Source of the DNA: Candidatus Schekmanbacteria bacterium | GTDB lineage: Bacteria; Schekmanbacteria; GWA2-38-11; J061 | Direction of reading: 5' to 3' | DNA: 64,000 bases | Assembly: GCA_016219965.1 (NCBI GenBank) | Contig: JACRJM010000003.1 | Location: 1 to 64,000, forward strand | Translations under genes and position numbers: made by a program | The notes under the pieces: generated by a model | What the model saw: only the letters and a program-made list of their open reading frames with translations | Databases searched by the model: none | Told to the model about the DNA's origin: nothing | In this document: one piece after another, positions 1 through 64,000 of the stretch | How the letters are laid out: each line of letters starts with the position of its first letter | How positions within the stretch are numbered: position 1 is the stretch's first letter

Positions 1-2
1 AA

Positions 3-68
3 GCCGGTACTTCAATACTTGCCCAGGCAAACGCAGCACCACAGGCAGCACTATCACTGCTCGGGTAA
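3..68 (+). CDS. Flagellin, C-terminal end (partial)
   Basis: Only the last 21 codons and the stop are in the window; the gene runs off the left edge. The reading frame gives AGTSILAQANAAPQAALSLL followed by Gly and stop. This matches the well-known C-terminal signature of bacterial flagellins (QAGTSILAQAN..PQ..LSLL), the alpha-helix that packs in the filament core. It is the only plus-strand gene in the first 14 kb, and a strong hairpin terminator follows within 50 bp, as expected for a highly expressed single gene. The call rests on a short stretch, but the motif is highly characteristic. Confidence 0.85.
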   Translation, partial: AGTSILAQANAAPQAALSLLG

Positions 69-113
69 TTACAAAGATTGATCGAAAAATAGAAAATTGA
101 TACTCCAGTAAAG

Positions 114-140
114 TTGCGGAGCCTGCATTAGGCTCCGCAA
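114..140 (+). terminator. Rho-independent terminator after flagellin
   Basis: Perfect 10-bp stem (TTGCGGAGCC / GGCTCCGCAA) with a 7-nt loop, followed on the plus strand by TTTCTATTT. A second AT-rich palindrome (TTTCTATTT-A-AAATAGAAA) follows at 141-159. It lies between the convergent flagellin gene and the FAD oxidase gene and probably ends flagellin transcription. Confidence 0.85.
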
Positions 141-181
141 TTTCTATTTAAAATAGAAAACCAAAAAATGAAGTTGCTACT

Positions 182-1714
182 CTATTGTTTCTTCTTATCT
201 CTCGACGGCGCTAGCCTTGGCGGATTGGAAACATGGTTAGGATCAAAAGATCTCCCCAGCTTTTCCATCAGTAAATGATAATTGCCGGTTGCGGGTCCTA
301 TATGCTCGTGAAGGTGCGACCATTGTGCACCCGGATAAGCACCCATTTTTATATCATGTTTTATTGAGTCAATCTCGTACTCCATAAACTTGTCAACCAT
401 GCTTTTGTCAAAGTATGAGAAGTACTCGCCGTAACCTATATGTCCCATATCATAGCTCTGCATCCATCCGCTCTCTTCTGAATCATTAAAGAACGGGGGA
501 ATAACTTTTGCTTTAAGGTCGGTTGTTTCTGCAAGTGCCCGTTTTGCATGGTCGAAGGAATCAAAGGCAAATTTTGTAACTGCAAAAAATCCAGCAGGAA
601 CCGTAACATTGCTCGATATACCAAGCTTGAATACCTGTCCGCTTGAGAATGGGGTCGCATCTTCGATAGTACCACCATTTTCAGCCACAATGTCCTTTAA
701 GACTCTTTCCTCATATTCAAGCTGTTTCTTCGAAGTAAATCCTACGAGCATAACTCTTACCATGCTTGGAGTAGACACGCCAAATTTATGCTTGTCTGTT
801 TCCCATCTTGCATGGAAATCATCCCGTGACTTTGCTCTCGCAATGTAACGCCAGATGAAAGGAACACGGACGCACACTGCAGCTATCTCAGCTTTTCCAA
901 CCTCATACATGGAATTAATTGCCTGATCGGTAGTGGGGTAAAAAGTTGTAAACCATTTAAATCTTTCTTCCGGAAGAGCAAATGCTGTATTTGGAGAAAC
1001 CCCTACTGCTTCAGGTACCCCCCTGAAAGGCAAACGAAAAAGCTTCACAGCCATTTTGGTGACAATCCCAAGCCCTCCGAAGTTTCCAAACCATCCTCTC
1101 ATTATTCCACGAAGATCTGGACCCGGACCTTCTCCCCAGAAATAATCATTTACCATTGAGGCTGAGCCGGTTTTCATTAACTCTCCGTCAGGAAGTATCC
1201 ATTCTGCTGCAAGAACCCTTCTGTTTGCATATCCTACACGATGGACGAGTTGTCCCATACCCTGATTAAGATGGTTGGCTATTACAGCGACCTGGGCTCC
1301 GCACGATGGAGCACTTGTATAAAGTCCACGTTTCATCGCTTCTGTCTGAAGCTCTGTATATGTGACGTAAGGATCAACAAGAGCATACATGTTTTCTTCA
1401 TCTATCTCGATGCGATCCATTCGCTTCATATCTATCATTATTGTGTTTGGTTTTAGTGGAACACAGAGGGCAATGAAAAAAGTACCAAGAGGGATATATG
1501 GAAGTTTATAACGGTTCGCAATTCTTACTATAGCCTGTACCTCTTCAGTACTTGAAGGAAGAATAACACAACCAGGAATTTTGCGGTTTTTGTCCCATGA
1601 AAATTTTCCATAGCCACCGCGAGAATATGCCTCGCACATGGTCTTAGACTCTGTAAAGTTCTCCTCACCTACTACGGATTTAAGTTCTTTTGCTGCTTCA
1701 CGTGGTAATGCCAT
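182..1714 (-). CDS. FAD-linked oxidase (PCMH-type), last gene of redox cluster
   Basis: A 510-residue flavoprotein of the GlcD / alkyl-DHAP synthase / vanillyl-alcohol oxidase superfamily. Residues about 45-230 form the FAD-binding PCMH domain: CVILPSSTEEVQAIVRIAN, a pyrophosphate-binding stretch near YIPLGT, and FGNFGGLGIVTKMAVKLF at its end. The rest is the substrate-binding cap plus a C-terminal FAD-contact segment (SNPPRLAPS). In the family such proteins oxidise hydroxy-acids or alcohols and pass electrons to a partner. Here the partner is presumably the CCG Fe-S protein 11 bp upstream, an arrangement like glycolate oxidase GlcD-GlcF. The start has a good RBS (AAGGAG, 7-nt spacing). It is a distant paralog of the 2995-4443 gene. 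The substrate cannot be read from sequence. Confidence 0.85.
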   Translation of the reverse strand: MALPREAAKELKSVVGEENFTESKTMCEAYSRGGYGKFSWDKNRKIPGCVILPSSTEEVQAIVRIANRYKLPYIPLGTFFIALCVPLKPNTIMIDMKRMDRIEIDEENMYALVDPYVTYTELQTEAMKRGLYTSAPSCGAQVAVIANHLNQGMGQLVHRVGYANRRVLAAEWILPDGELMKTGSASMVNDYFWGEGPGPDLRGIMRGWFGNFGGLGIVTKMAVKLFRLPFRGVPEAVGVSPNTAFALPEERFKWFTTFYPTTDQAINSMYEVGKAEIAAVCVRVPFIWRYIARAKSRDDFHARWETDKHKFGVSTPSMVRVMLVGFTSKKQLEYEERVLKDIVAENGGTIEDATPFSSGQVFKLGISSNVTVPAGFFAVTKFAFDSFDHAKRALAETTDLKAKVIPPFFNDSEESGWMQSYDMGHIGYGEYFSYFDKSMVDKFMEYEIDSIKHDIKMGAYPGAQWSHLHEHIGPATGNYHLLMEKLGRSFDPNHVSNPPRLAPSRDKKKQ

Positions 1715-1725
1715 GCTTCAACTCC

Positions 1726-2982
1726 TTATATCACGCTTGCCAATAATTCAGCAAAGTCGAGTATTTCGATATTATTTGAACCAGCTTTCACGGTTTCTGT
1801 AAAATTCCACCTGCAAAAAGGACAAGATGCAACAAGCGTATTTGCTCCTGTCTGTTTTACTTCTTCAATCCTTTCACCTGCAGACCAGATTGAAAAATCA
1901 TTATTTATCCATTTCACTGCACCCCCTGCTCCGCAGCACCATGCATTTTCCCTGATACGTTCCATTTCAACGAGATTCACGCCACTTATACTTTTAAGCA
2001 CACTGCGCGGTTGTTCATAAACACCTTTTGTCCCTCTTCTCCATTGCTGTTTGGGAGGGTCCGTCCTTCCGAATTCTATACGCTTTCCATCCCAGTGAGT
2101 ATATGGCTCGGAAAGTCTGCCAAGACGGCATGAATCATGATATGTAACCGTTTTATTAATTGACCCCTTTATTGTCAGTCTTCCTTCCTTTATGAGTTTA
2201 TCAGCATACTCAGTTATATGGAGTACCTCGTAATCTGTTCCGCTTTTTTCTTCAATCCTCGGATAATCAACTTTCCACATGTGATAACATTCTGCGCATG
2301 ACGTAACTATGACCTTGCATCCGCTTTTTGCCAGAGAATCAATATTGTTTTTTCTTATAGTATCAGCTTGCGATTTGTACCCCAGTCTTAGAAGAGGATT
2401 GCCGCAGCACTGCTCGCTTGGAAAAAGTTTGAAGTTCACACCTGCAGCTTCAAAAATCTTTACACTTGATTTTGCAATTGAAGGATAGCGGTACGATGCA
2501 GTACAGCCCGCAAAATAAAGGATTTCTGCTTCTCCCGTTTTTTCACTCCCTTTGTCAAACCATTTTGTCCTCTCATTTTGAGAAGCGCCGTAAGGGTTAC
2601 CCTTGCTTTCCACATTGGATAAAATATTTTTCTGTTTTTTAGAAACCTTTCCACCTTTTTCAATATAACGGCACCTGAAAGCCTCTATTATTTCGAGTCT
2701 CTCGGTGTCCATGCACCTCTTACACATAATGTCGCATGCACCGCAAAGGGTACAGTGGTAAAGTATCTTATAAAGGTCTTCATCGATCCCTATCTCACCA
2801 TCCAGATAGGCAAGAGCTATATCCATTATCCCCTGGCATGAAAAGGAATCAAATTTGAATTTCGTATTTATTGGGCATATCTTATTAAATCTCTTGCTCT
2901 TTGAGTACATTGGATCTACCCATTTGCATGAGGACGACCTTACACACATCTCTATGTCATATCTGTATTTTTCAAGTTCCAT
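1726..2982 (-). CDS. CCG-domain (Fe-S)-binding oxidoreductase subunit
   Basis: A GlcF/HdrB-like iron-sulfur protein of about 418 residues. The N-terminal third is cysteine-rich (MCVRSSSCKW, HCTLCGACDIMCKRC), suggesting [4Fe-4S] ligands. The C-terminal part carries two CCG modules: EQCCGNPLL with SCAECYHMW, and AWCCGAGGAVKW with SCPFCRWNF. In heterodisulfide reductase and glycolate oxidase these bind a non-cubane or [4Fe-4S] cluster. It sits between two FAD-linked oxidases with gaps of 9-13 bp, so it likely carries electrons for both. A TTG one codon upstream is possible, but the ATG at 2982 has AGGAG at 9-nt spacing and is preferred. Confidence 0.88.
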   Translation of the reverse strand: MELEKYRYDIEMCVRSSSCKWVDPMYSKSKRFNKICPINTKFKFDSFSCQGIMDIALAYLDGEIGIDEDLYKILYHCTLCGACDIMCKRCMDTERLEIIEAFRCRYIEKGGKVSKKQKNILSNVESKGNPYGASQNERTKWFDKGSEKTGEAEILYFAGCTASYRYPSIAKSSVKIFEAAGVNFKLFPSEQCCGNPLLRLGYKSQADTIRKNNIDSLAKSGCKVIVTSCAECYHMWKVDYPRIEEKSGTDYEVLHITEYADKLIKEGRLTIKGSINKTVTYHDSCRLGRLSEPYTHWDGKRIEFGRTDPPKQQWRRGTKGVYEQPRSVLKSISGVNLVEMERIRENAWCCGAGGAVKWINNDFSIWSAGERIEEVKQTGANTLVASCPFCRWNFTETVKAGSNNIEILDFAELLASVI

Positions 2983-2994
2983 CAATCAATGCTC

Positions 2995-4443
2995 CTAAAA
3001 AGTCAACTTTCCTGGGTTCATTATTCCCGCAGGATCAAATATTGTTTTCACTTTTTTCACTGCCTCTCTGTACCCACCCGTTTTATCAAATAGAGCCTGA
3101 ACTGCCGGACCATAAGGCTGGTTGAAGAAAGCACCTTTATTTGCAAGCGTTACCGCAAGCTCTTCATAGAGACTTACAAGTTTTTTCCTAAAGTCCTCTC
3201 CTTCCGGAGCATAATAGAGATGATGCTCGCAATGATACGCTCTGCCGTACTCAAGGGGTTGCACATATAAGCCACAATCATTGATATCGAATCCATTGGA
3301 AGTAATTATCTTCTTAAATGTTGTTGATAGGATATCAATATTTTTTAAAGTTGTCTTATATGCGATCTGAAATACCTTACCTTTTAAAAGGTTCTTCCAG
3401 TAGACAGATCCTTGAGGCCAGTTCATACCTAAATTTTCAAGCATCCAATTCTTATCATCACTTCTGACTCCGTCTCCTCCATCGAGTTCTTTTCCAAGCA
3501 TTTCCCGCAAAGCTTCTTCCTCGTATGCAATCTTCTCTTCAGGGCGTCTCTTCCCTCCGCGCAAAACCATTATTATATTATAATTTGAAAGCCCGTTCTT
3601 AAGCTCTCCATATCTGGCAATATCGCCTCGTGACAAAATCAATCCGGCATCATTGCGGTCAAGGATGAAGCATTCCTGTCCTATCATGTCGTTCTGCATA
3701 GAATGAACAATCCTTATAGCTTTTTCCAGTTCGCTGCAGCTTATGATAAAAAGCTTTTTTAAAGGAGAAAGATGCTCAAGCTTTACAGCAACCCATGTCA
3801 CGACACCCAGCGTTCCCTGCGCACCATGAAAGAGCCTGAAAAAATCCATCCCCGGTCCGTAAGGGCATACCATATCAACTGCCGCATCATCCTTGTCATA
3901 GGAAAGGGTAATAGACGATGAACCTGTTCTCATTAATTCTCCATTTGGCAGAACAGCTTCAAGGGTCATAATAGGATCAGCATATTCAAATTTAGGAATA
4001 ATTGCAGGTTCCCTTTCAAGAAGAGATGTTAAAGCAGATGTACCTGAATGTGGAAAAAGCGGATTGAACATCCTTAGATCTTTACTTGAAAGTTCTGACG
4101 CAAGCGTTCCCCATGTCACACCAGGCTCGAAGATGACTTTCCTGTTTCTCTCATCAATAGTTTTTATCTTGTTCATTCCACTGAGGTCAATCACTATCCC
4201 CCCCTGAAGTGAAAGAGCAGCCCCGTTAAAATGAACAGTGGAGCTTGAAGGTACAACAGGGGTTTTTTCTTTCCTTGCAAGATTAATTATTTCCCGTACT
4301 TGTACAGAAGTAGTTGCTTTGACCTCGTAGTTAGGGACAACCCCTTTGAATGGGCTTTCGTCTGTTGCATATTTACTTAACGCCCCATTAACATTTACAC
4401 TTTCTTTTCCTGCTATGCTTTCAAGTTTACTTTTAAGTGACAA
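2995..4443 (-). CDS. FAD-linked oxidase (PCMH-type), first of the pair
   Basis: 482 residues. The PCMH FAD-binding fold covers roughly residues 35-230 (VREIINLARKEKTPVVPSSS, GGIVIDLSGMNKI, then FHGAQGTLGVVTWVAVKLEH). A FAD-oxidase C-terminal domain ends in TIFDPAGIMNPGKLTF, the usual last motif of GlcD-like enzymes. It starts at a TTG codon with a full Shine-Dalgarno (GGAGG, 9-nt spacing). It heads the oxidase-CCG-oxidase trio and lies just after a strong terminator hairpin (4464-4505), so the trio may be read less than the upstream Fe-S genes. Two different FAD oxidases flanking one CCG protein suggest either two substrates or a heteromeric enzyme. Confidence 0.85.
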   Translation of the reverse strand: MSLKSKLESIAGKESVNVNGALSKYATDESPFKGVVPNYEVKATTSVQVREIINLARKEKTPVVPSSSTVHFNGAALSLQGGIVIDLSGMNKIKTIDERNRKVIFEPGVTWGTLASELSSKDLRMFNPLFPHSGTSALTSLLEREPAIIPKFEYADPIMTLEAVLPNGELMRTGSSSITLSYDKDDAAVDMVCPYGPGMDFFRLFHGAQGTLGVVTWVAVKLEHLSPLKKLFIISCSELEKAIRIVHSMQNDMIGQECFILDRNDAGLILSRGDIARYGELKNGLSNYNIIMVLRGGKRRPEEKIAYEEEALREMLGKELDGGDGVRSDDKNWMLENLGMNWPQGSVYWKNLLKGKVFQIAYKTTLKNIDILSTTFKKIITSNGFDINDCGLYVQPLEYGRAYHCEHHLYYAPEGEDFRKKLVSLYEELAVTLANKGAFFNQPYGPAVQALFDKTGGYREAVKKVKTIFDPAGIMNPGKLTF

Positions 4444-4463
4444 GGATCTTCACCTCCAAAATA

Positions 4464-4505
4464 AATAAAAAAATTACCGCTCTTCATTAACCAAAAAGAG
4501 CGGTA
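4464..4505 (-). terminator. Intrinsic terminator inside the redox cluster
   Basis: Read on the minus strand: a perfect 10-bp stem TACCGCTCTT / AAGAGCGGTA (4496-4505 / 4475-4484) with an 11-nt loop, followed by ATTTTTTTATTTATTTT. This is a textbook rho-independent terminator. It separates the small cysteine proteins and Fe-S genes from the FAD oxidase-CCG-FAD oxidase trio. Confidence 0.85.
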
Positions 4506-4527
4506 TTAGTAAAGGAAAAAACTTGTT

Positions 4528-5082
4528 TTATTTCCCCTGGAAATCTGCTCTGAAACAGCAACAGCCTTCAACAGGGCGACTTTTTGTCATTGAAAGCTCA
4601 ACTTTCAATCCGAGCTTCTTAAACAATTCATCAGAGAAACCTAAACAAAGACTCCTGCATGGAATTTGTTTTGCTTCCCCTTCCCCGATTTCCTCTTTAA
4701 TCCCCTTGTTAATAGTGCAATCCTTTACCTCGATGACAAGGGACTTATGTGAAACCTCCCTGTATTTCCATTCATCAAACGGGCGTAATGCATTAAACCC
4801 TATTTCAAGAAGACGCTGAGGAACACTTGGGAAGACATGACCCGTCTTTGCAGCTACTTCATAAATTACTTTAGCCGTATTATCCCTATAATTACCTTCA
4901 AGCTCAATTATCCGAACTGCCAGATTTCTGCCGTAATCGCCAAAAACCTTTTGAGCTATCTCTCCCTTGTTTACTTTCTCTTTTGCGTCTTCCTCATATT
5001 TCCTAACAACCGCCCCAATGGTAAACTCCTTTTCAAGGATATCAAGAAACTCATCTGGAATACCAAAAGCGTATTTACCCAT
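4528..5082 (-). CDS. Small cysteine-containing protein, possibly ATC-hydrolase-like (copy 1)
   Basis: About 184 residues with no signal peptide or membrane segment. The C-terminal half holds a cysteine pattern: IPCRSLCLGFSDELF, then GCCCFRADF. This spacing recalls the L-2-amino-thiazoline-4-carboxylic acid hydrolase family (PF14196), but that is a recollection-level match and not a firm assignment. It is paralogous to the next gene upstream (5160-5726); shared stretches include NRD(N/R)TA..IYEVA.KTGH(V/I)FP.VPQR. The longer start at 5094 has its RBS too close. ATG at 5082 has GGAG at 6-nt spacing and aligns with the paralog's start. It may bind metal or a cofactor, or process the substrate of the neighbouring oxidases. 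Confidence 0.7.
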   Translation of the reverse strand: MGKYAFGIPDEFLDILEKEFTIGAVVRKYEEDAKEKVNKGEIAQKVFGDYGRNLAVRIIELEGNYRDNTAKVIYEVAAKTGHVFPSVPQRLLEIGFNALRPFDEWKYREVSHKSLVIEVKDCTINKGIKEEIGEGEAKQIPCRSLCLGFSDELFKKLGLKVELSMTKSRPVEGCCCFRADFQGK

Positions 5083-5159
5083 AGTCTTCTCCATTTCCTA
5101 AAAAGGAGTTTTTATCAGGATTCGATTAATACACCAATCATTTAGTTAGTTAGTCGCAA

Positions 5160-5726
5160 TCAATGAAAATGAAAAAAACCGTCAAACTGGCATTTCTTGT
5201 CTTTAGGAAGTTCGGCAACCATCCTTACACCAACATCAAGATTCAAGCCCTGATATATCGTTTCGCTCAAAGCAGTGCAGTAATGCCTGCATGGAAGCGT
5301 GTTTGCGATTTTTTCTCCAACCGCTTCGATGAGAGCCTGGTTCATTGTGCATTTTGAGACAGCATAGGACAACCTCTTAAATGATATTTCTCCCCAGCGC
5401 CACTTATCCTCAACCCTGGTTGCCAGAATACCAATCTCAATCATTCTCTGCGGAACATTCGGGAATATATGTCCTGTCTTTTTTGCAACCTCATATATCT
5501 GCTCTGCTGTCCTGTCCCTGTTATCAGCTTCGGTTTCAAGTATTCTCTTGGCAAGAGACTTGCCATATTCATCAAAAATCTGTTTGCCTATCTCTTCAAT
5601 TTCCTTCTCACTTTTCCCTTTGACGGCATTTGCAAATTTTTCAGCTATTTTCTTTACTCCAAATTCATCATCAAGAGATTGGAAATAAGTTTCATCAATA
5701 AAATACTTCAGGCCTTTTGAGCTCAT
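5160..5726 (-). CDS. Small cysteine-containing protein, possibly ATC-hydrolase-like (copy 2)
   Basis: 188 residues, paralog of the 4528-5082 protein along its whole length. It keeps the first cysteine pair (LPCRHYC) but ends KKCQFDGFFHFH, so the triple-cysteine patch of copy 1 is reduced to a single Cys with two nearby His. The conserved core is ADNRDRTAEQIYEVAKKTGH followed by IFPNVPQRMIEIG. It lies 27 bp after the ferredoxin-flavoprotein fusion gene and 77 bp before its paralog. The altered cysteine set suggests the copies have diverged in ligand or partner rather than being redundant. Confidence 0.7.
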   Translation of the reverse strand: MSSKGLKYFIDETYFQSLDDEFGVKKIAEKFANAVKGKSEKEIEEIGKQIFDEYGKSLAKRILETEADNRDRTAEQIYEVAKKTGHIFPNVPQRMIEIGILATRVEDKWRWGEISFKRLSYAVSKCTMNQALIEAVGEKIANTLPCRHYCTALSETIYQGLNLDVGVRMVAELPKDKKCQFDGFFHFH

Positions 5727-5753
5727 ATTCTTTTATCCTTTCAAAATAATATG

Positions 5754-7466
5754 TCAGCGTGCAGCAGCAGCAGACAGTATTCTGTTTAAAACTTCCTTAT
5801 CAACATAGTCGCAGCGCAGGCATCTGGCGCACTCATGGAGAGCATCTTCTGCACTCATTGTCATTTCAACTTCCTTTGAACCTACCCTCTCTGAAACAGG
5901 AACAAGAGGTGTAACAGCTCTTTCATACTTAGGTACTGCTGATCTAGTATTATAGGAAATGTCGTCTTCATATGGTTCAATCCACCAGAAGTCTGTTTTC
6001 TGATCTGCAGTAAGCTCTTTGGACAAATAATGGTTGATTGCCCTTGCAGCCCTCTCTCCCGCTCCTATTGCTTCAACCACGCTGGACGGACCCTTTGTTA
6101 CATCGCCGCCTGCAAAAATGTAAGGAATCGTGGTGGTCATATGATGGTCTGCATAGATATATCCTTCATATGAAAGCCCTATGCCAGTACCTTGCAATAA
6201 CTCATTTGCATCAAGTTTCTGCCCTATGGCTATTATTACGGTATCAGCTTCAACTGTAAAGTCTGATCCTTCTATAGGTACAGATCTGCGCCTTGCGTTA
6301 TTGTCGTATCCTTTCATCATCATCTTTCCACAAGCTAAACCGCTGACATGTCCATTTTTCCCTTCAACCTTTAAAGGCCTTGCAAGTAATATAAATTTAA
6401 CGCCTTCCTTCTCAGCTTCTTCGATCTCAGCCGGAATAGCAGGCATTTCGTCGCGGTCTCGTCTGTAAACCACTGTTACATCTGAGCCAAACCTGAAAGC
6501 TGTGCGGGCAGCATCAATTGCAGCATTGCCTCCGCCTATGACAACGACTTTTTTGCCAAGCTTAGGTGCTATTCCCTTGCGGTAATCCTTCAGCATATCC
6601 ATAGCAGAGATTACCCCTTCAAGCTCCTCACCGGGAACTCCAAGCGGTGTTGATCTCCATGCCCCTATCCCGAGGAAAATAGCTTCATAGCCCTGTTTCT
6701 TCAGATCCTCGAAAGTAATATCTTTGCCGACGGTCGTATTAAGCTTTAATTCTATTCCTGAACTCAGTACGAAATTTACCTCCCTGTCAACTACATCCTG
6801 CGGCAGACGGTATGATGGAATCATTAGAGAAAGCATTCCGCCAGGTCTGTCAGCTTTTTCGAATATTGTCACAGGATGTCCTATTTTCCGCAGAAAATAT
6901 GCACATGAAAGACCGGCAGGTCCTGCACCTATTACCGCAACTTTCTTTTTGGCATTGTTAGGATTCTCTCTCATGAGATCCTTTATTTTAGTTGACTTTG
7001 CAGCCGCAAGGTCCGCCATATAACGCTTCACACCGCGGACCGCAATAGAAGAAGAGTCAACCCTTTTTCTCTCGCACAATGATTCACATGGATGAGGACA
7101 AACCCTTGCGCTTATTTCCACAAAAGGATTTCTTTCCCTGTGAAGGTGAAGGGCTTCTTCTGTTCGGCCTGCCGCGATAAGAGAAACTATCGAAGGAACA
7201 TCAACATGAGCAGGACATTCTGCTTCGCATGGAGCAATTACTCTCAAAGCATTTTCAGGACAAACCTTCACACATTCAAGGCACCCTACGCACTGGTCGG
7301 GAAACCACATATCAAGATCCCAGGCTTCCTCAGGCATTTGCTTCCCCTTGTCAATCTTAACAAGGTGAAGTTTGTAAAGACATTGCGGACATACTTCTAC
7401 ACATTTGCGGCATCTTATAGGAACCGGACATTTTTCCCGGTTAATTGCTATTTGAACCCTTGCCAT
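5754..7466 (-). CDS. Dicluster ferredoxin fused to GltD-type NAD(P)H/FAD oxidoreductase
   Basis: 570 residues. Residues 1-80 are a ferredoxin module with two clusters: CPVPIRCRKCVEVCP and CVGCLECVKVCP. It is homologous to the free-standing 84-residue ferredoxin at 8554-8808. Next comes the Fe-S N-terminal region of the GltD/DPYD family (CEAECPAHVDVPS, ARVCPHPCESLC). Two dinucleotide folds follow: FAD (VAVIGAGPAGLSCAYFL) and NAD(P)H (VVVIGGGNAAIDAARTA). Then come GQKLDANEL and the FAD motif YIFAGGDVTKGPSSVVEAIG, and CARCLRC near the end. It probably moves electrons between NAD(P)H and the ferredoxin-like partners encoded upstream. Strong RBS (AAGGAGG). Confidence 0.88.
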   Translation of the reverse strand: MARVQIAINREKCPVPIRCRKCVEVCPQCLYKLHLVKIDKGKQMPEEAWDLDMWFPDQCVGCLECVKVCPENALRVIAPCEAECPAHVDVPSIVSLIAAGRTEEALHLHRERNPFVEISARVCPHPCESLCERKRVDSSSIAVRGVKRYMADLAAAKSTKIKDLMRENPNNAKKKVAVIGAGPAGLSCAYFLRKIGHPVTIFEKADRPGGMLSLMIPSYRLPQDVVDREVNFVLSSGIELKLNTTVGKDITFEDLKKQGYEAIFLGIGAWRSTPLGVPGEELEGVISAMDMLKDYRKGIAPKLGKKVVVIGGGNAAIDAARTAFRFGSDVTVVYRRDRDEMPAIPAEIEEAEKEGVKFILLARPLKVEGKNGHVSGLACGKMMMKGYDNNARRRSVPIEGSDFTVEADTVIIAIGQKLDANELLQGTGIGLSYEGYIYADHHMTTTIPYIFAGGDVTKGPSSVVEAIGAGERAARAINHYLSKELTADQKTDFWWIEPYEDDISYNTRSAVPKYERAVTPLVPVSERVGSKEVEMTMSAEDALHECARCLRCDYVDKEVLNRILSAAAAR

Positions 7467-7511
7467 AAAAATCCTCCTTATATATTGGAATTCCCGAAGT
7501 AATTATTGAAA

Positions 7512-8441
7512 TCACCAAATGTCCCTGAGCCCCGGTGTTGTCATGCGCTCTACCATCTCTATTGCCTCATGACGGCAATGGTTGGCGCACTGCGCGCATC
7601 CAAAGCATTTATTCATATTGATGTTTACCTTGTTGCGGCTCACCTGAAGAGACATGGCGCCAAACTGGCAGAACGTAATACATTCGCCGCAGCCTATACA
7701 TTTGTCGTGTACCGGCTTAGCACAATACTCTCCCTTAAGAAGGATCTCGGACACATCATAATCAATACGTCCTCTTATTCCAAGACAGGTAGGATATTCA
7801 CAGTTACAGATGCCGCCTATATATGGCGTATAAAAAGTCCAGAGAGTATGGACATTACCTCGCCTGTCAAAATGGCGAAGCCTCTGTTTTGCCTCTTTTA
7901 CGGAAAGGAATTGGAAATTACGGAAAGTTTCAGGCCAGCGTTCCCATTTATAGATGCCAACCCCAAGGGAAAGGCAGGTCATAGCATCATCGTTTTTATA
8001 CATACCACGCGATTCCCTTTTGCAGATACATTCCATTATGCCTATAGGATATGTTATCTCCAGCATCTGCTCGGCTTCTTCAAGGGTAATAACCTGACCG
8101 AAATGGTAATTCTCCATGAAGCTGTTTACTTTTTTCTTGAGAATAGGAAGTTTCTTTACATCTTTCCCTGTTGCCTCGAGAACTTCCCGCATCAGGTCGG
8201 AAAACATTATGTCGAGGTCAACCTGCGCGCCGGGCTGAAGAGCAAACTCACCATCTTCAGTCATATAATACTCAGGTGGCGGTTGAAGCGGGTTTATTAT
8301 TTCACCAGTTTTTTTCTCAGCCTTTTGTGCTTTCTGCTGTGCTGCTTTTTTCTGCCTACGGTAAAGCCCTGCCGCAAAGTTCTCCGCAGCATGGAACCAT
8401 TTACCACCATCTCCTCCATGCGAAATACAGTTATGGCACAT
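7512..8441 (-). CDS. 'MCHNC' iron-sulfur protein (copy 2)
   Basis: 309 residues. It begins MCHNCISHGGDGGKWF, a start shared with the 8842-9867 paralog (MCHFCTKHGDGGKWF). The middle part has further cysteines (GIMECICKRESRG, YIGGICNCEYPTCLGIRGR). The C-terminal 70 residues are a dicluster ferredoxin: CIGCGECITFCQFGAM and CFGCAQCANHC. I do not recognise a named family for the whole protein; it looks like a soluble electron-transfer subunit. It is separated from the upstream ferredoxin gene by 112 bp that carry a promoter/operator resembling that of the paralog, so it probably heads a second transcription unit. RBS GGGGG precedes ATG. Confidence 0.8.
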   Translation of the reverse strand: MCHNCISHGGDGGKWFHAAENFAAGLYRRQKKAAQQKAQKAEKKTGEIINPLQPPPEYYMTEDGEFALQPGAQVDLDIMFSDLMREVLEATGKDVKKLPILKKKVNSFMENYHFGQVITLEEAEQMLEITYPIGIMECICKRESRGMYKNDDAMTCLSLGVGIYKWERWPETFRNFQFLSVKEAKQRLRHFDRRGNVHTLWTFYTPYIGGICNCEYPTCLGIRGRIDYDVSEILLKGEYCAKPVHDKCIGCGECITFCQFGAMSLQVSRNKVNINMNKCFGCAQCANHCRHEAIEMVERMTTPGLRDIW

Positions 8442-8477
8442 TTGTAATCCCCCTTGTTTTATTTATTTAAAATAAAA

Positions 8478-8491
8478 AAAACGTTTGTTTG
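8478..8491 (-). promoter_or_regulatory. Operator-like inverted repeat, copy 2
   Basis: Minus strand CAAAC-AAAC-GTTTT, 37 bp upstream of the 7512-8441 start. It is a near copy of the CAAAC-N4-GTTTG repeat at 9916-9929, in the same position relative to the promoter-like sequence of the paralogous gene. Being shared by two duplicated units suggests a common regulator. Confidence 0.45.
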
Positions 8492-8497
8492 GTAACA

Positions 8498-8523
8498 AAT
8501 ATAAGATTTCCCGAGAAAATCAA
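8498..8523 (-). promoter_or_regulatory. Promoter-like segment, copy 2
   Basis: Minus strand TTGATT, 14 nt containing CGGGAAA, then TATATT. The same spacing and core (TTGACA, 14 nt with CGAGAAA, TATTAA) occur before the paralogous gene at 9955-9960. The spacer is shorter than the usual 17 nt, so the exact -10 is uncertain. An 8-bp hairpin (AGAAAATC / GATTTTCT, 8514-8533) overlaps it. Confidence 0.4.
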
Positions 8524-8553
8524 GAGATTTTCTGAAGAAATTGTCTACCCCCC

Positions 8554-8808
8554 TTAGGCAACTGCTTCTTTTCTCTTTTTTACCCTTATTGCATCGAGCG
8601 GACATATCTTTACGCATTCCATACAACCTGAGCATCTTGTCCAATACCAGGCTTCTAGATGCCACTCTTCATCAGGTGCAAGTTTGTATTTCTCTACTTT
8701 CCCCAAATGCAGCTTAAATACTGCCTGAGGGCAAATTGCAAGGCACTTTCTGCATGCAGCAGGAACCTTGCATTTTTCATGATCAATCTTTACATCCATC
8801 AAACTCAT
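8554..8808 (-). CDS. Free-standing dicluster 4Fe-4S ferredoxin
   Basis: 84 residues with two cluster motifs: CKVPAACRKCLAICP and CSGCMECVKICP. The order and spacing are those of the N-terminal domain of the 5754-7466 fusion protein, including a shared FKLHLGKVEK/YKLHLVKIDK stretch between clusters. The longer insert between the clusters (WHLEAWYW region) is also shared. So this is the same ferredoxin module without the flavoprotein. It lies 33 bp after the MCHFC gene with a GAGGGG RBS and is probably co-transcribed with it as its electron partner. Confidence 0.9.
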   Translation of the reverse strand: MSLMDVKIDHEKCKVPAACRKCLAICPQAVFKLHLGKVEKYKLAPDEEWHLEAWYWTRCSGCMECVKICPLDAIRVKKRKEAVA

Positions 8809-8841
8809 TATTACCCCTCCTTACTGATTACTTTTTATAAA

Positions 8842-9867
8842 TTACCAAAGATCGCTTATACCTGGAGTTTTCCTTCTCTCTACCATTTCGATCGCACTGT
8901 TAGGGCAATGTTTTTCACACTGGCCGCACCCGAAACATTTCTTCATATCAATAGCTACTTTGTTTCTGGAAAGTTGCATACTCATTGCACCGAACTGGCA
9001 ATAGCGTACGCAATTCCCGCAGCCTGTACAGTTTTCATACAATGGTTTTGCACACCATTCCCCTTTTAATATTATTGATTCAACACCGTAATCAAGTCTT
9101 CCCCTGATCCCCTGACATACAGGATATTCACAGTTACAGATTCCTCCTATATAAGGAACATTGAAGGTCCAAAGCGAATGTACCAATCCTTTTTTATTGT
9201 AGTGTGTAATCATTTCCTTTGCTTCCTTGACACTTAAAAATGTAAGTCCTCTGAATGTCTCAGGCCAACGTTCCCATTTATAAATTCCAACACCAAGAGA
9301 GAAACAGAAATTTGCTTCCCCAGGAGCCATCTGCCCTCTTGTTTCTCTTCTGCAGATACACTGCATCATTCCTATTGGGTAAGTCAGTTCCAACATATCA
9401 AGGGTTTCTTCAAGAGTTATAACCTGACCAAAGTGGTAATTTCCCATAAAGCTTGCAACTTTTCTTTTTAACTGAGGTACTTTGTCAGCTTCTACACCGG
9501 TAGCATCAACAACTTCTTTTAATAGGTCAGTAAACATAATATCAAGGTCAACAACAGCTCCCTTAGGTATTTTAACATCTCCATTTGAATCCAAATGATA
9601 GGGAAATTTGCTTCTTGTCTCAAACATTTTCTGCTGTGCCCATGGATTATCTGCTATATCTTCAGTTATGACAGGAGGAGTAGCATACATTCTGCTCTTT
9701 TCAGGATGATCAGGATCTATCTTAAGTGCCTCACTTCCCATGTGTTGAACAAACTTTTCTTCTTTTTCAGTCTTCTTCTTTCGGTTAGAATACATTCTTG
9801 CTGCAAAGTTAGCTGCATTCTCGAACCATTTGCCTCCATCACCATGTTTAGTGCAAAAATGGCACAT
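8842..9867 (-). CDS. 'MCHFC' iron-sulfur protein (copy 1)
   Basis: About 341 residues, paralog of the 7512-8441 protein. MCHFCTKHGDGGKWFENAAN opens both in near-identical form. A variable linker follows (residues 25-95). The conserved core then includes YHFGQVITLEE, YPIGMMQCICRRETRG, LGVGIYKWERWPETFR and GGICNCEYPVC. A C-terminal dicluster ferredoxin ends the protein: CTGCGNCVRYCQFGAM and CFGCGQCEKHCP. Both copies end in a G(I/L).D(L/I)W tail. A TTG five codons upstream is open, but it lies inside the Shine-Dalgarno of the ATG at 9867 (GGGAGGAG), so 9867 is chosen. First gene of the redox cluster. Confidence 0.82.
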   Translation of the reverse strand: MCHFCTKHGDGGKWFENAANFAARMYSNRKKKTEKEEKFVQHMGSEALKIDPDHPEKSRMYATPPVITEDIADNPWAQQKMFETRSKFPYHLDSNGDVKIPKGAVVDLDIMFTDLLKEVVDATGVEADKVPQLKRKVASFMGNYHFGQVITLEETLDMLELTYPIGMMQCICRRETRGQMAPGEANFCFSLGVGIYKWERWPETFRGLTFLSVKEAKEMITHYNKKGLVHSLWTFNVPYIGGICNCEYPVCQGIRGRLDYGVESIILKGEWCAKPLYENCTGCGNCVRYCQFGAMSMQLSRNKVAIDMKKCFGCGQCEKHCPNSAIEMVERRKTPGISDLW

Positions 9868-9915
9868 AAAATCTCCTCCCAAGTATCTTTATTTTTTATT
9901 TTTTTACTAACCTAC

Positions 9916-9929
9916 CAAACGTCTGTTTG
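9916..9929 (-). promoter_or_regulatory. Operator-like inverted repeat, copy 1
   Basis: Minus strand CAAAC-AGAC-GTTTG, a 5-bp inverted repeat lying between the promoter and the RBS of the first redox-cluster gene. It matches the element at 8478-8491. Confidence 0.45.
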
Positions 9930-9932
9930 AAT

Positions 9933-9960
9933 ATTTAATAGTTTCTCGTAAATTTGTCAA
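9933..9960 (-). promoter_or_regulatory. Promoter of the redox cluster
   Basis: Minus strand TTGACA at 9955-9960 is a perfect -35. TTAAAT lies at a 16-nt spacing (9933-9938); TATTAA two bases earlier is an alternative -10. It lies 66-93 bp upstream of the MCHFC start. Confidence 0.5.
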
Positions 9961-9997
9961 GTGGCTTTTACAAAAAAAATTAAAATTAAGGTTAATC

Positions 9998-10438
9998 CTA
10001 ATTTTTGAAACCACAAGCTTCAAGATCATTATAAGCTTCTGTTATTTCAATAACTTTCTCATGTGCAAGATCCTGTAATTCCTTTCCAAGATGCGCGACT
10101 TTATCAGGATGATACTTGGAAAGCATTTCTTTGTAGGCTCGTTTAATCTCCAACTCAGAAGATCCTCTATCAATATTTAATACTCTATAAGGGTCTTTCT
10201 TTGATTTAGCTGTTCTAACGTTTTCATTTCCGAAATTACGGTTTTCATCACTTGGACCAGTAGAATATTTATAAGATTGTCTCTGGAACTTTTTTTTGTA
10301 TAACCAGAATAAAATTATGGGAATAACAATGTCATCTATGCGTCCAACGAAAGGAATAAAGTCAGGGATAAAATCAACAGGCGACAAAATATAGAATACT
10401 AAAAGTATCAATAAGCCTATTAAGGAGAGACGTGCCAT
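9998..10438 (-). CDS. DUF1232 (YkvA-like) membrane domain fused to a J-domain
   Basis: 146 residues. Residues 1-50 form two hydrophobic segments with the DUF1232 signature YILSPVDFIPDFIPFVGRIDD. A basic linker follows (KKKFQRQSYK). Residues 80-146 are a DnaJ J-domain: DPYRVLNIDRGSSELEIKRA, the invariant HPD (KYHPDK), then VIEITEAYNDL. The J-domain would recruit and stimulate DnaK at the inner membrane. The gene begins 4 bp after the leuD stop, without a clear RBS, so it is likely translated by coupling. There is no obvious link to leucine synthesis. Confidence 0.85.
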   Translation of the reverse strand: MARLSLIGLLILLVFYILSPVDFIPDFIPFVGRIDDIVIPIILFWLYKKKFQRQSYKYSTGPSDENRNFGNENVRTAKSKKDPYRVLNIDRGSSELEIKRAYKEMLSKYHPDKVAHLGKELQDLAHEKVIEITEAYNDLEACGFKN

Positions 10439-10442
10439 TTAT

Positions 10443-10943
10443 TTAAAGTAAAAGATCACCATACTTTTTTACATATGGTGCGAGACCTCCTTCATTTAAT
10501 ATTTTTGACATAGTTGCAGGCAAAGGAGGAAATTTGAGAGTCAGATTTTTTGTAAAATTTGTTATTGTTCCGTTCTGCATATCAATCCCAGCCATATCTC
10601 CCTCATCTAATGAAGAGGTGTCAATGATTATAGCCGGCAATCCAACGTTAATACAGTTTCTGTAAAAAATCCGTGCAAAACTTTTTGCCACAACAGCTGA
10701 TATGCCTGCCATCTTTATTATTGTCGGTGCATGCTCTCGGCTAGACCCCTGGCCAAAATTAAAGCCCGCTACAATTATATCTCCCTTTTTTATCATATCG
10801 TAAAAACCTGGCCTTGCATCTTCCATGACATGTTTTACAAGCTCCGGAAGATTGGAACGCAAATGGAAAAGCCGTCCGGGTGCAATCAGATCAGTGCTTA
10901 TATCATCTCCGAATTTCCAGCACTTTCCGCTAATAACTTCCAT
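10443..10943 (-). CDS. leuD: 3-isopropylmalate dehydratase small subunit
   Basis: 166 residues, the usual size of the archaeal/bacterial short LeuD type. It carries the swivelling-domain motifs [16 protein letters not shown] near the N-terminus, then [14 protein letters not shown], and [18 protein letters not shown]. With LeuC it isomerises 2-isopropylmalate to 3-isopropylmalate in leucine synthesis. Short LeuD types may also act on related substrates such as citramalate, so the exact substrate is inferred. It follows leuC by 46 bp. leuA and leuB are not in the window. Confidence 0.92.
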
Positions 10944-10989
10944 AATAAAAATACCTCTTTAAAAAAGATTTCAATAAAAGAAACACTAT

Positions 10990-12243
10990 CTATAAGAACT
11001 CACGAGGATCAGTAATCTTTCCAGTTATTGCCGTAGCCGCCGCAATAGCAGGAGATCCAAGATATATAAAAGCGTTTGGATTACCCATCCTCCCTTTGAA
11101 ATTTCGCGGTTGTGTGGCAAGGCAAATCTCTCCATCACCAAGCACTCCTTCATGAACACCCACACAGGCACCGCACCCCGGCCCGGTTACCACACCTCCG
11201 GCGCGAACGAATGTTTCAATAATGCCGTCTTTAAGGGCACGAAGATAGACATTTCGCGAAGCAGGAGTAACTAGCAATCTCACTCTTTTATCGACCTTCT
11301 TCCCGTTTAAAATTTCCGCCGCAATTTTAAGGTCCTCGTATCTGCCGTTGCAGGAAGTGCCCAGAAAAACTTCCTGGACAAAAACTTCTCCTACTTCTCC
11401 AACTGCCTTTGTATTATGAACAAGGTGAGGACAGGCAATTGTGGGCTCAAGTTTTTCTCCATCGATATTAATTACCTTTTCATATTCTGCATCGTCATCT
11501 GGTTTAATTTCACGGTAACCTGGCTCCCTCCCCATATCGCTCAGAAATTTTTTAGTAATTTCATCAGAAGGAAACAGACCTGCCTTGGCTCCTGCTTCAA
11601 CTGCCATATTCGCAATTGTAGCCCGTGCATCAATACTTAAACTTTCTATAGTACTTCCGTGGAACTCAAGCGCTTTATAAGTTGCACCGCTGCTTGATAT
11701 CATACCTATAAGATTGAGGATGATGTCTTTTGAATAAACCCCCTTCCGAAGTTTTCCATCAACAACTACCTTTAATGTTTCAGGAACCCTCATCCATGTT
11801 TTGCCTAGGGCTATGGCTACAGCCACATCAGTCGAACCCATTCCGGTCGCAAATGCGCCTATCGCTCCTCCGGTACATGTATGTGAATCTGCCCCAACAA
11901 TAAGATTTCCAGGTAAAGCATATTCTTCGAGTACTACCTGATGAGATATGCCATTTCCTACATCGGAAACACGTATTCCTGTTTTTTCTGCAAATTCACG
12001 CAGGAATTTATGGTCATTTGAGAGTTCAAGCCGAGGGCTTGGCGATGCATGGTCAAGAAAGAATATCGAGTGCGATGGATTAAAAGCCTTTTCAAGTCCC
12101 ATACTCTTCATTTGCCTTACTGCAAGCGGACCTGTACCATCCTGCACATAACTTAAATCAACTGCGACGACAGCAAGGTCTCCGGCTTTCAGGCTTTTTC
12201 CGGCATGCTCACCTATTATCTTTTCAGCCATCGTCTTTCCCAT
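10990..12243 (-). CDS. leuC: 3-isopropylmalate dehydratase large subunit
   Basis: 417 residues, the short (homoaconitase/IPMI) large-subunit type. It shows the aconitase-family features: DHASPSP near residue 65, GADSHTCTGGAIGAFATGMG, and the three cluster cysteines in GTSCNGRYEDL and GPGCGACVGVHEG. QPRNFKGRMGNP lies near the end. It binds a [4Fe-4S] cluster and works with LeuD in the cytoplasm. RBS GGAG precedes the ATG. The 94-bp upstream gap is AT-rich and shows no clear regulatory hairpin or T-box. Confidence 0.93.
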   Translation of the reverse strand: MGKTMAEKIIGEHAGKSLKAGDLAVVAVDLSYVQDGTGPLAVRQMKSMGLEKAFNPSHSIFFLDHASPSPRLELSNDHKFLREFAEKTGIRVSDVGNGISHQVVLEEYALPGNLIVGADSHTCTGGAIGAFATGMGSTDVAVAIALGKTWMRVPETLKVVVDGKLRKGVYSKDIILNLIGMISSSGATYKALEFHGSTIESLSIDARATIANMAVEAGAKAGLFPSDEITKKFLSDMGREPGYREIKPDDDAEYEKVINIDGEKLEPTIACPHLVHNTKAVGEVGEVFVQEVFLGTSCNGRYEDLKIAAEILNGKKVDKRVRLLVTPASRNVYLRALKDGIIETFVRAGGVVTGPGCGACVGVHEGVLGDGEICLATQPRNFKGRMGNPNAFIYLGSPAIAAATAITGKITDPREFL

Positions 12244-12337
12244 AACAAATCTCCGGTTAATCTAATAATTAATGAATTTCATATAAATTAACAACAATAT
12301 GGATTGATTTTATCAATTCTCAACTTATTTTGCTAAT

Positions 12338-13897
12338 TTAATTTACAACAAACAAACTCTCAAGTTTCCCGTCCATTGTGTATTGAAAAAGCTTTTTCAA
12401 CCGGCCGCTGTACGCATCGTAAAAATTATCTCTTTCTTTTCCCCTGATAACGTCATTGATGGCAGGATCAAACTCCGGAGGAAGAATTTCAGATGATGTA
12501 ATAAAGACTTTTTTATTACTTTTAAGAGAAGATTCTATTTTACCAGCAATTACATTCTTTACTTCACTGATATTTGCCCATTTCTTCAAAGGGTATTCTG
12601 CAAATGAAACATAATCTATCTTCTTTCCACTATAATACTGAAGATAAGGAACAGGCTTTTTCTTATTGTTTATAAAAACATCTCCCTCTGAAACATAAGG
12701 AGCAAATTTCTGCGTAAACAGATAAGTTTCATTTTTCAAAAGCCTTGAATCTGGAATGACTGAAGAGAATAAGTTATGGATAAATATTATGATTAGAAGA
12801 AAGAATGACAGGTAAAATAAAAAAGGTTGTTTTTTTTTGTAAGTTTCAGCTATTGCAATTGATAAAAGTAGAAGCATCACTATAAGACAGGGAAGCCAGA
12901 ATTCAACATTCTGAGCTTCCCACCAAAAGGCAAAAAAAGTCACAGGAATAAATACAATTAATGCAACGTGTGACCAGATTCCAAAGTCTATTTCTTTCTT
13001 CCATGACTTTAAAACAATAATAATTAATAGAAAAGCTATACTCAAAGTTCCAACGGCTTCCATAAGAAGATAGATATAATCTTGAGGATAAATATTTCCT
13101 GAAAATACAATTCTCCTGTCAACCCGTGATGCAAAAAAAAGCTGGAACAACGATGCCGCTGAATAAAAGAGATTTGAAAGGGTTAACGTGCCCCATTTTC
13201 CTGATTCAGTATAAAAGGTGAACCATTTTATGATTTCTGACAGCGACCTTTTCCCGTCTAACGCAGCGCATCCAAGAAATAATCCGCCGGCAACAGCTAC
13301 ATAAGAAAAGGCAAAATAAATACCGTCAATTCCACGTTTTTCTTTGGAATTTAAGAAAAAGAAAGCTACAAATGCAGGGAACAGTAGAACCGCTCCCTGA
13401 TGATACAATGTTGCTATCGCAAACATAGAGGCTGCTAAAATAATATTTTTTCGTGAAGAAGCACATTTTAACGCCATAATAAAAAAAAGAAGTTCCAGAG
13501 TGTGAACTTCATTGTCAATTGAAAGAGACCAGATACTTCCTGAAAATGCAAAAATAGCAGCACATAGAATCGAAGCTGCTATATTACCGCTTACATCAAC
13601 AAGAAAGGAATAAAAGAAATATACTGCAATAGGGAAAATAATTATGTTAAGAAGCTGTATAGGCATAATCCATTCATTCATCTCGCCAAGGAAACTAGAA
13701 GATATTGCACATGCAAGCCTGGCCGTCGGATAAAAAAGCAGATGATGCGGATGAAGAATCAGGTTCTCATCCTGCGCATCTATTACATATTGAATCGAAT
13801 CATAACTGTAGTCCCTGTTGGGAAAGAGAATAGAAAGAAAAAAAACTGAAGCTATCAATAAAAATAAAATCGTGCGGGGCTTTCCTAGCAAAGACAT
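12338..13897 (-). CDS. Polytopic membrane protein, GT-C glycosyltransferase-like
   Basis: 519 residues with roughly ten hydrophobic segments and a soluble C-terminal domain of about 130 residues. The first loop has acidic and histidine residues (NRDYSYDSIQYVIDAQDEN, then LHPHHLLFYP). A D...HPxH arrangement after the first membrane helix is typical of GT-C enzymes that use polyprenyl-phosphate sugars. I cannot assign a specific family. It follows the 13914-14624 gene by 16 bp and is divergent from a GT39-like gene, so the locus seems devoted to membrane glycosyl transfer. Confidence 0.6.
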   Translation of the reverse strand: MSLLGKPRTILFLLIASVFFLSILFPNRDYSYDSIQYVIDAQDENLILHPHHLLFYPTARLACAISSSFLGEMNEWIMPIQLLNIIIFPIAVYFFYSFLVDVSGNIAASILCAAIFAFSGSIWSLSIDNEVHTLELLFFIMALKCASSRKNIILAASMFAIATLYHQGAVLLFPAFVAFFFLNSKEKRGIDGIYFAFSYVAVAGGLFLGCAALDGKRSLSEIIKWFTFYTESGKWGTLTLSNLFYSAASLFQLFFASRVDRRIVFSGNIYPQDYIYLLMEAVGTLSIAFLLIIIVLKSWKKEIDFGIWSHVALIVFIPVTFFAFWWEAQNVEFWLPCLIVMLLLLSIAIAETYKKKQPFLFYLSFFLLIIIFIHNLFSSVIPDSRLLKNETYLFTQKFAPYVSEGDVFINNKKKPVPYLQYYSGKKIDYVSFAEYPLKKWANISEVKNVIAGKIESSLKSNKKVFITSSEILPPEFDPAINDVIRGKERDNFYDAYSGRLKKLFQYTMDGKLESLFVVN

Positions 13898-13913
13898 CGT
13901 ATCACTGTATTAT

Positions 13914-14624
13914 TTAAATTTTGTTTTTTGATAGTACTCTTAGCCAGAAATATTCAAGGAGCATGGCTCCAAAAAAAAGTGAAGATGACAGAAACTCCGA
14001 TATCTCTTCAATGTAGCCCGTATAATTTGGATCTTTTGAGTATATCCCCAAAATATCGAAAACAACATTGAATCTATCACAGAGCATTGCCAAAACTTGA
14101 AAAATGATTGCTGTAATGAAGCATTTCGCAGCCTTCTTTGAAGAAACCATATTGAAAAGGAAAACAAATGTCATCATAATGCCTCCTGCCGCATAAAGCA
14201 TTATAATAAGTTTCTCCCCTTCATCGAAAATCCTGTAAAAAAACAATTCCAAACTGCTGCCGGAAACCCAACTGTCAATGATGGCTCCCACTTTTTCGTG
14301 GAGTTCGAATTGTTCATCGAAAGCTGCCCAGAGAAGACCTGACGCAATGACAATCCAGAGAAACTTGTATTTTCCCCGGTTGAGGGAAAAACCGGACAGT
14401 TCAGAAAAAACCATAACTGCCGCAAAAGATGCGAGAACAAGATCTACAGCCGTAAACCAATTTATAGGGCTTTCATCAGCTGTAATAGTGTAACCAATAT
14501 GGTGAAAAATAAAATCACTAAAAAGAAATGCAAGCAGCAATACCCAGTAAGCACCAAGGAACATGTAAATTTTTTTTGCAATATTATTATAATGTTCCCG
14601 AACAGCTTGATTTGCTGTTTCCAT
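13914..14624 (-). CDS. Polytopic membrane protein of unknown function
   Basis: 236 residues, about six hydrophobic segments, no signal peptide. The most striking feature is an acidic/histidine motif at the end of a helix, WAAFDEQFELHEKVG (near residue 100). A second charged stretch follows (RIFDEGEKL). Such charged patches next to membrane helices could bind metal or form an active site, but no family is recognised. RBS AAAGGA lies 8 nt before the ATG. It is the first gene of a two-gene unit with the 519-residue GT-C-like protein and is divergent from 14714. Confidence 0.55.
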   Translation of the reverse strand: METANQAVREHYNNIAKKIYMFLGAYWVLLLAFLFSDFIFHHIGYTITADESPINWFTAVDLVLASFAAVMVFSELSGFSLNRGKYKFLWIVIASGLLWAAFDEQFELHEKVGAIIDSWVSGSSLELFFYRIFDEGEKLIIMLYAAGGIMMTFVFLFNMVSSKKAAKCFITAIIFQVLAMLCDRFNVVFDILGIYSKDPNYTGYIEEISEFLSSSLFFGAMLLEYFWLRVLSKNKI

Positions 14625-14713
14625 TTCATCATTCCTTTATGCTATTATTTTTTCTGATATACGAATCTTATGGCATTTAGTAATATTTTCACATAACTTT
14701 CGCACTAAAACAG

Positions 14714-16702
14714 GTGAAATATTTAACTGCACTTCTAATTTTTTTTCTGTCGTTGACGCTTCTTTATACCTCAACAGATAGCATAGGTATAACTTGTGAT
14801 GAGGCTTGGCTTAATGATACGGCTGCTAAGTCATTTGCCTCCTGGATGAAATTTTCACTGGTTTCCGTTTCCGGTGGAGCTTTTTCATCATTCAGAAGCA
14901 GAGGAATAGTTGAAAAATATTTTGGTGAACACCTCCACTATCATCCGCCATTTGGCAGGATGATTCACGCCATTTCATGGGGTCTGTTCAAAAACATTAT
15001 TGGCGACATAAAATCCTTAAGACTCTCTCCCGAAATAATGTTCTCAATAACATGTGCACTTATATTTCTACTCGCTCTCAGGATAACGGATATACCATCA
15101 GCCCTCATAGCATCATTGGGGCTTCTTTTTATGCCGCGCATGTTCGGACAGGCGCATATCTTCGCCCTCGACATACCCATAACATTTATGTGGGTATTGA
15201 CCATCTATTTCTTTATCACAGGTATTGAAAAAAAATATTTCTCTGTTTTATTTGCAATAACACTTGGCTTAGCTTTATGCACAAAAGCTCATGCATTAAT
15301 GATACCTGTCGCATTATTAGTGTGGATAATCTTCTATCCGGACAAGAAAGCAGCAAAGTTTATCCTTTATGGAGCTCTAATCTCTCCATTTGTTTTTTAC
15401 CTGTCCAATCCCTGGCTTTGGGTTGATTTCTGGCCCCACCTTGCAGGGTTTTTTGAAGGCATGTCTACACACACAAACGATTTTATTGTAAAAACATTTT
15501 ATCTCGGTAATACATACGATTCAAATAAAGTCCCATGGCACTATGCTCCTCTAATAACTCTACTTACTATTCCTGCTCCATTAGTAATCCTTATTGTAGC
15601 AGGAGCAGGTACAAGCATTTATTATCTTTTAAAAAGAGTAAATTGGAAAAGAATTGATAAAAAGACAGATGCTGAAAAATTTTCTGTTCTATTTTTAATA
15701 AATGCTATCCTTCCAATTGCCGCAATTGCGACAGGGATTGGTCCTGCTTATGACGGAGAAAGACTTTTCCTTCCTTCTTTTCCATTCCTTGCAATTCTTT
15801 CAGGGGTTGGATTTTATAATTTAAAGAACTTTTTCCTGAAAGGAAGATACAAATTTCTTGCATCCATCGCAGGCGCGGTTATCATAATTTCTTCCGCAAT
15901 TTCCTTATATAACATCCATCCCTACGAGCTTTCTTATTACAATGCCTTTGCAGGCGGTCTTAAAGGGGCGCAAAAACTTGGTCTTGAAAGCACATACTGG
16001 GGTGATCCATTTAACAAAGATGTGCTAAATTTTTTAAATACAAAGCTTAAGCGTTGCAGAATCGCTAACAGGTGCGGATTTTATTCTATCCCATTTGACT
16101 ATTACCATAAATATGAGATGCTCTCACCTGATGTTGTCTATGATCAAAACGATTATGAATATCTAATAATCAATTTCCGCGAAGGTTTTTTTGACCAGGA
16201 AATAAAATTTTACACTGAAAACATAACTCCTATTTTTTCGGCAGGTCCTGGTGGGATACCGCTCATTGCGATATACAGGAATATAGAGAAAGGGAGCCCT
16301 AGTGAGCTTTTCAAGAACGTGGACTGGGGAGGAGAGTGGCTGAAAACTGGAACCTCTTTTTATGATGAAAGTGGCACCCCCTTACCAGAACAACATATTT
16401 CTTTTACGGAGTATCCTTTTATCAATAATGTCTATCCGGGAAATGCTAAATTAACGACAGCCTCTATCAAGGCAATTTTTAAGGCAGAAAGCAGCGGAAC
16501 TTACAGATACAAAGTTTATTCGACCGGGAAATTTTCTATCTCAATAGACTCAAAAAAAATCTTTAGAGAGGAATTACCTTCAAACTATTATGAAGTAAAA
16601 TCTTTCCATATTGAGAAGGGATATCATAATGTGGAAATAACATTTGTGCCAAATTCAAAGGAAAAAAGGTTTTTTGCAGTAATCGCTTCGCCATCCTATT
16701 AA
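14714..16702 (+). CDS. Dolichyl-phosphate-mannose mannosyltransferase-like (GT39) membrane protein
   Basis: 662 residues starting at a GTG. The first loop after the N-terminal helix carries TCDEAWLNDTAAKS, the acidic GT39/ArnT-type site, followed by YHPPFGRMIHAISW, the usual HPP motif. About ten membrane helices follow to residue 400, including MFGQAHIFALDIPITFMW. After a periplasmic region, the last 110 residues (from about 550) look like a beta-rich PA14-type domain: GTYRYKVYSTGKFSISIDS and YHNVEITFVP. Probably transfers a lipid-linked sugar to a periplasmic acceptor, with the C-terminal domain binding glycan. No strong Shine-Dalgarno is visible. Confidence 0.7.
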   Translation: MKYLTALLIFFLSLTLLYTSTDSIGITCDEAWLNDTAAKSFASWMKFSLVSVSGGAFSSFRSRGIVEKYFGEHLHYHPPFGRMIHAISWGLFKNIIGDIKSLRLSPEIMFSITCALIFLLALRITDIPSALIASLGLLFMPRMFGQAHIFALDIPITFMWVLTIYFFITGIEKKYFSVLFAITLGLALCTKAHALMIPVALLVWIIFYPDKKAAKFILYGALISPFVFYLSNPWLWVDFWPHLAGFFEGMSTHTNDFIVKTFYLGNTYDSNKVPWHYAPLITLLTIPAPLVILIVAGAGTSIYYLLKRVNWKRIDKKTDAEKFSVLFLINAILPIAAIATGIGPAYDGERLFLPSFPFLAILSGVGFYNLKNFFLKGRYKFLASIAGAVIIISSAISLYNIHPYELSYYNAFAGGLKGAQKLGLESTYWGDPFNKDVLNFLNTKLKRCRIANRCGFYSIPFDYYHKYEMLSPDVVYDQNDYEYLIINFREGFFDQEIKFYTENITPIFSAGPGGIPLIAIYRNIEKGSPSELFKNVDWGGEWLKTGTSFYDESGTPLPEQHISFTEYPFINNVYPGNAKLTTASIKAIFKAESSGTYRYKVYSTGKFSISIDSKKIFREELPSNYYEVKSFHIEKGYHNVEITFVPNSKEKRFFAVIASPSY

Positions 16703-16732
16703 CCATTCCAGCTAAAACTTAAAAATACAATT

Positions 16733-17464
16733 TTATTTTTGTTTTACCACGAAATAGTAAAATGTTGCTTTTGAAGGAGCGGGTTTCCATGAGCAGGAAA
16801 ATAATCCAATATTAAGATTAACACCCGGCTGGAATATCAAACTACCGAGCTCTGCCCAGTCAGTACCATCTTTACTGTAATATGCACTAAAATTTTCTCC
16901 ATCTTTCACAAGCTTGAAACTAATCGAATCATCAGTATATCCTGGCTCAGTTCCTTTTACGGACTCTTTTCCGGTAATTCTTCTGAAGTTTATGTCTTCA
17001 TTCTTGGATTTGCATAGAAGCAGAAAATCATTTCTTCCTCTATCATCTGTCCATAAAATTAATCCCCCCTTGTCCGATCCGTTGGATTTAAATTCAAGCT
17101 TTACTTCTGCTTCGAAATTCAACGTACCGTTTATTCTTTTGTATAGCAATGGGGCTGTGAAAGTATCGTACCACATATCAGTATTTCCTGGAGCAATGAT
17201 TATGAGGTTGTCATCTTTTTCAATGAAAATATTAGGATCATTTGAATTCGCCCTCAGCCATGCTTTACTGACAACATCATCATCAAAAGTATCAGTAAGC
17301 GCTGCTGGACCTGTCTGGAGTTTTAAATTCTCAATCTGAGAAGCCTCAGAAGGAGGAAGATCAGTAAAGTGAATCGCTCCCTTTGAATCAGTCCATTTAT
17401 AAATTGCCAAGGCCGGCGATGTTAAGACAAAAAGTAAAATTACAAGAATTATAATATGTTTCAT
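16733..17464 (-). CDS. Secreted DUF4124-domain protein with beta-sandwich domain
   Basis: 243 residues from the ATG at 17464, which overlaps the stop of the upstream gene (ATGA). The longer frame would start inside that gene. A signal peptide (KHIIILVILLFVLTSPALA) is followed directly by a DUF4124 module, YKWTDSKGAIHFTDLPPSE, common in proteobacterial envelope proteins. From about residue 60 there is a beta-sandwich, concanavalin/DUF1349-like region: FEAEVKLEF, GGLILWTDD, FSAYYSKDGTDWAELGS, NIGLFSCS. Such domains bind carbohydrate in other proteins. It is the last gene of the pilin/glycosyltransferase operon. Confidence 0.7.
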   Translation of the reverse strand: MKHIIILVILLFVLTSPALAIYKWTDSKGAIHFTDLPPSEASQIENLKLQTGPAALTDTFDDDVVSKAWLRANSNDPNIFIEKDDNLIIIAPGNTDMWYDTFTAPLLYKRINGTLNFEAEVKLEFKSNGSDKGGLILWTDDRGRNDFLLLCKSKNEDINFRRITGKESVKGTEPGYTDDSISFKLVKDGENFSAYYSKDGTDWAELGSLIFQPGVNLNIGLFSCSWKPAPSKATFYYFVVKQK

Positions 17465-18957
17465 TGCAGGTTTACCTTTCTTTCTGGCAACACTTTGTAT
17501 ATCTTGCAATAAGCATCAGCATAGTCAATCTTAATAGATGGATCCATTTCGACCATTCTTATAAAATTTCCATGCGCATAATCTGTAAAAAGTATTGGAG
17601 TCTTGAAGAGTTTTATAAAAACATCCCTGAGATTCCCTTTATAAGTTCCATTATTTATTTCATTCCATATTTTATACATTTTTTTATCATAAAGGTATAA
17701 AAAGGCCGGGTCAAGTCCAACAAGATAATGGTTATCAGGATTATAAAAATAAAGTTCCGGATAATCATCCCAGTCAGAGAGATAAACTCCCATTCCGATA
17801 TCATTTTCAAGCAACCACTGTAAGCCATTTCTGTATCTGTTGTATTCCCTGCGATCTGAAGAAACTTGGGCCATAGCGGATTGTGTTTGAAATAATAATA
17901 AAAATAGTATTGCTAACGCAGGAATAGCTATACCAAATTTTGAAGGTGCTTTTTTCTTAAAAACTGTAAATTTTAAAAAATCATCAATGCAATCTCTGAA
18001 GGCTAACGATGCAAAGAGCAAAACAAATGGTACTGCAAGCTCAATAAACCTTCTCCATCGCCAGCACATTGCCAGTGACATGACAGAAACTACCAGCATT
18101 GATAACGTATCAATTCCCTTCTTTTTTGTGCTTAATGTTATGAAGTAAATAGATATAAGAAACAAAGCAATCAAAGGAAACTGTCCTGTCATAAATTCTT
18201 CAGGGGTAAAGGATTTCCACTCTCCGCCCCCCTCCACTTCCCTTAACAACCCTGCTGATGTGGTTTGCAAATAAATAAAATTTATATTTAGCGGAAAAAA
18301 AGGGTTTAGAACCAACCCTGTTATAATACCCGCTAAAACGCTCAAGGCGGTTTTATAATCTAACTTCCTGGTAATCCAAAGTTCTGACAATAAAACACCG
18401 GCAAAAACAAGAAAAACAGCAGAAAAACCTCCATAAAGCAAAGGATATAAAAAAGACACGATATAAGTGCTTATATATTTTTTTTTAAGCATTAAATACC
18501 ATATCCATATAAGAACTATCAGAGACGGAACCACTGCCCTTGGAAGCGATAAACGGAAAAGAAAAGTCCCGGAAAGCGATACACAAAGAAGTATCCACAT
18601 AAATGGTGCCGGGACATTCATCTTAAGAAGTATAACAGCTATAGATAATAGCAGTAGAAAATCAAAAAACAGAGATGAATTTTTAGCTCCAACCATAAGA
18701 CCTGAATATGTAAAAGGAATAAGCAGTATATGATAAAGAAAATGATGGTCAACGAAAGTCCCTTCTGGAAAACAAATCAATGAAGGACTTGCCGAAAAAA
18801 TCCCTTTGGTACGCATCTGTTCTGCAATCCTGATGTGATAATAACCATCATAACCAACTATGGACTGCGAAGAATACTGAACTTTATAAAGACAAAATAT
18901 TGCGAGGAGTAAAGAAAAACCTGTTAGAAGGTATTTATTTCGATTAAGAGTCTCCAA
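17461..18957 (-). CDS. Polytopic membrane protein, STT3/GT-C-like
   Basis: 498 residues, about eleven hydrophobic helices plus a soluble tail of about 120 residues. After the first helix it reads VGYDGYYHIRIAEQ, which recalls the D..YH motif in the first loop of oligosaccharyltransferase STT3/AglB. A VDHHFLYH motif follows at about residue 70. This supports a GT-C enzyme but does not prove oligosaccharyl transfer; the WWDxG-type motif is not seen. The likely start is TTG, 6 bp after the TPR lipoprotein stop. It lies in the operon downstream of minor pilins, so pilin glycosylation is a reasonable inference. Confidence 0.6.
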   Translation of the reverse strand: METLNRNKYLLTGFSLLLAIFCLYKVQYSSQSIVGYDGYYHIRIAEQMRTKGIFSASPSLICFPEGTFVDHHFLYHILLIPFTYSGLMVGAKNSSLFFDFLLLLSIAVILLKMNVPAPFMWILLCVSLSGTFLFRLSLPRAVVPSLIVLIWIWYLMLKKKYISTYIVSFLYPLLYGGFSAVFLVFAGVLLSELWITRKLDYKTALSVLAGIITGLVLNPFFPLNINFIYLQTTSAGLLREVEGGGEWKSFTPEEFMTGQFPLIALFLISIYFITLSTKKKGIDTLSMLVVSVMSLAMCWRWRRFIELAVPFVLLFASLAFRDCIDDFLKFTVFKKKAPSKFGIAIPALAILFLLLFQTQSAMAQVSSDRREYNRYRNGLQWLLENDIGMGVYLSDWDDYPELYFYNPDNHYLVGLDPAFLYLYDKKMYKIWNEINNGTYKGNLRDVFIKLFKTPILFTDYAHGNFIRMVEMDPSIKIDYADAYCKIYKVLPERKVNLQ

Positions 18958-18963
18958 CTTTTT

Positions 18964-19884
18964 TTATTCTTTGTTGTTTTTACTCTGATTCATATTTTTA
19001 ATAACTTCAGTTGCATCAGATGATAAAGAACTATTGGGAAACCGCTTGATAAGGTCATTAAGTACTTTAACAGCACTTCTGAAATTTTCAGTCTCCCTTG
19101 CTCTGTCCTTTCTGGCTTGCGCTATGGCTTCCTTCCTTTCACCTTCAAATTCTTTTACATTATCCCATGAATTGTAAAACTTTTCCAGTGATTCTGCCCT
19201 GTTCCCAAACATCTGCGCTGCCTTTCTCCTTTGCTCTGCAAGCCAAAACATCGCCTCCGGAGCTTCCTCAGAACCCGGATATAAAGTCAAAACTTTTTCA
19301 ACTTCTTTTAATCCTTCTGATTCCTGATGCAAAAAATCTACTTTTATAATTCCTATCTTTAATTGAGCCATGGAATCATATTCTGAATGAAAATCATTAT
19401 CCATGACTTGCTGAAGCTCATTTACAGCTTTTCCATATTCCTTTGCCAAAAGAAGAAGCATTGCCTTATGATATCTTATGCGGTCTTGAACTTCTCCCTC
19501 TTTATGCTTAAGAAAAATAGTATCTATTTCCCGCATAGCTGCCATAAACAAAGTATCGCTTCCACTTAAGCTGTTTCCAGCAAGAAAGTTCGCTACATCT
19601 ATATCACCTACCATGGTTGAATAATTCTTTTTTATCTCAAATGTTTTCCTAAAAGCTTTGAGAGCTTTAGAAGAATCATCGTTTTTTAGCGAGGAAAAGC
19701 CTAACAGATAATAAACTATAGGATCATTAGGGTATTGAGTTGTTAATTTATCAAGCGTTAGAACGGCAAGAGGGTAATTACCAGTGTCTATTGTTTTTTC
19801 AATGTTCTCAAGTTCATCGCGGCTTATGCGTGTACATCCTGAGAGCAGGAACATGACAAGTAACAAAAAAAATATTCTTTTCAA
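18964..19884 (-). CDS. TPR-repeat lipoprotein
   Basis: 306 residues from a TTG start. A lipoprotein signal ends in the lipobox LLSG-C (Cys17). Tetratricopeptide-like helices follow: GNYPLAVLTLDKLTTQYPND with PIVYYLLGFSSLK, then a YGKAVNELQQVMD block and a YPGSEEAPEAMFWLAEQ block. A final repeat is NDLIKRFPNSSLSSDATEVI. The arrangement resembles outer-membrane lipoproteins such as BamD/YfgL partners or pilotin-type proteins (PilF). It lies between the secreted mini-proteins and the STT3-like gene and may help assemble or localise the pilus or the mini-proteins. Confidence 0.7.
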   Translation of the reverse strand: MKRIFFLLLVMFLLSGCTRISRDELENIEKTIDTGNYPLAVLTLDKLTTQYPNDPIVYYLLGFSSLKNDDSSKALKAFRKTFEIKKNYSTMVGDIDVANFLAGNSLSGSDTLFMAAMREIDTIFLKHKEGEVQDRIRYHKAMLLLLAKEYGKAVNELQQVMDNDFHSEYDSMAQLKIGIIKVDFLHQESEGLKEVEKVLTLYPGSEEAPEAMFWLAEQRRKAAQMFGNRAESLEKFYNSWDNVKEFEGERKEAIAQARKDRARETENFRSAVKVLNDLIKRFPNSSLSSDATEVIKNMNQSKNNKE

Positions 19885-19965
19885 CTCAGGTTAACCATTT
19901 GAATGAATGGTAGTTCCAACTTATTGGGAATCTTAACAAGCTGTTCTCTTTTTTATACCGCAAAA

Positions 19966-20154
19966 TTACTTAACTTCGTGCCAGTTCTTAATGGTAGTAG
20001 TGGGTGTAAAAGGAGTTGTGCCCCCGGCATTAGCATTTAAACTACTCGAATTATCATTGCTGTCACTTTCAGCAGAGGCAACACTGAATAAAATAGTCCC
20101 ACCTACTGTAATCACAGCTGTTGATATTAATAATACCTTAAAAAATTTTAGCAT
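19966..20154 (-). CDS. Secreted mini-protein with C-terminal IKNWHEVK (copy 1)
   Basis: 62 residues. Signal peptide: basic MLKFFK, hydrophobic stretch, ASA-type cleavage site near residue 28. The predicted mature part is about 34 residues: a Ser/Asn/Gly/Thr-rich acidic linker ending in TTIKNWHEVK. Its start has a strong RBS (GAGGAG, 7 nt). The neighbouring gene (20179-20376) encodes a paralog with the same layout, where only the signal and the last eight residues are conserved. No known family is recognised. The C-terminal motif may be a receptor-binding or processing signal. Confidence 0.75.
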   Translation of the reverse strand: MLKFFKVLLISTAVITVGGTILFSVASAESDSNDNSSSLNANAGGTTPFTPTTTIKNWHEVK

Positions 20155-20178
20155 TTTTTTTCTCCTCTATTTATTTCA

Positions 20179-20376
20179 TTACTTAATTTCATGCCAGTTC
20201 TTTATAACTGTACTTGGAACATCAATATTGCTTCCTCCGTTTACATTCATATTGGAGCTGACTGCTGACGAATTCTCATCGCTGCTTGAATCTGCAAATG
20301 TCATAGTCATTGACAATAACATTGTAGAAATAAAAAGAATTACGGGGATAATAACAATTTTAATAATTTTTAACAT
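20179..20376 (-). CDS. Secreted mini-protein with C-terminal IKNWHEIK (copy 2)
   Basis: 65 residues. Signal peptide (MLKIIK then a long hydrophobic run, cleavage likely after TFA near residue 28), a Ser/Asn-rich acidic mature part (DSSSDENSSA...) and the C-terminus VIKNWHEIK. The Trp-His pair and the flanking KN/E residues match copy 1, while codons differ silently (CAC/CAT, ATT/ATA), so the motif is under selection. RBS GAGGAG sits 6 nt before the ATG. It lies 30 bp after the PilX-like gene and 24 bp before copy 1. Confidence 0.75.
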   Translation of the reverse strand: MLKIIKIVIIPVILFISTMLLSMTMTFADSSSDENSSAVSSNMNVNGGSNIDVPSTVIKNWHEIK

Positions 20377-20406
20377 GCGAACTCCTCATTTTGAGTTTTC
20401 ATGATT

Positions 20407-21480
20407 CTACCATTTATTGTATGAATTTGAAACCCATGTTCCGCTAGTAGATGAAGAAGGGTTTCCCGAAGATCTGGTAAGTGAACTTATATCAACCAGT
20501 TCTACTTTGTAAATTTGCCCATTACTTAATGATAACGATGGTGCTCCTGACGTATCGGGTATATAGTCTCCACCGCTTGGAATACACACCGGTTCTTCTC
20601 CGGATCCACCGTAGGGTGTGTAGCGATATCCATGCGTGTTGCTGAGACAGAAGGTCTTATTTACAGTGTTCACTTCAGCTTCCCCGACTATCGTCCACCC
20701 GGGAGTTGAGATATTGTTATCAATATCCCTATAAATAATGATTGCTTTGTCTGTACTGTCATTGGTACATATGCCGGTTATTTTACTCAAGGCCGGATCT
20801 ATACCTAAATCATAACCCTGCGCTCCTATCACAACATTATTGCTAGTTATATTATCAATATCAGTAGTAGTACTTGTCGGGTTCTTAAAAGTTTGGAAGA
20901 AAAGAAAGTTGTTTTCGAATTTAACCTCTATATCAGCTTCAATTTGTTTAGTAGTAGATATCTCCGATGTAGAGACAAATTGAGATTGCACTTTACGGAA
21001 TGTTATCGATGTTGGATTTGACCAAAGCCATTGCAGACGGGGAATGGTTATTTTAGAAGAATTTCTCCCCACAGAAATTCTTTTGCAAATACTCCAGGCG
21101 GTATCAGCATTACTTGTACTCAAAAGCGTACTTAAACTGCCATTAATATACCATGTTGTATCAACCCAGTTAAGCGGATTCATAATAGTTGTTCTCGGAG
21201 ACTGCCCTATTGTATAAATCTGTGTATTATTGCCTGTTCCGCTCGACCCTGAGAAATTGCTGACAGCGCTTGTTTTAAGATTCCCTTCTGTAATCTCCAT
21301 TCCTCCTTCAGCAGTGTAAAGGGCGTCTGTTGATGTTTTTAAATTTCCAGAGATTTTAAGCTCAGTAGATGTAATCATTACTGCACCTAACCCGAGAACG
21401 GTTAACATTACCAGTATAAGCATGGCTATAACGAGAACCATACCTCTCTCATTTTTTAATATTTTTGATAATTTTACCAT
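20407..21480 (-). CDS. PilX-like minor pilin assembly protein
   Basis: 357 residues. The N-terminus has the PilX pattern: ERGMVLVIAMLILVMLTVLG, a Glu-containing hydrophobic helix without a classical prepilin FTLIE, then STDALYTAEGGME. In type IV pilus systems PilX-type proteins join PilV/PilW minor pilins in priming assembly. The remaining 280 residues are a poorly conserved, Ser/Thr/Asn-rich globular region. It overlaps the PilW-like gene by one base (TAATG-type junction) and is followed by the secreted mini-proteins. Confidence 0.75.
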   Translation of the reverse strand: MVKLSKILKNERGMVLVIAMLILVMLTVLGLGAVMITSTELKISGNLKTSTDALYTAEGGMEITEGNLKTSAVSNFSGSSGTGNNTQIYTIGQSPRTTIMNPLNWVDTTWYINGSLSTLLSTSNADTAWSICKRISVGRNSSKITIPRLQWLWSNPTSITFRKVQSQFVSTSEISTTKQIEADIEVKFENNFLFFQTFKNPTSTTTDIDNITSNNVVIGAQGYDLGIDPALSKITGICTNDSTDKAIIIYRDIDNNISTPGWTIVGEAEVNTVNKTFCLSNTHGYRYTPYGGSGEEPVCIPSGGDYIPDTSGAPSLSLSNGQIYKVELVDISSLTRSSGNPSSSTSGTWVSNSYNKW

Positions 21481-22385
21481 TAATCCGATCCTATATTCCT
21501 TAATTTAATATCAGATTCAAGAGTTATTCTGTGATAACGGTCACTATATGTATCCCCGCAGTTATACGTTCCGCTGTCCTTATAATATGGATCCTCTCTC
21601 ATTGTACGCGCAATAACAAGCACCTTAATCTTCCTTACACTATTTTTCTCTGATGAACTAAGGGCAACTCCCTTATATGGAGTCACACTCCCGAGCAGAT
21701 TATCGTTTTCATCATAATACTTGAACTCAAGATAGTCAATATCATCAACTACAGGTTGGGCTGAGCCTCCATCAATACTTCTTGTTATCTTATTAGTTGA
21801 TGTTGATGTGGAGTGAAGATGATTGGAAGGACTTTGCGAGAAAGTAATTGAATGTATGACATGGAGGACTGAGCCTGCCGGAAAATAATCTGTAAGAGGT
21901 GTTATAGTGAGACTCCCTACAGCGCTTGCTGATATCATAGTGGAATTCCATTTATAACCGTCAGTTATATAAATAGTGTCTCCTGCTGAAAAACGTCCAT
22001 AGTAGTAGGAAGAGGAACTGTCGCTGACGGTATTGACAGAAAGCGTTGTTCCCGGCGCAGTATAGTCTGAAACAAGACTCGCACTTACATCATCCATATC
22101 AACTTTGAAAGTTATGCTATTCTCCGTTGCAGAAGTTATGGCTTCAATGGCTGATGGGTTACTAACAGTTGGAATACCATAACCCATAGTTCTTAAATCC
22201 CTCACCATTGTATCCAATGCAGTCCTTACATTCTGCTGCATCTCGACTATAAGGTCCTGCGAGTTGTATGTTTTTTGCTGACTGGTAAATAAGGAATAGA
22301 GAGTAACTAATATTATTGATGCCAATACTACGGAAACCATTATCTCTATAAGAGTAAACCCCTTATATGATTTAGCATTTTTCAT
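21480..22385 (-). CDS. PilW-like minor pilin
   Basis: 301 residues with a classical type IV prepilin start: basic leader MKNAKSYKG then FTLIEIMVSVVLASIILVTL, cleaved by PilD after the Gly. SLFTSQQKTYNSQDLIVEMQ and VRTALDTMVRDLRTMGYG are the standard PilW continuation. The C-terminal part is a beta-rich head. Together with the PilV-like and PilX-like neighbours it would form the minor-pilin tip complex of a type IV pilus or a related secretion pseudopilus. Confidence 0.85.
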   Translation of the reverse strand: MKNAKSYKGFTLIEIMVSVVLASIILVTLYSLFTSQQKTYNSQDLIVEMQQNVRTALDTMVRDLRTMGYGIPTVSNPSAIEAITSATENSITFKVDMDDVSASLVSDYTAPGTTLSVNTVSDSSSSYYYGRFSAGDTIYITDGYKWNSTMISASAVGSLTITPLTDYFPAGSVLHVIHSITFSQSPSNHLHSTSTSTNKITRSIDGGSAQPVVDDIDYLEFKYYDENDNLLGSVTPYKGVALSSSEKNSVRKIKVLVIARTMREDPYYKDSGTYNCGDTYSDRYHRITLESDIKLRNIGSD

Positions 22386-22394
22386 TTGAAATTC

Positions 22395-22877
22395 TCACTC
22401 TGCAATGGCTGTGGTAAAGGATATGCTATGTGCGCCGTTGTCCTGCCATGTAATAATAACCTCAACAGTTTTTATTCCGCTCGAAGGAATATTGTTAGCC
22501 ACATTCCATATCCTGTTATAATATCCACCTGCTTCCCCATTTTCATCAATGCCTTCCTCACTGTGATCAATCGATGTGGTACTGCTAAGATTGAAATTAT
22601 TTGATGCGTTTGTATCTTCAAGTTCAGAATCGGTAAAAGGCTTATTCTTGAGTTCTTCGATTTTCGTCTGAGCTAAGGCAATTGCAGTGGTAGTCTTTTT
22701 GCTCGACACATTGCCCTTTATAACTGTAGTCACAAGACCTGCTATTGAAAGGAGGCCAACCGCCAGTATAACTATGGATACCAATATCTCTATGAAAGTA
22801 AAACCATCCTGTCTTTTTCTGTTTACATGTATTTCACTCATAACTATGCCCATTATGTGCTGGGTGTTTTCGTTCAT
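22395..22877 (-). CDS. PilV-like minor pilin
   Basis: 160 residues at most. Prepilin motif: KRQDG then FTFIEILVSIVILAVGLLSI, followed by AGLVTTVIKGN and IALAQTKIEELKNKPF, a typical PilV layout. Internal ATGs at codons 9 and 13 are possible starts and none has a strong RBS; the 24-residue leader of the longest form is unusually long, so a shorter start is likely. It is the first gene of the pilin operon and is divergent from the YihY-like gene. Confidence 0.82.
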   Translation of the reverse strand: MNENTQHIMGIVMSEIHVNRKRQDGFTFIEILVSIVILAVGLLSIAGLVTTVIKGNVSSKKTTTAIALAQTKIEELKNKPFTDSELEDTNASNNFNLSSTTSIDHSEEGIDENGEAGGYYNRIWNVANNIPSSGIKTVEVIITWQDNGAHSISFTTAIAE

Positions 22878-22916
22878 AAATCTACAAACTTAAGACATAC
22901 AAAGAGTTATACAATA

Positions 22917-22944
22917 TTGACATAAGCTATTTGAAAATTATACA
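22917..22944 (+). promoter_or_regulatory. Promoter of the YihY-like gene
   Basis: TTGACA at 22917-22922, a 16-nt spacer and TATACA at 22939-22944. The start codon is 60 bp downstream. It lies in the 127-bp divergent gap. Confidence 0.6.
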
Positions 22945-23004
22945 TATTTTTTTTTATTAACATCAAAAGAAAATTTAAAGAATAAATTTCATTTTAGCTT
23001 AGAT

Positions 23005-23838
23005 ATGATAAAAAAATTACTATCAATTTGTAAAATTTACGGTATCGCCATAAAAAATACCTTCGACGATGAAGGCACAACAAAGGCAGCAGCCTTGTCA
23101 TTCTATGCCTTCTTTTCCCTGTTTCCTCTTATATTGATATTTTTTTCCATACTGGGATTTATCGTAGATTCACCTGATATCAGCAGAAAAGCAGCATTAT
23201 TCCTCAAGGACTTCTTTCCCGCATCAATATCTTCTATTGAAAGGAGCATAGCCTATTCTATTAACTCAAAACATAAACTGGGAGTTATTGGTTTTTTGAT
23301 TCTGCTCTCCTCTGCAGTTTATTTTTTCACAGCACTTGAAGAAGCGATAAACAAAGCATGGAAAGTGAAGTCTGAAAGACATTTCATAAGGAAGAAGTTC
23401 CTATCCTTTGCAATAATGTTCATAGCAGGTATTATTCTTCTAACCTCTATTTCTTCAATGTCATTTATTTACATGCTAAGCGGTTTCACCATTATACCCG
23501 ACCTGGTAAATGGAATATTTCCAATGCAAGACTTGATATACGAAATTCTTACATCACTAACGTCATTTCTTCTTTTTTTATCGTTCTATAAATTTCTTCC
23601 CAATACTCAAGTAACATTTAGAGAAATACTCCCCGGAACTATGATAACTGCTTTGATGTGGGAAATCCTGCTCAATGGATTTACTTTTTTTATCAGGTCG
23701 TTTACTGACTACAAGGTGCTTTACGGCCCGGTGACAACACTTATAACGATATTAAGTTGGATATATGTATCCTGCTTTATAATAATAATCGGAGCGGAGT
23801 TTTGTTCTGAATACGCACGTGAAAAGAGGGAAAGATAA
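23005..23838 (+). CDS. YihY/BrkB-family inner-membrane protein
   Basis: 277 residues with about six membrane helices. Family features: the N-terminal TKAAALSFYAFFSLFPLILI, a LEEAINKAWKV stretch after the second helix, FLPNTQVTFREILPG before TMITALMWEILLNGF, and VLYGPVTTLITILSWIYVSC near the end. The family (once miscalled RNase BN) is of uncertain function; membrane transport or lipid handling has been suggested. It is transcribed alone and converges on purF with 17 bp between them. Confidence 0.85.
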   Translation: MIKKLLSICKIYGIAIKNTFDDEGTTKAAALSFYAFFSLFPLILIFFSILGFIVDSPDISRKAALFLKDFFPASISSIERSIAYSINSKHKLGVIGFLILLSSAVYFFTALEEAINKAWKVKSERHFIRKKFLSFAIMFIAGIILLTSISSMSFIYMLSGFTIIPDLVNGIFPMQDLIYEILTSLTSFLLFLSFYKFLPNTQVTFREILPGTMITALMWEILLNGFTFFIRSFTDYKVLYGPVTTLITILSWIYVSCFIIIIGAEFCSEYAREKRER

Positions 23839-23855
23839 TGACAATAAAAAGTGTT

Positions 23856-25352
23856 TTAAAAAAGCTCCATCTGGTTGTCAGCTCCGTCTTCAATTTCAAC
23901 TGGATATTTACCGGTAAAACAGGCTTTGCAGAAAACTGAGTTATCGCTATCCTTCACTGCAGCCCCAATCGCTTCGACACTCAAATAGGCAAGGGAATCT
24001 GCACCTATAAATTTTCTTATCTCTTCAACAGAGTTAAAGGATGCTATAAGCTCCTTTCTGGTAGGTGTATCAATACCGTAGTAGCAGGGATATGAAGTCG
24101 GAGGAGAACTTATTCTCATATGTATTTCTTTAGCACCGGCATCACGGATCATCTTGATTATCTTCTGGCTTGTTGTTCCGCGAACTATACTGTCATCAAT
24201 TATTACAACCCTTTTCCCGTTTATAACATCTTTAACCGGATTAAGTTTCACCTTTACCCCAAAATTCCTTATTGATTGCTCCGGCTCGATGAATGTACGC
24301 CCCACGTAGTGGTTCCTTATAAGTCCCTTATCAAAAGGGATTCCTGATTCCTCGGAATAACCTAATGCTGCTACGACTCCCGAGTCCGGAACAGGGATAA
24401 CAACATCTGCTTTAACAATGTTCTCCCTTGCAAGCTCCCTTCCAAATCTCTTCCGCACACTGTGAACGCTTTGTCCGAAAATATAACTGTCAGGTCTTGC
24501 AAAATAAATAAACTCGAATATGCATAGCGATGTTTTTTCAGGAGGAAATGGTTTGAGACTTGTAACCCCATTTTCGTCAACTATGATCATCTCACCCGGT
24601 TCAACTTCCCTGACTGAATTTGCACCGATAAGATCCAGTGCACATGTCTCGGAAGCAACCACTGTCGAATTGCCCAGCTTTCCCATAACAAGCGGCCTGA
24701 ATCCACGGGGATCTCTTATACATATGAGCTGCTTTTCAGCCAGTATGACCAGCGAATAGGAACCCTTAACCTGCGCAAGTGAATCTATTATCCTGTCTAC
24801 AAGTAATTTCTTTTCCGATTGTGCAATAAGGTGGATTATTACCTCTGTGTCCGAGCTTGAAAGGAAGAGAGCCCCTTTCGATTGTAACATTCCCCTTAGT
24901 CCCTTGGCATTCACAAGGTTGCCGTTATGACCGATTGCTATGCTTCCAAAGGAATAGTTGGCATAAAAAGGCTGTACATTTTTTAGCTTGCTGGAACCGG
25001 TCGTGGAATAACGGTTATGACCAATTGCTATATAACCTTTTAGTTTTTTCAGCTTCTCCGCCGTGAATATCTCGGCAACAAGTCCGTTCGATTTCGAATG
25101 ATAAATAATCTCACCGTCAGAGGAGCATATCCCTGCACCTTCCTGTCCTCGGTGTTGGAGTGCATAGAGACCTAAATAGGTGAGGTTAGCTGCTTCCGGG
25201 TGGCCGTAGATTCCGAAAATGCCGCAGTTTTCTTCAAATGTATCGCTCTTTATTTTTGACTTACAGATTTTTTTCAAATCCTTTTTCCCAGGCTTGTCTG
25301 ATTTCCAGTATATCTCTTTCAATTGTATAATATTTTCCTCCGGATAATGCAC
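23856..25352 (-). CDS. purF: Amidophosphoribosyltransferase, Fe-S type
   Basis: Catalyses the first step of purine synthesis (PRPP plus glutamine to phosphoribosylamine). The N-terminal nucleophile domain starts at the cysteine of [10 protein letters not shown], which must be exposed by propeptide removal. The PRPP site is [18 protein letters not shown]. Cysteines in [25 protein letters not shown] and [11 protein letters not shown] match the [4Fe-4S] ligands of the Bacillus subtilis-type enzyme. The longest frame (GTG, 25352) overlaps purL by 92 bp and would give a 42-residue propeptide. A TTG at 25277 would give a more usual 17-residue propeptide and a 17-bp overlap. Start uncertain. Confidence 0.92.
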
Positions 25353-27486
25353 GGAGTTTGAACCGACCGGATGTTACAGTCCCAAGCACTTTATAATTAA
25401 TAGAATAATTAATAAGTAATTCAAGCAACTCTTCTTCCTTCTCCTTTGGACAGGCAACTACAACCCTTGATTGTGTTTCCCCGAAAAGAAGGGCATCAAC
25501 CCTTATGTCATCATCTATCTCCACATCGACTCCCAGCAAAGTTGATGCCGACATGCACATCTCTGCAAGAGCAACAGCAAGCCCCCCGTCAGAGCAATCA
25601 TGGGCAGAGTTAATCAGACCTTTTCCGATAGAGTCTCTTACTGCATTCTGGAGCCTTTTTTCAGTTTCAAGATCGCAGACAGGAAGCTTTCCAGCCGCAA
25701 GTCCATGGATCATTTTAAGATATACACTACCGCCTATCTCTTCCCTGTTTTCTCCAAGCAGGATTATCAGATCATTTTCTTTTTTTAATGCCTGTGTACA
25801 GCGGCAATTTATATCATCAATAATTCCAACCATCCCAATTACAGGTGTTGGATAGATACCGTTTCCTGTTGTTTCATTATAAAAGCTCACATTCCCGCTG
25901 ATAACAGGTGTTCCAAAGGCGTTACACGCCTCTGTTATCCCCCTTATAACCTCAGAGAACTGCCACATGACTTCGGGCCGTTCAGGGTTTGCAAAATTAA
26001 GACAATTCGTAATGGCAAGAGGCCGTCCGCCGGAACATGCAATATTTCTTGCGCTTTCAGCGACAGCAATTTTACTCCCCTCGAATGGATCAAGATGGCA
26101 ATATCTTCCATTCCCATCAAGAGAGACCGCAAGTCCCTTGCCTGTATCTTCAAGCCTTAGCACGGCAGCGTCAGAGCCAGGCAGTATAACCGTATTGGCT
26201 TCAACCATATGGTCATACTGCTCATATACCCATCTCCTGCTGCAAAGGTCAGGGCTTGCTATGAGAAGATCGAAAACACTACCTATATCCTGCGGAAGCG
26301 GAATGGAGTTAATATCCAGTGTCTGTAGTTTATCCTGTAATGAAGGACGCATAAGCGGTCTGTTATATAGCGGTGCATCATCAGTCAGTGCAGGTACAGG
26401 GATATCTGCCACAACCTCGCCATGGTTCTTTACAACAAACCTTCCCGTGTCAGTAACTTTCCCGATAACAGCTGCCTCAAGGTCCCATTTCCTAAGAACG
26501 CTCTCAATCTCTTTTTCTTTTCCCTGCTCGCTGACAAGAAGCATCCTCTCCTGCGATTCTGAAAGCATTATTTCATATGGTGTCATTCCAGTCTCGCGCA
26601 GAGGGACAAGGCTTAAGTCTATCTCTATGCCGGTATTTGCCCGTGCAGCCATCTCAGATGTCGAGCATGTAAGCCCTGCGGCTCCCATATCCTGAATACC
26701 GAGAATAATATTTTTCTCCATCAGTTCAAGACATGCCTCAAGGAGAAGTTTCTCCGTGAAAGGGTCTCCCACCTGTACTGTAGGGCGTCTTTCTTCTGAT
26801 TCTTCATTGAATTCCTCTGAAGCCATAGTGGCGCCGTGAATCCCGTCTCTTCCTGTCCTTGAGCCTATGTAAATCACTGGATTTCCGATACCGCTTGCCT
26901 TCCCGTAGAAAATCATGTCCTTTTTGGCAATCCCCAATGTAAAAGCATTTACAAGAGGATTGTTTTCATAACAATCATCAAAGAAAACTTCTCCGCCAAC
27001 AGTCGGTATTCCCATGCAATTGCCGTAACCGGCAATCCCGGCAACAACTTCTTCAATGATATAGCGTGTCCTCGGATTGCTCACATTGCCGAACCTGAGA
27101 GAATTCATGTTAGCAATGGGTCTTGCTCCCATCGTAAAAATATCGCGGAGGATTCCGCCAACCCCTGTTCCAGCCCCCTGATACGGGGAAATAAAGGAAG
27201 GATGATTATGGCTTTCAATCTTAAAAACAGCCACAATGTCATTGCCCAGATCAATTATACCTGCATTTTCCCCCGGTCCCTGTACAACACACTCACCTTT
27301 TGTAGGCAAAGTTTTAAGATAGCGCCTTGAGCTCTTGTAACTGCAATGCTCACTCCACATGACCGAGAAAATTCCAAGCTCAGTGTAATTTGGCTTCCTC
27401 CCCATGATAGCGCAGATCTTCTCATATTCTTCCACTGTGAGTCCGTGCGAAGCTATCAGCTCTTCTGTTATTACAGATTCTGTCAT
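25261..27486 (-). CDS. purL: Phosphoribosylformylglycinamidine synthase subunit PurL
   Basis: 741 residues, the small form that needs separate PurS and PurQ, both encoded upstream. N-terminal motif [19 protein letters not shown]/substrate regions: [20 protein letters not shown], then [15 protein letters not shown] second half-domain has [15 protein letters not shown] and [13 protein letters not shown]. It converts FGAR to FGAM with glutamine-derived ammonia from PurQ. Its start lies 1-2 bp from the purQ stop, indicating translational coupling. Confidence 0.95.
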
Positions 27487-27487
27487 T

Positions 27488-28177
27488 TTATTTTAAATGC
27501 TCCGTTATTGATTCAAAAATTCCTCTGCCGTCGATTCCGCCAAGCAATTCTTCCGAACATCTTTCGGGGTGAGGCATCATCCCAAGCACCCTTTTATTTG
27601 CGCTCACTATGCCGGCTATATTGTTAATCGAACCGTTTGGATTCCCTTCATCGTTTACAACTCCTCCGGAAGTCGAATATCTGAAAACTACCTGCCCGTT
27701 ATCTTCAATCCTTGCGATAGTTTCGCTGTCTGCAAAGTAGTTGCCGTCAGAATGGGCTATTGGTATGGAGAGCACTTCTCCGGATTTATATTTTTTAGTG
27801 AATGGAGTTGCGTTGTTCTCAACCTTCACATTTATATGCTTGCATATGAATTTTAGCGACCGGTTCCGTATCATCGCCCCCGGAAGGAGTCCTGCTTCAA
27901 GCAATATCTGGAAGCCGTTGCAAATCCCTATAAGATAGCCGCCGGCAGAGGCAAATTTTTCAACCTCTTCCATTACAGGCGAGAAACGTGCAATGGAGCC
28001 GGTCCTCAAATAATCTCCGTAGGAAAAACCGCCCGGAAGAACAATACAGTCAAAGCCTTTGATATCCCTGTCTTTGTGCCAGATGAAGCTTACATCAGCG
28101 CCTATGACATCTTTGATAACGCGGAAACAGTCACGGTCACAGTTTGAACCAGGGAATATTATTACTCCAAATTTCAT
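27488..28177 (-). CDS. purQ: Phosphoribosylformylglycinamidine synthase, glutaminase subunit PurQ
   Basis: About 229 residues, class I glutamine amidotransferase. Motifs: [28 protein letters not shown], the nucleophile Cys in [13 protein letters not shown], and the catalytic His-Glu in [15 protein letters not shown]. It supplies ammonia to PurL. The first frame codon is a TTG directly before an ATG; the ATG at 28177 is taken as the start. The gene lies between purC and purL with very short gaps. Confidence 0.94.
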
Positions 28178-28193
28178 CAATAAATCCCTGATT

Positions 28194-29102
28194 TCACAGT
28201 TTCACGTCAGCAAGTTTCTCAAGCGCATCGAGATATTTTTTACTGGTTTTAAGAATAACGTCTTCCGGAAGCTCGGGTGCAGGTGGAGTTTTATCCCAGT
28301 CAAGCGTCAGCAGATAATCTCTTACAAACTGCTTATCAAAACTCTTCTGGGGACGCCCCGGCGCATAGTCATCCATTGGCCAGAAGCGTGAAGAGTCAGG
28401 CGTGAGGACTTCGTCGATAATATATATCTGCCCTTTCAGGATACCGAATTCGAATTTTGTATCGGCTATGATTATTCCCCTTTGCTCAGCTATGGAGCAA
28501 GCCCTCTTATAAACATTGAGTGTGTATTCTTTTAGCTTCTCCGCGCGCTCGCTCCCTACAATTCCCTTCATCTGTTCGAAGGTAATGTTCTCATCGTGCC
28601 CTGCCTCAGCCTTGGTTGAGGGCGTGAAAATAGGCTCCTTCAGCTTTGAGCTTTCAACAAGTCCTGCCCCCAGATTTATCCCTGACACAGTGCCGCCTGT
28701 TCTTTTATACTCCTCAAATGCAGAGCCTGAAAGATAACCGCGGACAACGCATTCAACAGGAATCACCTCGGTCTTAAGCACAAGCATACTCCTTCCTCTC
28801 AGTGTTTCCTTGTAAGGAGCGCACTCCGGAGGATAGTCTTTTACATCAAAGCTCACAACATGTATCGGGACAACATCTTTTATTTTATCAAACCAGAACT
28901 TTGAAAGCGCCGTCAGCACTTTCCCCTTGTAAGGGATACCATTGGGAAGGATAACGTCAAAGGCGGAAAGCCTGTCAGTGGCAACTATGAGGAGCTTATC
29001 TCCCAAATCATATATGTCGCGCACCTTCCCCCGTTTTACTAACTTTAGCCCGCTGAAATTCGTCTTACTGACTGTTTCCTTATACAGGTAATTTTCTCCC
29101 AT
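28194..29102 (-). CDS. purC: SAICAR synthetase
   Basis: 302 residues, the longer (yeast-like) PurC type. Motifs: [20 protein letters not shown] at the N-terminal ATP-binding sheet, [38 protein letters not shown]-like sequence, [13 protein letters not shown], and [13 protein letters not shown] with [11 protein letters not shown]. It makes SAICAR from CAIR and aspartate, step 7 of purine synthesis. It is 6 bp from purS. Confidence 0.94.
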
Positions 29103-29108
29103 GGCGCA

Positions 29109-29351
29109 TCACCCTATTTTAATTTCAAAGTTCTCTATTACAGGATTGGCAAGGAGCTTTTTGCACATAACGTCAACCCTCTGTCTTGCCACCTCAGCAT
29201 CATTCCCATTAATCTTAAGCTCGATATATTTTCCCACCTTTACTTCTTCGACCTCATTGAATCCAAGGGATGCAAGCGAGCTTTTTACAGCCTTCCCCTG
29301 AGGATCGAGTACCCCTTCTTTGAATTTTATAAAGACCTTTACGTTTATCAT
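29109..29351 (-). CDS. purS: Phosphoribosylformylglycinamidine synthase subunit PurS
   Basis: 80 residues: KVFIKFKEGVLDPQGKAV, SSLASLGFNEVEEVKVGKYI and C-terminal NPVIENFEIKI are standard PurS features. PurS bridges PurL and PurQ. A longer open frame exists upstream to 29441, but ATG at 29351 has a GGAG RBS and gives the normal family length, and the longer frame would run into purB. Located between purB and purC. Confidence 0.93.
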   Translation of the reverse strand: MINVKVFIKFKEGVLDPQGKAVKSSLASLGFNEVEEVKVGKYIELKINGNDAEVARQRVDVMCKKLLANPVIENFEIKIG

Positions 29352-29370
29352 TTTAATCTCCGCGATATCC

Positions 29371-30663
29371 CTATCTGAACACTCTTTTGAATATCTTGTC
29401 AATATTCCTTGTATGATAACTGTAGTTGAAAACTTTATCAATCTCAGAAGGAGTCATAAATTTCATCACATCCTTGTCTTTAAGGAGATGCTCTTTAAAT
29501 GTGCCTCCTTCTTTTAACGCCTTCATCGCGTTGCGCTGTACCATCTCATAAGCATCCTCGCGGATGACATCTTTGTCAATGAGCGCAAGGAGTACTCCCT
29601 GCGAAAACATTCCGCCGCTTGTCAGCTCAAGGTTCTGCTTCATCTTTTCAGGATATACCAGCAGGTTGTTAAACAGGTTTGTGACCTTGTTTAAAAGATA
29701 ATCCATAAGGATCGTGCTGTCCGGCATTATTACCCTCTCTACCGACGAGTGGCTTATATCCCTTTCATGCCAGAGCGGAATATTTTCAAGCGCTGCCATT
29801 GCATTTCCTCTTATCACCCTCGCAAGACCTGATATCTGTTCGCAGGTTATTGGGTTTCGCTTGTGAGGCATAGCCGACGAACCTTTCTGCCCTTTGGAGA
29901 AAAATTCTTCTGCCTCTCCGACCTCTGTACGCTGGAGATGTCTTATCTCGGTTGCAAACTTATCAAGCGAAGACGCTGTAATTGCAAGTGCCGTGAGGTA
30001 TTCAGCATGCCTGTCTCTCTGCAATATCTGCGTCGATGCAGGAGCAGGCTTTAATCCCAGTTTCGCACAGACATACTTTTCGATATCAGGATTCACATTG
30101 GCAAATGTTCCAACTGCACCTGATATTTTTCCATATGATATTGTCTCGCGCGCCTGCTTTAGCCTTCTCAAGTTTCTTGCCATCTCATCGTACCAGACAG
30201 CCATTTTAAACCCGAAAGTTATTGGCTCTGCATGCATGCCGTGAGACCGTCCCGGCATTGCTGTCTTCTTATAACGCATTGCCAGTTTCTTTATAGCCTT
30301 CATAGTTTCTTTGGCATCGCTTATTATCATGTCCATTGCTTCTCTGAGCTGAAGGGAAAGGCCTGTGTCAAGGATATCAGATGAGGTAAGCCCCATGTGG
30401 ATGAAACGGGAGTCTTCGCCTACATGTTCTGCCACGTTTGTGAGAAAGGCTATGACATCATGTTTTGTGACCTTCTCTATTTCATCGATCCTTTTAACGT
30501 CAAAATCCGCCTTTGCCCGAATGTTCTTAACGGCTGAGGCCGGAACCTTCCCCTTGCGGCTTAAAGCCTCGCAAACAAGGATCTCAATGTCGAGAAACTT
30601 CTGAAACTTGTTCCTGTCCTCCCAAATTTTTGCCATCTCAGGGCGTGTATATCTGGGTATCAA
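29371..30663 (-). CDS. purB: Adenylosuccinate lyase
   Basis: 430 residues of the fumarase/aspartase superfamily. Key motifs: GLTSSDILDTGLSLQ, the base-region SHGMHAEPITFG, and the signature GSSAMPHKRNPITCEQ. It acts twice in purine synthesis, splitting SAICAR and adenylosuccinate with release of fumarate. It is the first of the six pur genes in this run and follows the M16 peptidase gene by 49 bp. Confidence 0.95.
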   Translation of the reverse strand: MIPRYTRPEMAKIWEDRNKFQKFLDIEILVCEALSRKGKVPASAVKNIRAKADFDVKRIDEIEKVTKHDVIAFLTNVAEHVGEDSRFIHMGLTSSDILDTGLSLQLREAMDMIISDAKETMKAIKKLAMRYKKTAMPGRSHGMHAEPITFGFKMAVWYDEMARNLRRLKQARETISYGKISGAVGTFANVNPDIEKYVCAKLGLKPAPASTQILQRDRHAEYLTALAITASSLDKFATEIRHLQRTEVGEAEEFFSKGQKGSSAMPHKRNPITCEQISGLARVIRGNAMAALENIPLWHERDISHSSVERVIMPDSTILMDYLLNKVTNLFNNLLVYPEKMKQNLELTSGGMFSQGVLLALIDKDVIREDAYEMVQRNAMKALKEGGTFKEHLLKDKDVMKFMTPSEIDKVFNYSYHTRNIDKIFKRVFR

Positions 30664-30712
30664 TGTAATCTCCTTATTTCGTAATCTTTAAAAGATATAA
30701 ATTTATTTCTTA

Positions 30713-31975
30713 TTAAAGGAACATCTCCCGTCTGATGCTCCGTTTTATTGGACCAAGGCCTGCAAGCGAAAGCTTATCCTTCCTGTAAACCGCCGATACA
30801 AAACGTTTGATATCTTCAATGGTTACCGCATCTATGTTTTTCATTATCTCATCAATATCAGAAAATTTTCCAAAAAAAAGTTCCTGTTTTGCAAGCTTTG
30901 TCATACGGCTGTTCATGCTTTCAAGGGAAAGGAGGTAGTTCCCCTTCAGATGCTCTTTGGCTATCTTCAGTTCTTTATCCTTTACTCCTTTCACCGCTAT
31001 ATCTTCAAGCTCATCCATTACAAGCTTAACTATCTCCTCAATATTGTCAGGGCTCGCTCCTGCATAAACACCGAAAATCCCGGTATCTGTAAAGGAAGAG
31101 TAAAACGAATAAATATTATAAACAAGCCCCCGGTCTTCCCTTATTTTTTGAAAAAGCCTGCTGCTTATACTACCACCGAGAATAAGATTCAAAAGATATT
31201 TTGCAAACCTCATCTCGCTTGTCTGACTGACCCCGGGAAAACCCAGGCAGAAATGCGCCTGTTCAAGAGACTTGCGCTTTATAAAAATATCCGGAGTATA
31301 TTGGGGTTTCTTCCTTGAAGGAGAGTTGTTTTTTTTAACATCATGGACGTTATCAAAACAGAAATAGCGGTTGGAAAAATCAATGAGTTTTTTTTTATTG
31401 AAACTTCCTGCTACAGCAAGGATGATCTGTGAAGGCCTGTAAAGACCGGGGAACATTTCCTTTATTGTCTTAGATTTTATGTTGTTTACCGACTTTACTG
31501 TTCCCTGGATAGGGTTGCCAAGCAAATGTCCTTTCCAGACTACTTTGAAGAAAAGGTCATAAAGGAATTCATCCGGGAGATCCTCGCACATCTTTATCTC
31601 TTCAAGTATAACCCTCTTTTCTTTCTGCACATCATTGTCGTCAAAAAGAGAATTGTGAAGGATATCGGAGAGGAGTTCAAAGACGGTCTCAATGTGGAAA
31701 TCAGATGCCTGTACAAAAACACCTGTATATTCACGGCTTGTAAAGGCATCGCAGTAACCCCCTATCATATCCAGGGCCACTGCGATATCCTTGGCATTAC
31801 GGTTCTTCGTACCTTTGAAAAGAAGGTGTTCTATGAAATGGGAAAGCCCGCTGAATTTTTCCGGTTCATCACGGGAACCCTGTTTTACAAATACACCTAC
31901 TGAAACTGACCTTACATGCGGAACATGCTCTGCAACTAAAGTAACTCCATTCTGAAGAGATTCTTTCAGAAGCAT
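30713..31975 (-). CDS. M16-family zinc peptidase (mitochondrial processing peptidase-like)
   Basis: 420 residues. The inverted zinc motif HxxEH is present as SHFIEHLLFKGT, with the downstream zinc Glu in QKEKRVILEEIKMCED. The second half has the M16 C-terminal inactive domain with LGGSISSRLFQKIREDRGLVY, the substrate-binding R..Y motif. Genes of this family usually follow pnp in bacteria and the order is kept here: one base separates it from the pnp stop. Its substrate is unknown. Confidence 0.9.
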   Translation of the reverse strand: MLLKESLQNGVTLVAEHVPHVRSVSVGVFVKQGSRDEPEKFSGLSHFIEHLLFKGTKNRNAKDIAVALDMIGGYCDAFTSREYTGVFVQASDFHIETVFELLSDILHNSLFDDNDVQKEKRVILEEIKMCEDLPDEFLYDLFFKVVWKGHLLGNPIQGTVKSVNNIKSKTIKEMFPGLYRPSQIILAVAGSFNKKKLIDFSNRYFCFDNVHDVKKNNSPSRKKPQYTPDIFIKRKSLEQAHFCLGFPGVSQTSEMRFAKYLLNLILGGSISSRLFQKIREDRGLVYNIYSFYSSFTDTGIFGVYAGASPDNIEEIVKLVMDELEDIAVKGVKDKELKIAKEHLKGNYLLSLESMNSRMTKLAKQELFFGKFSDIDEIMKNIDAVTIEDIKRFVSAVYRKDKLSLAGLGPIKRSIRREMFL

Positions 31976-31976
31976 T

Positions 31977-34064
31977 TTAGTTTACTTTCTTTTCAGTCTC
32001 TCCAAGCGCCTCTTTGCGGCTCAAACGAAGCTTCCCGTCCTTGTCGATTTCAAGGAGTTTTACAAGAACCTCGTCCCCTTCATTGAGTACATCTCTCACG
32101 CTCTTCACTCTTGTGTTTTCAAGCTGTGATATGTGGACAAGTCCTTCAGTCCCCGGAAGTATTTCAACAAAAGCCCCGAAATCCATAATCTTCTTAACTT
32201 TTCCCAGATAAATCTTGCCGACTTCCGGGTCTTCCATCATCCCTTTTATTATATTGACTGCGCTTTCTGCTGCCTGGCTGTCAACGGAAGAGACATTAAC
32301 CCTGCCGGTGTCATCAACATCAATCTTTGCTTTGGTCCGCTCTATTATGCTTCTTATATTTTTGCCGCCCGGGCCTATGAGTTCGCCGATCCTTGACGGG
32401 TTGATGTTTATGGTAAGTATCCTCGGAGCATAAGCTGAGATTGACTCCCTCGGCTTGGAAATGACTTCATCCATCTTGCCAAGTATGTGGAGCCTTCCTG
32501 CCTTTGCCTGCTCCAGCGCTGTTTTTACAATATCCTTTGTGACCCCCAATATCTTGATATCCATCTGGAAAGCAGTGATTCCGTTCTTTGTTCCGGCAAC
32601 TTTGAAATCCATATCACCAAGATGGTCTTCAAGGCCAAGTATGTCGGAGAGTACAACTACCTTTTCCCCTTCCTTTATGAGTCCCATGGCAATACCAGCC
32701 ACCGCCGCCTTTATGGGAACTCCTGCGTCCATGAGAGAAAGAGAGCCTGAACAAACAGTGGCCATTGATGAAGAGCCGTTTGATTCAAGTATCTCGGAAA
32801 CAATCCTTAAAGTGTATGGGAATTTATCAGATGACGGTAAAACCTGCTTCAATGCACGTTCCGCCAGGTTCCCATGTCCTATCTCACGCCTTCCGGGTCC
32901 AAAGCGGTTGCTCGTTTCATTGACTGAAAATGGAGGAAAATTATAATGCAGCATGAAGGAACGTCTTGATTCCCCTTCAAGTGCATCAATTATCTGTTCA
33001 TCATCTGAGGTACCCAGCGTCACAACGCTTAATGACTGGGTCTCACCCCTTGTAAACACCGCAGTGCCATGTGTCCTCGGAAGAACTCCGATTTCGCATG
33101 TTATCTGCCTTATGTCCTTTGTACCCCTTCCGTCAGCTCTCACTGACTCTTCCACTATCATAGTCCTCAGGCATTCGCTTTCAATCTCACCAAAGTACCG
33201 TTCAAAGTGGGATTCTTTTTCTTCATCTATTTCAAGTGCAGCTTTGGCATCAGCTTTTATCTTCTCTACTGCATCCTGCCTTTCAAGCTTTGCTTTTATT
33301 CGGCAGGCAGCATTTATTGCGTCCTTGACTTTTGCCCTTACTGCATCTCTGAATTCATGGTCATCTACGATAGTTACAGTTACTTTTTCTTTGCCTGCCT
33401 CTTTGCGGAATTCTTCCTGAAGCTCTATTACTTTTTTAAGTGATTCATGGCCATAGAAAACCGCCTCCAGCATGTCAGCTTCAGATATCTCAGACGCTCC
33501 GCCTTCAACCATTGTCACTGCTTCTTTTGTACCTGCAACGATGAGATTGATATCGCTCTTTTCCAGCTCCTCGTAGGTCGGATTTATTATAAACTTCCCG
33601 TCAATCCTGCCAACCCTCACTGCTGCAACCGGGATGGTAAGCGGGATATTCGAAATAAGGAGCGCTGCCGAAGCGCCAATCACGGAAATAACATCGGGGT
33701 CGTTCTTCTGGTCAGTGCAAAGTACGCTCACCATGACCTGGACATCTTTAAAATATCCGTCAGGGAAAAGAGGTCTTAAAGGTCTGTCAATGAGACGGGA
33801 TGTTAAAATCTCCTTCTCGTTTGGCCTTCCTTCGCGCTTAAAGAACCCGCCCGGTATCTTGCCGGCGGCATAGGTTTTTTCTCTGTAATCAACAGAGAAC
33901 GGGAGGAAATCCAAGCCCTTCCTGTCTAACTTACTGCTTACTGCTGTAACAAGCACTACTACATCATCCAGGCTTGCCAAGACTGCGCCATCTGCCTGCT
34001 TTGCAAGCCTTCCTGTTTCAAGGGAAAGTTTTTTCCCGAAAAAATCAATTTCTTTTTTTATCAT
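31977..34064 (-). CDS. pnp: Polyribonucleotide nucleotidyltransferase
   Basis: About 695 residues: two RNase PH domains (FLPFSVDYREKTYAAGKIPG, then GFFKREGRPNEKEILTSRLID; second copy with HGTAVFTRGETQSLSVVTLG), an alpha-helical linker, a KH domain (IGELIGPGGKNIRSIIERT) and a C-terminal S1 domain (GKVKKIMDFGAFVEILPGTE). It degrades RNA 3'-5' by phosphorolysis. A TTG two codons upstream is possible. The ATG at 34064 is 10 nt from GAGG and is preferred. Placed in the classic rpsO-pnp order. Confidence 0.95.
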   Translation of the reverse strand: MIKKEIDFFGKKLSLETGRLAKQADGAVLASLDDVVVLVTAVSSKLDRKGLDFLPFSVDYREKTYAAGKIPGGFFKREGRPNEKEILTSRLIDRPLRPLFPDGYFKDVQVMVSVLCTDQKNDPDVISVIGASAALLISNIPLTIPVAAVRVGRIDGKFIINPTYEELEKSDINLIVAGTKEAVTMVEGGASEISEADMLEAVFYGHESLKKVIELQEEFRKEAGKEKVTVTIVDDHEFRDAVRAKVKDAINAACRIKAKLERQDAVEKIKADAKAALEIDEEKESHFERYFGEIESECLRTMIVEESVRADGRGTKDIRQITCEIGVLPRTHGTAVFTRGETQSLSVVTLGTSDDEQIIDALEGESRRSFMLHYNFPPFSVNETSNRFGPGRREIGHGNLAERALKQVLPSSDKFPYTLRIVSEILESNGSSSMATVCSGSLSLMDAGVPIKAAVAGIAMGLIKEGEKVVVLSDILGLEDHLGDMDFKVAGTKNGITAFQMDIKILGVTKDIVKTALEQAKAGRLHILGKMDEVISKPRESISAYAPRILTININPSRIGELIGPGGKNIRSIIERTKAKIDVDDTGRVNVSSVDSQAAESAVNIIKGMMEDPEVGKIYLGKVKKIMDFGAFVEILPGTEGLVHISQLENTRVKSVRDVLNEGDEVLVKLLEIDKDGKLRLSRKEALGETEKKVN

Positions 34065-34116
34065 TATCAATTAGCCTCTATCAATTAACTTCTATGAGCT
34101 TTAAATGCTGGATCTG

Positions 34117-34386
34117 CTATCTGCGGAGACCTAAATCCTGAATTAGCTTGGAATACCTTGAGACGTCAACGCCTTTGACATAATCAAGGAGTTTCCTGCG
34201 CCTGTTTACAAGCTTCAGCAAGCCTCTTCTCGAATGGTGGTCTTTTTCATGGGTCTTGAAGTGCTCTGTGAGGTATGTAATCCTATCAGTAAGGATAGCA
34301 ACCTGAACCTCCGGCGAACCTGTATCTGTCCCATGCTTTCTGAACTTCCCTATAATTTCGCTTTTCTTTTCTTTTTCTAATGCCAC
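34117..34386 (-). CDS. rpsO: 30S ribosomal protein S15
   Basis: 89 residues, full family length. Characteristic LT.RI.YLTEHFK-type sequence ([20 protein letters not shown]), [20 protein letters not shown] and C-terminal [13 protein letters not shown]15 binds 16S rRNA early in 30S assembly. It lies between truB and pnp, as in many bacteria. Confidence 0.96.
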
Positions 34387-34402
34387 GAACTCTTACCCCC
34401 TT

Positions 34403-35344
34403 TCAATTAATAAACACACGTTTTATTTTAAATACATAACTCTTATCTTCACTCTGGCCATCTGCATCCGGGGCCATACTCTGCCCGATTGCAAGGAGCA
34501 TTTGTCCTTCACCCTTGATCCTGCAGTAACCCGTATCAAAAAGTGTCCCATTTACCGACACTACGTTTTCCATTGTAACAGAAGCACCATCGCGTACTCT
34601 TTTCTCACCGGCATCTGTCACATGCACCTCGGCAAGGCTGCTGAGGATTGAATCAATTTCATGGACGATTCCGGTAAGTATCCCTTTTGCGCCGGCCTCT
34701 CTCACCTCATCAATGCGTTTTGAGCCATCTATATCAAAGGCTCCGCTCCTGAGCCTTACAAGTTCTGAGATATGCCCACCGCAACCGAGCATATCCCCTA
34801 TATCAGAAGCAAGGACACGAATATACGTTCCGGCAGAGCATGTAACATTTATTTTTAAAAAAGGATACTCAAAAGAAAGTATTTCAATTTCTTTTATTTT
34901 CACCTCACGAGGCGCTCTTTCAACGACTTTTCCCTCCCTTGCCAGCTTGTAAAGCCTTTTCCCCTTGTGCTTTACCGCTGAGAACATGGGAGGTACCTGC
35001 CTGATTGTTCCACTGAACGATTTCACAGCCTTTTGCACATCTTCCAAAGCCGGGGTCTTTTCCCCTTCGTATGTTGCAACAACAGTTCCTTCTGAGTCAA
35101 GGGTGTCAGTGCTTATCCCAAGTCGTATCATTGCTGAATATTTCTTCTCACCGTCTTCTATTGATGGCATAAAAGGTATTATCCTTGTTGCCTTTCCGAG
35201 AAATACAGGGAGGACTCCCTCGGCAAGCGGGTCAAGGGTGCCGCCATGTCCGCACTTTTTTTCACCGGAGATATTCCTTACCATCTTAACTGCATCAAAG
35301 GAAGTTATCCCCTTGTGCTTATAAAGATTTATTATGCCATCCAT
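34403..35344 (-). CDS. truB: tRNA pseudouridine(55) synthase
   Basis: 313 residues. N-terminal YKHKGITSFDAVKMVRNI and the catalytic Asp in KCGHGGTLDPLAEGVLPVFL. KYSAMIRLGISTDTLDSEG, QVPPMFSAVKHKGKRLYKLA and SAGTYIRVLASDIGDMLGCG follow. The C-terminal 80 residues are a PUA-like RNA-binding domain. It makes the T-loop pseudouridine in tRNA. It seems to be the first gene of the truB-rpsO-pnp-M16-pur run, since a terminator precedes it. Confidence 0.94.
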   Translation of the reverse strand: MDGIINLYKHKGITSFDAVKMVRNISGEKKCGHGGTLDPLAEGVLPVFLGKATRIIPFMPSIEDGEKKYSAMIRLGISTDTLDSEGTVVATYEGEKTPALEDVQKAVKSFSGTIRQVPPMFSAVKHKGKRLYKLAREGKVVERAPREVKIKEIEILSFEYPFLKINVTCSAGTYIRVLASDIGDMLGCGGHISELVRLRSGAFDIDGSKRIDEVREAGAKGILTGIVHEIDSILSSLAEVHVTDAGEKRVRDGASVTMENVVSVNGTLFDTGYCRIKGEGQMLLAIGQSMAPDADGQSEDKSYVFKIKRVFIN

Positions 35345-35419
35345 ATTATTTCAGTCTGATTTCAGTTTCCTATAGACTTTAGACACTTCTCCCCTTCAAA
35401 CGAATTGGTACAAATAAAC

Positions 35420-35442
35420 AAAAACCCCTTACTTGTCAAGGG
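35420..35442 (-). terminator. Intrinsic terminator after the hybrid kinase gene
   Basis: Minus strand CCCTT-GACAAGT-AAGGG followed by GTTTTTGTTTATTT. The stem is short (5 bp) but the T-tract is good. It separates the two-kinase unit from truB. Confidence 0.55.
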
Positions 35443-35473
35443 ATAATGACAGGGATGCAGAGCGCAGGTATGT

Positions 35474-37897
35474 TTAATTGTGCTTCCCTTCATCAAGCAC
35501 GTTCCTTACCTTCTTTAACAGCTCATTCGGCGACATAGGCTTGAAAATCATCTGAGCGCTGTCTTCGAGCAGCACCTTCTGCCGGACAATGTCGGGCGCA
35601 TATCCGCTCATGAAGATGATCTTAATATCAGGCTTAATTTTTCGTATCTCGTCGCAAGCCTCTTTGCCGTTCATCTTCGGCATGATAAGGTCTGACAGGA
35701 TGAGGTGGATTCTGTCTTTGTTCTCCATGAATTTTCTCACCGCATCCTCGCCGTCAACAGCCTCTATGACCGTATAGCCTAATTCTGTCAGCACAGCCTT
35801 TGACAGATTCCTCAAGGATTCATCGTCCTCAGCAACAAGAATTGTTTCCGTGCCACCCTCTGAAGCTTCTTCCTGATGCGTTTTAGTCTCTTTCCTTGGT
35901 TTCGATGCTATGATGGGCAGGTAAATTCGAAATGTTGTGCCATTGCCGGGCTCGCTGTAAACATTGATGTAGCCATCATGCTCTTTGATAATCCCGTATA
36001 CCACCGCAAGACCCAAGCCCGTGCCTTTGCCAACTTCCTTGGTCGTAAAGAATGGCTCGAAGATCCGCTTCCGCGTTTCTTCGTCCATCCCTATGCCGGT
36101 GTCCGATATTGTTATCAGGGCATATTCGCCCGGTTTGCCGTAGCCATGTGCTGAGATGAAGCCTTGGTTCAGGGTGACCTTTTCTGTTGCAATAGTAAAA
36201 GCGCCTCCCTTCGGTATAGCATCACGAGCGTTTGTTGCTAAATTCATCAGCACCTGCTCAAGATGATGGCTGTCTGCGTGGACATGTATCGGTCTCTCTT
36301 GCAGGACTGTTTTACATTCTATATCCTCTCCCATGACCCTCTTCAGGAACTTCTCAACCTGTCTAACGACTTCGTTCAGGTTCACGGGGGTTTTATTGCT
36401 GATATGTTTCCTGCTGAACAGGAGGATGTCTTTCGTAAGATAGGCTGCCCTGTCCACGCCTTCGAGCATATGTTCGATGTTTAGACGAATGGGATCATCC
36501 TTCTCCAATTTCATGAGAGCAATATGACCATATCCTGTAATTGCTGTAAGAATGTTGTTAAAGTCATGAGCGATGCCGCCCGCAAGCTGACCCACTACTT
36601 CCATCTTCTGAGATTGGAGATACTGAGCCTCGAGTTTACGTTGCTCGGTGAGGTCCCGGACAGTTGCCTGGAGGAACTGCTTCCCTTCCAGCTCCGTATG
36701 CGTGAGGAGTACAGTGGCAGGGAATTCCTCACCATCGCTCCGTTTGTGCGTCCATTCGAAGAAATGGGATCCTTTGAGCATGGCCGTCTCAATCATCTCC
36801 TTAGACTTCTCATCAGAAGCGCGGCCATCCGGTTGCCGCTCGGGTGACAAATCCTCAGGCCCATAAGTAATGAATTCCTCATCGTTCTTCACTCTGAACA
36901 TGCCCACCGTTGCCTGGTTGCATGAGGTAAACTCCCATGAAGGCGGGCCCAAAGTCATTAAGGCGTCGCGGGAGCTTTCGAAGAGAACACGGAACTTCTT
37001 ATCAATTTCACGCAGATTCGCCTCAGCCTTTTTCCGCTCTGTGATGTCTTTTGCATAATGTACCACTCCCCGCACAACTCCATTTTTATCGAGAAGCGGG
37101 AAGCATGCTATGGAAAACCAGCGGTTGAGTCTTGACTCAAACCTCTCTGCTTCGAAAGGTTTTCCCTTCTGCTCTGTATTAATCTTCGGGCAGGCCTCAT
37201 GAGGTTCATTCTTCCCGTGAAACAACTCGAAACATTTCCTGGAGCGGATCTCATTCTGTGAAGCGCCGAAAACTTTCTCGCAAGACTTGTTTGCAAGGAT
37301 AATGTTGAAATTTTTGTCATGGATAGTCACGCAGTCGCCTATCGAGTTAAACGTTGTCTGCCATTCCTGCTCCTTCGCCTCAATCACTGCCTTGGCATTT
37401 TCAAGTTCCCTGACCTTCTCCTCAAGCTTGGTGGCGACAATATTGCTGTAGCTCCGAAAATATTCATGATCATTATCAATCTGCTCAGCAGGGAACGTCT
37501 TTTCTTTCCTGAGGTTACATTCTTTAATAATAGAATTCAGTTTCTCCCATAACTCGTTAAGATCTTTTGGTTTAACAATAAACGCTTCGGCACCGAGGGA
37601 AATAGCTAATTCAACCTCCTTATAGCCCGTGTATGTTGCGGAGTAAAAAACAAAGGGGATCGAGCGCAGATTCTCATCAGTTTTTATCGCCCTCAAAAAC
37701 TGGAAGCCGTCCATCACCGGCATAAGCGCGTCTGAGATTATCAGGTCAGGTTTCTGAGATTTGGCAAGGTCAAGCCCTTCCTGTCCATCCTGTGCCTCTA
37801 TGACATTTTTACAACCATGATTTTCGAAGTTGTATCTCAATAACTTCCGGTCATCCGCATTATCTTCAACAATAAGGATTTTCAATTCAAATTTCAC
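35474..37897 (-). CDS. Hybrid histidine kinase (REC-PAS-PAS-HisKA-HATPase-REC)
   Basis: 807 residues, no membrane segment, so cytoplasmic. Order: receiver (1-125; ILIVEDNADDRKLL, phospho-acceptor in LIISDALMPVMDG, K in FIVKPKD), PAS1 (about 175-290, with a Cys-His rich stretch CFELFHGKNEPHEACP), PAS2 (about 300-425), HisKA with the phospho-His in GGIAHDFNNILTAITGYG, HATPase (NLATNARDAIPKGG, DTGIGMDEETRKRIFEPFFT, GKGTGLGLAVVYGI) and a second receiver (LILSDLIMPKMNG). The C..H..C set in PAS1 could hold a metal or haem-like cofactor, but that is speculative. It is probably co-transcribed after the neighbouring kinase. Confidence 0.9.
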   Translation of the reverse strand: MKFELKILIVEDNADDRKLLRYNFENHGCKNVIEAQDGQEGLDLAKSQKPDLIISDALMPVMDGFQFLRAIKTDENLRSIPFVFYSATYTGYKEVELAISLGAEAFIVKPKDLNELWEKLNSIIKECNLRKEKTFPAEQIDNDHEYFRSYSNIVATKLEEKVRELENAKAVIEAKEQEWQTTFNSIGDCVTIHDKNFNIILANKSCEKVFGASQNEIRSRKCFELFHGKNEPHEACPKINTEQKGKPFEAERFESRLNRWFSIACFPLLDKNGVVRGVVHYAKDITERKKAEANLREIDKKFRVLFESSRDALMTLGPPSWEFTSCNQATVGMFRVKNDEEFITYGPEDLSPERQPDGRASDEKSKEMIETAMLKGSHFFEWTHKRSDGEEFPATVLLTHTELEGKQFLQATVRDLTEQRKLEAQYLQSQKMEVVGQLAGGIAHDFNNILTAITGYGHIALMKLEKDDPIRLNIEHMLEGVDRAAYLTKDILLFSRKHISNKTPVNLNEVVRQVEKFLKRVMGEDIECKTVLQERPIHVHADSHHLEQVLMNLATNARDAIPKGGAFTIATEKVTLNQGFISAHGYGKPGEYALITISDTGIGMDEETRKRIFEPFFTTKEVGKGTGLGLAVVYGIIKEHDGYINVYSEPGNGTTFRIYLPIIASKPRKETKTHQEEASEGGTETILVAEDDESLRNLSKAVLTELGYTVIEAVDGEDAVRKFMENKDRIHLILSDLIMPKMNGKEACDEIRKIKPDIKIIFMSGYAPDIVRQKVLLEDSAQMIFKPMSPNELLKKVRNVLDEGKHN

Positions 37898-37918
37898 AAA
37901 TTCCCCTTTGCAGTTATT

Positions 37919-40141
37919 TCATATCTTGCTGGATTGATATTCACTAATTTTTACCGGCATCCTGATTGTAAACTTGCTTCCTTCTTCATATATGCTCTCA
38001 ACAAAAATCTCGCCTCTTAATATTTCTGAAACGAGCTTTTTAGTAAGATATAAACCTAATCCGGTCCCAAGGACTGTTGTCCTTAGAGGTGAATCAAGGC
38101 GGATAAAGGACATGAATAATTTGGGGATATCTTCTTTCCTGATGCCGATACCTGTGTCAGTGACAGAGATTTCAACGAAATCAGTGTTAAGTTTTGAGTC
38201 CTGAGTTTTGAGCTCGGAGACTTTCCCTTTTTCATTTAGAATTCTGACTTCTGGATTCTGAATTCTTTGTACGGCAATGTGTAAACTTCCCTTCAGTGTA
38301 AACTTCACCGCATTACTCACCAGATTCAGGACACTCTGGAAAAGCCTCCTTTTATCTGTATGCATTGGCAGATGAATTGAATCAACTTTAAGTTCGAGAT
38401 GTTTCTCCCTAATATCTTTTTCCAGCAATTCCACAACCTCAGCTATTACAACATACAGATCAAATTTTTCCAAATGAACGTCGATTTCCCCTGCCTCTAT
38501 TTTCGATACATCTATAACATCGTTTATTAAGGCAAGAAGGTGTTTCCCTGATCTGGATATTGTTGACAGAAGTTTTTTCTGTTCATCATTCAATGGCCCC
38601 TTCCATTCGTTAAGCAAAACGCTCGAAAAGCCAATTACCGAATTCAGCGGCGTCCTGAGCTCGTGGCTCATGGACGCGATGAACATTGATTTAAGGCGGT
38701 CAAGTTCCTTGAGTTTCTCATTGGCTGTTGCCAGTTCAGCGGTCCTCGCTTTTACCCTGTCTTCGAGGTTTGCAGCATATTGTGCAGTCTCTTCATACAG
38801 GCGTGCATTATCAAGAGCCAAAGTAATCTGCGTAGTTATTGTTTCCAGCAATTTCAAACTTCTTTCCACAGGTTTTTTGTCTGTTCTTGTAAAGACACAT
38901 AATACACCAAGACATTTCCCTGCCATAATTAGAGGAAAAGCTGCATGGAAGCGAATATCCTCGCCTCTTATTGCCTCTCTGGTCGCAAATCTGAGCACCG
39001 ATTCACGGTCACGCAAAATCAACGGCTTAAGGTCTCTCGCACACGCACCGCAAAGACAGTCCCCTACTTTTATGGCATTTGTAGTAAGATCCTGTATCGT
39101 AGCCTCGGACGTTGCCCTGTGGACGGCAAGCTCAAGTGTTTCATCAGGACCGACAAGGCAGATTGTGCCGCCTTCCAGCCCCGTAATTTGAATGGATTCA
39201 TCCATAATCTTATTGAGGATTTCTTTGGTGTCAAGGATGGTTGAGCATGCCATAATAATTCGGTTTATTGCAAGAAGCTCTTCATTGACCGTCCTGATTT
39301 CTTCCTCCGCCCGCATACGCTCGGTGATCACTTCTGAGAACAATATGATGCCGCCGACTTCGCCCTGAGTTTCATACCAAGGGCGCATTTCCCAGCGCAC
39401 CCAATCTATTTTTCCGTCCGCACGAAGGAAAGGATCTTCTTCAGATTTTTCAATCGCTCCCGCCAAACAACGTCTGTGGATTTCTCTCCAGCGCTCTGGA
39501 ATCTCTGGAAACAACTCATAATGTGAGCGACCGATCAGATTCTGGTCGCCCAGGTTATAATCTATGAGAAAGCGGCGGCTTGCCATAATGTATTTCATAT
39601 CGCGATCGAACATGGCTATCGGTGCCGGAGAATGTTCTACAAAAAGCTGGAGCAATTGCTCGTTTCTCTGCAACGCTTTTTCCACACTCTTGCGCTCGGT
39701 GATGTCCTGTGCAGTGCCAGCCATATAGGCTGGTTTATTCTCAGCGTCATATTTCAGCTCGCCTCGACCACTTACAAACCGGATGGTGCCGTCAGGATGA
39801 ATAGTGCGAAACTCTAATTCGCCGGGCTTTTCTCCTGCCATACAGGCATCTATCCATGTCTGCATCGCAGACTGGTCATCAGGATGGATAAGATTGATGA
39901 AGGACGCGGCATTCAGAGTAAACGTTTCCGGCGAAACTCCGTAAATCCGATACATCTCATCTGACCACAATATCCGTCCTCTCATATCGTAGAACCAACT
40001 GCCAATATGGGCAATCCTTTGTGATTCAGACAGGAGATGCTCTTTTTCAAGTAGCGCCGTCTCCATCCGCTTGCGCTTAGTGATATCCACATTCTTTTTT
40101 TTATGCGTATTCATTTCATCAGCGCTCATGCACTGCTCCAT
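37919..40141 (-). CDS. Sensor histidine kinase (PAS-PAS-GAF-HisKA-HATPase)
   Basis: 740 residues, cytoplasmic. Two PAS/PAC modules (about 30-155 and 160-280), a GAF domain (about 300-460; KILNKIMDESIQITGLEG-like start, with CLCGACARDLKPLILRD), a coiled coil (NLEDRVKARTAELATANEKL) and HisKA (FIASMSHELRTPLNSVIGFS). The HATPase has NLVSNAVKFTLKG, VTDTGIGIRKEDIPKLF and GTGLGLYLTKKLV. Between the N box and the G1 box there is an extra stretch of about 25 residues coded by a quasi-periodic DNA insert (38187-38265). There is no receiver of its own; the hybrid kinase 21 bp downstream may be its partner. Confidence 0.9.
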   Translation of the reverse strand: MEQCMSADEMNTHKKKNVDITKRKRMETALLEKEHLLSESQRIAHIGSWFYDMRGRILWSDEMYRIYGVSPETFTLNAASFINLIHPDDQSAMQTWIDACMAGEKPGELEFRTIHPDGTIRFVSGRGELKYDAENKPAYMAGTAQDITERKSVEKALQRNEQLLQLFVEHSPAPIAMFDRDMKYIMASRRFLIDYNLGDQNLIGRSHYELFPEIPERWREIHRRCLAGAIEKSEEDPFLRADGKIDWVRWEMRPWYETQGEVGGIILFSEVITERMRAEEEIRTVNEELLAINRIIMACSTILDTKEILNKIMDESIQITGLEGGTICLVGPDETLELAVHRATSEATIQDLTTNAIKVGDCLCGACARDLKPLILRDRESVLRFATREAIRGEDIRFHAAFPLIMAGKCLGVLCVFTRTDKKPVERSLKLLETITTQITLALDNARLYEETAQYAANLEDRVKARTAELATANEKLKELDRLKSMFIASMSHELRTPLNSVIGFSSVLLNEWKGPLNDEQKKLLSTISRSGKHLLALINDVIDVSKIEAGEIDVHLEKFDLYVVIAEVVELLEKDIREKHLELKVDSIHLPMHTDKRRLFQSVLNLVSNAVKFTLKGSLHIAVQRIQNPEVRILNEKGKVSELKTQDSKLNTDFVEISVTDTGIGIRKEDIPKLFMSFIRLDSPLRTTVLGTGLGLYLTKKLVSEILRGEIFVESIYEEGSKFTIRMPVKISEYQSSKI
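38187..38265. repeat. Quasi-periodic insert inside the kinase HATPase domain
   Basis: Plus strand shows near-repeats of 7-9 nt: GAATTCTGACTTCTGGATTC then TGAATT at 38239-38265, and TTTTGAGTCCTGAGTTTTGA at 38192-38211. The insert keeps the reading frame and adds residues reading like QNPEVRILNEKGKVSELKTQ. It lies between two conserved kinase boxes, probably in a surface loop. Confidence 0.5.
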
Positions 40142-40220
40142 TTATTTCATTGATACGGCAAAATACTTTTGTTGCTCATTGTTTTTATTTTGTTTGGCAT
40201 TGTTACTCTAAAAACCAAAA

Positions 40221-40245
40221 GAGGTGCTTCATCATGAAGCTCCTC
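40221..40245. terminator. Bidirectional hairpin terminator
   Basis: GAGGTGCTTC-ATCAT-GAAGCTCCTC, ten paired positions with one T-T mismatch. It is flanked by a T-rich tract on the right and an A-rich tract on the left, so it can work on both strands. On the minus strand it separates the molybdenum hydroxylase unit from the kinase genes. Confidence 0.7.
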
Positions 40246-40286
40246 TTTCTTTATCGCATTATTGATTTTCAGATAATGGGTTAAAG

Positions 40287-40314
40287 CTGTCTGTCTGTCT
40301 GTCTGTCTGTCTGT
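40287..40314. repeat. (CTGT)7 tetranucleotide tract
   Basis: Seven perfect tandem CTGT units in the 505-bp region between the kinase gene and the molybdenum hydroxylase operon, about 150 bp upstream of the kinase start codon. It is outside any intact gene. Confidence 0.95.
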
Positions 40315-40437
40315 GCAAGATTCGTTCCATTGGCTCTTCCTCAGGAAATAACTAATCAGGAGTGAATTCTGAACTTCGCTTCAACATAATAACAATATAA
40401 CATAATATAGACTCTGTCATTTTATTATATTCACTCG

Positions 40438-40637
40438 CTAATCATATTCGGGATAGTCCGGACGGATAATGGACTGCAAAATTCCTATATGGATTTCATT
40501 GTGCTCTGGAACGGGACTGTTGCAATAGTTCCTTGTGGGAGTTTCTTTTGCATTACAATGTGGCTACCACGTCTGCGGACTTCTATGAAACCAGATTTGG
40601 CAAGGATAGCACATACTTCTTTACCGGAAAGAACTAT
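40438..40637 (-). pseudogene. hicA-type toxin gene relic
   Basis: Minus-strand reading gives LSGKEVCAILAKSGF then IEVRRRGSHIVMQKK and PQGTIATVP, the HicA mRNA interferase pattern with its catalytic His in RGSHIVM. Continuing requires a frame change of one missing base near 40511-40515, after which VPEHNEIHIGILQSIIR and a stop follow, exactly the HicA C-terminus. The original start is lost (in-frame TGA just upstream of the preserved part). No hicB antitoxin is next to it. So this is a dead toxin gene, 10 bp downstream of the molybdenum hydroxylase gene. Confidence 0.85.
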
Positions 40638-40646
40638 GTTTAAGTG

Positions 40647-42860
40647 TCATACAAAGTTGGTGCAAACACCAAATGCTAAAATCATTTCTTTTACCCTCTC
40701 AGGTGTCATTGGAAGCTGAAGGAGTCTTGCGCCAGTGGCATCAAATATTGCATTCGCTATAAGAGCTCCCATGCAGGTAATAGCAGGCTCTCCTCCTCCC
40801 TGCGGCGGAAGGTCAGAGTCTTTTACGAGCACTACATCAATTTTTGGCAGCCATGAAAATCGCGGTATTTTATAGGTATCAAAATTGAGGTCGTAAATCT
40901 CGCCTCCTTTGAAACGAACTTCTTCGGTAAGCGCATATCCTAATCCCATCGTGATACACCCTTCGACCTGCTGTGTTGCACCCACAGGGTTGATTATCTG
41001 CCCCATTTCCTGCACGCAGACAACGCGCTTGCACTGGACATGCCCGGTTGTCTTATTCACCTCCACCTCAGCCATTGTCGCAACATAAGCTCCGGAATCA
41101 ATACTGCAGGATATTCCAAAGCCTCTGCCGCTTTCTGCCTTAGATGGTTTCCAGCCGAATTTTTCAGCAGCGATTTTAATCACCTTCTTCATCCGTTCAT
41201 CAGCGATGTTGTTGAGCCGGAATTCTACCGGGTCAATGCCGGCTTTTACCGCCATCATGTCTATCTGTGATTCACGCGCAAAGGTATTAGTGTTCCCCCC
41301 GGGTGCACGCCACGGTCCGGTAAGAAATGGATGCGCTCCGGGTGCTGCACGCCCCGGTGAACCAGGGTCGCTTCCGCCGAAAGAAAGCTCGCTTATATTC
41401 GGCATGGCATAAAAATTCTGCGCTCCTCTATCTCCTGCAAAATAGACCTTATAATCCCAGAATGAAATCTTTCCCGTTTCATTTATGCCTGATCTAACTT
41501 TCACAACCGCCGCAGGTCTGAAGGCATCGAAGAAAAACTCTTCAGCACGGCTCCATGCGACTTGAACAGTCTTTCCTGTAAGTTTTGCGATCTTTGCCGC
41601 TTCAAGCGCCTGCTGGTTTTCTGTCTTCCCTCCGAACCCTCCTCCAACATAAGGCGTGATTATGCGGACATTTGCGAGGGAGGTTTTTAATTTTCCTGCT
41701 ACCATCTGTCTTAAAAGTGAAGGAGTCTGAGTAGAAGCCCAAATAGTCATCTTTGTACCTTCCATGCTTGCAACTGCAGTGTGGTTCTCAATCGGTGCAT
41801 GAGCTACATAGCTGTTAAAATAGGTTGCCTCGCTGACAGATGAAGAAAGCTTTTCCCCTTGTGCAATATCTCCTCCCTTAGCCATTCCCTTCCCCTTTGG
41901 CGCAACACTTAATAGATGCTCAAATATGTTCTTGTCATCAAGTAAAGTTTGCATAGGTTCATACTGTGCTTTTATCTGGGAAAGAGCTTTTTCTGCACCG
42001 TCAGGAGTCTTATGGAGTACTGCAATAAAATCATCATCCTTTACCAGCAAGACATTGCTCATCTTCTCAACAGCCGATGTGTCAACACTCTTTAACTTTG
42101 CGCCGTAGGTTGGCGGTCTTAAAATCTTTGCATATAACATGCCGGGGAAATTCAGATCACCTGTGTATTTAGCTTTACCTGTAACCTTTTCCAGAGCATC
42201 GAGACGTTTTACGCTTTTGCCAATAACAGTAAGCTCTGAGTCTTTTTTAATTGCCGCCTTTGAATCCATCTTCTTTTCGATATTCTGACCTTTGGCGAGC
42301 TCGGCATAGGTCAATTTTCCACTGCTGTCTGTCTTATCAAAAACAACGCCGTCTTTTGTCGCAAGTCTGTCAGCAGGAATTTTTAACTGCTCGGCGGCAA
42401 GGTCTATCAGCACAGCGCGTGCCTGTGCAGCGGCTTCGCGTAAAAGCGGCCCGCTAAAACGGGTCGTCATAGAGCCGAATGTTCCCAAATCCCAGGGGCA
42501 TAGGTCAGTATCGCCCATGACCATTTCTATCTGCTCCATCGGGACATCAAGTTCATCTGACACTGTCTGCGCAAGTGAGGTCATCACCCCCTGCCCCATT
42601 TCTATTTTGCCTGTAAAACATGAGACCCTGCCGTCTTCGCCGACACGAAGATAGCCCGTAAGGTCTGCGGGATTTATCTGGAGGAAGCCTGCGCGCCGCG
42701 TCACATCCTGAAGCGCCTCTGCATCGCCGAGGGAGAAAAATATCACTATCCCGCCGCCAAGAAGCTTAAGGAAACCGCGTCTATCAAACTCAAATGGATT
42801 TTTTAAATCTTTCTCTTTTATGTCTTTAAAATAAAGGGCTTTATATTCTTCATTTTTCAT
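40647..42860 (-). CDS. Xanthine dehydrogenase-family molybdopterin-binding subunit (IorB-like)
   Basis: 737 residues. The N-terminus carries a twin-arginine-like signal (FDRRGFLKLLGGGIVIFFSL), suggesting Tat export with its small subunit. The molybdenum-cofactor regions include GKIEMGQGVMTSLAQTVSDE, ALEKVTGKAKYTGDL, YVGGGFGGKTE and a catalytic-type Glu in QGGGEPAITCMGALI. The layout matches the isoquinoline 1-oxidoreductase beta / aldehyde oxidase-like group, which hydroxylates N-heterocycles or aldehydes without an FAD subunit. No FAD subunit is encoded here, consistent with that group. Start overlaps the small-subunit stop by 4 bp (ATGA). The substrate is unknown. Confidence 0.88.
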   Translation of the reverse strand: MKNEEYKALYFKDIKEKDLKNPFEFDRRGFLKLLGGGIVIFFSLGDAEALQDVTRRAGFLQINPADLTGYLRVGEDGRVSCFTGKIEMGQGVMTSLAQTVSDELDVPMEQIEMVMGDTDLCPWDLGTFGSMTTRFSGPLLREAAAQARAVLIDLAAEQLKIPADRLATKDGVVFDKTDSSGKLTYAELAKGQNIEKKMDSKAAIKKDSELTVIGKSVKRLDALEKVTGKAKYTGDLNFPGMLYAKILRPPTYGAKLKSVDTSAVEKMSNVLLVKDDDFIAVLHKTPDGAEKALSQIKAQYEPMQTLLDDKNIFEHLLSVAPKGKGMAKGGDIAQGEKLSSSVSEATYFNSYVAHAPIENHTAVASMEGTKMTIWASTQTPSLLRQMVAGKLKTSLANVRIITPYVGGGFGGKTENQQALEAAKIAKLTGKTVQVAWSRAEEFFFDAFRPAAVVKVRSGINETGKISFWDYKVYFAGDRGAQNFYAMPNISELSFGGSDPGSPGRAAPGAHPFLTGPWRAPGGNTNTFARESQIDMMAVKAGIDPVEFRLNNIADERMKKVIKIAAEKFGWKPSKAESGRGFGISCSIDSGAYVATMAEVEVNKTTGHVQCKRVVCVQEMGQIINPVGATQQVEGCITMGLGYALTEEVRFKGGEIYDLNFDTYKIPRFSWLPKIDVVLVKDSDLPPQGGGEPAITCMGALIANAIFDATGARLLQLPMTPERVKEMILAFGVCTNFV

Positions 42861-43339
42861 ATCTTCTTTTCTCCTCTTATTTCCAGAGCAGCGGTTTTAA
42901 TCGCTTCGATAGCTCTTATATGCGAGCCGCAGCGGCAGAGGTTGTTATCCATCCCTTCAATAATCTGTGCATCAGTTGGTTTCAGGTTCTTTAAAAGCAA
43001 GCTGTATGCATTCATTATCATCCCGGATGTGCAAAACCCGCACTGGAATGCATTATGCTCTATGAATGCCTTCTGGAGCGGATGGAGAGTTCCATTTTTC
43101 TCCAGCCCTTCGATGGTAATCACTTCTTTGCCTTTCACATCTTTTACCGGCAGGGCGCAGGAGCGGACAGCATCTCCGTTCATTACCACAGTGCAGGCTC
43201 CGCAGTGGCTCTCGCCGCATCCATATTTCGTGCCCGTAAGTCCGAGATCAACGCGGAGCACCCAAAGAAGCGTCCTCTCTCCGTCGGTTTCAATGCTTAC
43301 AGGTTTATCATTGAGTTTAAACTGAATGGCTTCAATCAT
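42857..43339 (-). CDS. (2Fe-2S)-binding small subunit of molybdenum hydroxylase (IorA-like)
   Basis: 160 residues. Plant-type ferredoxin cluster YGCGESHCGACTVVMNG with a later C in VRSCALPV, and the second cluster CGFCTSGMIMNAYSLL with CRCGSHIRAIEAI, exactly the CoxS/IorA pattern. It passes electrons from the molybdenum centre to an external acceptor, possibly a cytochrome. First gene of the two-gene operon; RBS GGGAG is 7 nt from ATG. The lack of a signal peptide fits export as a complex by the partner's Tat signal. Confidence 0.92.
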   Translation of the reverse strand: MIEAIQFKLNDKPVSIETDGERTLLWVLRVDLGLTGTKYGCGESHCGACTVVMNGDAVRSCALPVKDVKGKEVITIEGLEKNGTLHPLQKAFIEHNAFQCGFCTSGMIMNAYSLLLKNLKPTDAQIIEGMDNNLCRCGSHIRAIEAIKTAALEIRGEKKI

Positions 43340-43382
43340 AGACAGTCTCCCTTTAACTGAGAGTGTAATAAATTATTTTCAG

Positions 43383-43411
43383 ATTATGGGAAAGATAGGG
43401 GAAATAATCAA
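43383..43411 (-). promoter_or_regulatory. Promoter of the molybdenum hydroxylase operon
   Basis: Minus strand TTGATT (43406-43411), 17-nt spacer, CATAAT (43383-43388), about 44 bp before the small-subunit start codon. Confidence 0.5.
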
Positions 43412-43427
43412 GGAAGTTATGAAGCAA

Positions 43428-44924
43428 TTACTTCTTCTTTCTATTGCTCATTGTAAGAGATATGGGGTCGTTCAACGTGCTTACTCTGCTGCTGTCAATA
43501 TCTTCAAGTTTGTAAAAGTAAGTTCTCCCGGACTTAACATTCTTATCTATGAACTTGTATTTAGCCCCTTTTGTGCTCGTACCTTTTGCGCTGATAAGTT
43601 TCTTGTTTATTTTGACATATCCTTCGCCTTCTGTTTCACTGCGCAGGATATTGAACCCCAGGTTATCTATCTCTGTTTCAGTCTTCCACCTGATAATGAC
43701 TTTCCTGTTTTTCTCTTTTGCAGTAAATGATGAAAGTGTGATGGCGCTGGGAACTTCTCCTGTTGAATAAAGCCTGTTTCGTTGTTCAAAGTAATTGGTA
43801 ACAAAAACCTCATTCCCGGGAACACTGTCAAAGCCTGCTATTATAACGCCTGTGCTGAAATCACTGTCTGCCGGGAAAAAAGAGGAAGAAGCAAAAGCAA
43901 AAACCCCTCCGCCGTTATTCAGATATACTTTATTTGCCTGTCCGGCATCCTTTCCGTTTGCCACGACAACATCAAGGTCGCCGTCGCTGTCTAAATCCCC
44001 GAAGGCACAATCAAAGCTGTAATCATTATCAACTGGAAGATTGGCAGTTGTCTTGTCTTCAAACTTAGCTGTAGAAGTATTGTAAATATAAAGTCTATTT
44101 CTCTGCCCCCCGTCATTGGCAATAAATATGTAGTCAATTAAACCATCGCCATTGATGTCGGCAATTGCGGCTGAATTGCTTGAATTGGTATCAGGAGGAA
44201 TAATGCCGGTTGCGTCCTCGGTAAACATTCCTGTTCCGTCATTTATAAGAAGCTTATTGGAATTATTGAGGGAATTTACCGTGAAGATATCAAGGTCTCC
44301 ATCCCTGTCAAAATCTGCAAGGATGACTTTCTGCGTGTAATGGGATGTATCAGAAGGCAACCTCGTGCTTGTCTGATCTATAAACTTTGTTTCATTATCA
44401 TTGACAAATATTTTTATAGATTTGCTTATTCCGGAAACCGACACAATGAGGTCCATGTCTCCATCGCCGTCTATATCGCCAAAAGCCCCGCTGCTGTAGA
44501 ATTCTGAACCTGAAGGAAGCCATGTTGCAGTGACATCTGAGAAATGCCCTGTCCCGTCATTTAATAGAAGCCTGTTTTGTCCATTGTTGGCCACAAAAAT
44601 ATCCGTATAGCCATCGCCGTTCGCATCGCCTGCTGCAGCGCCGCGGCTATCGTCTATATCAGCAGGCAGCCTTGCACCTGTCTCATCAGTAAAGTATCCC
44701 GTTCCATTGTTGATAAGCAGTTTGTCCTCTCCATAGTTTGCCACGAATATATCGTTGTCGCCGTCATTGTCAAAATCAGAAGTTACCGCTTCTGAGCTGG
44801 AATCAAGAATCATTGGAAGATGAGTTGAGGTTAAATCAGAATAATTTGCAGCCATTGAAAATGTAGCAGAAAGGAGAATTAAAAAAATTGTACCTATAAA
44901 GTTCTTTATACTCAAATTTCCCAT
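43428..44924 (-). CDS. Secreted FG-GAP/VCBS-repeat protein with shared C-terminal domain
   Basis: 498 residues. Signal peptide (cleavage near SMAA, residue 27). About seven FG-GAP/VCBS blades with calcium-type loops, for example DFDNDGDNDIFVANYG and DANGDGYTDIFVANNG, building an integrin-alpha-like propeller. The last 107 residues (43428-43751) are the shared C-terminal domain (PSAITLSSF ... NRKKK), the most diverged of the seven copies. The start ATG follows the preceding gene's stop directly (TAAATG), and the Lys/Arg codons of that gene serve as the RBS. Last gene of cassette 2. Likely an exported adhesin or surface protein. Confidence 0.85.
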   Translation of the reverse strand: MGNLSIKNFIGTIFLILLSATFSMAANYSDLTSTHLPMILDSSSEAVTSDFDNDGDNDIFVANYGEDKLLINNGTGYFTDETGARLPADIDDSRGAAAGDANGDGYTDIFVANNGQNRLLLNDGTGHFSDVTATWLPSGSEFYSSGAFGDIDGDGDMDLIVSVSGISKSIKIFVNDNETKFIDQTSTRLPSDTSHYTQKVILADFDRDGDLDIFTVNSLNNSNKLLINDGTGMFTEDATGIIPPDTNSSNSAAIADINGDGLIDYIFIANDGGQRNRLYIYNTSTAKFEDKTTANLPVDNDYSFDCAFGDLDSDGDLDVVVANGKDAGQANKVYLNNGGGVFAFASSSFFPADSDFSTGVIIAGFDSVPGNEVFVTNYFEQRNRLYSTGEVPSAITLSSFTAKEKNRKVIIRWKTETEIDNLGFNILRSETEGEGYVKINKKLISAKGTSTKGAKYKFIDKNVKSGRTYFYKLEDIDSSRVSTLNDPISLTMSNRKKK

Positions 44925-47060
44925 TTACTTCCTTTTCCTGTAAGTCACTTCAACCTTAACAGGACCATTCAAGCCGTTAACTTCATTACTAGCAATATCT
45001 TCTAATTTATACCAGTAAATTTTTCCAGCAATAATGTTTTTATCTTTAAATTTATAGCTCGCTCCTTTTGTACTGCTCCCCTTCGCCTTTATGAGTTTCC
45101 TGTTAATCTTCTCATAAGGGCTTGATTCAGATTCACTGCGCAGGATGTTAAAGCCAATGTTGTCTATCTCTGTGGCGGTTTCCCATTTAATTGCGACTTT
45201 CTTCCCCTTTTGATTTGCTGATAATGAGGAAAGGGTGATAGCGGTGGGGATTTCCGGGCCTGAAATCTTAAGAACAACAAATCCAAAGTATTGACCCGTC
45301 AGATATGCATTTGATCCAGAAATATAAATGCCATTAGGAAACCCATTTGGTGCATATGAACCAGCAAGTACAGGAGATGCTGGATTACTGATATCCAATG
45401 CAGTTAACCCATCTCCTGCATAAGTAACATACGCAATCGTACCTGTCACAGAAACATGTCCGAAAAAACCGCTCGAACTGTATGAGCTTATATGAGATGG
45501 AAGCGTTGGATTGCTTATATCTACAATTTCAAGAGACTCCCAATCAGCGACATATGCAACAGTTCCAGACACATCAACATTTTGAGCAACAACATTTGTA
45601 TCATATGAGCCAATAAGAATAGGTAATGAAGGATTGGCTACGTCTACTATTGCAAGGTCATTATAATTCGCTATATAGGCTGTCATCCCTGACAGAACAA
45701 CATTCCTTGCTATGCCAGAAGTGGAACAGGACCCAATAAGCGAAGGTGATGCCGGGTTACTGACATCCAATATTACTAGGCCATTAGACCCATCAGCAAT
45801 ATATGCTTTTGAGCCGAAAACATAAACGTTTTCAGACTGACCATCAGTATCATATGAGCCAAGAAGATTAGGTGATGAAGGATTGCTTACATCAAATATT
45901 TTTAAGCCGGCAGTATAATCCGCAACATATGCTGTTGTGCCGGAAACATAAATTCCCCAAACCTCACCCGGAGTATCATAGGAGCTAAGCAGGACAGGTA
46001 GTTTTGGACTACTTATGTCTATTATTTTAAATCCCCCGGCACGTTCAGAAAGATATGCTTTAGACCCTGAAACAAAAACATCATAAAAATCAATAGTTGT
46101 TTCATACAAGCTTGCCAGTGACGGGGTTGCCGGGTTACTTACATTTATTATTGCAAGCCCTCCATTATCATCGGCAATGTATGCGTTTGTTCCTTTGAGA
46201 TAAACTGAAAGCGAGGTTCCTGAAGTATCATATGAGCCAAGCAATATTGGAGACGAAGGCGTGCTTACATCAACTATTGTCAGGCCGGAAACATTATTTG
46301 CTATATACGCAGTTGTCCCATCCACATAAATACCATTGGCACCACTTGATGTATTAAATGAACCTACAAGAGTTGGGGACGAAGGAGTGCTGACATCAAC
46401 TATGACAAGGCCACTGCTGCCGGCAATATAGGCAGTTGTGCCCGCAACGTAAACATTTAACCCTGCGGCTGAAAAACTATAGGTGCTAAGAAGCGAAGGT
46501 GTAGCAGGAACACTTATATCCAAAATTTTAATTCCATAACTTCCTGTCATATAAGCCTTTGTACCTGAAACATATACACCAAATGTTGGTGTTGGTGCTT
46601 TATATGATCCAAGCAGCGCTGGCACAGCAGGATTTGCAATATCGATTATGGATAATGTTCCCTCTACATCAACCACATATGCTGTTGTTCCGGAAATATA
46701 CGAATTGTAAGGATGTCCAGGAGTTTTATAAGAGCCGAGCAAAGAAGGTGAAGCCGGATTACTAACATCAATAATTAAAAGCCCGTTAACATTGTCCGCC
46801 GCATAAACAGTACTGCCGGAAACATTAATGCTTCGAAGAGAACCTTTAGAGCTAAAACTCCCTACGGTAGAAGGAGTTGATGGATTTGATATATCAAAGA
46901 TTAGAAGTCCGTTGTGTGTACCAACAAAAGCATAATTCTCTGCCACATCAACGTCATAAAAACTACCGCCGTAATAGCCAAGAACTTCAAAGTCCACTGC
47001 ATAAATGCTAAACATGGGAACAAATAAAAAACACATGAGCAAATATATTACTTTTTTCAT
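44925..47060 (-). CDS. Secreted LVIVD-repeat protein with shared C-terminal domain
   Basis: 711 residues. Signal peptide (MKKVIYLLMCFLFVPMFSIY, cleavage near YA-V). Thirteen good and one degenerate LVIVD units of about 42 residues, each with a core like GLLIIDVSNPASPSLLGSY and a loop VSGTTAYVAD; these form beta-propeller blades. The C-terminal 107 residues (44925-45248) are the shared domain, ending YRKRK. Middle gene of cassette 2, 55 bp after the SBBP protein gene. RBS AAAGGG precedes ATG. Confidence 0.85.
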   Translation of the reverse strand: MKKVIYLLMCFLFVPMFSIYAVDFEVLGYYGGSFYDVDVAENYAFVGTHNGLLIFDISNPSTPSTVGSFSSKGSLRSINVSGSTVYAADNVNGLLIIDVSNPASPSLLGSYKTPGHPYNSYISGTTAYVVDVEGTLSIIDIANPAVPALLGSYKAPTPTFGVYVSGTKAYMTGSYGIKILDISVPATPSLLSTYSFSAAGLNVYVAGTTAYIAGSSGLVIVDVSTPSSPTLVGSFNTSSGANGIYVDGTTAYIANNVSGLTIVDVSTPSSPILLGSYDTSGTSLSVYLKGTNAYIADDNGGLAIINVSNPATPSLASLYETTIDFYDVFVSGSKAYLSERAGGFKIIDISSPKLPVLLSSYDTPGEVWGIYVSGTTAYVADYTAGLKIFDVSNPSSPNLLGSYDTDGQSENVYVFGSKAYIADGSNGLVILDVSNPASPSLIGSCSTSGIARNVVLSGMTAYIANYNDLAIVDVANPSLPILIGSYDTNVVAQNVDVSGTVAYVADWESLEIVDISNPTLPSHISSYSSSGFFGHVSVTGTIAYVTYAGDGLTALDISNPASPVLAGSYAPNGFPNGIYISGSNAYLTGQYFGFVVLKISGPEIPTAITLSSLSANQKGKKVAIKWETATEIDNIGFNILRSESESSPYEKINRKLIKAKGSSTKGASYKFKDKNIIAGKIYWYKLEDIASNEVNGLNGPVKVEVTYRKRK

Positions 47061-47115
47061 TGTTTCCCTTTCATCATGGTCATCATGTATTGATAAGGCA
47101 TCCTCGTATTCTTCC

Positions 47116-49482
47116 TTATTTTTTCTTTCTGTAATTTATCTTCACAGCAAGAGGCGCGTGATCCATGATTCCTTTGTTGCTGTCAATGTCTTCGAGCTTA
47201 TACCAGTAGGTTTTGCCGGACTCGATGTTCTTATCATTTAAGTAGTATGACGCTCCTTTTGTAGATGTCCCTTTAGCGTTAATAAGTTTTTTGTTTATCT
47301 TCTCATAAGGTCCTGATTCAGATTCACTGCGTAGAATGTTAAAACCAATGTTGTCTATTTCTGTGGCGGTTTCCCATTTAATTGAGACTTTCTTCCCTTT
47401 CTGATTTGCTGCAAAGGAAGAGAGTGTTATAGCTGTAGGTATATCATCCCCTATTCTATACTTTGAGACAAAGACATCATATTCGCCATTATATGATCTG
47501 TCATACGCACCTTCCGTTGTTTGAAAATCAGAAGCAGAAGTGTAGCCGGCAATAAAAATATTCCCCGATGAATCCATGTCCCTCACCATAACATGATCAC
47601 TGTAGCCGGACTCTATAGGTGCTGAATCGAGAAGAGCGCTCAGTGTGTTATTCATTTTTGATATTACCGACCACCCTGAAGTAATAATATTCCCTGAAGA
47701 ATCTATCTTTATTAAACTCCCTCCTGCTCCAAGAGTAGAAGCAATTAAGGAACTCAATGTATTATTAAATTTTGATATAAATATATCTGCTTGTTCATCA
47801 TATGAGGTAACATAAGCTCCAACTGTAGTCGGGAAATCGGGTGGTATCATCCCTTGGGTGCTGGTTCCTCCTGTTATATAGACATTACCTGAAGAGTCTA
47901 AAGCTATTGCTGAAGCTCCATCCATTGCTTGTCCTCCTAAAAATGTGGAAGCAAGCAAAGTGGTCAATGAGTTATTTAGTTTAGAAACAAAAACATCTCC
48001 CCACCCCCCGTACGTAGTATCATAAGCGCCCGGTGTAGTTGGGTAAGAGGATGAATACCAGATGCTCCCGGTTCCCCCTGTGATATAAATATTCCCCGAT
48101 GAATCTATTGTTAAGTCACTTATTCCCTCAGCATAACCTCCTCCTATGAGAGTCGAAGCAAGAAGAGAAGTTAATCCATTGTCCAGCTTTGATATAAAAC
48201 TATCGCTAGTGCCGCTAAACGAAGTATCATAAGCATCTGCTGTGGTTGGAAAATTTGGCGAATTAGTTTTCCCTGTTACAAAAACATTTCCTGAAGAACT
48301 TACGGTTATAGTTTGAATCTGTCCATAGTCTATGAAAGTGGATGCAAGAAGAGAACTCAAAGTATTATCCAGTTTTGAAATAAAAGCAGCATATCCGTTT
48401 ATGGTGGTATCATAAGCACCAGTTGTATAGGGAAAATTAGATGACTCAGTATATCCTACAACGTAAATATTTCCTGAAGAATCTATGGCTATATTCTCGG
48501 CAACATCATCAGAAATGCCGGCAATGAATGTGGAAGCAAGCAGGGAAGTCAATGTATTATTAAGCTTTGAGACGAAAACATCTTGTTCATAAAAAAAAGA
48601 ACCGGCTCTATCATATGCCCCTGGCGTAGTAGGAAAATCATATGAATAAGTGCTACCTGTAATATAAACATTACCTGATGTATCTATCGCTATGCCATAT
48701 ACATAATCAATATCGTTTCCCCCAATAAACGTACTCGCAAGCAGCGGATCGATTACAAGAGGATAGTTGTTATTATAAGAAGCGACCTGGAAGCCATAAC
48801 TACTTAGATTGCTGCGGTCACTTTGCTCCCTCGTGATGACAAACTCACATCCTACTTCAATCTTTTTGCCGTCAATCTCCTGATAGGCAAAGGGCTTGGT
48901 AAATTTAACTGTGCCTAGCTCTGTTTCAACTTCGAGTTCTCCGGAGCTATTTACTTCGAGATTGTCAGCTCCTTCGAGGGTCACTTTAATATCTTCAACA
49001 CTTCCGCATTCATTGACTATAAAAAGCTTCTCAACATTCCTGCCATAGGCTTTAAGTTTAAGCTCTACACCTTCATAAACTTCGCCAAGACTTACGCTGT
49101 CCCATGTAGGAATACCAGCTTTCCAGTTATCCTTAGCACCAACAAAATAATTCACCTTCGTGGCAGCTTTGCCTTCGGCTTTGATGTTTGGTAACGTGGC
49201 GCCAATAAGAGACTCTTTGAAAAATCCATACACAATCTCCCCTTTCTCTGTCACATAAACATTGCCAGCGAATGTACTGGCATAGAACTTCACGGATTTA
49301 TCTTTCATCTGCCCGTTGTTTTCAACAAAGGGAATCTGAAGTTTTGATGCCCTTACCATTAATTTTGTATCATCTGGTAATGTTGCAGAGAATACAAAGA
49401 AAGGAAACAAAAGGAATGCAACAATTACAATAAGCAACGCAACAAGAATAGTGATAAGATGAATGGATCTAAGCTTACTCAT
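47116..49482 (-). CDS. Secreted SBBP-repeat protein with shared C-terminal domain (cassette 2)
   Basis: About 788 residues from ATG 49482, which has GGAG at 8 nt. A start at 49521 is also possible and would overlap the peptide-A stop as TGATG. A signal/anchor helix lies at residues 7-33. Residues 40-250 form the DUF7948-type N-terminal domain (PFVENNGQ, VKFYASTFAGNVYVTEKGEI, KLFIVNECGSVEDIKV). SBBP repeats follow: LLASTFIGGNDIDYVYGIAI, SGNVYITGSTYS, FPTTPGAYD. The last 107 residues (47116-47439) are the shared domain. A full-length homolog is at 54742-57183. First large gene of cassette 2. Confidence 0.85.
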   Translation of the reverse strand: MSKLRSIHLITILVALLIVIVAFLLFPFFVFSATLPDDTKLMVRASKLQIPFVENNGQMKDKSVKFYASTFAGNVYVTEKGEIVYGFFKESLIGATLPNIKAEGKAATKVNYFVGAKDNWKAGIPTWDSVSLGEVYEGVELKLKAYGRNVEKLFIVNECGSVEDIKVTLEGADNLEVNSSGELEVETELGTVKFTKPFAYQEIDGKKIEVGCEFVITREQSDRSNLSSYGFQVASYNNNYPLVIDPLLASTFIGGNDIDYVYGIAIDTSGNVYITGSTYSYDFPTTPGAYDRAGSFFYEQDVFVSKLNNTLTSLLASTFIAGISDDVAENIAIDSSGNIYVVGYTESSNFPYTTGAYDTTINGYAAFISKLDNTLSSLLASTFIDYGQIQTITVSSSGNVFVTGKTNSPNFPTTADAYDTSFSGTSDSFISKLDNGLTSLLASTLIGGGYAEGISDLTIDSSGNIYITGGTGSIWYSSSYPTTPGAYDTTYGGWGDVFVSKLNNSLTTLLASTFLGGQAMDGASAIALDSSGNVYITGGTSTQGMIPPDFPTTVGAYVTSYDEQADIFISKFNNTLSSLIASTLGAGGSLIKIDSSGNIITSGWSVISKMNNTLSALLDSAPIESGYSDHVMVRDMDSSGNIFIAGYTSASDFQTTEGAYDRSYNGEYDVFVSKYRIGDDIPTAITLSSFAANQKGKKVSIKWETATEIDNIGFNILRSESESGPYEKINKKLINAKGTSTKGASYYLNDKNIESGKTYWYKLEDIDSNKGIMDHAPLAVKINYRKKK

Positions 49483-49520
49483 TTCTACATCTCCAAAAAA
49501 AATTTTTGAATTTATACTCA

Positions 49521-49676
49521 TCAGCTCCCTGGATTAAAGCACTGCGGAATAATGCATGTTGACTGGTTGGGTCCCGCGCCAGTGTCGCTCTTGCAAACGC
49601 CAAGCACTGCTTCCTCCGGTACGAGTTTCACTTTTCTGATGGTTGGTCTTTTGTAAACCTTCTTTGCTTTGCCCAT
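49521..49676 (-). CDS. 51-residue three-cysteine peptide (copy A)
   Basis: Too short for usual gene finders but well supported. Strong RBS (AAGGAG, 6 nt before ATG). 41 of 51 residues match copy B at 58374-58529, and in the last 33 codons I count 19 silent differences against 3 amino-acid changes. The N-terminal half is basic and leader-like (YKRPTIRKVKLVPEEAVLG). The C-terminal half has Cys28, Cys41 and Cys46 in VCKSDT.AGPNQSTC.IPQCF and ends NPGS. No signal peptide. The P.(I/L)..V.L.PEEAVL..C layout recalls RiPP precursor leaders, but no modifying enzyme is next to it. It sits at the head of cassette 2, and its TGA overlaps a possible ATG of the SBBP gene. Confidence 0.85.
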   Translation of the reverse strand: MGKAKKVYKRPTIRKVKLVPEEAVLGVCKSDTGAGPNQSTCIIPQCFNPGS

Positions 49677-49938
49677 TGAAGTCTCCTTAAAAAATCATTA
49701 GAATTAAGTTTGACATAAAACATCCAACTAATGAATTTCTTTTATGACAAACAAGCAATATGCTATAAAAGTTAAATAAATTGTGTGTTTGTTTTATTAG
49801 AACACTTCAGCAATATCAAGCATTAAATTAGCATAAATAAGCAAATTGAGTAGCCTGATTATTTTATACTATTGAGAAGAGAAATCTATCACATTTATTT
49901 TTAAAGCCTTTAAAAGGTTCAAAAATTCCTCTATTATT

Positions 49939-52900
49939 TTATTTTTTCTTCCTGAAATTCACCACCACGGACTTTGGACCATTCATGGTCTTGGTATTGT
50001 CCAAGTCAACATCCTCAAGCTTGTAGTAATAAGTCTTGCCGGACTCAACATGTTTGTCCTTGAATTTATAAGATGCGCCTTTGGTTGAACTTCCTTTCGC
50101 ATGGATAAGCTTTTTGTTTATCTTTGTATATTGCCCGCTCTCAACTTCACTGCGCAGAATGTTGAAACCGAGGTTATCGATCTCTGTGGCAGTCTTCCAT
50201 TTCAGTTCAACCTTTTTTCCTTTCTGTGATGCTGTAAATGAAGAAAGGGTTATGGCAGTGGGTATCTCCGACTCTGAGATCACCAATATTATTAGTCCAC
50301 CATTATTATCAGCAACATAAACCTCGGAGTCGGAAACAAATACCTTCTCTGCATATCCGGGTGTATCATATGAGCCAAGTAACTTGGGAGAAGACAGATT
50401 TGATACATCTATTATCTGAAGACCTGCACTGCCATTGGCTACATATGCAGTACTACCTGAAACATAGACATCATTAACATCCCCTGCAATATAATATGAG
50501 CTACGATAAACCAGTGAAGCAGGATTGGATAGATCTATTATCTGAAGACCTCCATAACCCGCCACATATGCAGTTGTTCCGGAAACATCTAAACTCTTGG
50601 CAGAGCCATGTGTACCAAAGTATGCACCGAGAGGCAGAGGGGAAGATGGTTCCGACACATCTATTACCTGAAGAGCTGAATCACCATTCACCACATAAGC
50701 CTTATTACCGGAAACAAATATGTCAGAAGAAACAGACATGTCGTATGAACCACGAAACACCATTGAAGCGGGATTTGATACATCAATTATCTGAACACCT
50801 CCATAGCTATAAAAAGTCCCGTCTCCGCAGGCTACATACGCTGTATTACCGGAAACATATACACTATTCGCATAGGGCACAGGATATTCCCCAAGAGACA
50901 CTGGAGAATCTGGCTTTGATACATCTATTATCTGAAAAACAGATTCAATTTTATAATTATAATCCACATTCGCGACATACGCCGTTGTTCCAGATATAAA
51001 TATATCCTTAGCACTGCCAAATGTATCACAGGTACTAAGCAACTTAGGTGAAGCAGGTTTCGACACATTCAATATCTGAATACCTGAATTACCATTAGCC
51101 ACATATGCGGTATTGCCTGAAACCTGTACAGCATTAGCATTGCCAGAAGGATTATTGTAAGAACCAAGCAACACAGGAGGAGAAAAATCTGATACATCGA
51201 TTATTTCAAGCCCTATAAAACTACCACTATATCCTCCATCAGCTAAATATACCTTAGCACCTGAAACATACAATCCATGAGCGAAGCCGGTTGTATCGTA
51301 TCTCCCAATAAGCGCCATAGAAGACGGATTCGATACATCGATTATCTGAAGGCCTCCATAACCAGCCACATATGCTGTAGTTCCGGAAACATAAACATCA
51401 CATGCAGTATCATTCATTACATAAGCAGGTCCAGATATCTTATATGAACCAAGAAGAACAGGAGCAGTTGGATTTGACACATCTATGATTTGAAGACCAA
51501 AAATATCATCAGCCACATAGGCTGTAGTGCCGGATACATAAACCCCATTAGCATAACTGTAAGTATCGAATGCTCCAAGAAGAGCAGGTGAAGAAGGATC
51601 TGATACATCTATTATCTGAAAACCTGAACCCCAATCAGCTACATATGCAGTAGTGCCGGTTACATATACACCTTTAGCATAATCAGGAGTATGGTATAAC
51701 CCAAGAAAAACAGGTGAAGACGGATTTGATACATCTATTATCTGAAGACCTGAATCCCAATCAGCCACATATGCTCTATTGCCGGTTACATATACATCTC
51801 GCGCACTACCGGGTGTATCGTATGCTCCAAGAAGAACAGGTGAAGACGGATTTGATACATCTATTATCTGAAGACCTGAATCTTCATCAGCCACATAGGC
51901 TGTAGTTCCGGATACATATACATCTCTCGCACTACCGGGTGTATCGTATGCTCCAAGAAGAACAGGTGAAGATGGATCTGATACATCTATTATCTGAAGA
52001 CCTGAATCTTCATCAGCCACGTAGGCTGTCGTACCGGACACTGATACATCAAAAGCATAACGGGGTGTCGCGTAGGAACCAAGAGGAACAAGTGGAATAA
52101 CATTTGATACGTCTATTATCTGAAGACCTGAACAATCACTTGTCATATATGCCGTAGTTCCGGAAATATAAACACTATCAGGATAAGCAGCGCTATCATA
52201 TGAACCGAGACGCGTCGGAGAATACGGATCAGATACATCTATTATATGAAGACCTGCATCACCGGCCATATATGCCATAGTTCCGGAAATATAAACAACA
52301 TCAGCCAAACCGGGCACAGGGCATTCGCCAAGAGACACCGGAGAAGAAGGATCCGATATATCTATTATCCGAAGACCTGACTGAAAGTAATAATTGTAAT
52401 CTATATAAGCTACATACGCCGTGGTGCCGGAAACATAGACATTCCTATCGTTACTATATTGAGCTCTATTGTATGAACCAATCAGAACAGGAAATGATGG
52501 ATTTGATACATCTATTATCTGAAGACCTGCTGCAGAATCAGCTACATACGCTGTCATACCGGATAGATATACACCATTAGCATAACCTGGTGTATTGTAT
52601 GTACCAAGCAACTCAGGAAAAGCAGGATTTGACACATCTATTATCTGAAGCCCTGAACCACCATTAGCCACATACGCCTTTTTATCGGATACATATACAT
52701 CGTTAGCATTGCCGGGGATATTGTAGGAACCGAGCAAAATTGGAGAAGATGGATCTGACACATCAAGGACCATCAACCCTGATGAAGAACTCAACAAATA
52801 TATGGTATTGCCGGAAACAAAAATATTCTTTGCTGCATCTGTAGTTATGTAAGTTCCAACCCTGATGGGAGATGATGGAGTTGAAACATCAAGGACAACC

Positions 52901-53079
52901 AAGCCGCTTGCTGTTGCAACATAGGCGTAACTACCATTGACCACCACATCATTATAAGCCTCACCAATAACCCCCAACACCTTAATATCAACCCCAGCAC
53001 CGAATGAATTGAATGCGAGAGAAATAAAGAGAACTGCAAAGAAAACAAATTTTTTGGTTGGCAAAATGTTCATAATCAT
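49939..53079 (-). CDS. Large secreted LVIVD-repeat protein with shared C-terminal domain
   Basis: About 1046 residues from the ATG at 53079 (GGGGG RBS; ATG at 53073 also possible). The longest frame extends to 53115 but lacks an RBS. Signal peptide (KKFVFFAVLFISLAFNSFGA). I count twenty LVIVD units with cores such as LQIIDVSNPSSPVLLGAYD, alternating with VYVSGTTAYVAD, followed by one degenerate unit; these predict two or three stacked propellers. Units at 51589-52092 are near-identical in DNA, a sign of recent expansion. The last 107 residues (49939-50262) are the shared domain. Last gene of cassette 1. Likely a surface or matrix protein. Confidence 0.88.
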   Translation of the reverse strand: MIMNILPTKKFVFFAVLFISLAFNSFGAGVDIKVLGVIGEAYNDVVVNGSYAYVATASGLVVLDVSTPSSPIRVGTYITTDAAKNIFVSGNTIYLLSSSSGLMVLDVSDPSSPILLGSYNIPGNANDVYVSDKKAYVANGGSGLQIIDVSNPAFPELLGTYNTPGYANGVYLSGMTAYVADSAAGLQIIDVSNPSFPVLIGSYNRAQYSNDRNVYVSGTTAYVAYIDYNYYFQSGLRIIDISDPSSPVSLGECPVPGLADVVYISGTMAYMAGDAGLHIIDVSDPYSPTRLGSYDSAAYPDSVYISGTTAYMTSDCSGLQIIDVSNVIPLVPLGSYATPRYAFDVSVSGTTAYVADEDSGLQIIDVSDPSSPVLLGAYDTPGSARDVYVSGTTAYVADEDSGLQIIDVSNPSSPVLLGAYDTPGSARDVYVTGNRAYVADWDSGLQIIDVSNPSSPVFLGLYHTPDYAKGVYVTGTTAYVADWGSGFQIIDVSDPSSPALLGAFDTYSYANGVYVSGTTAYVADDIFGLQIIDVSNPTAPVLLGSYKISGPAYVMNDTACDVYVSGTTAYVAGYGGLQIIDVSNPSSMALIGRYDTTGFAHGLYVSGAKVYLADGGYSGSFIGLEIIDVSDFSPPVLLGSYNNPSGNANAVQVSGNTAYVANGNSGIQILNVSKPASPKLLSTCDTFGSAKDIFISGTTAYVANVDYNYKIESVFQIIDVSKPDSPVSLGEYPVPYANSVYVSGNTAYVACGDGTFYSYGGVQIIDVSNPASMVFRGSYDMSVSSDIFVSGNKAYVVNGDSALQVIDVSEPSSPLPLGAYFGTHGSAKSLDVSGTTAYVAGYGGLQIIDLSNPASLVYRSSYYIAGDVNDVYVSGSTAYVANGSAGLQIIDVSNLSSPKLLGSYDTPGYAEKVFVSDSEVYVADNNGGLIILVISESEIPTAITLSSFTASQKGKKVELKWKTATEIDNLGFNILRSEVESGQYTKINKKLIHAKGSSTKGASYKFKDKHVESGKTYYYKLEDVDLDNTKTMNGPKSVVVNFRKKK
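51589..52092. repeat. Four tandem 126-bp units inside the LVIVD gene
   Basis: Units begin at 51589, 51715, 51841 and 51967, each opening TGAAGA.GGAT.TGATACAT and coding for one 42-residue blade. The units from 51715 and 51841 differ at only a few positions. Older blades on both sides keep the period but are more diverged. Confidence 0.85.
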
Positions 53080-53141
53080 AAACCCCCTATTAAACTGTAA
53101 CTTTCTCCGACACATCAGAGAAGCTAAGCTGTATTTACTTT

Positions 53142-54725
53142 TTATTTTTTCTTCCTGAAATTCACCGCCACAGACTTTGGCCCATGCATGGTTTTTGTAT
53201 TGTCCGAGTCAACATCCTCAAGCTTGTAGTAATAAGTCTTGCCGGACTCAACATGTTTGTCCTTGAATTTATAAGATGCGCCTTTGGTTGAACTTCCCTT
53301 TGCTTTGATGAGCTTCTTGTTTATCTTCACATACTCACCGTTCTCAGATTCACTGCGATAGATGTTGAAGCCGAGGTTATCGATCTCTGTCGCGGTCTGC
53401 CATTTTACTATGACCCTCTTCCCTTTCTGTTCCGCAACAAATGAAGAAAGCGTTATGGCAGTTGGAGTCCCTGGTAATGAAACTTCCATTATTTTAAGAC
53501 CACGAGGCCCGGCATGAGGTCCCGGATAAGGAGATGATGCAATATAAACTCTGTTACCTGACACAAAAATATCATTCATGTAATAACCATAAACATCGTA
53601 AGAACCAAAATATTGAAATTGAAAAGGAATGGTACCAGGTGTCGGCAGATGTGGATAATTTAAATCAACAAGTGTAAGACCAATAGATGAATTAATTGTG
53701 TAAGCTATATTTCCTGAAATATAGACATCCTTGAGGCCCCCTGTTGTTAAGGAATTCCGGTAATTTAGACCAACCAAAATTGGTGAAGAAGGATCACTTA
53801 CATCCATTAATATAAGGTCGTTACCTGCACCCCAATGTTCAGCGCAATTTTGACCTGCATAAAGAATTGTCCCGGAAACAAAAATATTTTGCATCCCACA
53901 ATACTGGCTGTCCAAATATTCTCCAATAAGTAATGGTTCCGAAGGGTCGCTTATATCTGATATTGATATACCTTCACCGGTAATACTATAAGCTAAATTT
54001 CCGGAAACAAATACATCATCACCCGGATATGAACCTATCAGAGCTGGTGAAGAAGGATCGTTTACATCAATTATTAATCCATTAATAAAAACTCTGTTTT
54101 CGGAAACGAAAATATTTCTGGATTCAGTAGATGTTGCATATGAACCAAGAAGAGTTGGCAATGAAGGATTACTCACGTCCACTATTGCAAGACCATTTGC
54201 TCCTGCAACATATGCTTTAGTACCTTCCACTTTGACATCATAAGCAGAGCCAAACACATTGTATGCACTCAGTAACTGTGGAGAATAAGGATTAGTGGTA
54301 TTGATCATCACAAGCCCCTCTGCACCATCTGCAACATAGGCGGTGTTACCGGAAACATAAACGCGTTCAGCTGTACCAGATGTCTCACATGATCCAAGCA
54401 AAGTAAGATTAAGGTCACATGGATTCCCTCTTCCATCGCTATCTGCATCTTCCTGTCCGGAATTTGGAATTGTAGAACAGTTGTCAAGATTGTTTAATAT
54501 CCCGTCTCCATCCATATCATCATCACAGGCATTACCAATACCATCGGTATCTATATCATATTGATCCGGATTTGAGACACTAGGGCAGTTGTCTATTGAA
54601 TCGTCAATTCCGTCAGAATCAGCGTCAGCAGCACAGGCAATATCTGAATTAAAATCTATAGCAAAAAAAACCGCGAGAACTGTAATTGCACAAATAAGGA
54701 TATATTGAGTTTTCTTATGAGACAT
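53142..54725 (-). CDS. Secreted thrombospondin-3/LVIVD protein with shared C-terminal domain
   Basis: 527 residues. Signal peptide ending near [11 protein letters not shown]. Residues 33-105 are thrombospondin type 3 calcium repeats ([39 protein letters not shown]). Then six or seven diverged LVIVD blades ([19 protein letters not shown] and similar), and the shared 107-residue domain (53142-53465). In this copy a Lys replaces the usual His/Ile position ([10 protein letters not shown]). Third large gene of cassette 1, 16 bp after the SBBP gene. Calcium binding is inferred from the TSP3 repeats. Confidence 0.85.
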
Positions 54726-54741
54726 AACTTATTACCCCTTA

Positions 54742-57183
54742 TTATTTCTTCTTCCTGAAATTCACCGCCACGGACTTTGGACCATTCATGGTCTTAGTAT
54801 TGTCCGAGTCAACATCCTCAAGCTTGTACCAGTACGTCTTTCCGGTAATTACATTCCTGTCCTTGAATTTATAAGATGCGCCTTTGGTGCTACTCCCTTT
54901 TGCATGGATTAGCTTCTTGTTTATTTTTATATATTGCCCGTTCTCAGACTCACTGCGGTAGATATTAAATCCAAGGTTATCAATCTCTGTGGCAGTCTGC
55001 CATTTGATAATGACTTTCTTGTCTTTCTGCTCTGCAGCAAATGAAGAAAGGGTTATGGCGGTTGGGGCATTGCCGCTTAAGTTATTATCAAACTTTGAAA
55101 TGAAAATATCAGTACTATTAAACCATGAACTAAAGCTTGTGTCATATGCTCCTGGTGTTATTGGAAAGTCAAAAGACTGAGTTACTCCAGCTACAAAGAT
55201 ATCTCCTGAAGAATCCAAAAGGATTGTTCCATTATAATCGGAACTGCATCCTCCTAAAAAAGTGGACGCTAAAAGAGAGCTTAAATTATTGTCAAATTTA
55301 GAAATAAACACATCACCGTCACCGTTATAAGATGTGTCAAATACATTTGATGCAATAGGTAAATCAGATGAATAAGTCAATCCACTAAGGAATACATTTC
55401 CATTGATATCTACTGATATTTTCTGGCCAAAATCCTCGTTGCTCCCTCCAAAAAAGGTGGAAGCTAAAAGAGCACTTAGAGTATTATCAAGCTTTAAAAT
55501 AAATGCATCCGACTTATCATAAATTGAAATAGAATTATTAAATGATGTATTATAAGCAAGTGGCGTTGTAGGAAAATCTGCTGACCTTGTAGAACCAGAT
55601 GCAAAAAGGAAGCCTTCATACCCCGCATCTATCGAATCTATTGAGTCATGTTCACTTCCACCAATTAATGTGGAAAATAATAAAGAAGTTAAACTTTTAT
55701 TAAATTTTGCGACAAAGGCATCATAATACCCACCATTATACGATGTATCATAAGACCCAATTGTTGTCGGGAAATCTAAAGATGACGTTAATCCGCCTAT
55801 ATATATGTTTCCGGAAGAATCGATATCAACGGAATAACTATATTCTTCATCAGTTCCTCCAACGAATGTGGAAGATAGTAATGAACTCAGATCTTTATCG
55901 AGTTTAGTAATAAATGAATCGGTATTCCCGTTATAAGATGTGTCATATGAATCAAGAGTTGTTGGATAGTTATTTGAATTTGTATATCCATTTATAATAA
56001 TGTTTCCTGAAGAGTCTAAAACCTCTGCGAAAACTCCATCATCATTTATTCCACCTATAAAAGTAGAAGCCATTAAGAGGGTTAAACTACTATTAAACTT
56101 AGAAACAAAACCATCATTACTTCCGTTATATGATGTGTCGTATGCACCCGAAGTCTTAGGATAGTCATATGATGAAGTTATACCTGATATAATAACATTC
56201 CCGTAAGGATCTATAGCTATTGCCCGTGCCACATCCTGCATTATTCCTCCAATAAAAGTAGAAGATAGGAGAGTGCTTAAATTATTATCCAGCTTTGAAA
56301 CAAATATATCGGGTCCATAATTACAAGTGGTATCGTATGCACCTGGAGTTGTTGGATAATTACAGAATTCAGTTTTCCCTGTAATATATATATTTCGGGA
56401 AGCATCTATGGCTATTGCCTTTATCCATTCATCACCAAGATTTCCAATAAACGTTGACGCAAGTAGCGGGTCGATGACGAGGGGATAGTTTCTGTTATAT
56501 GATGCGACGCGGAAACCATAATTGCTGAGATTACCGCGGTCGCTTTGCTCACTCGCAATGACAAATTCGCACTTCACATTAACTCTTTTGCCATTAATCT
56601 CCTGATAAGCAACAGGCTTTGTGAATTTCACAGTCCCGAGTAATGTTTCAACTTCAAGTTCGCCGGCGTAATTTACTTCGAGATTATCAGCCCCTTCAAG
56701 ACTCACTTTTATATCTTCAACGCTACCACACTCATTAACTATAAATAGTTTCTCAACATTCTTACTATAAGCTTTGAGGTTTAATTCTATCCCATCATAA
56801 ACTTCACCAAGGCTTACGCTCTGCCATGTGGGTATACCGCTCTTCCAATCCTTCTTATCTCCAACGAAATAATTTACGTTTGTAACTGCCTTCTCATTCC
56901 CTTTTATGGATGGGTTTTTTGCTCCAACGAGGTTTTCCCTCATCATCCCATAAACAATCTCTCCTTTGTCAGTTACATAGACATTCCCCGCAAAAGTGTT
57001 TGCATAAAATTTTACAGACGTGTCTTTGACCTGTCCTTTGTTCTCAATGAAGGGGATCTGAAGCTTTGCAGTCCGCTCCATTATCTTGGCTTTATCAGGA
57101 GGTGTGGCAGAGATGGAAATAGATGGAATTAGTATGATTAGAAAAGCAGAAACAACAAAGCGCAATGCACCTGATTTAAACAT
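54742..57183 (-). CDS. Secreted SBBP-repeat protein with shared C-terminal domain (cassette 1)
   Basis: 813 residues, homolog of the 47116-49482 protein over its whole length. Signal peptide (ALRFVVSAFLIILIPSISISA). DUF7948-type N-terminal domain: PFIENKGQVKDTSVKFYANT, then FAGNVYVTDKGEIVYGMM. About nine SBBP units follow, such as LLSSTFIGGIMQDVARAIAI with DPYGNVIISG and FPTT.G.YDTSYNG. The last 107 residues (54742-55065) are the shared domain. RBS GGGAGGGGAG directly precedes ATG. Second large gene of cassette 1. SBBP proteins are thought to form propellers; the function here is unknown. Confidence 0.87.
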   Translation of the reverse strand: MFKSGALRFVVSAFLIILIPSISISATPPDKAKIMERTAKLQIPFIENKGQVKDTSVKFYANTFAGNVYVTDKGEIVYGMMRENLVGAKNPSIKGNEKAVTNVNYFVGDKKDWKSGIPTWQSVSLGEVYDGIELNLKAYSKNVEKLFIVNECGSVEDIKVSLEGADNLEVNYAGELEVETLLGTVKFTKPVAYQEINGKRVNVKCEFVIASEQSDRGNLSNYGFRVASYNRNYPLVIDPLLASTFIGNLGDEWIKAIAIDASRNIYITGKTEFCNYPTTPGAYDTTCNYGPDIFVSKLDNNLSTLLSSTFIGGIMQDVARAIAIDPYGNVIISGITSSYDYPKTSGAYDTSYNGSNDGFVSKFNSSLTLLMASTFIGGINDDGVFAEVLDSSGNIIINGYTNSNNYPTTLDSYDTSYNGNTDSFITKLDKDLSSLLSSTFVGGTDEEYSYSVDIDSSGNIYIGGLTSSLDFPTTIGSYDTSYNGGYYDAFVAKFNKSLTSLLFSTLIGGSEHDSIDSIDAGYEGFLFASGSTRSADFPTTPLAYNTSFNNSISIYDKSDAFILKLDNTLSALLASTFFGGSNEDFGQKISVDINGNVFLSGLTYSSDLPIASNVFDTSYNGDGDVFISKFDNNLSSLLASTFLGGCSSDYNGTILLDSSGDIFVAGVTQSFDFPITPGAYDTSFSSWFNSTDIFISKFDNNLSGNAPTAITLSSFAAEQKDKKVIIKWQTATEIDNLGFNIYRSESENGQYIKINKKLIHAKGSSTKGASYKFKDRNVITGKTYWYKLEDVDSDNTKTMNGPKSVAVNFRKKK

Positions 57184-57199
57184 GCTCCCCTCCCTCTTT

Positions 57200-58330
57200 T
57201 TATTTCTTCTTCCTGAAACTCACCGCCACGGACTTTGGACCATTCATGGTTTTTGTATTGTCCGAGTCAACATCCTCAAGCTTGTAGCAATAAGTCTTGC
57301 CATTCACTATATGTTTGTCCTTGAATTTATAAGATGCGCCTTTGGTTGAATTCCCCTTTGCGTGGATGAGGTTTTTGTTTATCTTTGTATATTGCCCGTT
57401 CTCAGACTCACTGCGGTATATATTAAAGCCGAGGTTGTTGATCTCTGTAGCGGTCTGCCATGTTACAAAAACCTTTTTCTCTTTTTGCAATGCTGTAAAA
57501 GATGAAAGTGTTATTGCGGTTGGATTGTTATTATTGATGATAATCCTTAATGTTGGAGCGGTTTCTGAACCGGAAGAAGAAGTGTAAAAGTTAGCATTGG
57601 TTCCTGAATAAGCAATAGCCCAAGGATTTGGTTTATAAAAAATCTTTGGACTAAAGAAAAATCCTGAATAAGAATTTGAGGATAGCTGTAACAAATCATT
57701 ATTTAAGGCAGTAGTAACATTTATATAGTGAAATATTGGTGAAAAAGAAAAATCAGAAGGTATAGACCCAATATTCTCCCCCACAGAAATATTGGTAGAT
57801 AATGTTTCCCCTTCCGAGCTTTCATTTAAATTATTAACATAAACAACCCCTGGGTGAGAAACAGTACCATATAACAATAATTCCGCAGAAAATGTCCCGG
57901 GGACTAATGAGCTCAGACTTGAAATATCAAATTCAATTATCCCATTTTGGGTATTTTTTACACATATATCCGCACAAGAATAAAAAGAAACACGTATTCC
58001 TTCTCCTATAGAAGAAAAAGTATGGGGATTCCAGCAACCCTCAACCGGGAATGAGGCTGAATCAAAACGTCTTGTATTTTTAGTCCCTTCAGCAACAGGG
58101 GCAAGTGTAATAGTTGTAACATCTGAATCACATGGGTCACCAATTCCGTCATTGTCCTGGTCTGTCTGAGTAGGGTTGGGTATTGCAGGGCAGTTATCTA
58201 CTGAATCATCTATGCCATCCGAATCAGTATCAGCGGCATAAGCGATATTTACATCAGAGTTCGAAACAAGAAAAAATGCAAGAACAGCAAGAGTAAAAAA
58301 AAGAATAACCTGTGGATTTTTATCAGACAC
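57200..58330 (-). CDS. Secreted thrombospondin-3 protein with DNRLRE-like and shared C-terminal domains
   Basis: 376 residues. Signal peptide ending near IAYAADTDSDG. TSP3 repeats ([34 protein letters not shown]) at residues 33-70. A central beta-sandwich (about 72-268) resembles the DNRLRE/CBM96 type: IIEFDISSL, FSAELLLYGTV, YINVTTALNN, ETAPTLRIIINN, with several cysteines that may form disulfides. The last 107 residues (57200-57523) are the shared domain. First large gene of cassette 1, 43 bp after peptide B. The family is used in surface and adhesion proteins; no catalytic residues are evident. Confidence 0.82.
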   Translation of the reverse strand: MSDKNPQVILFFTLAVLAFFLVSNSDVNIAYAADTDSDGIDDSVDNCPAIPNPTQTDQDNDGIGDPCDSDVTTITLAPVAEGTKNTRRFDSASFPVEGCWNPHTFSSIGEGIRVSFYSCADICVKNTQNGIIEFDISSLSSLVPGTFSAELLLYGTVSHPGVVYVNNLNESSEGETLSTNISVGENIGSIPSDFSFSPIFHYINVTTALNNDLLQLSSNSYSGFFFSPKIFYKPNPWAIAYSGTNANFYTSSSGSETAPTLRIIINNNNPTAITLSSFTALQKEKKVFVTWQTATEINNLGFNIYRSESENGQYTKINKNLIHAKGNSTKGASYKFKDKHIVNGKTYCYKLEDVDSDNTKTMNGPKSVAVSFRKKK

Positions 58331-58373
58331 AATTCCCTCCCCCTGTTTATAGCTCTATAAATACAAACTTGAC

Positions 58374-58529
58374 TCAGCTTCCAGGATTAAAGCATTGTGG
58401 GATTACACATGTGGACTGGTTCGGCCCCGCCACAGTATCGCTTTTGCAGACACCGAGAACAGACTCTTCAGGAACAAGTTTAACTGCTTTTATGGTTGGT
58501 TCTTTATAAGGTTTTTTCCTGGAGTCCAT
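58374..58529 (-). CDS. 51-residue three-cysteine peptide (copy B)
   Basis: Starts MDSRKKPYKEPTIK, then VKLVPEESVLGVCK, AGPNQSTC, VIPQCF, and ends NPGS. Same length, same three cysteines (28, 41, 46) and same C-terminus as copy A. RBS AAAGGGG lies 8 nt before the ATG. No signal peptide. It heads cassette 1 and has a sigma-54-like promoter 57-76 bp upstream of its start codon. Position-by-position conservation of the C-terminal half suggests that region is the functional product and the basic PEE-containing half a leader. Another reading is a small regulatory or thiol/metal-binding protein. Confidence 0.85.
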   Translation of the reverse strand: MDSRKKPYKEPTIKAVKLVPEESVLGVCKSDTVAGPNQSTCVIPQCFNPGS

Positions 58530-58585
58530 TAAATTGTCCCCTTTGAAAGGTTAGTTTATCTGGAAGTAAAAAATTATATAAAAAA

Positions 58586-58605
58586 GCAAGCAAGGTTTAT
58601 GCCAG
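58586..58605 (-). promoter_or_regulatory. Sigma-54-like promoter of cassette 1
   Basis: Minus strand CTGGCATAAACCTTGCTTGC: TGGCA and TTGC with exactly 10 nt between the GG (58602-58603) and the GC (58590-58591), the defining -24/-12 spacing. A TATAAT (58573-58578) also lies nearby, so a sigma-70 reading is possible. Confidence 0.6.
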
Positions 58606-58779
58606 CAGAAATGCGAGAACTTAATGGTTTGTTTTTATTGTGATTTTTTATGAAAAATTAGATAACGAAATAAGTCCACTTAAATATAAAAGTGTATAGG
58701 AATCCGACAGTTATTAAGCGCCAAGCATAACTTATTGATTTTTAGAGCTAAATACTGTTCAGAAATCCGACATCTCTTT

Positions 58780-60039
58780 TTAAGGATACAAACCCCTCAT
58801 CTTCTTTGCCTTTGCGACTCTTTCAATCCCTATCATCAGTGCCGCTGTGCGTGCCGTGACTTTTTCCTTTTCCTTGCGTGCCAAAACCTCACGGAATGAT
58901 TTGGAAAGAAGCTTTTTCACTTCGCCAACCACCCTTTCATGGCTCCAGAAAAAGCTCTGAAGATCCTGTACCCACTCGAAATAAGAGACCGTCACTCCTC
59001 CTGCATTGGCAAGTATATCAGGAATGAGAGTAATCTTTTTTTCTTCAAGGATCTTATCCGCTTCCACCGTAGTAGGACCGTTTGCCCCTTCAGCCACAAT
59101 AGAGCACTTAAGTTTGTCAGCATTTTTTTCCGTGATACTCATTGCAACTGCGGCAGGAATCATGACATCGCAGTCAACTCCCCAGAAATCATCGACATCT
59201 ACAGGCTCCGCATCTTTAAACCCCTTGATGCTGCCTGCCTCCTTTGCATAAGAGAGAAGAGCCATCACATCTATCCCTTTTGGATTATAAAGCGCGCCTG
59301 ACACATCATTGATTGCCACAACCTTCCACTTCTTCCTTGCCGCTATCTCTGCCGCCGAATTCCCAACATTCCCGAAACCCTGTACGGCGATTCTCACATC
59401 ATCACCTTTAAAATTTATGAGCGGCAAAGTTTCTGAGATCAGATGGATAAGGCCTCCTCCCGTAGCTTTGTTCCTTGCCTCGGAGCCGCCAAGCAGGACA
59501 TTCTTTCCTGTCACGACTCCGGGGATAGTGTGCCCTTTCTGCATGCTGTAAGTATCCATCATCCATGCCATTGTCTGTTCATTGGTCCCCATGTCCGGGG
59601 CAGGGATGTCGGTCTCAGGTCCTATGATAAGTATGATCTCTGATGTGAAACGTCTTGTAAGCCTCTCAAGCTCCCCGATGCTGAACTTTGTGGGGTCACA
59701 TTTTATCCCGCCTTTTGCGCCGCCATAGGGAAGTCCGATAAGGGCGCACTTCCATGACATCCACATTGCAAGGGCAGAAACCTCGCCGAGTGACACATCC
59801 TCGTGGTACCTGATTCCGCCTTTGGTTGGCCCCATTGTGAGATTGTGCTGAACACGATAGCCCATGAAAACCTCGGTCGTCCCATTATCCATTCTTACGG
59901 GAACAGAGACAACAATGCTTCTTGTTGGATGCTTTATCCGCTCAATGATGTTGTGATCAAGCTTAAGTAGTTTTCCGACGGCTTCAAACTGGTTTACCGC
60001 CATCTCAAAAACAGGATTTGAATATTCATAATGTTCCAA
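58780..60039 (-). CDS. gdhA: Glutamate dehydrogenase (Glu/Leu/Phe/Val dehydrogenase family)
   Basis: 419 residues from a TTG start with a strong GGAGG RBS (7 nt). Catalytic region: GPTKGGIRYHEDVSLGEVSA then LPYGGAKGGIKCDP with the active Lys residues; GPETDIPAPDMGTNEQTMAW; and the NAD(P)-binding fold IAVQGFGNVGNSAAEIAA. VAEGANGPTTVEADKIL and NAGGVTVSYFEWVQDLQ are family marks of the hexameric type II enzymes. It interconverts glutamate and 2-oxoglutarate plus ammonia. The 250 bp downstream (58530-58779) hold only the cassette 1 promoter and an imperfect AATCCGACA direct repeat. Confidence 0.92.
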   Translation of the reverse strand: MEHYEYSNPVFEMAVNQFEAVGKLLKLDHNIIERIKHPTRSIVVSVPVRMDNGTTEVFMGYRVQHNLTMGPTKGGIRYHEDVSLGEVSALAMWMSWKCALIGLPYGGAKGGIKCDPTKFSIGELERLTRRFTSEIILIIGPETDIPAPDMGTNEQTMAWMMDTYSMQKGHTIPGVVTGKNVLLGGSEARNKATGGGLIHLISETLPLINFKGDDVRIAVQGFGNVGNSAAEIAARKKWKVVAINDVSGALYNPKGIDVMALLSYAKEAGSIKGFKDAEPVDVDDFWGVDCDVMIPAAVAMSITEKNADKLKCSIVAEGANGPTTVEADKILEEKKITLIPDILANAGGVTVSYFEWVQDLQSFFWSHERVVGEVKKLLSKSFREVLARKEKEKVTARTAALMIGIERVAKAKKMRGLYP

Positions 60040-60124
60040 CGCAGTTCCTCCTAAGTTTTGAACAGTAAAAGAATTATGAGGCTGTTGTGATTATTTTGCC
60101 AGAGAAAAATCAAGAATCATCTTA

Positions 60125-60913
60125 CTAAATTTTATAAACTTCCGGCACCCTTGACTGGTAACAGGGCATAAGGGTTCGGGCTTTTTTTATCTCTGCAAGA
60201 TTTATGGTTGCCTTTATGATCTTTTCCTTTTTGCCCGCCTTGGCAAGTATAGTTCCGTCAGGGGCAATGATCATTGAGTTGCCGCAAAAATCGAATTTGC
60301 CGATTCTTCCGGATGCAGCAGCGCCAATGACAAACAACTGGTTTTCAATCGCCCTTGCTTTTAAAAGTGTTTTCCAGTGTTCAACTCTCACCGTGGGCCA
60401 CTGCGCAGGGACAACAAGGATTTCAGCGCCTCCCAATGCAAGGCTTCGCGCAAACTCGGGGAATCTTATGTCAAAGCAGAGCATAACTGCGATTTTCCCG
60501 AGGGAAGTCTGAAAAACAGGGGAATCTTTACCGGCGGACAGATATTTGTTTTCAGCCATTGGAGAGAAAAGATGCACCTTCCTGTATCTGCCTGCGACAT
60601 TTCCGCCCTCATCAATGACAAAAGCAGTATTGTAGATTGAGCTGTTGTCCGCCTCCGGCATGGAGCCTATGATAATTGCATCGCAGGCTCTGGCAATGCC
60701 GCATAATTCCTCAATAACAAAATTGCTCTTCTCAGCTATCTTTGAAAGATTCCTGTAATCATAACCGCTTGTCCACATCTCGGGCAGGACAAAGAGGCGG
60801 CAGTCATCGCTGTTGTTTTTCGAAATCAGCTTTACAGCCCTTTCAAGATTCTCCTCAACTTTCCCAAACCGTATGGCAAGCTGAATAACACAGACTTCAA
60901 AACTTTCAGACAT
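60125..60913 (-). CDS. Carbon-nitrogen hydrolase (nitrilase family, omega-amidase-like)
   Basis: 262 residues with the Glu-Lys-Cys triad: Glu in FVLPEMWTSGYDY, Lys in GRYRKVHLFSPM and Cys in VMLCFDIRFPEFARSL. FDIRFPE and the short length place it near YafV/Nit2 omega-amidases, which hydrolyse 2-oxoglutaramate or similar amides. Closeness to glutamate dehydrogenase (85 bp downstream) fits nitrogen salvage, but specificity is inferred. RBS GAGGAG before the ATG. Confidence 0.88.
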   Translation of the reverse strand: MSESFEVCVIQLAIRFGKVEENLERAVKLISKNNSDDCRLFVLPEMWTSGYDYRNLSKIAEKSNFVIEELCGIARACDAIIIGSMPEADNSSIYNTAFVIDEGGNVAGRYRKVHLFSPMAENKYLSAGKDSPVFQTSLGKIAVMLCFDIRFPEFARSLALGGAEILVVPAQWPTVRVEHWKTLLKARAIENQLFVIGAAASGRIGKFDFCGNSMIIAPDGTILAKAGKKEKIIKATINLAEIKKARTLMPCYQSRVPEVYKI

Positions 60914-60928
60914 ATTTTGTTTTTCTCC

Positions 60929-62089
60929 TCATCTTAGCGGCTGGAGATCATCCAGAAGGCGCGTGATCGCGACAGCCCGAATGTTCTTTTCAATAGGGAA
61001 TGTATGCTCTCCCGCATAAATGACATCGAGTCTTTGAAGTTTGAGGTCTGACAGTGCACTCCGCATGGACGGCGTGACCCTGGGTGCGGACGTTCGTTTG
61101 ATTTCGAAGCCAAGACGCAGTCTGCCCCGAACAACTAAAAGGTCAAGCTCGGCGCCGGAATAGGTTGCCCAGTAATAGCATTCCTCGGGCGTTGCTCCCA
61201 GACGCCGTACTATCTGCTCGATTACAAACCCCTCCCACGAAGCGCCCATCTTCGGATGCCCCTGAAGATCGTTCAGTGTTTTGATATTCAGCAGCGCGTG
61301 CAGTATTCCGGTATCGGCGAGATACACCTTGGGCGCCTTCACCTGCCGCTTTCCGATGTTTTCATACCACGGCTGTACCTGCCGAACGACAAGGGCTGAT
61401 GTCAGGATATCGAGGTAATTACGAACCGTTGTATCGGCCACTCCGAAGGAACGGCCGAATTCCGAGGCGTTCCATATCTGACCGTGGTAATGGGCAAGCA
61501 TTGTCCAGAACCTGCGAAGCGTAGTTGAACGAATCATAATGCCGAGCTGCGGCAGATCGCGCTCCAGGAAAGTGCGAATGAACCCCTGCCGCCACTCATC
61601 ACTTTCGCTGCCAGTCCGGGCAAGGTATGACCGGGGAAAACCGCCTCTCAGCCAGAGACGCTCGTGCTGTCCTGTGCCAACCTCATCAATCGTAAATCCT
61701 CCGAGAGTGTGATAGACGATCCTGCCTGCCAGGCTCTCGGCACCCTGCCGGAGCAGCTCTGGTGAGGCGCTTCCCAGCACCAGAAACCGGGCAGGCCTGC
61801 CCGGGCGGTCAACGAGCACTCGGAGTACCGGGAAAAGGTCGGGATGGCGCTGGATCTCATCAATAACAACCAACCCGCGCGTATTCTTTAGAGCGAGCAT
61901 GGGGTCGCTGAGCCTCGCAATATCCTCCGGGTTTTCCATGTCATAAAAAACCGTACGCGCACTCGATACTTCGGCGATGTTCCGCGCAAGAGTGGTTTTT
62001 CCAACCTGACGAGCACCGATTATCCCGACTACGGGATGGCGGCGAAGTAGTCCGCGCAGTCTGTCACATTCTTTGTCCCTGTTTATCAT
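60929..62089 (-). CDS. AAA ATPase with DUF4143 domain
   Basis: About 386 residues from the ATG at 62089 (MINRDKECDRLRGLL), where the family normally begins. The frame stays open to 62146 but no RBS supports it. Walker A GARQVGKTTLA, Walker B GLVVIDEIQRHPDLF, sensor VLGSASPELLRQ. The C-terminal DUF4143 region has YLADTGILHALL, GASWEGFVIEQIVRR and the nuclease-like EL..V..GFEIKR (SGAELDLLVVRGRLRLGFE). It is clearly GC-richer in codon use than its neighbours, a sign of recent transfer. The family is common as a solitary, often transferred gene of unclear role. An inverted repeat precedes it. Confidence 0.88.
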   Translation of the reverse strand: MINRDKECDRLRGLLRRHPVVGIIGARQVGKTTLARNIAEVSSARTVFYDMENPEDIARLSDPMLALKNTRGLVVIDEIQRHPDLFPVLRVLVDRPGRPARFLVLGSASPELLRQGAESLAGRIVYHTLGGFTIDEVGTGQHERLWLRGGFPRSYLARTGSESDEWRQGFIRTFLERDLPQLGIMIRSTTLRRFWTMLAHYHGQIWNASEFGRSFGVADTTVRNYLDILTSALVVRQVQPWYENIGKRQVKAPKVYLADTGILHALLNIKTLNDLQGHPKMGASWEGFVIEQIVRRLGATPEECYYWATYSGAELDLLVVRGRLRLGFEIKRTSAPRVTPSMRSALSDLKLQRLDVIYAGEHTFPIEKNIRAVAITRLLDDLQPLR

Positions 62090-62101
62090 GCTAAAACAAT
62101 A

Positions 62102-62138
62102 CATTGAATATCCGGTGCTGTCAACTGAATATTCAATG
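62102..62138. promoter_or_regulatory. Inverted repeat upstream of the AAA/DUF4143 gene
   Basis: CATTGAATAT (62102-62111) and its exact complement ATATTCAATG (62129-62138) separated by 17 bp. The right arm overlaps a second palindrome, TGAATATTCA (62126-62135). Directly upstream of the chosen ATG, so an operator or recombination site is possible. Confidence 0.5.
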
Positions 62139-62244
62139 CATGTCAAGACATATCAAGGAATGTTGCATGGATGATTTTTTTATTTGTGGTTAATGTTTCT
62201 GTTATATTATATTTTAGAAACAAAACAGTTTAAACTATGACAAA

Positions 62245-63159
62245 ATGTATCTGGGAATCGACTTTTTAATAGCAGGTGACGGGACTCCATTTATTTCCGA
62301 AGTCAATATCGGGCTTCCCGGAGGAGCCTTCGAATACGACGTGGCAAGCAGGTTGACTTACGGACGCAGTTCTGGAATTTACGACCGCATCGATGAAATC
62401 GCAAAGAAAGTATACGGTAGATCTTTCTCCGATTATATCACCAGCACTCCATGGTTTGAAGAACACCGCAAATTCAAGATATGGCTCGACAGGAAAGGAC
62501 CTTTGCCTCAAAAGCTCTATCCTCTATTCCGTCTTGAAGACAAATGGGTGCAGTATGAGTTTTTGAAAGAGAAATTCAATCTCCCTTATAGTGAAATATA
62601 TACAGGCAAAGCAGAGCAGGTTGAGAAAATGATTGAGAGATTCGGGAAGACCGCACTTAAAAGACGTGCCGGCAGATGGAGCAAGGGATTCAGGGCTATA
62701 GCCGGCATCGCTGATTTGCCTCTCCTTGAAAATGAATTGCCGGAAGAATATATCTGCTCGCAGTTCATAACATCTAAAATCTCAGATTATCTTTTTTCCG
62801 TGAGAGCCAATGTATTTGAAGAAGAGTTCCTATGTCTGAGCGGAGATTTGACCCCTTCTTACCAGTCTAAATGGCGATTCATTGTTGCAGTTGAAGAGGG
62901 GAAAGGGTTGCAGTTAAGAGATGAGCATTTTGAGACTGTAGATGTCTGCGAACCAGCATGGGAAGGAGAAGTCTGGTGCAAGGACATGGAAATACCGGAG
63001 CACATGAAGCTTAATCTTACCAGTGATATGGCTGCTCTCACAATCGCTTATCTTACAAAGAAAACAATAAAGGATATCAAAGAGACGTCGCTTAAAATTG
63101 GAAAGTTCTACGACAGCCTTGATCCTGAAACTCTTCCAAAAGCTTTTTTCGAAAAATAA
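62245..63159 (+). CDS. ATP-grasp-like protein, probably truncated at the 5' end
   Basis: 304 residues. It begins directly with what is normally the end of an ATP-grasp domain: YLGIDFLIAGDGTPFISEVN then IGLPGG. A second ATP-grasp-like N-terminal part follows: LPYSEIY, MIERFGKTALKRRAGRWSKG, EEYICSQFI, and LFSVRANVFEEEFLCL. This order is what a two-domain protein would look like after losing its first part. There is no RBS before the ATG, and an in-frame TAG lies 30 bp upstream. The transferred AAA gene ends the homology on the left. The family ligates carboxylates to amines using ATP; no substrate is inferable. Confidence 0.55.
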   Translation: MYLGIDFLIAGDGTPFISEVNIGLPGGAFEYDVASRLTYGRSSGIYDRIDEIAKKVYGRSFSDYITSTPWFEEHRKFKIWLDRKGPLPQKLYPLFRLEDKWVQYEFLKEKFNLPYSEIYTGKAEQVEKMIERFGKTALKRRAGRWSKGFRAIAGIADLPLLENELPEEYICSQFITSKISDYLFSVRANVFEEEFLCLSGDLTPSYQSKWRFIVAVEEGKGLQLRDEHFETVDVCEPAWEGEVWCKDMEIPEHMKLNLTSDMAALTIAYLTKKTIKDIKETSLKIGKFYDSLDPETLPKAFFEK

Positions 63160-63162
63160 AAA

Positions 63163-63186
63163 AGCCGCAGGATTCTATCTGCGGCT
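63163..63186. terminator. Bidirectional intrinsic terminator
   Basis: AGCCGCAG-GATTCTAT-CTGCGGCT, perfect 8-bp stem with an A-tract on the left and ATAAAAAATTT on the right. It lies between the convergent ATP-grasp and ABC genes and serves both. Confidence 0.85.
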
Positions 63187-63211
63187 ATAAAAAATTTCGT
63201 TGCGAAAATTA

Positions 63212-64000
63212 CTATACGGCTGAGGCTGAGGCCTGTCTTCCCGGAATTCCAATCTCAACAAGCTTGCCGTTCTGAAGACGATATGCCTTGTCAACATTGG
63301 CAAGAAGCGACAGCCTGTGAGTTACTATTATAACTGTCTTGTCTTTGCAAACTTCGTTAATCGTTTCCTGGATGGCATTCTCGTTGTAGTAGTCAAGGTT
63401 CGATGTGGGCTCGTCAAAAAGAAGTATGGGAGGGTTTTTCAGCAGCAATCTGCTTATAACTATGCGCTGGCGTTCTCCGCCGGAAAGTTTGTCTCCAAGC
63501 TCTCCTATGGAAGTATCATATCCTTTTGGAAGCGTTAAAATAAAATCATGAATGTTTGCCATCTGCGCGGCTTTAGTTATCTCATCCATGGTTGCATCAG
63601 GCTTTGAGATAGAAATGTTGTCTTTAATGCTTGTATCAAAAAGATGTGAATCCGGTGAAACAATGGACATCATATCGAAGATTGTCCTCTGTTGAAACCC
63701 CCTGATATCCTTTCCTCCTATCATGATTTCTCCGCTGCTAAATTCCCAGAACCTCATGAGAAGGCGCAGTATCGTGCTTTTGCCGCTTCCGCTTTCACCT
63801 ACTATGGCAATAGACTGCCCCTGCGGGATAAAGAGGTTTAATTTATCGAGGACAGCCGGACCTTCTTCCTTATATTTAAAAACTACATTCTTTAAATTGA
63901 TGTCAAAATTCTTTGGAAGCTCGGTCGTAGCATCTGGAGAGTCAACCACTTCCGGTTTTTCGTCAATGATTGTAAAAAGCCTCTCTCCTGCGGCAAATGA
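63212..64000 (-). CDS. ABC exporter, nucleotide-binding half (partial at right edge)
   Basis: The reading frame is open to the window end, so the membrane part lies outside. Visible: the tail of the membrane domain (SFAAGERLFTIIDEKPE), then the ATPase. Walker A GESGSGKSTILRLL, Q-loop region IVSPDSHLF, signature LSGGERQRIVISRL, Walker B PILLFDEPTSNLD and H-loop IIVTHRLSLL. The layout is a fused TMD-NBD half-transporter of the MsbA/peptide-exporter group. A GTG at 63949 is an internal codon, not the start. What it exports is unknown; peptides or lipids are the usual cargo. Confidence 0.9.
   Translation of the reverse strand, partial: SFAAGERLFTIIDEKPEVVDSPDATTELPKNFDINLKNVVFKYKEEGPAVLDKLNLFIPQGQSIAIVGESGSGKSTILRLLMRFWEFSSGEIMIGGKDIRGFQQRTIFDMMSIVSPDSHLFDTSIKDNISISKPDATMDEITKAAQMANIHDFILTLPKGYDTSIGELGDKLSGGERQRIVISRLLLKNPPILLFDEPTSNLDYYNENAIQETINEVCKDKTVIIVTHRLSLLANVDKAYRLQNGKLVEIGIPGRQASASAV

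Follow-up and report, generated by a model that had tools for sequence, protein, structure and literature searches.

The locus described here invites comparison with two known systems. The first is the type IVa minor-pilin operon of Pseudomonas, fimU-pilVWXY1E, in which the gene of PilY1 is found together with those of the minor pilins (PMC5979040). The second is the RRNPP family, for which a computational signature of five points has been published (PMC10075063). The window, i.e. the whole stretch of 64,000 nucleotides that was analysed (positions 1 to 64,000 of contig JACRJM010000003.1, Candidatus Schekmanbacteria), resembles the Pseudomonas operon in that PilV-, PilW- and PilX-like genes follow one another in order and the PilT family is present in the genome. 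Each of the four phylum genomes that were compared (the window's own genome, G000, and three others, G001, G002 and G003) has a PilT-family ATPase that scores above the cut-off, and three of them have two such genes in tandem (G000:C4:526594-528681, G001:C130 and G002:C7). A further likeness is the GspH/FimT-like gene that comes first, ahead of pilV, in G002. There are two differences. Firstly, no PilY1 was recognised in the four phylum genomes, where the search for the PilY1 domain PF05567 gave 0 positives while the same search was positive in 19 of 116 genomes of a wider sample. Secondly, pilX is followed here by one or two short proteins that are predicted to be exported, then by a TPR lipoprotein and a polytopic membrane protein. 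The features of the locus are as follows.

17461..18957, minus strand: polytopic membrane protein that resembles GT-C enzymes in appearance only; G001 and G002 have it in the corresponding position
18964..19884, minus strand: predicted TPR lipoprotein (BamD/YfiO-like repeats), directly downstream of the small genes
19966..20154, minus strand: predicted small exported protein, copy a (TPR-proximal), P0001, 62 aa
19969..19992, minus strand: codons for the tail IKNWHEVK of copy a, KNWHE being invariant in 5/5 genes
20162..20167, minus strand: Shine-Dalgarno sequence GAGGAG for copy a
20179..20376, minus strand: predicted small exported protein, copy b (PilX-proximal), P0002, 65 aa, with relatives in G001 and G002
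20182..20205, minus strand: codons for the tail IKNWHEIK of copy b, with the same invariant KNWHE
20382..20386, minus strand: Shine-Dalgarno sequence AGGAG for copy b
20407..21480, minus strand: PilX-like minor pilin, directly upstream of the small genes (PF14341 PilX_N, 2.9e-10)
21480..22385, minus strand: PilW-like minor pilin (N_methyl above cut-off; PilW 9.7e-5, just below cut-off)
22395..22877, minus strand: PilV-like minor pilin, the operon's first gene in the window (N_methyl; TIGR02523 PilV 3.5e-13, 50.2 bits against a cut-off of 52.2)

The initial annotation had described two tandem ORFs of 62 and 65 residues between the minor pilins and a TPR lipoprotein, and both the ORFs and their place were confirmed on the minus strand, with pilX directly upstream and the TPR gene directly downstream. 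The two proteins match each other over their full length (E 3.7e-8) and share one layout, i.e. a lysine-containing hydrophobic N-terminal signal sequence, a Ser/Asn-rich stretch and the tail IKNWHE(I/V)K. The tail was said to be the same eight residues in both copies; seven of the eight are identical and one differs (V/I). Accordingly, the codon differences that had been described as silent are so at Ile (ATT/ATA) and His (CAC/CAT), while GTT/ATT alters the residue. The linker is Ser/Asn-rich as described, though clearly acidic in the window's genome only. The claim that only the ends are conserved did not hold, as the segments N.NVN..GG and P-[ST]-T, ahead of the tail, recur as well, and the five relatives from three genomes are 37-49% identical overall. 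Neither protein has a match above the curated cut-off in Pfam or NCBIfam, the best scores being far below it. A prepilin motif for N-terminal cleavage and methylation was not found in them either (no N_methyl match, no GFxxxE-type motif), nor was the PilY1 C-terminal domain PF05567. The literature yielded nothing relevant on the tail or on small proteins of this kind.

Relatives were sought in 98 and then in 290 genomes. Tail-bearing relatives were found in only two of the three other phylum genomes, G001 and G002; outside the order the 290 genomes gave two weak matches, both within long frames. G001, which belongs to the same family as the window's genome, has a tandem pair of 61 aa each, ending in STTIKNWHEVK and NSTIKNWHEVN, and G002, from another family of the same order, has one copy of 52 aa ending in STKVKNWHE. 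Absence of relatives, or relatives with a tail that is not conserved, had been proposed as the outcome that would count against the tail; instead, tail-bearing relatives lie at the same place of the operon in two genomes. The most similar copies are the TPR-proximal ones of G000 and G001, with 49% identity and an identical tail IKNWHEVK. They also have PFTP[ST]TT in common, and the single copy of G002 has the similar PYTPST. For these reasons the tandem duplication may be older than the split of the G000 and G001 genera. No relatives were found among phage records, nor in small-protein and PilX alignment scans of the sets genome_contigs and viral_contigs, which may omit near relatives. The small gene is present in 3/3 phylum genomes that have PilX and TPR orthologs; in the fourth, which is 70% complete, the small gene, the PilX ortholog and the TPR ortholog are all absent. 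The family, known from only three independent loci, is real, restricted to one lineage, and belongs to no described family.

G000, G001 and G002 share the gene order pilV-pilW-pilX-small gene (one or two copies)-TPR lipoprotein-polytopic membrane protein, and the place of the small gene between pilX and the TPR lipoprotein gene is kept in three genera. In G001 and G002, too, the PilX ortholog lies next to the small genes; PilX orthologs have 55-65% identity in their C-terminal region, and TPR orthologs 36-41%. The small gene of G002 has its stop codon immediately before the GTG of the longest TPR frame, and the minus strand from pilV to the TPR gene showed no terminator-like site.

The conservation of the tail is that of a protein. 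All five genes have KNWHE unchanged, while the last two residues vary (VK, IK or VN) and are missing in G002. Among 60 codon comparisons of IKNWHE in the five genes, 41 codons are identical, 15 differ silently and 4 change the amino acid (I/V); the differences fall on the three codon positions as 4/0/16, and those of the signal region as 29/48/201. This pattern indicates purifying selection on the protein sequence, and the small genes are real protein-coding genes under such selection, which is strongest on IKNWHE. Chance can be excluded since there are five genes in three genomes with a conserved gene order. That the frames are spurious, or that a conserved element of RNA or DNA has been taken for protein, would be in keeping with their shortness and the lack of a Pfam or NCBIfam family. 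Against this, full-length relatives occur with the gene order preserved and all five start codons are preceded by a Shine-Dalgarno-like sequence, and the codon-position pattern of the tail rules out an RNA or DNA element, which makes the explanation extremely improbable. An antisense ORF (19991-20404) was also considered and dropped, as its frame is not kept open in all relatives.

We therefore have a conserved small-protein family in search of a role, and our preferred reading, held tentatively with a probability of roughly 0.45, is that of a tandem-duplicated family of exported proteins that serve as accessories of the type IV pilus and dock by their tail on a partner that is encoded in the same operon and lies outside the cytoplasm. 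Removal of the signal peptide would leave a flexible peptide of 27-37 residues, whose PSTTIKNWHE end could be the docking motif and whose Ser/Asn-rich part could act as a spacer. TPRs commonly hold extended peptides, and for this reason, together with the adjacency of the genes, the TPR lipoprotein would be the partner of first choice, with PSTTIKNWHEVK as the candidate docking peptide for its TPR domain; the second choice would be the PilV/W/X tip complex. Any effect would be on pilus assembly or function, although membership of the operon does not by itself establish a role in the pilus. Docking was looked for with two fused-chain AlphaFold models, each obtained by reading from one gene through into the next in frame. 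The mean pLDDT was 48 for the peptide with the TPR protein and 37 for PilX with the peptide, and these models were set aside as being of low confidence.

The putative partner is a protein of 306 aa with PF13525 (YfiO), PF13174 (TPR_6) and PF07719 (TPR_2) above cut-off. Its N-terminal signal contains the lipobox LSGC, the Cys of which is invariant in three orthologs; the lipid-attachment model gives 19.9 bits against a cut-off of 20, so that the lipoprotein assignment is a prediction. The YfiO model and the lipid-attachment Cys liken this neighbour, not the small proteins themselves, to BamD/YfiO, but it remains below the BamD cut-off of NCBIfam (62.8 vs 81.4 bits) and a role in BAM or as a pilotin is putative.

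Whether the small proteins are released at all depends on the signal sequence, whose Sec-type features were assigned by eye. The hydrophobic N-terminal stretch is long in 5/5 proteins and some of them (e.g. IISA in G002) have weak -3/-1 residues at the probable cleavage site, as would be expected of small single-pass inner-membrane proteins that keep their signal and regulate the assembly platform or the minor pilins with a periplasmic tail. In P0001, however, the A-x-A site is clear (SVASA|ES, cleavage again judged by eye), and we find this alternative unlikely.

Another reading starts from the Ser/Asn-rich middle part and from the polytopic membrane protein at 17461-18957, which occupies the same place in three genomes, is 41% identical to its G002 counterpart and carries the motifs GYDGYYH and DWDDYPELYFYN. 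No Pfam or PDB match was found for this protein by sequence, and it is possibly an undescribed GT-C-like enzyme. If it modified the Ser/Asn-rich part, the products might be glycosylated or adhesive surface peptides that coat or cap the pilus. The activity of the membrane protein is a guess, though, given the lack of a sequence match to Pfam or to a solved structure; moreover, the N-X-S/T sequons are not common to all five members, and the invariant KNWHE would be left unexplained. We regard this reading as unlikely. Directly after the gene of the membrane protein there is a DUF4124 and DUF1349 (concanavalin-like) protein (16733-17509), the longest frame of which overlaps the end of the membrane protein gene.

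The tail itself had been taken for either a secreted signal or a processing tag. Of this proposal, the existence of tail-bearing relatives stands, while the tag is not supported. Pattern searches of the four phylum genomes with KNWHE, WHE near the stop and W.E.K-stop did not bring up any unrelated gene family in which the tail is conserved. KNWHE, searched as AARAAYTGGCAYGAR, gave six sites, i.e. the five small genes and one site inside a methyltransferase-like ORF (G000:C7:124206), whose internal NWHE was put down to chance. The W.E.K-stop pattern yielded no further exported protein in the window's genome. Since only the small genes conserve the KNWHE/WHE end, a general tag finds no support, and a C-terminal sorting tag of the PEP-CTERM kind, for which a genome should carry the tail on a number of unrelated exported proteins, was rejected. 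Apart from the small genes, the one real gene with a WHExK end codes for an exported YtkA-like protein, about 160 aa long (G000:C3:603074-603550, L076), which ends in KFWHELK; its relatives end in KFWHEIK in G002:C38 (L077) and in KFWEDIK/KFWYEVK in G001:C126 (L078) and G003:C45 (L079), i.e. WHE is not conserved among them.

The secreted-signal reading leads back to the RRNPP systems. In an RRNPP-like pair, the C-terminal residues would, once released, serve as a communication peptide with the adjacent TPR protein as its receptor. As far as the published signature can be applied, the locus agrees with it: a short propeptide with an apparent Sec-type signal (by eye) and a conserved C-terminus, whose 62 and 65 aa are inside the range of 10-100 aa, lies next to a gene whose product has TPRs above cut-off and falls within the receptor range of 250-500 aa, and the conserved residues are the last ones. 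On the other hand, the TPR protein has no DNA-binding domain, and its predicted lipid anchor would place it outside the cytoplasm, whereas RRNPP receptors are cytosolic. In addition, the last two residues of the tail vary or are missing, the tail is invariant rather than diversified, and pilV, pilW and pilX belong to the same operon. We consider an RRNPP-like pair very improbable. More generally, a tail that hardly differs between paralogs or between the two families is unlike a species-specific signal, and together with the predicted lipoprotein nature of the TPR neighbour this makes a secreted signal unlikely. A variant that would accommodate the location of the receptor is that the secreted peptides with their invariant tail are read by the TPR lipoprotein in the envelope and control pilus assembly or surface sensing where no PilY1 is recognisable; this we hold to be decidedly unlikely.

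Returning to the docking of an accessory peptide, the place of the family deserves attention. Within a type IV pilus operon, an undescribed family of small proteins is encoded where the model system has the gene of PilY1, in a lineage in which PilY1 was not recognised, and it may bear on how the pilus tip is primed without PilY1. If the reading is true, an exported peptide of 27-37 residues with a fixed docking end is an object that can be readily tested. A second pair of neighbouring frames was noted elsewhere in the window: two consecutive ORFs (4528-5094 and 5160-5726), with no Pfam match at 1e-8 and 188 aa each, are situated between genes for FAD and Fe-S oxidoreductases.
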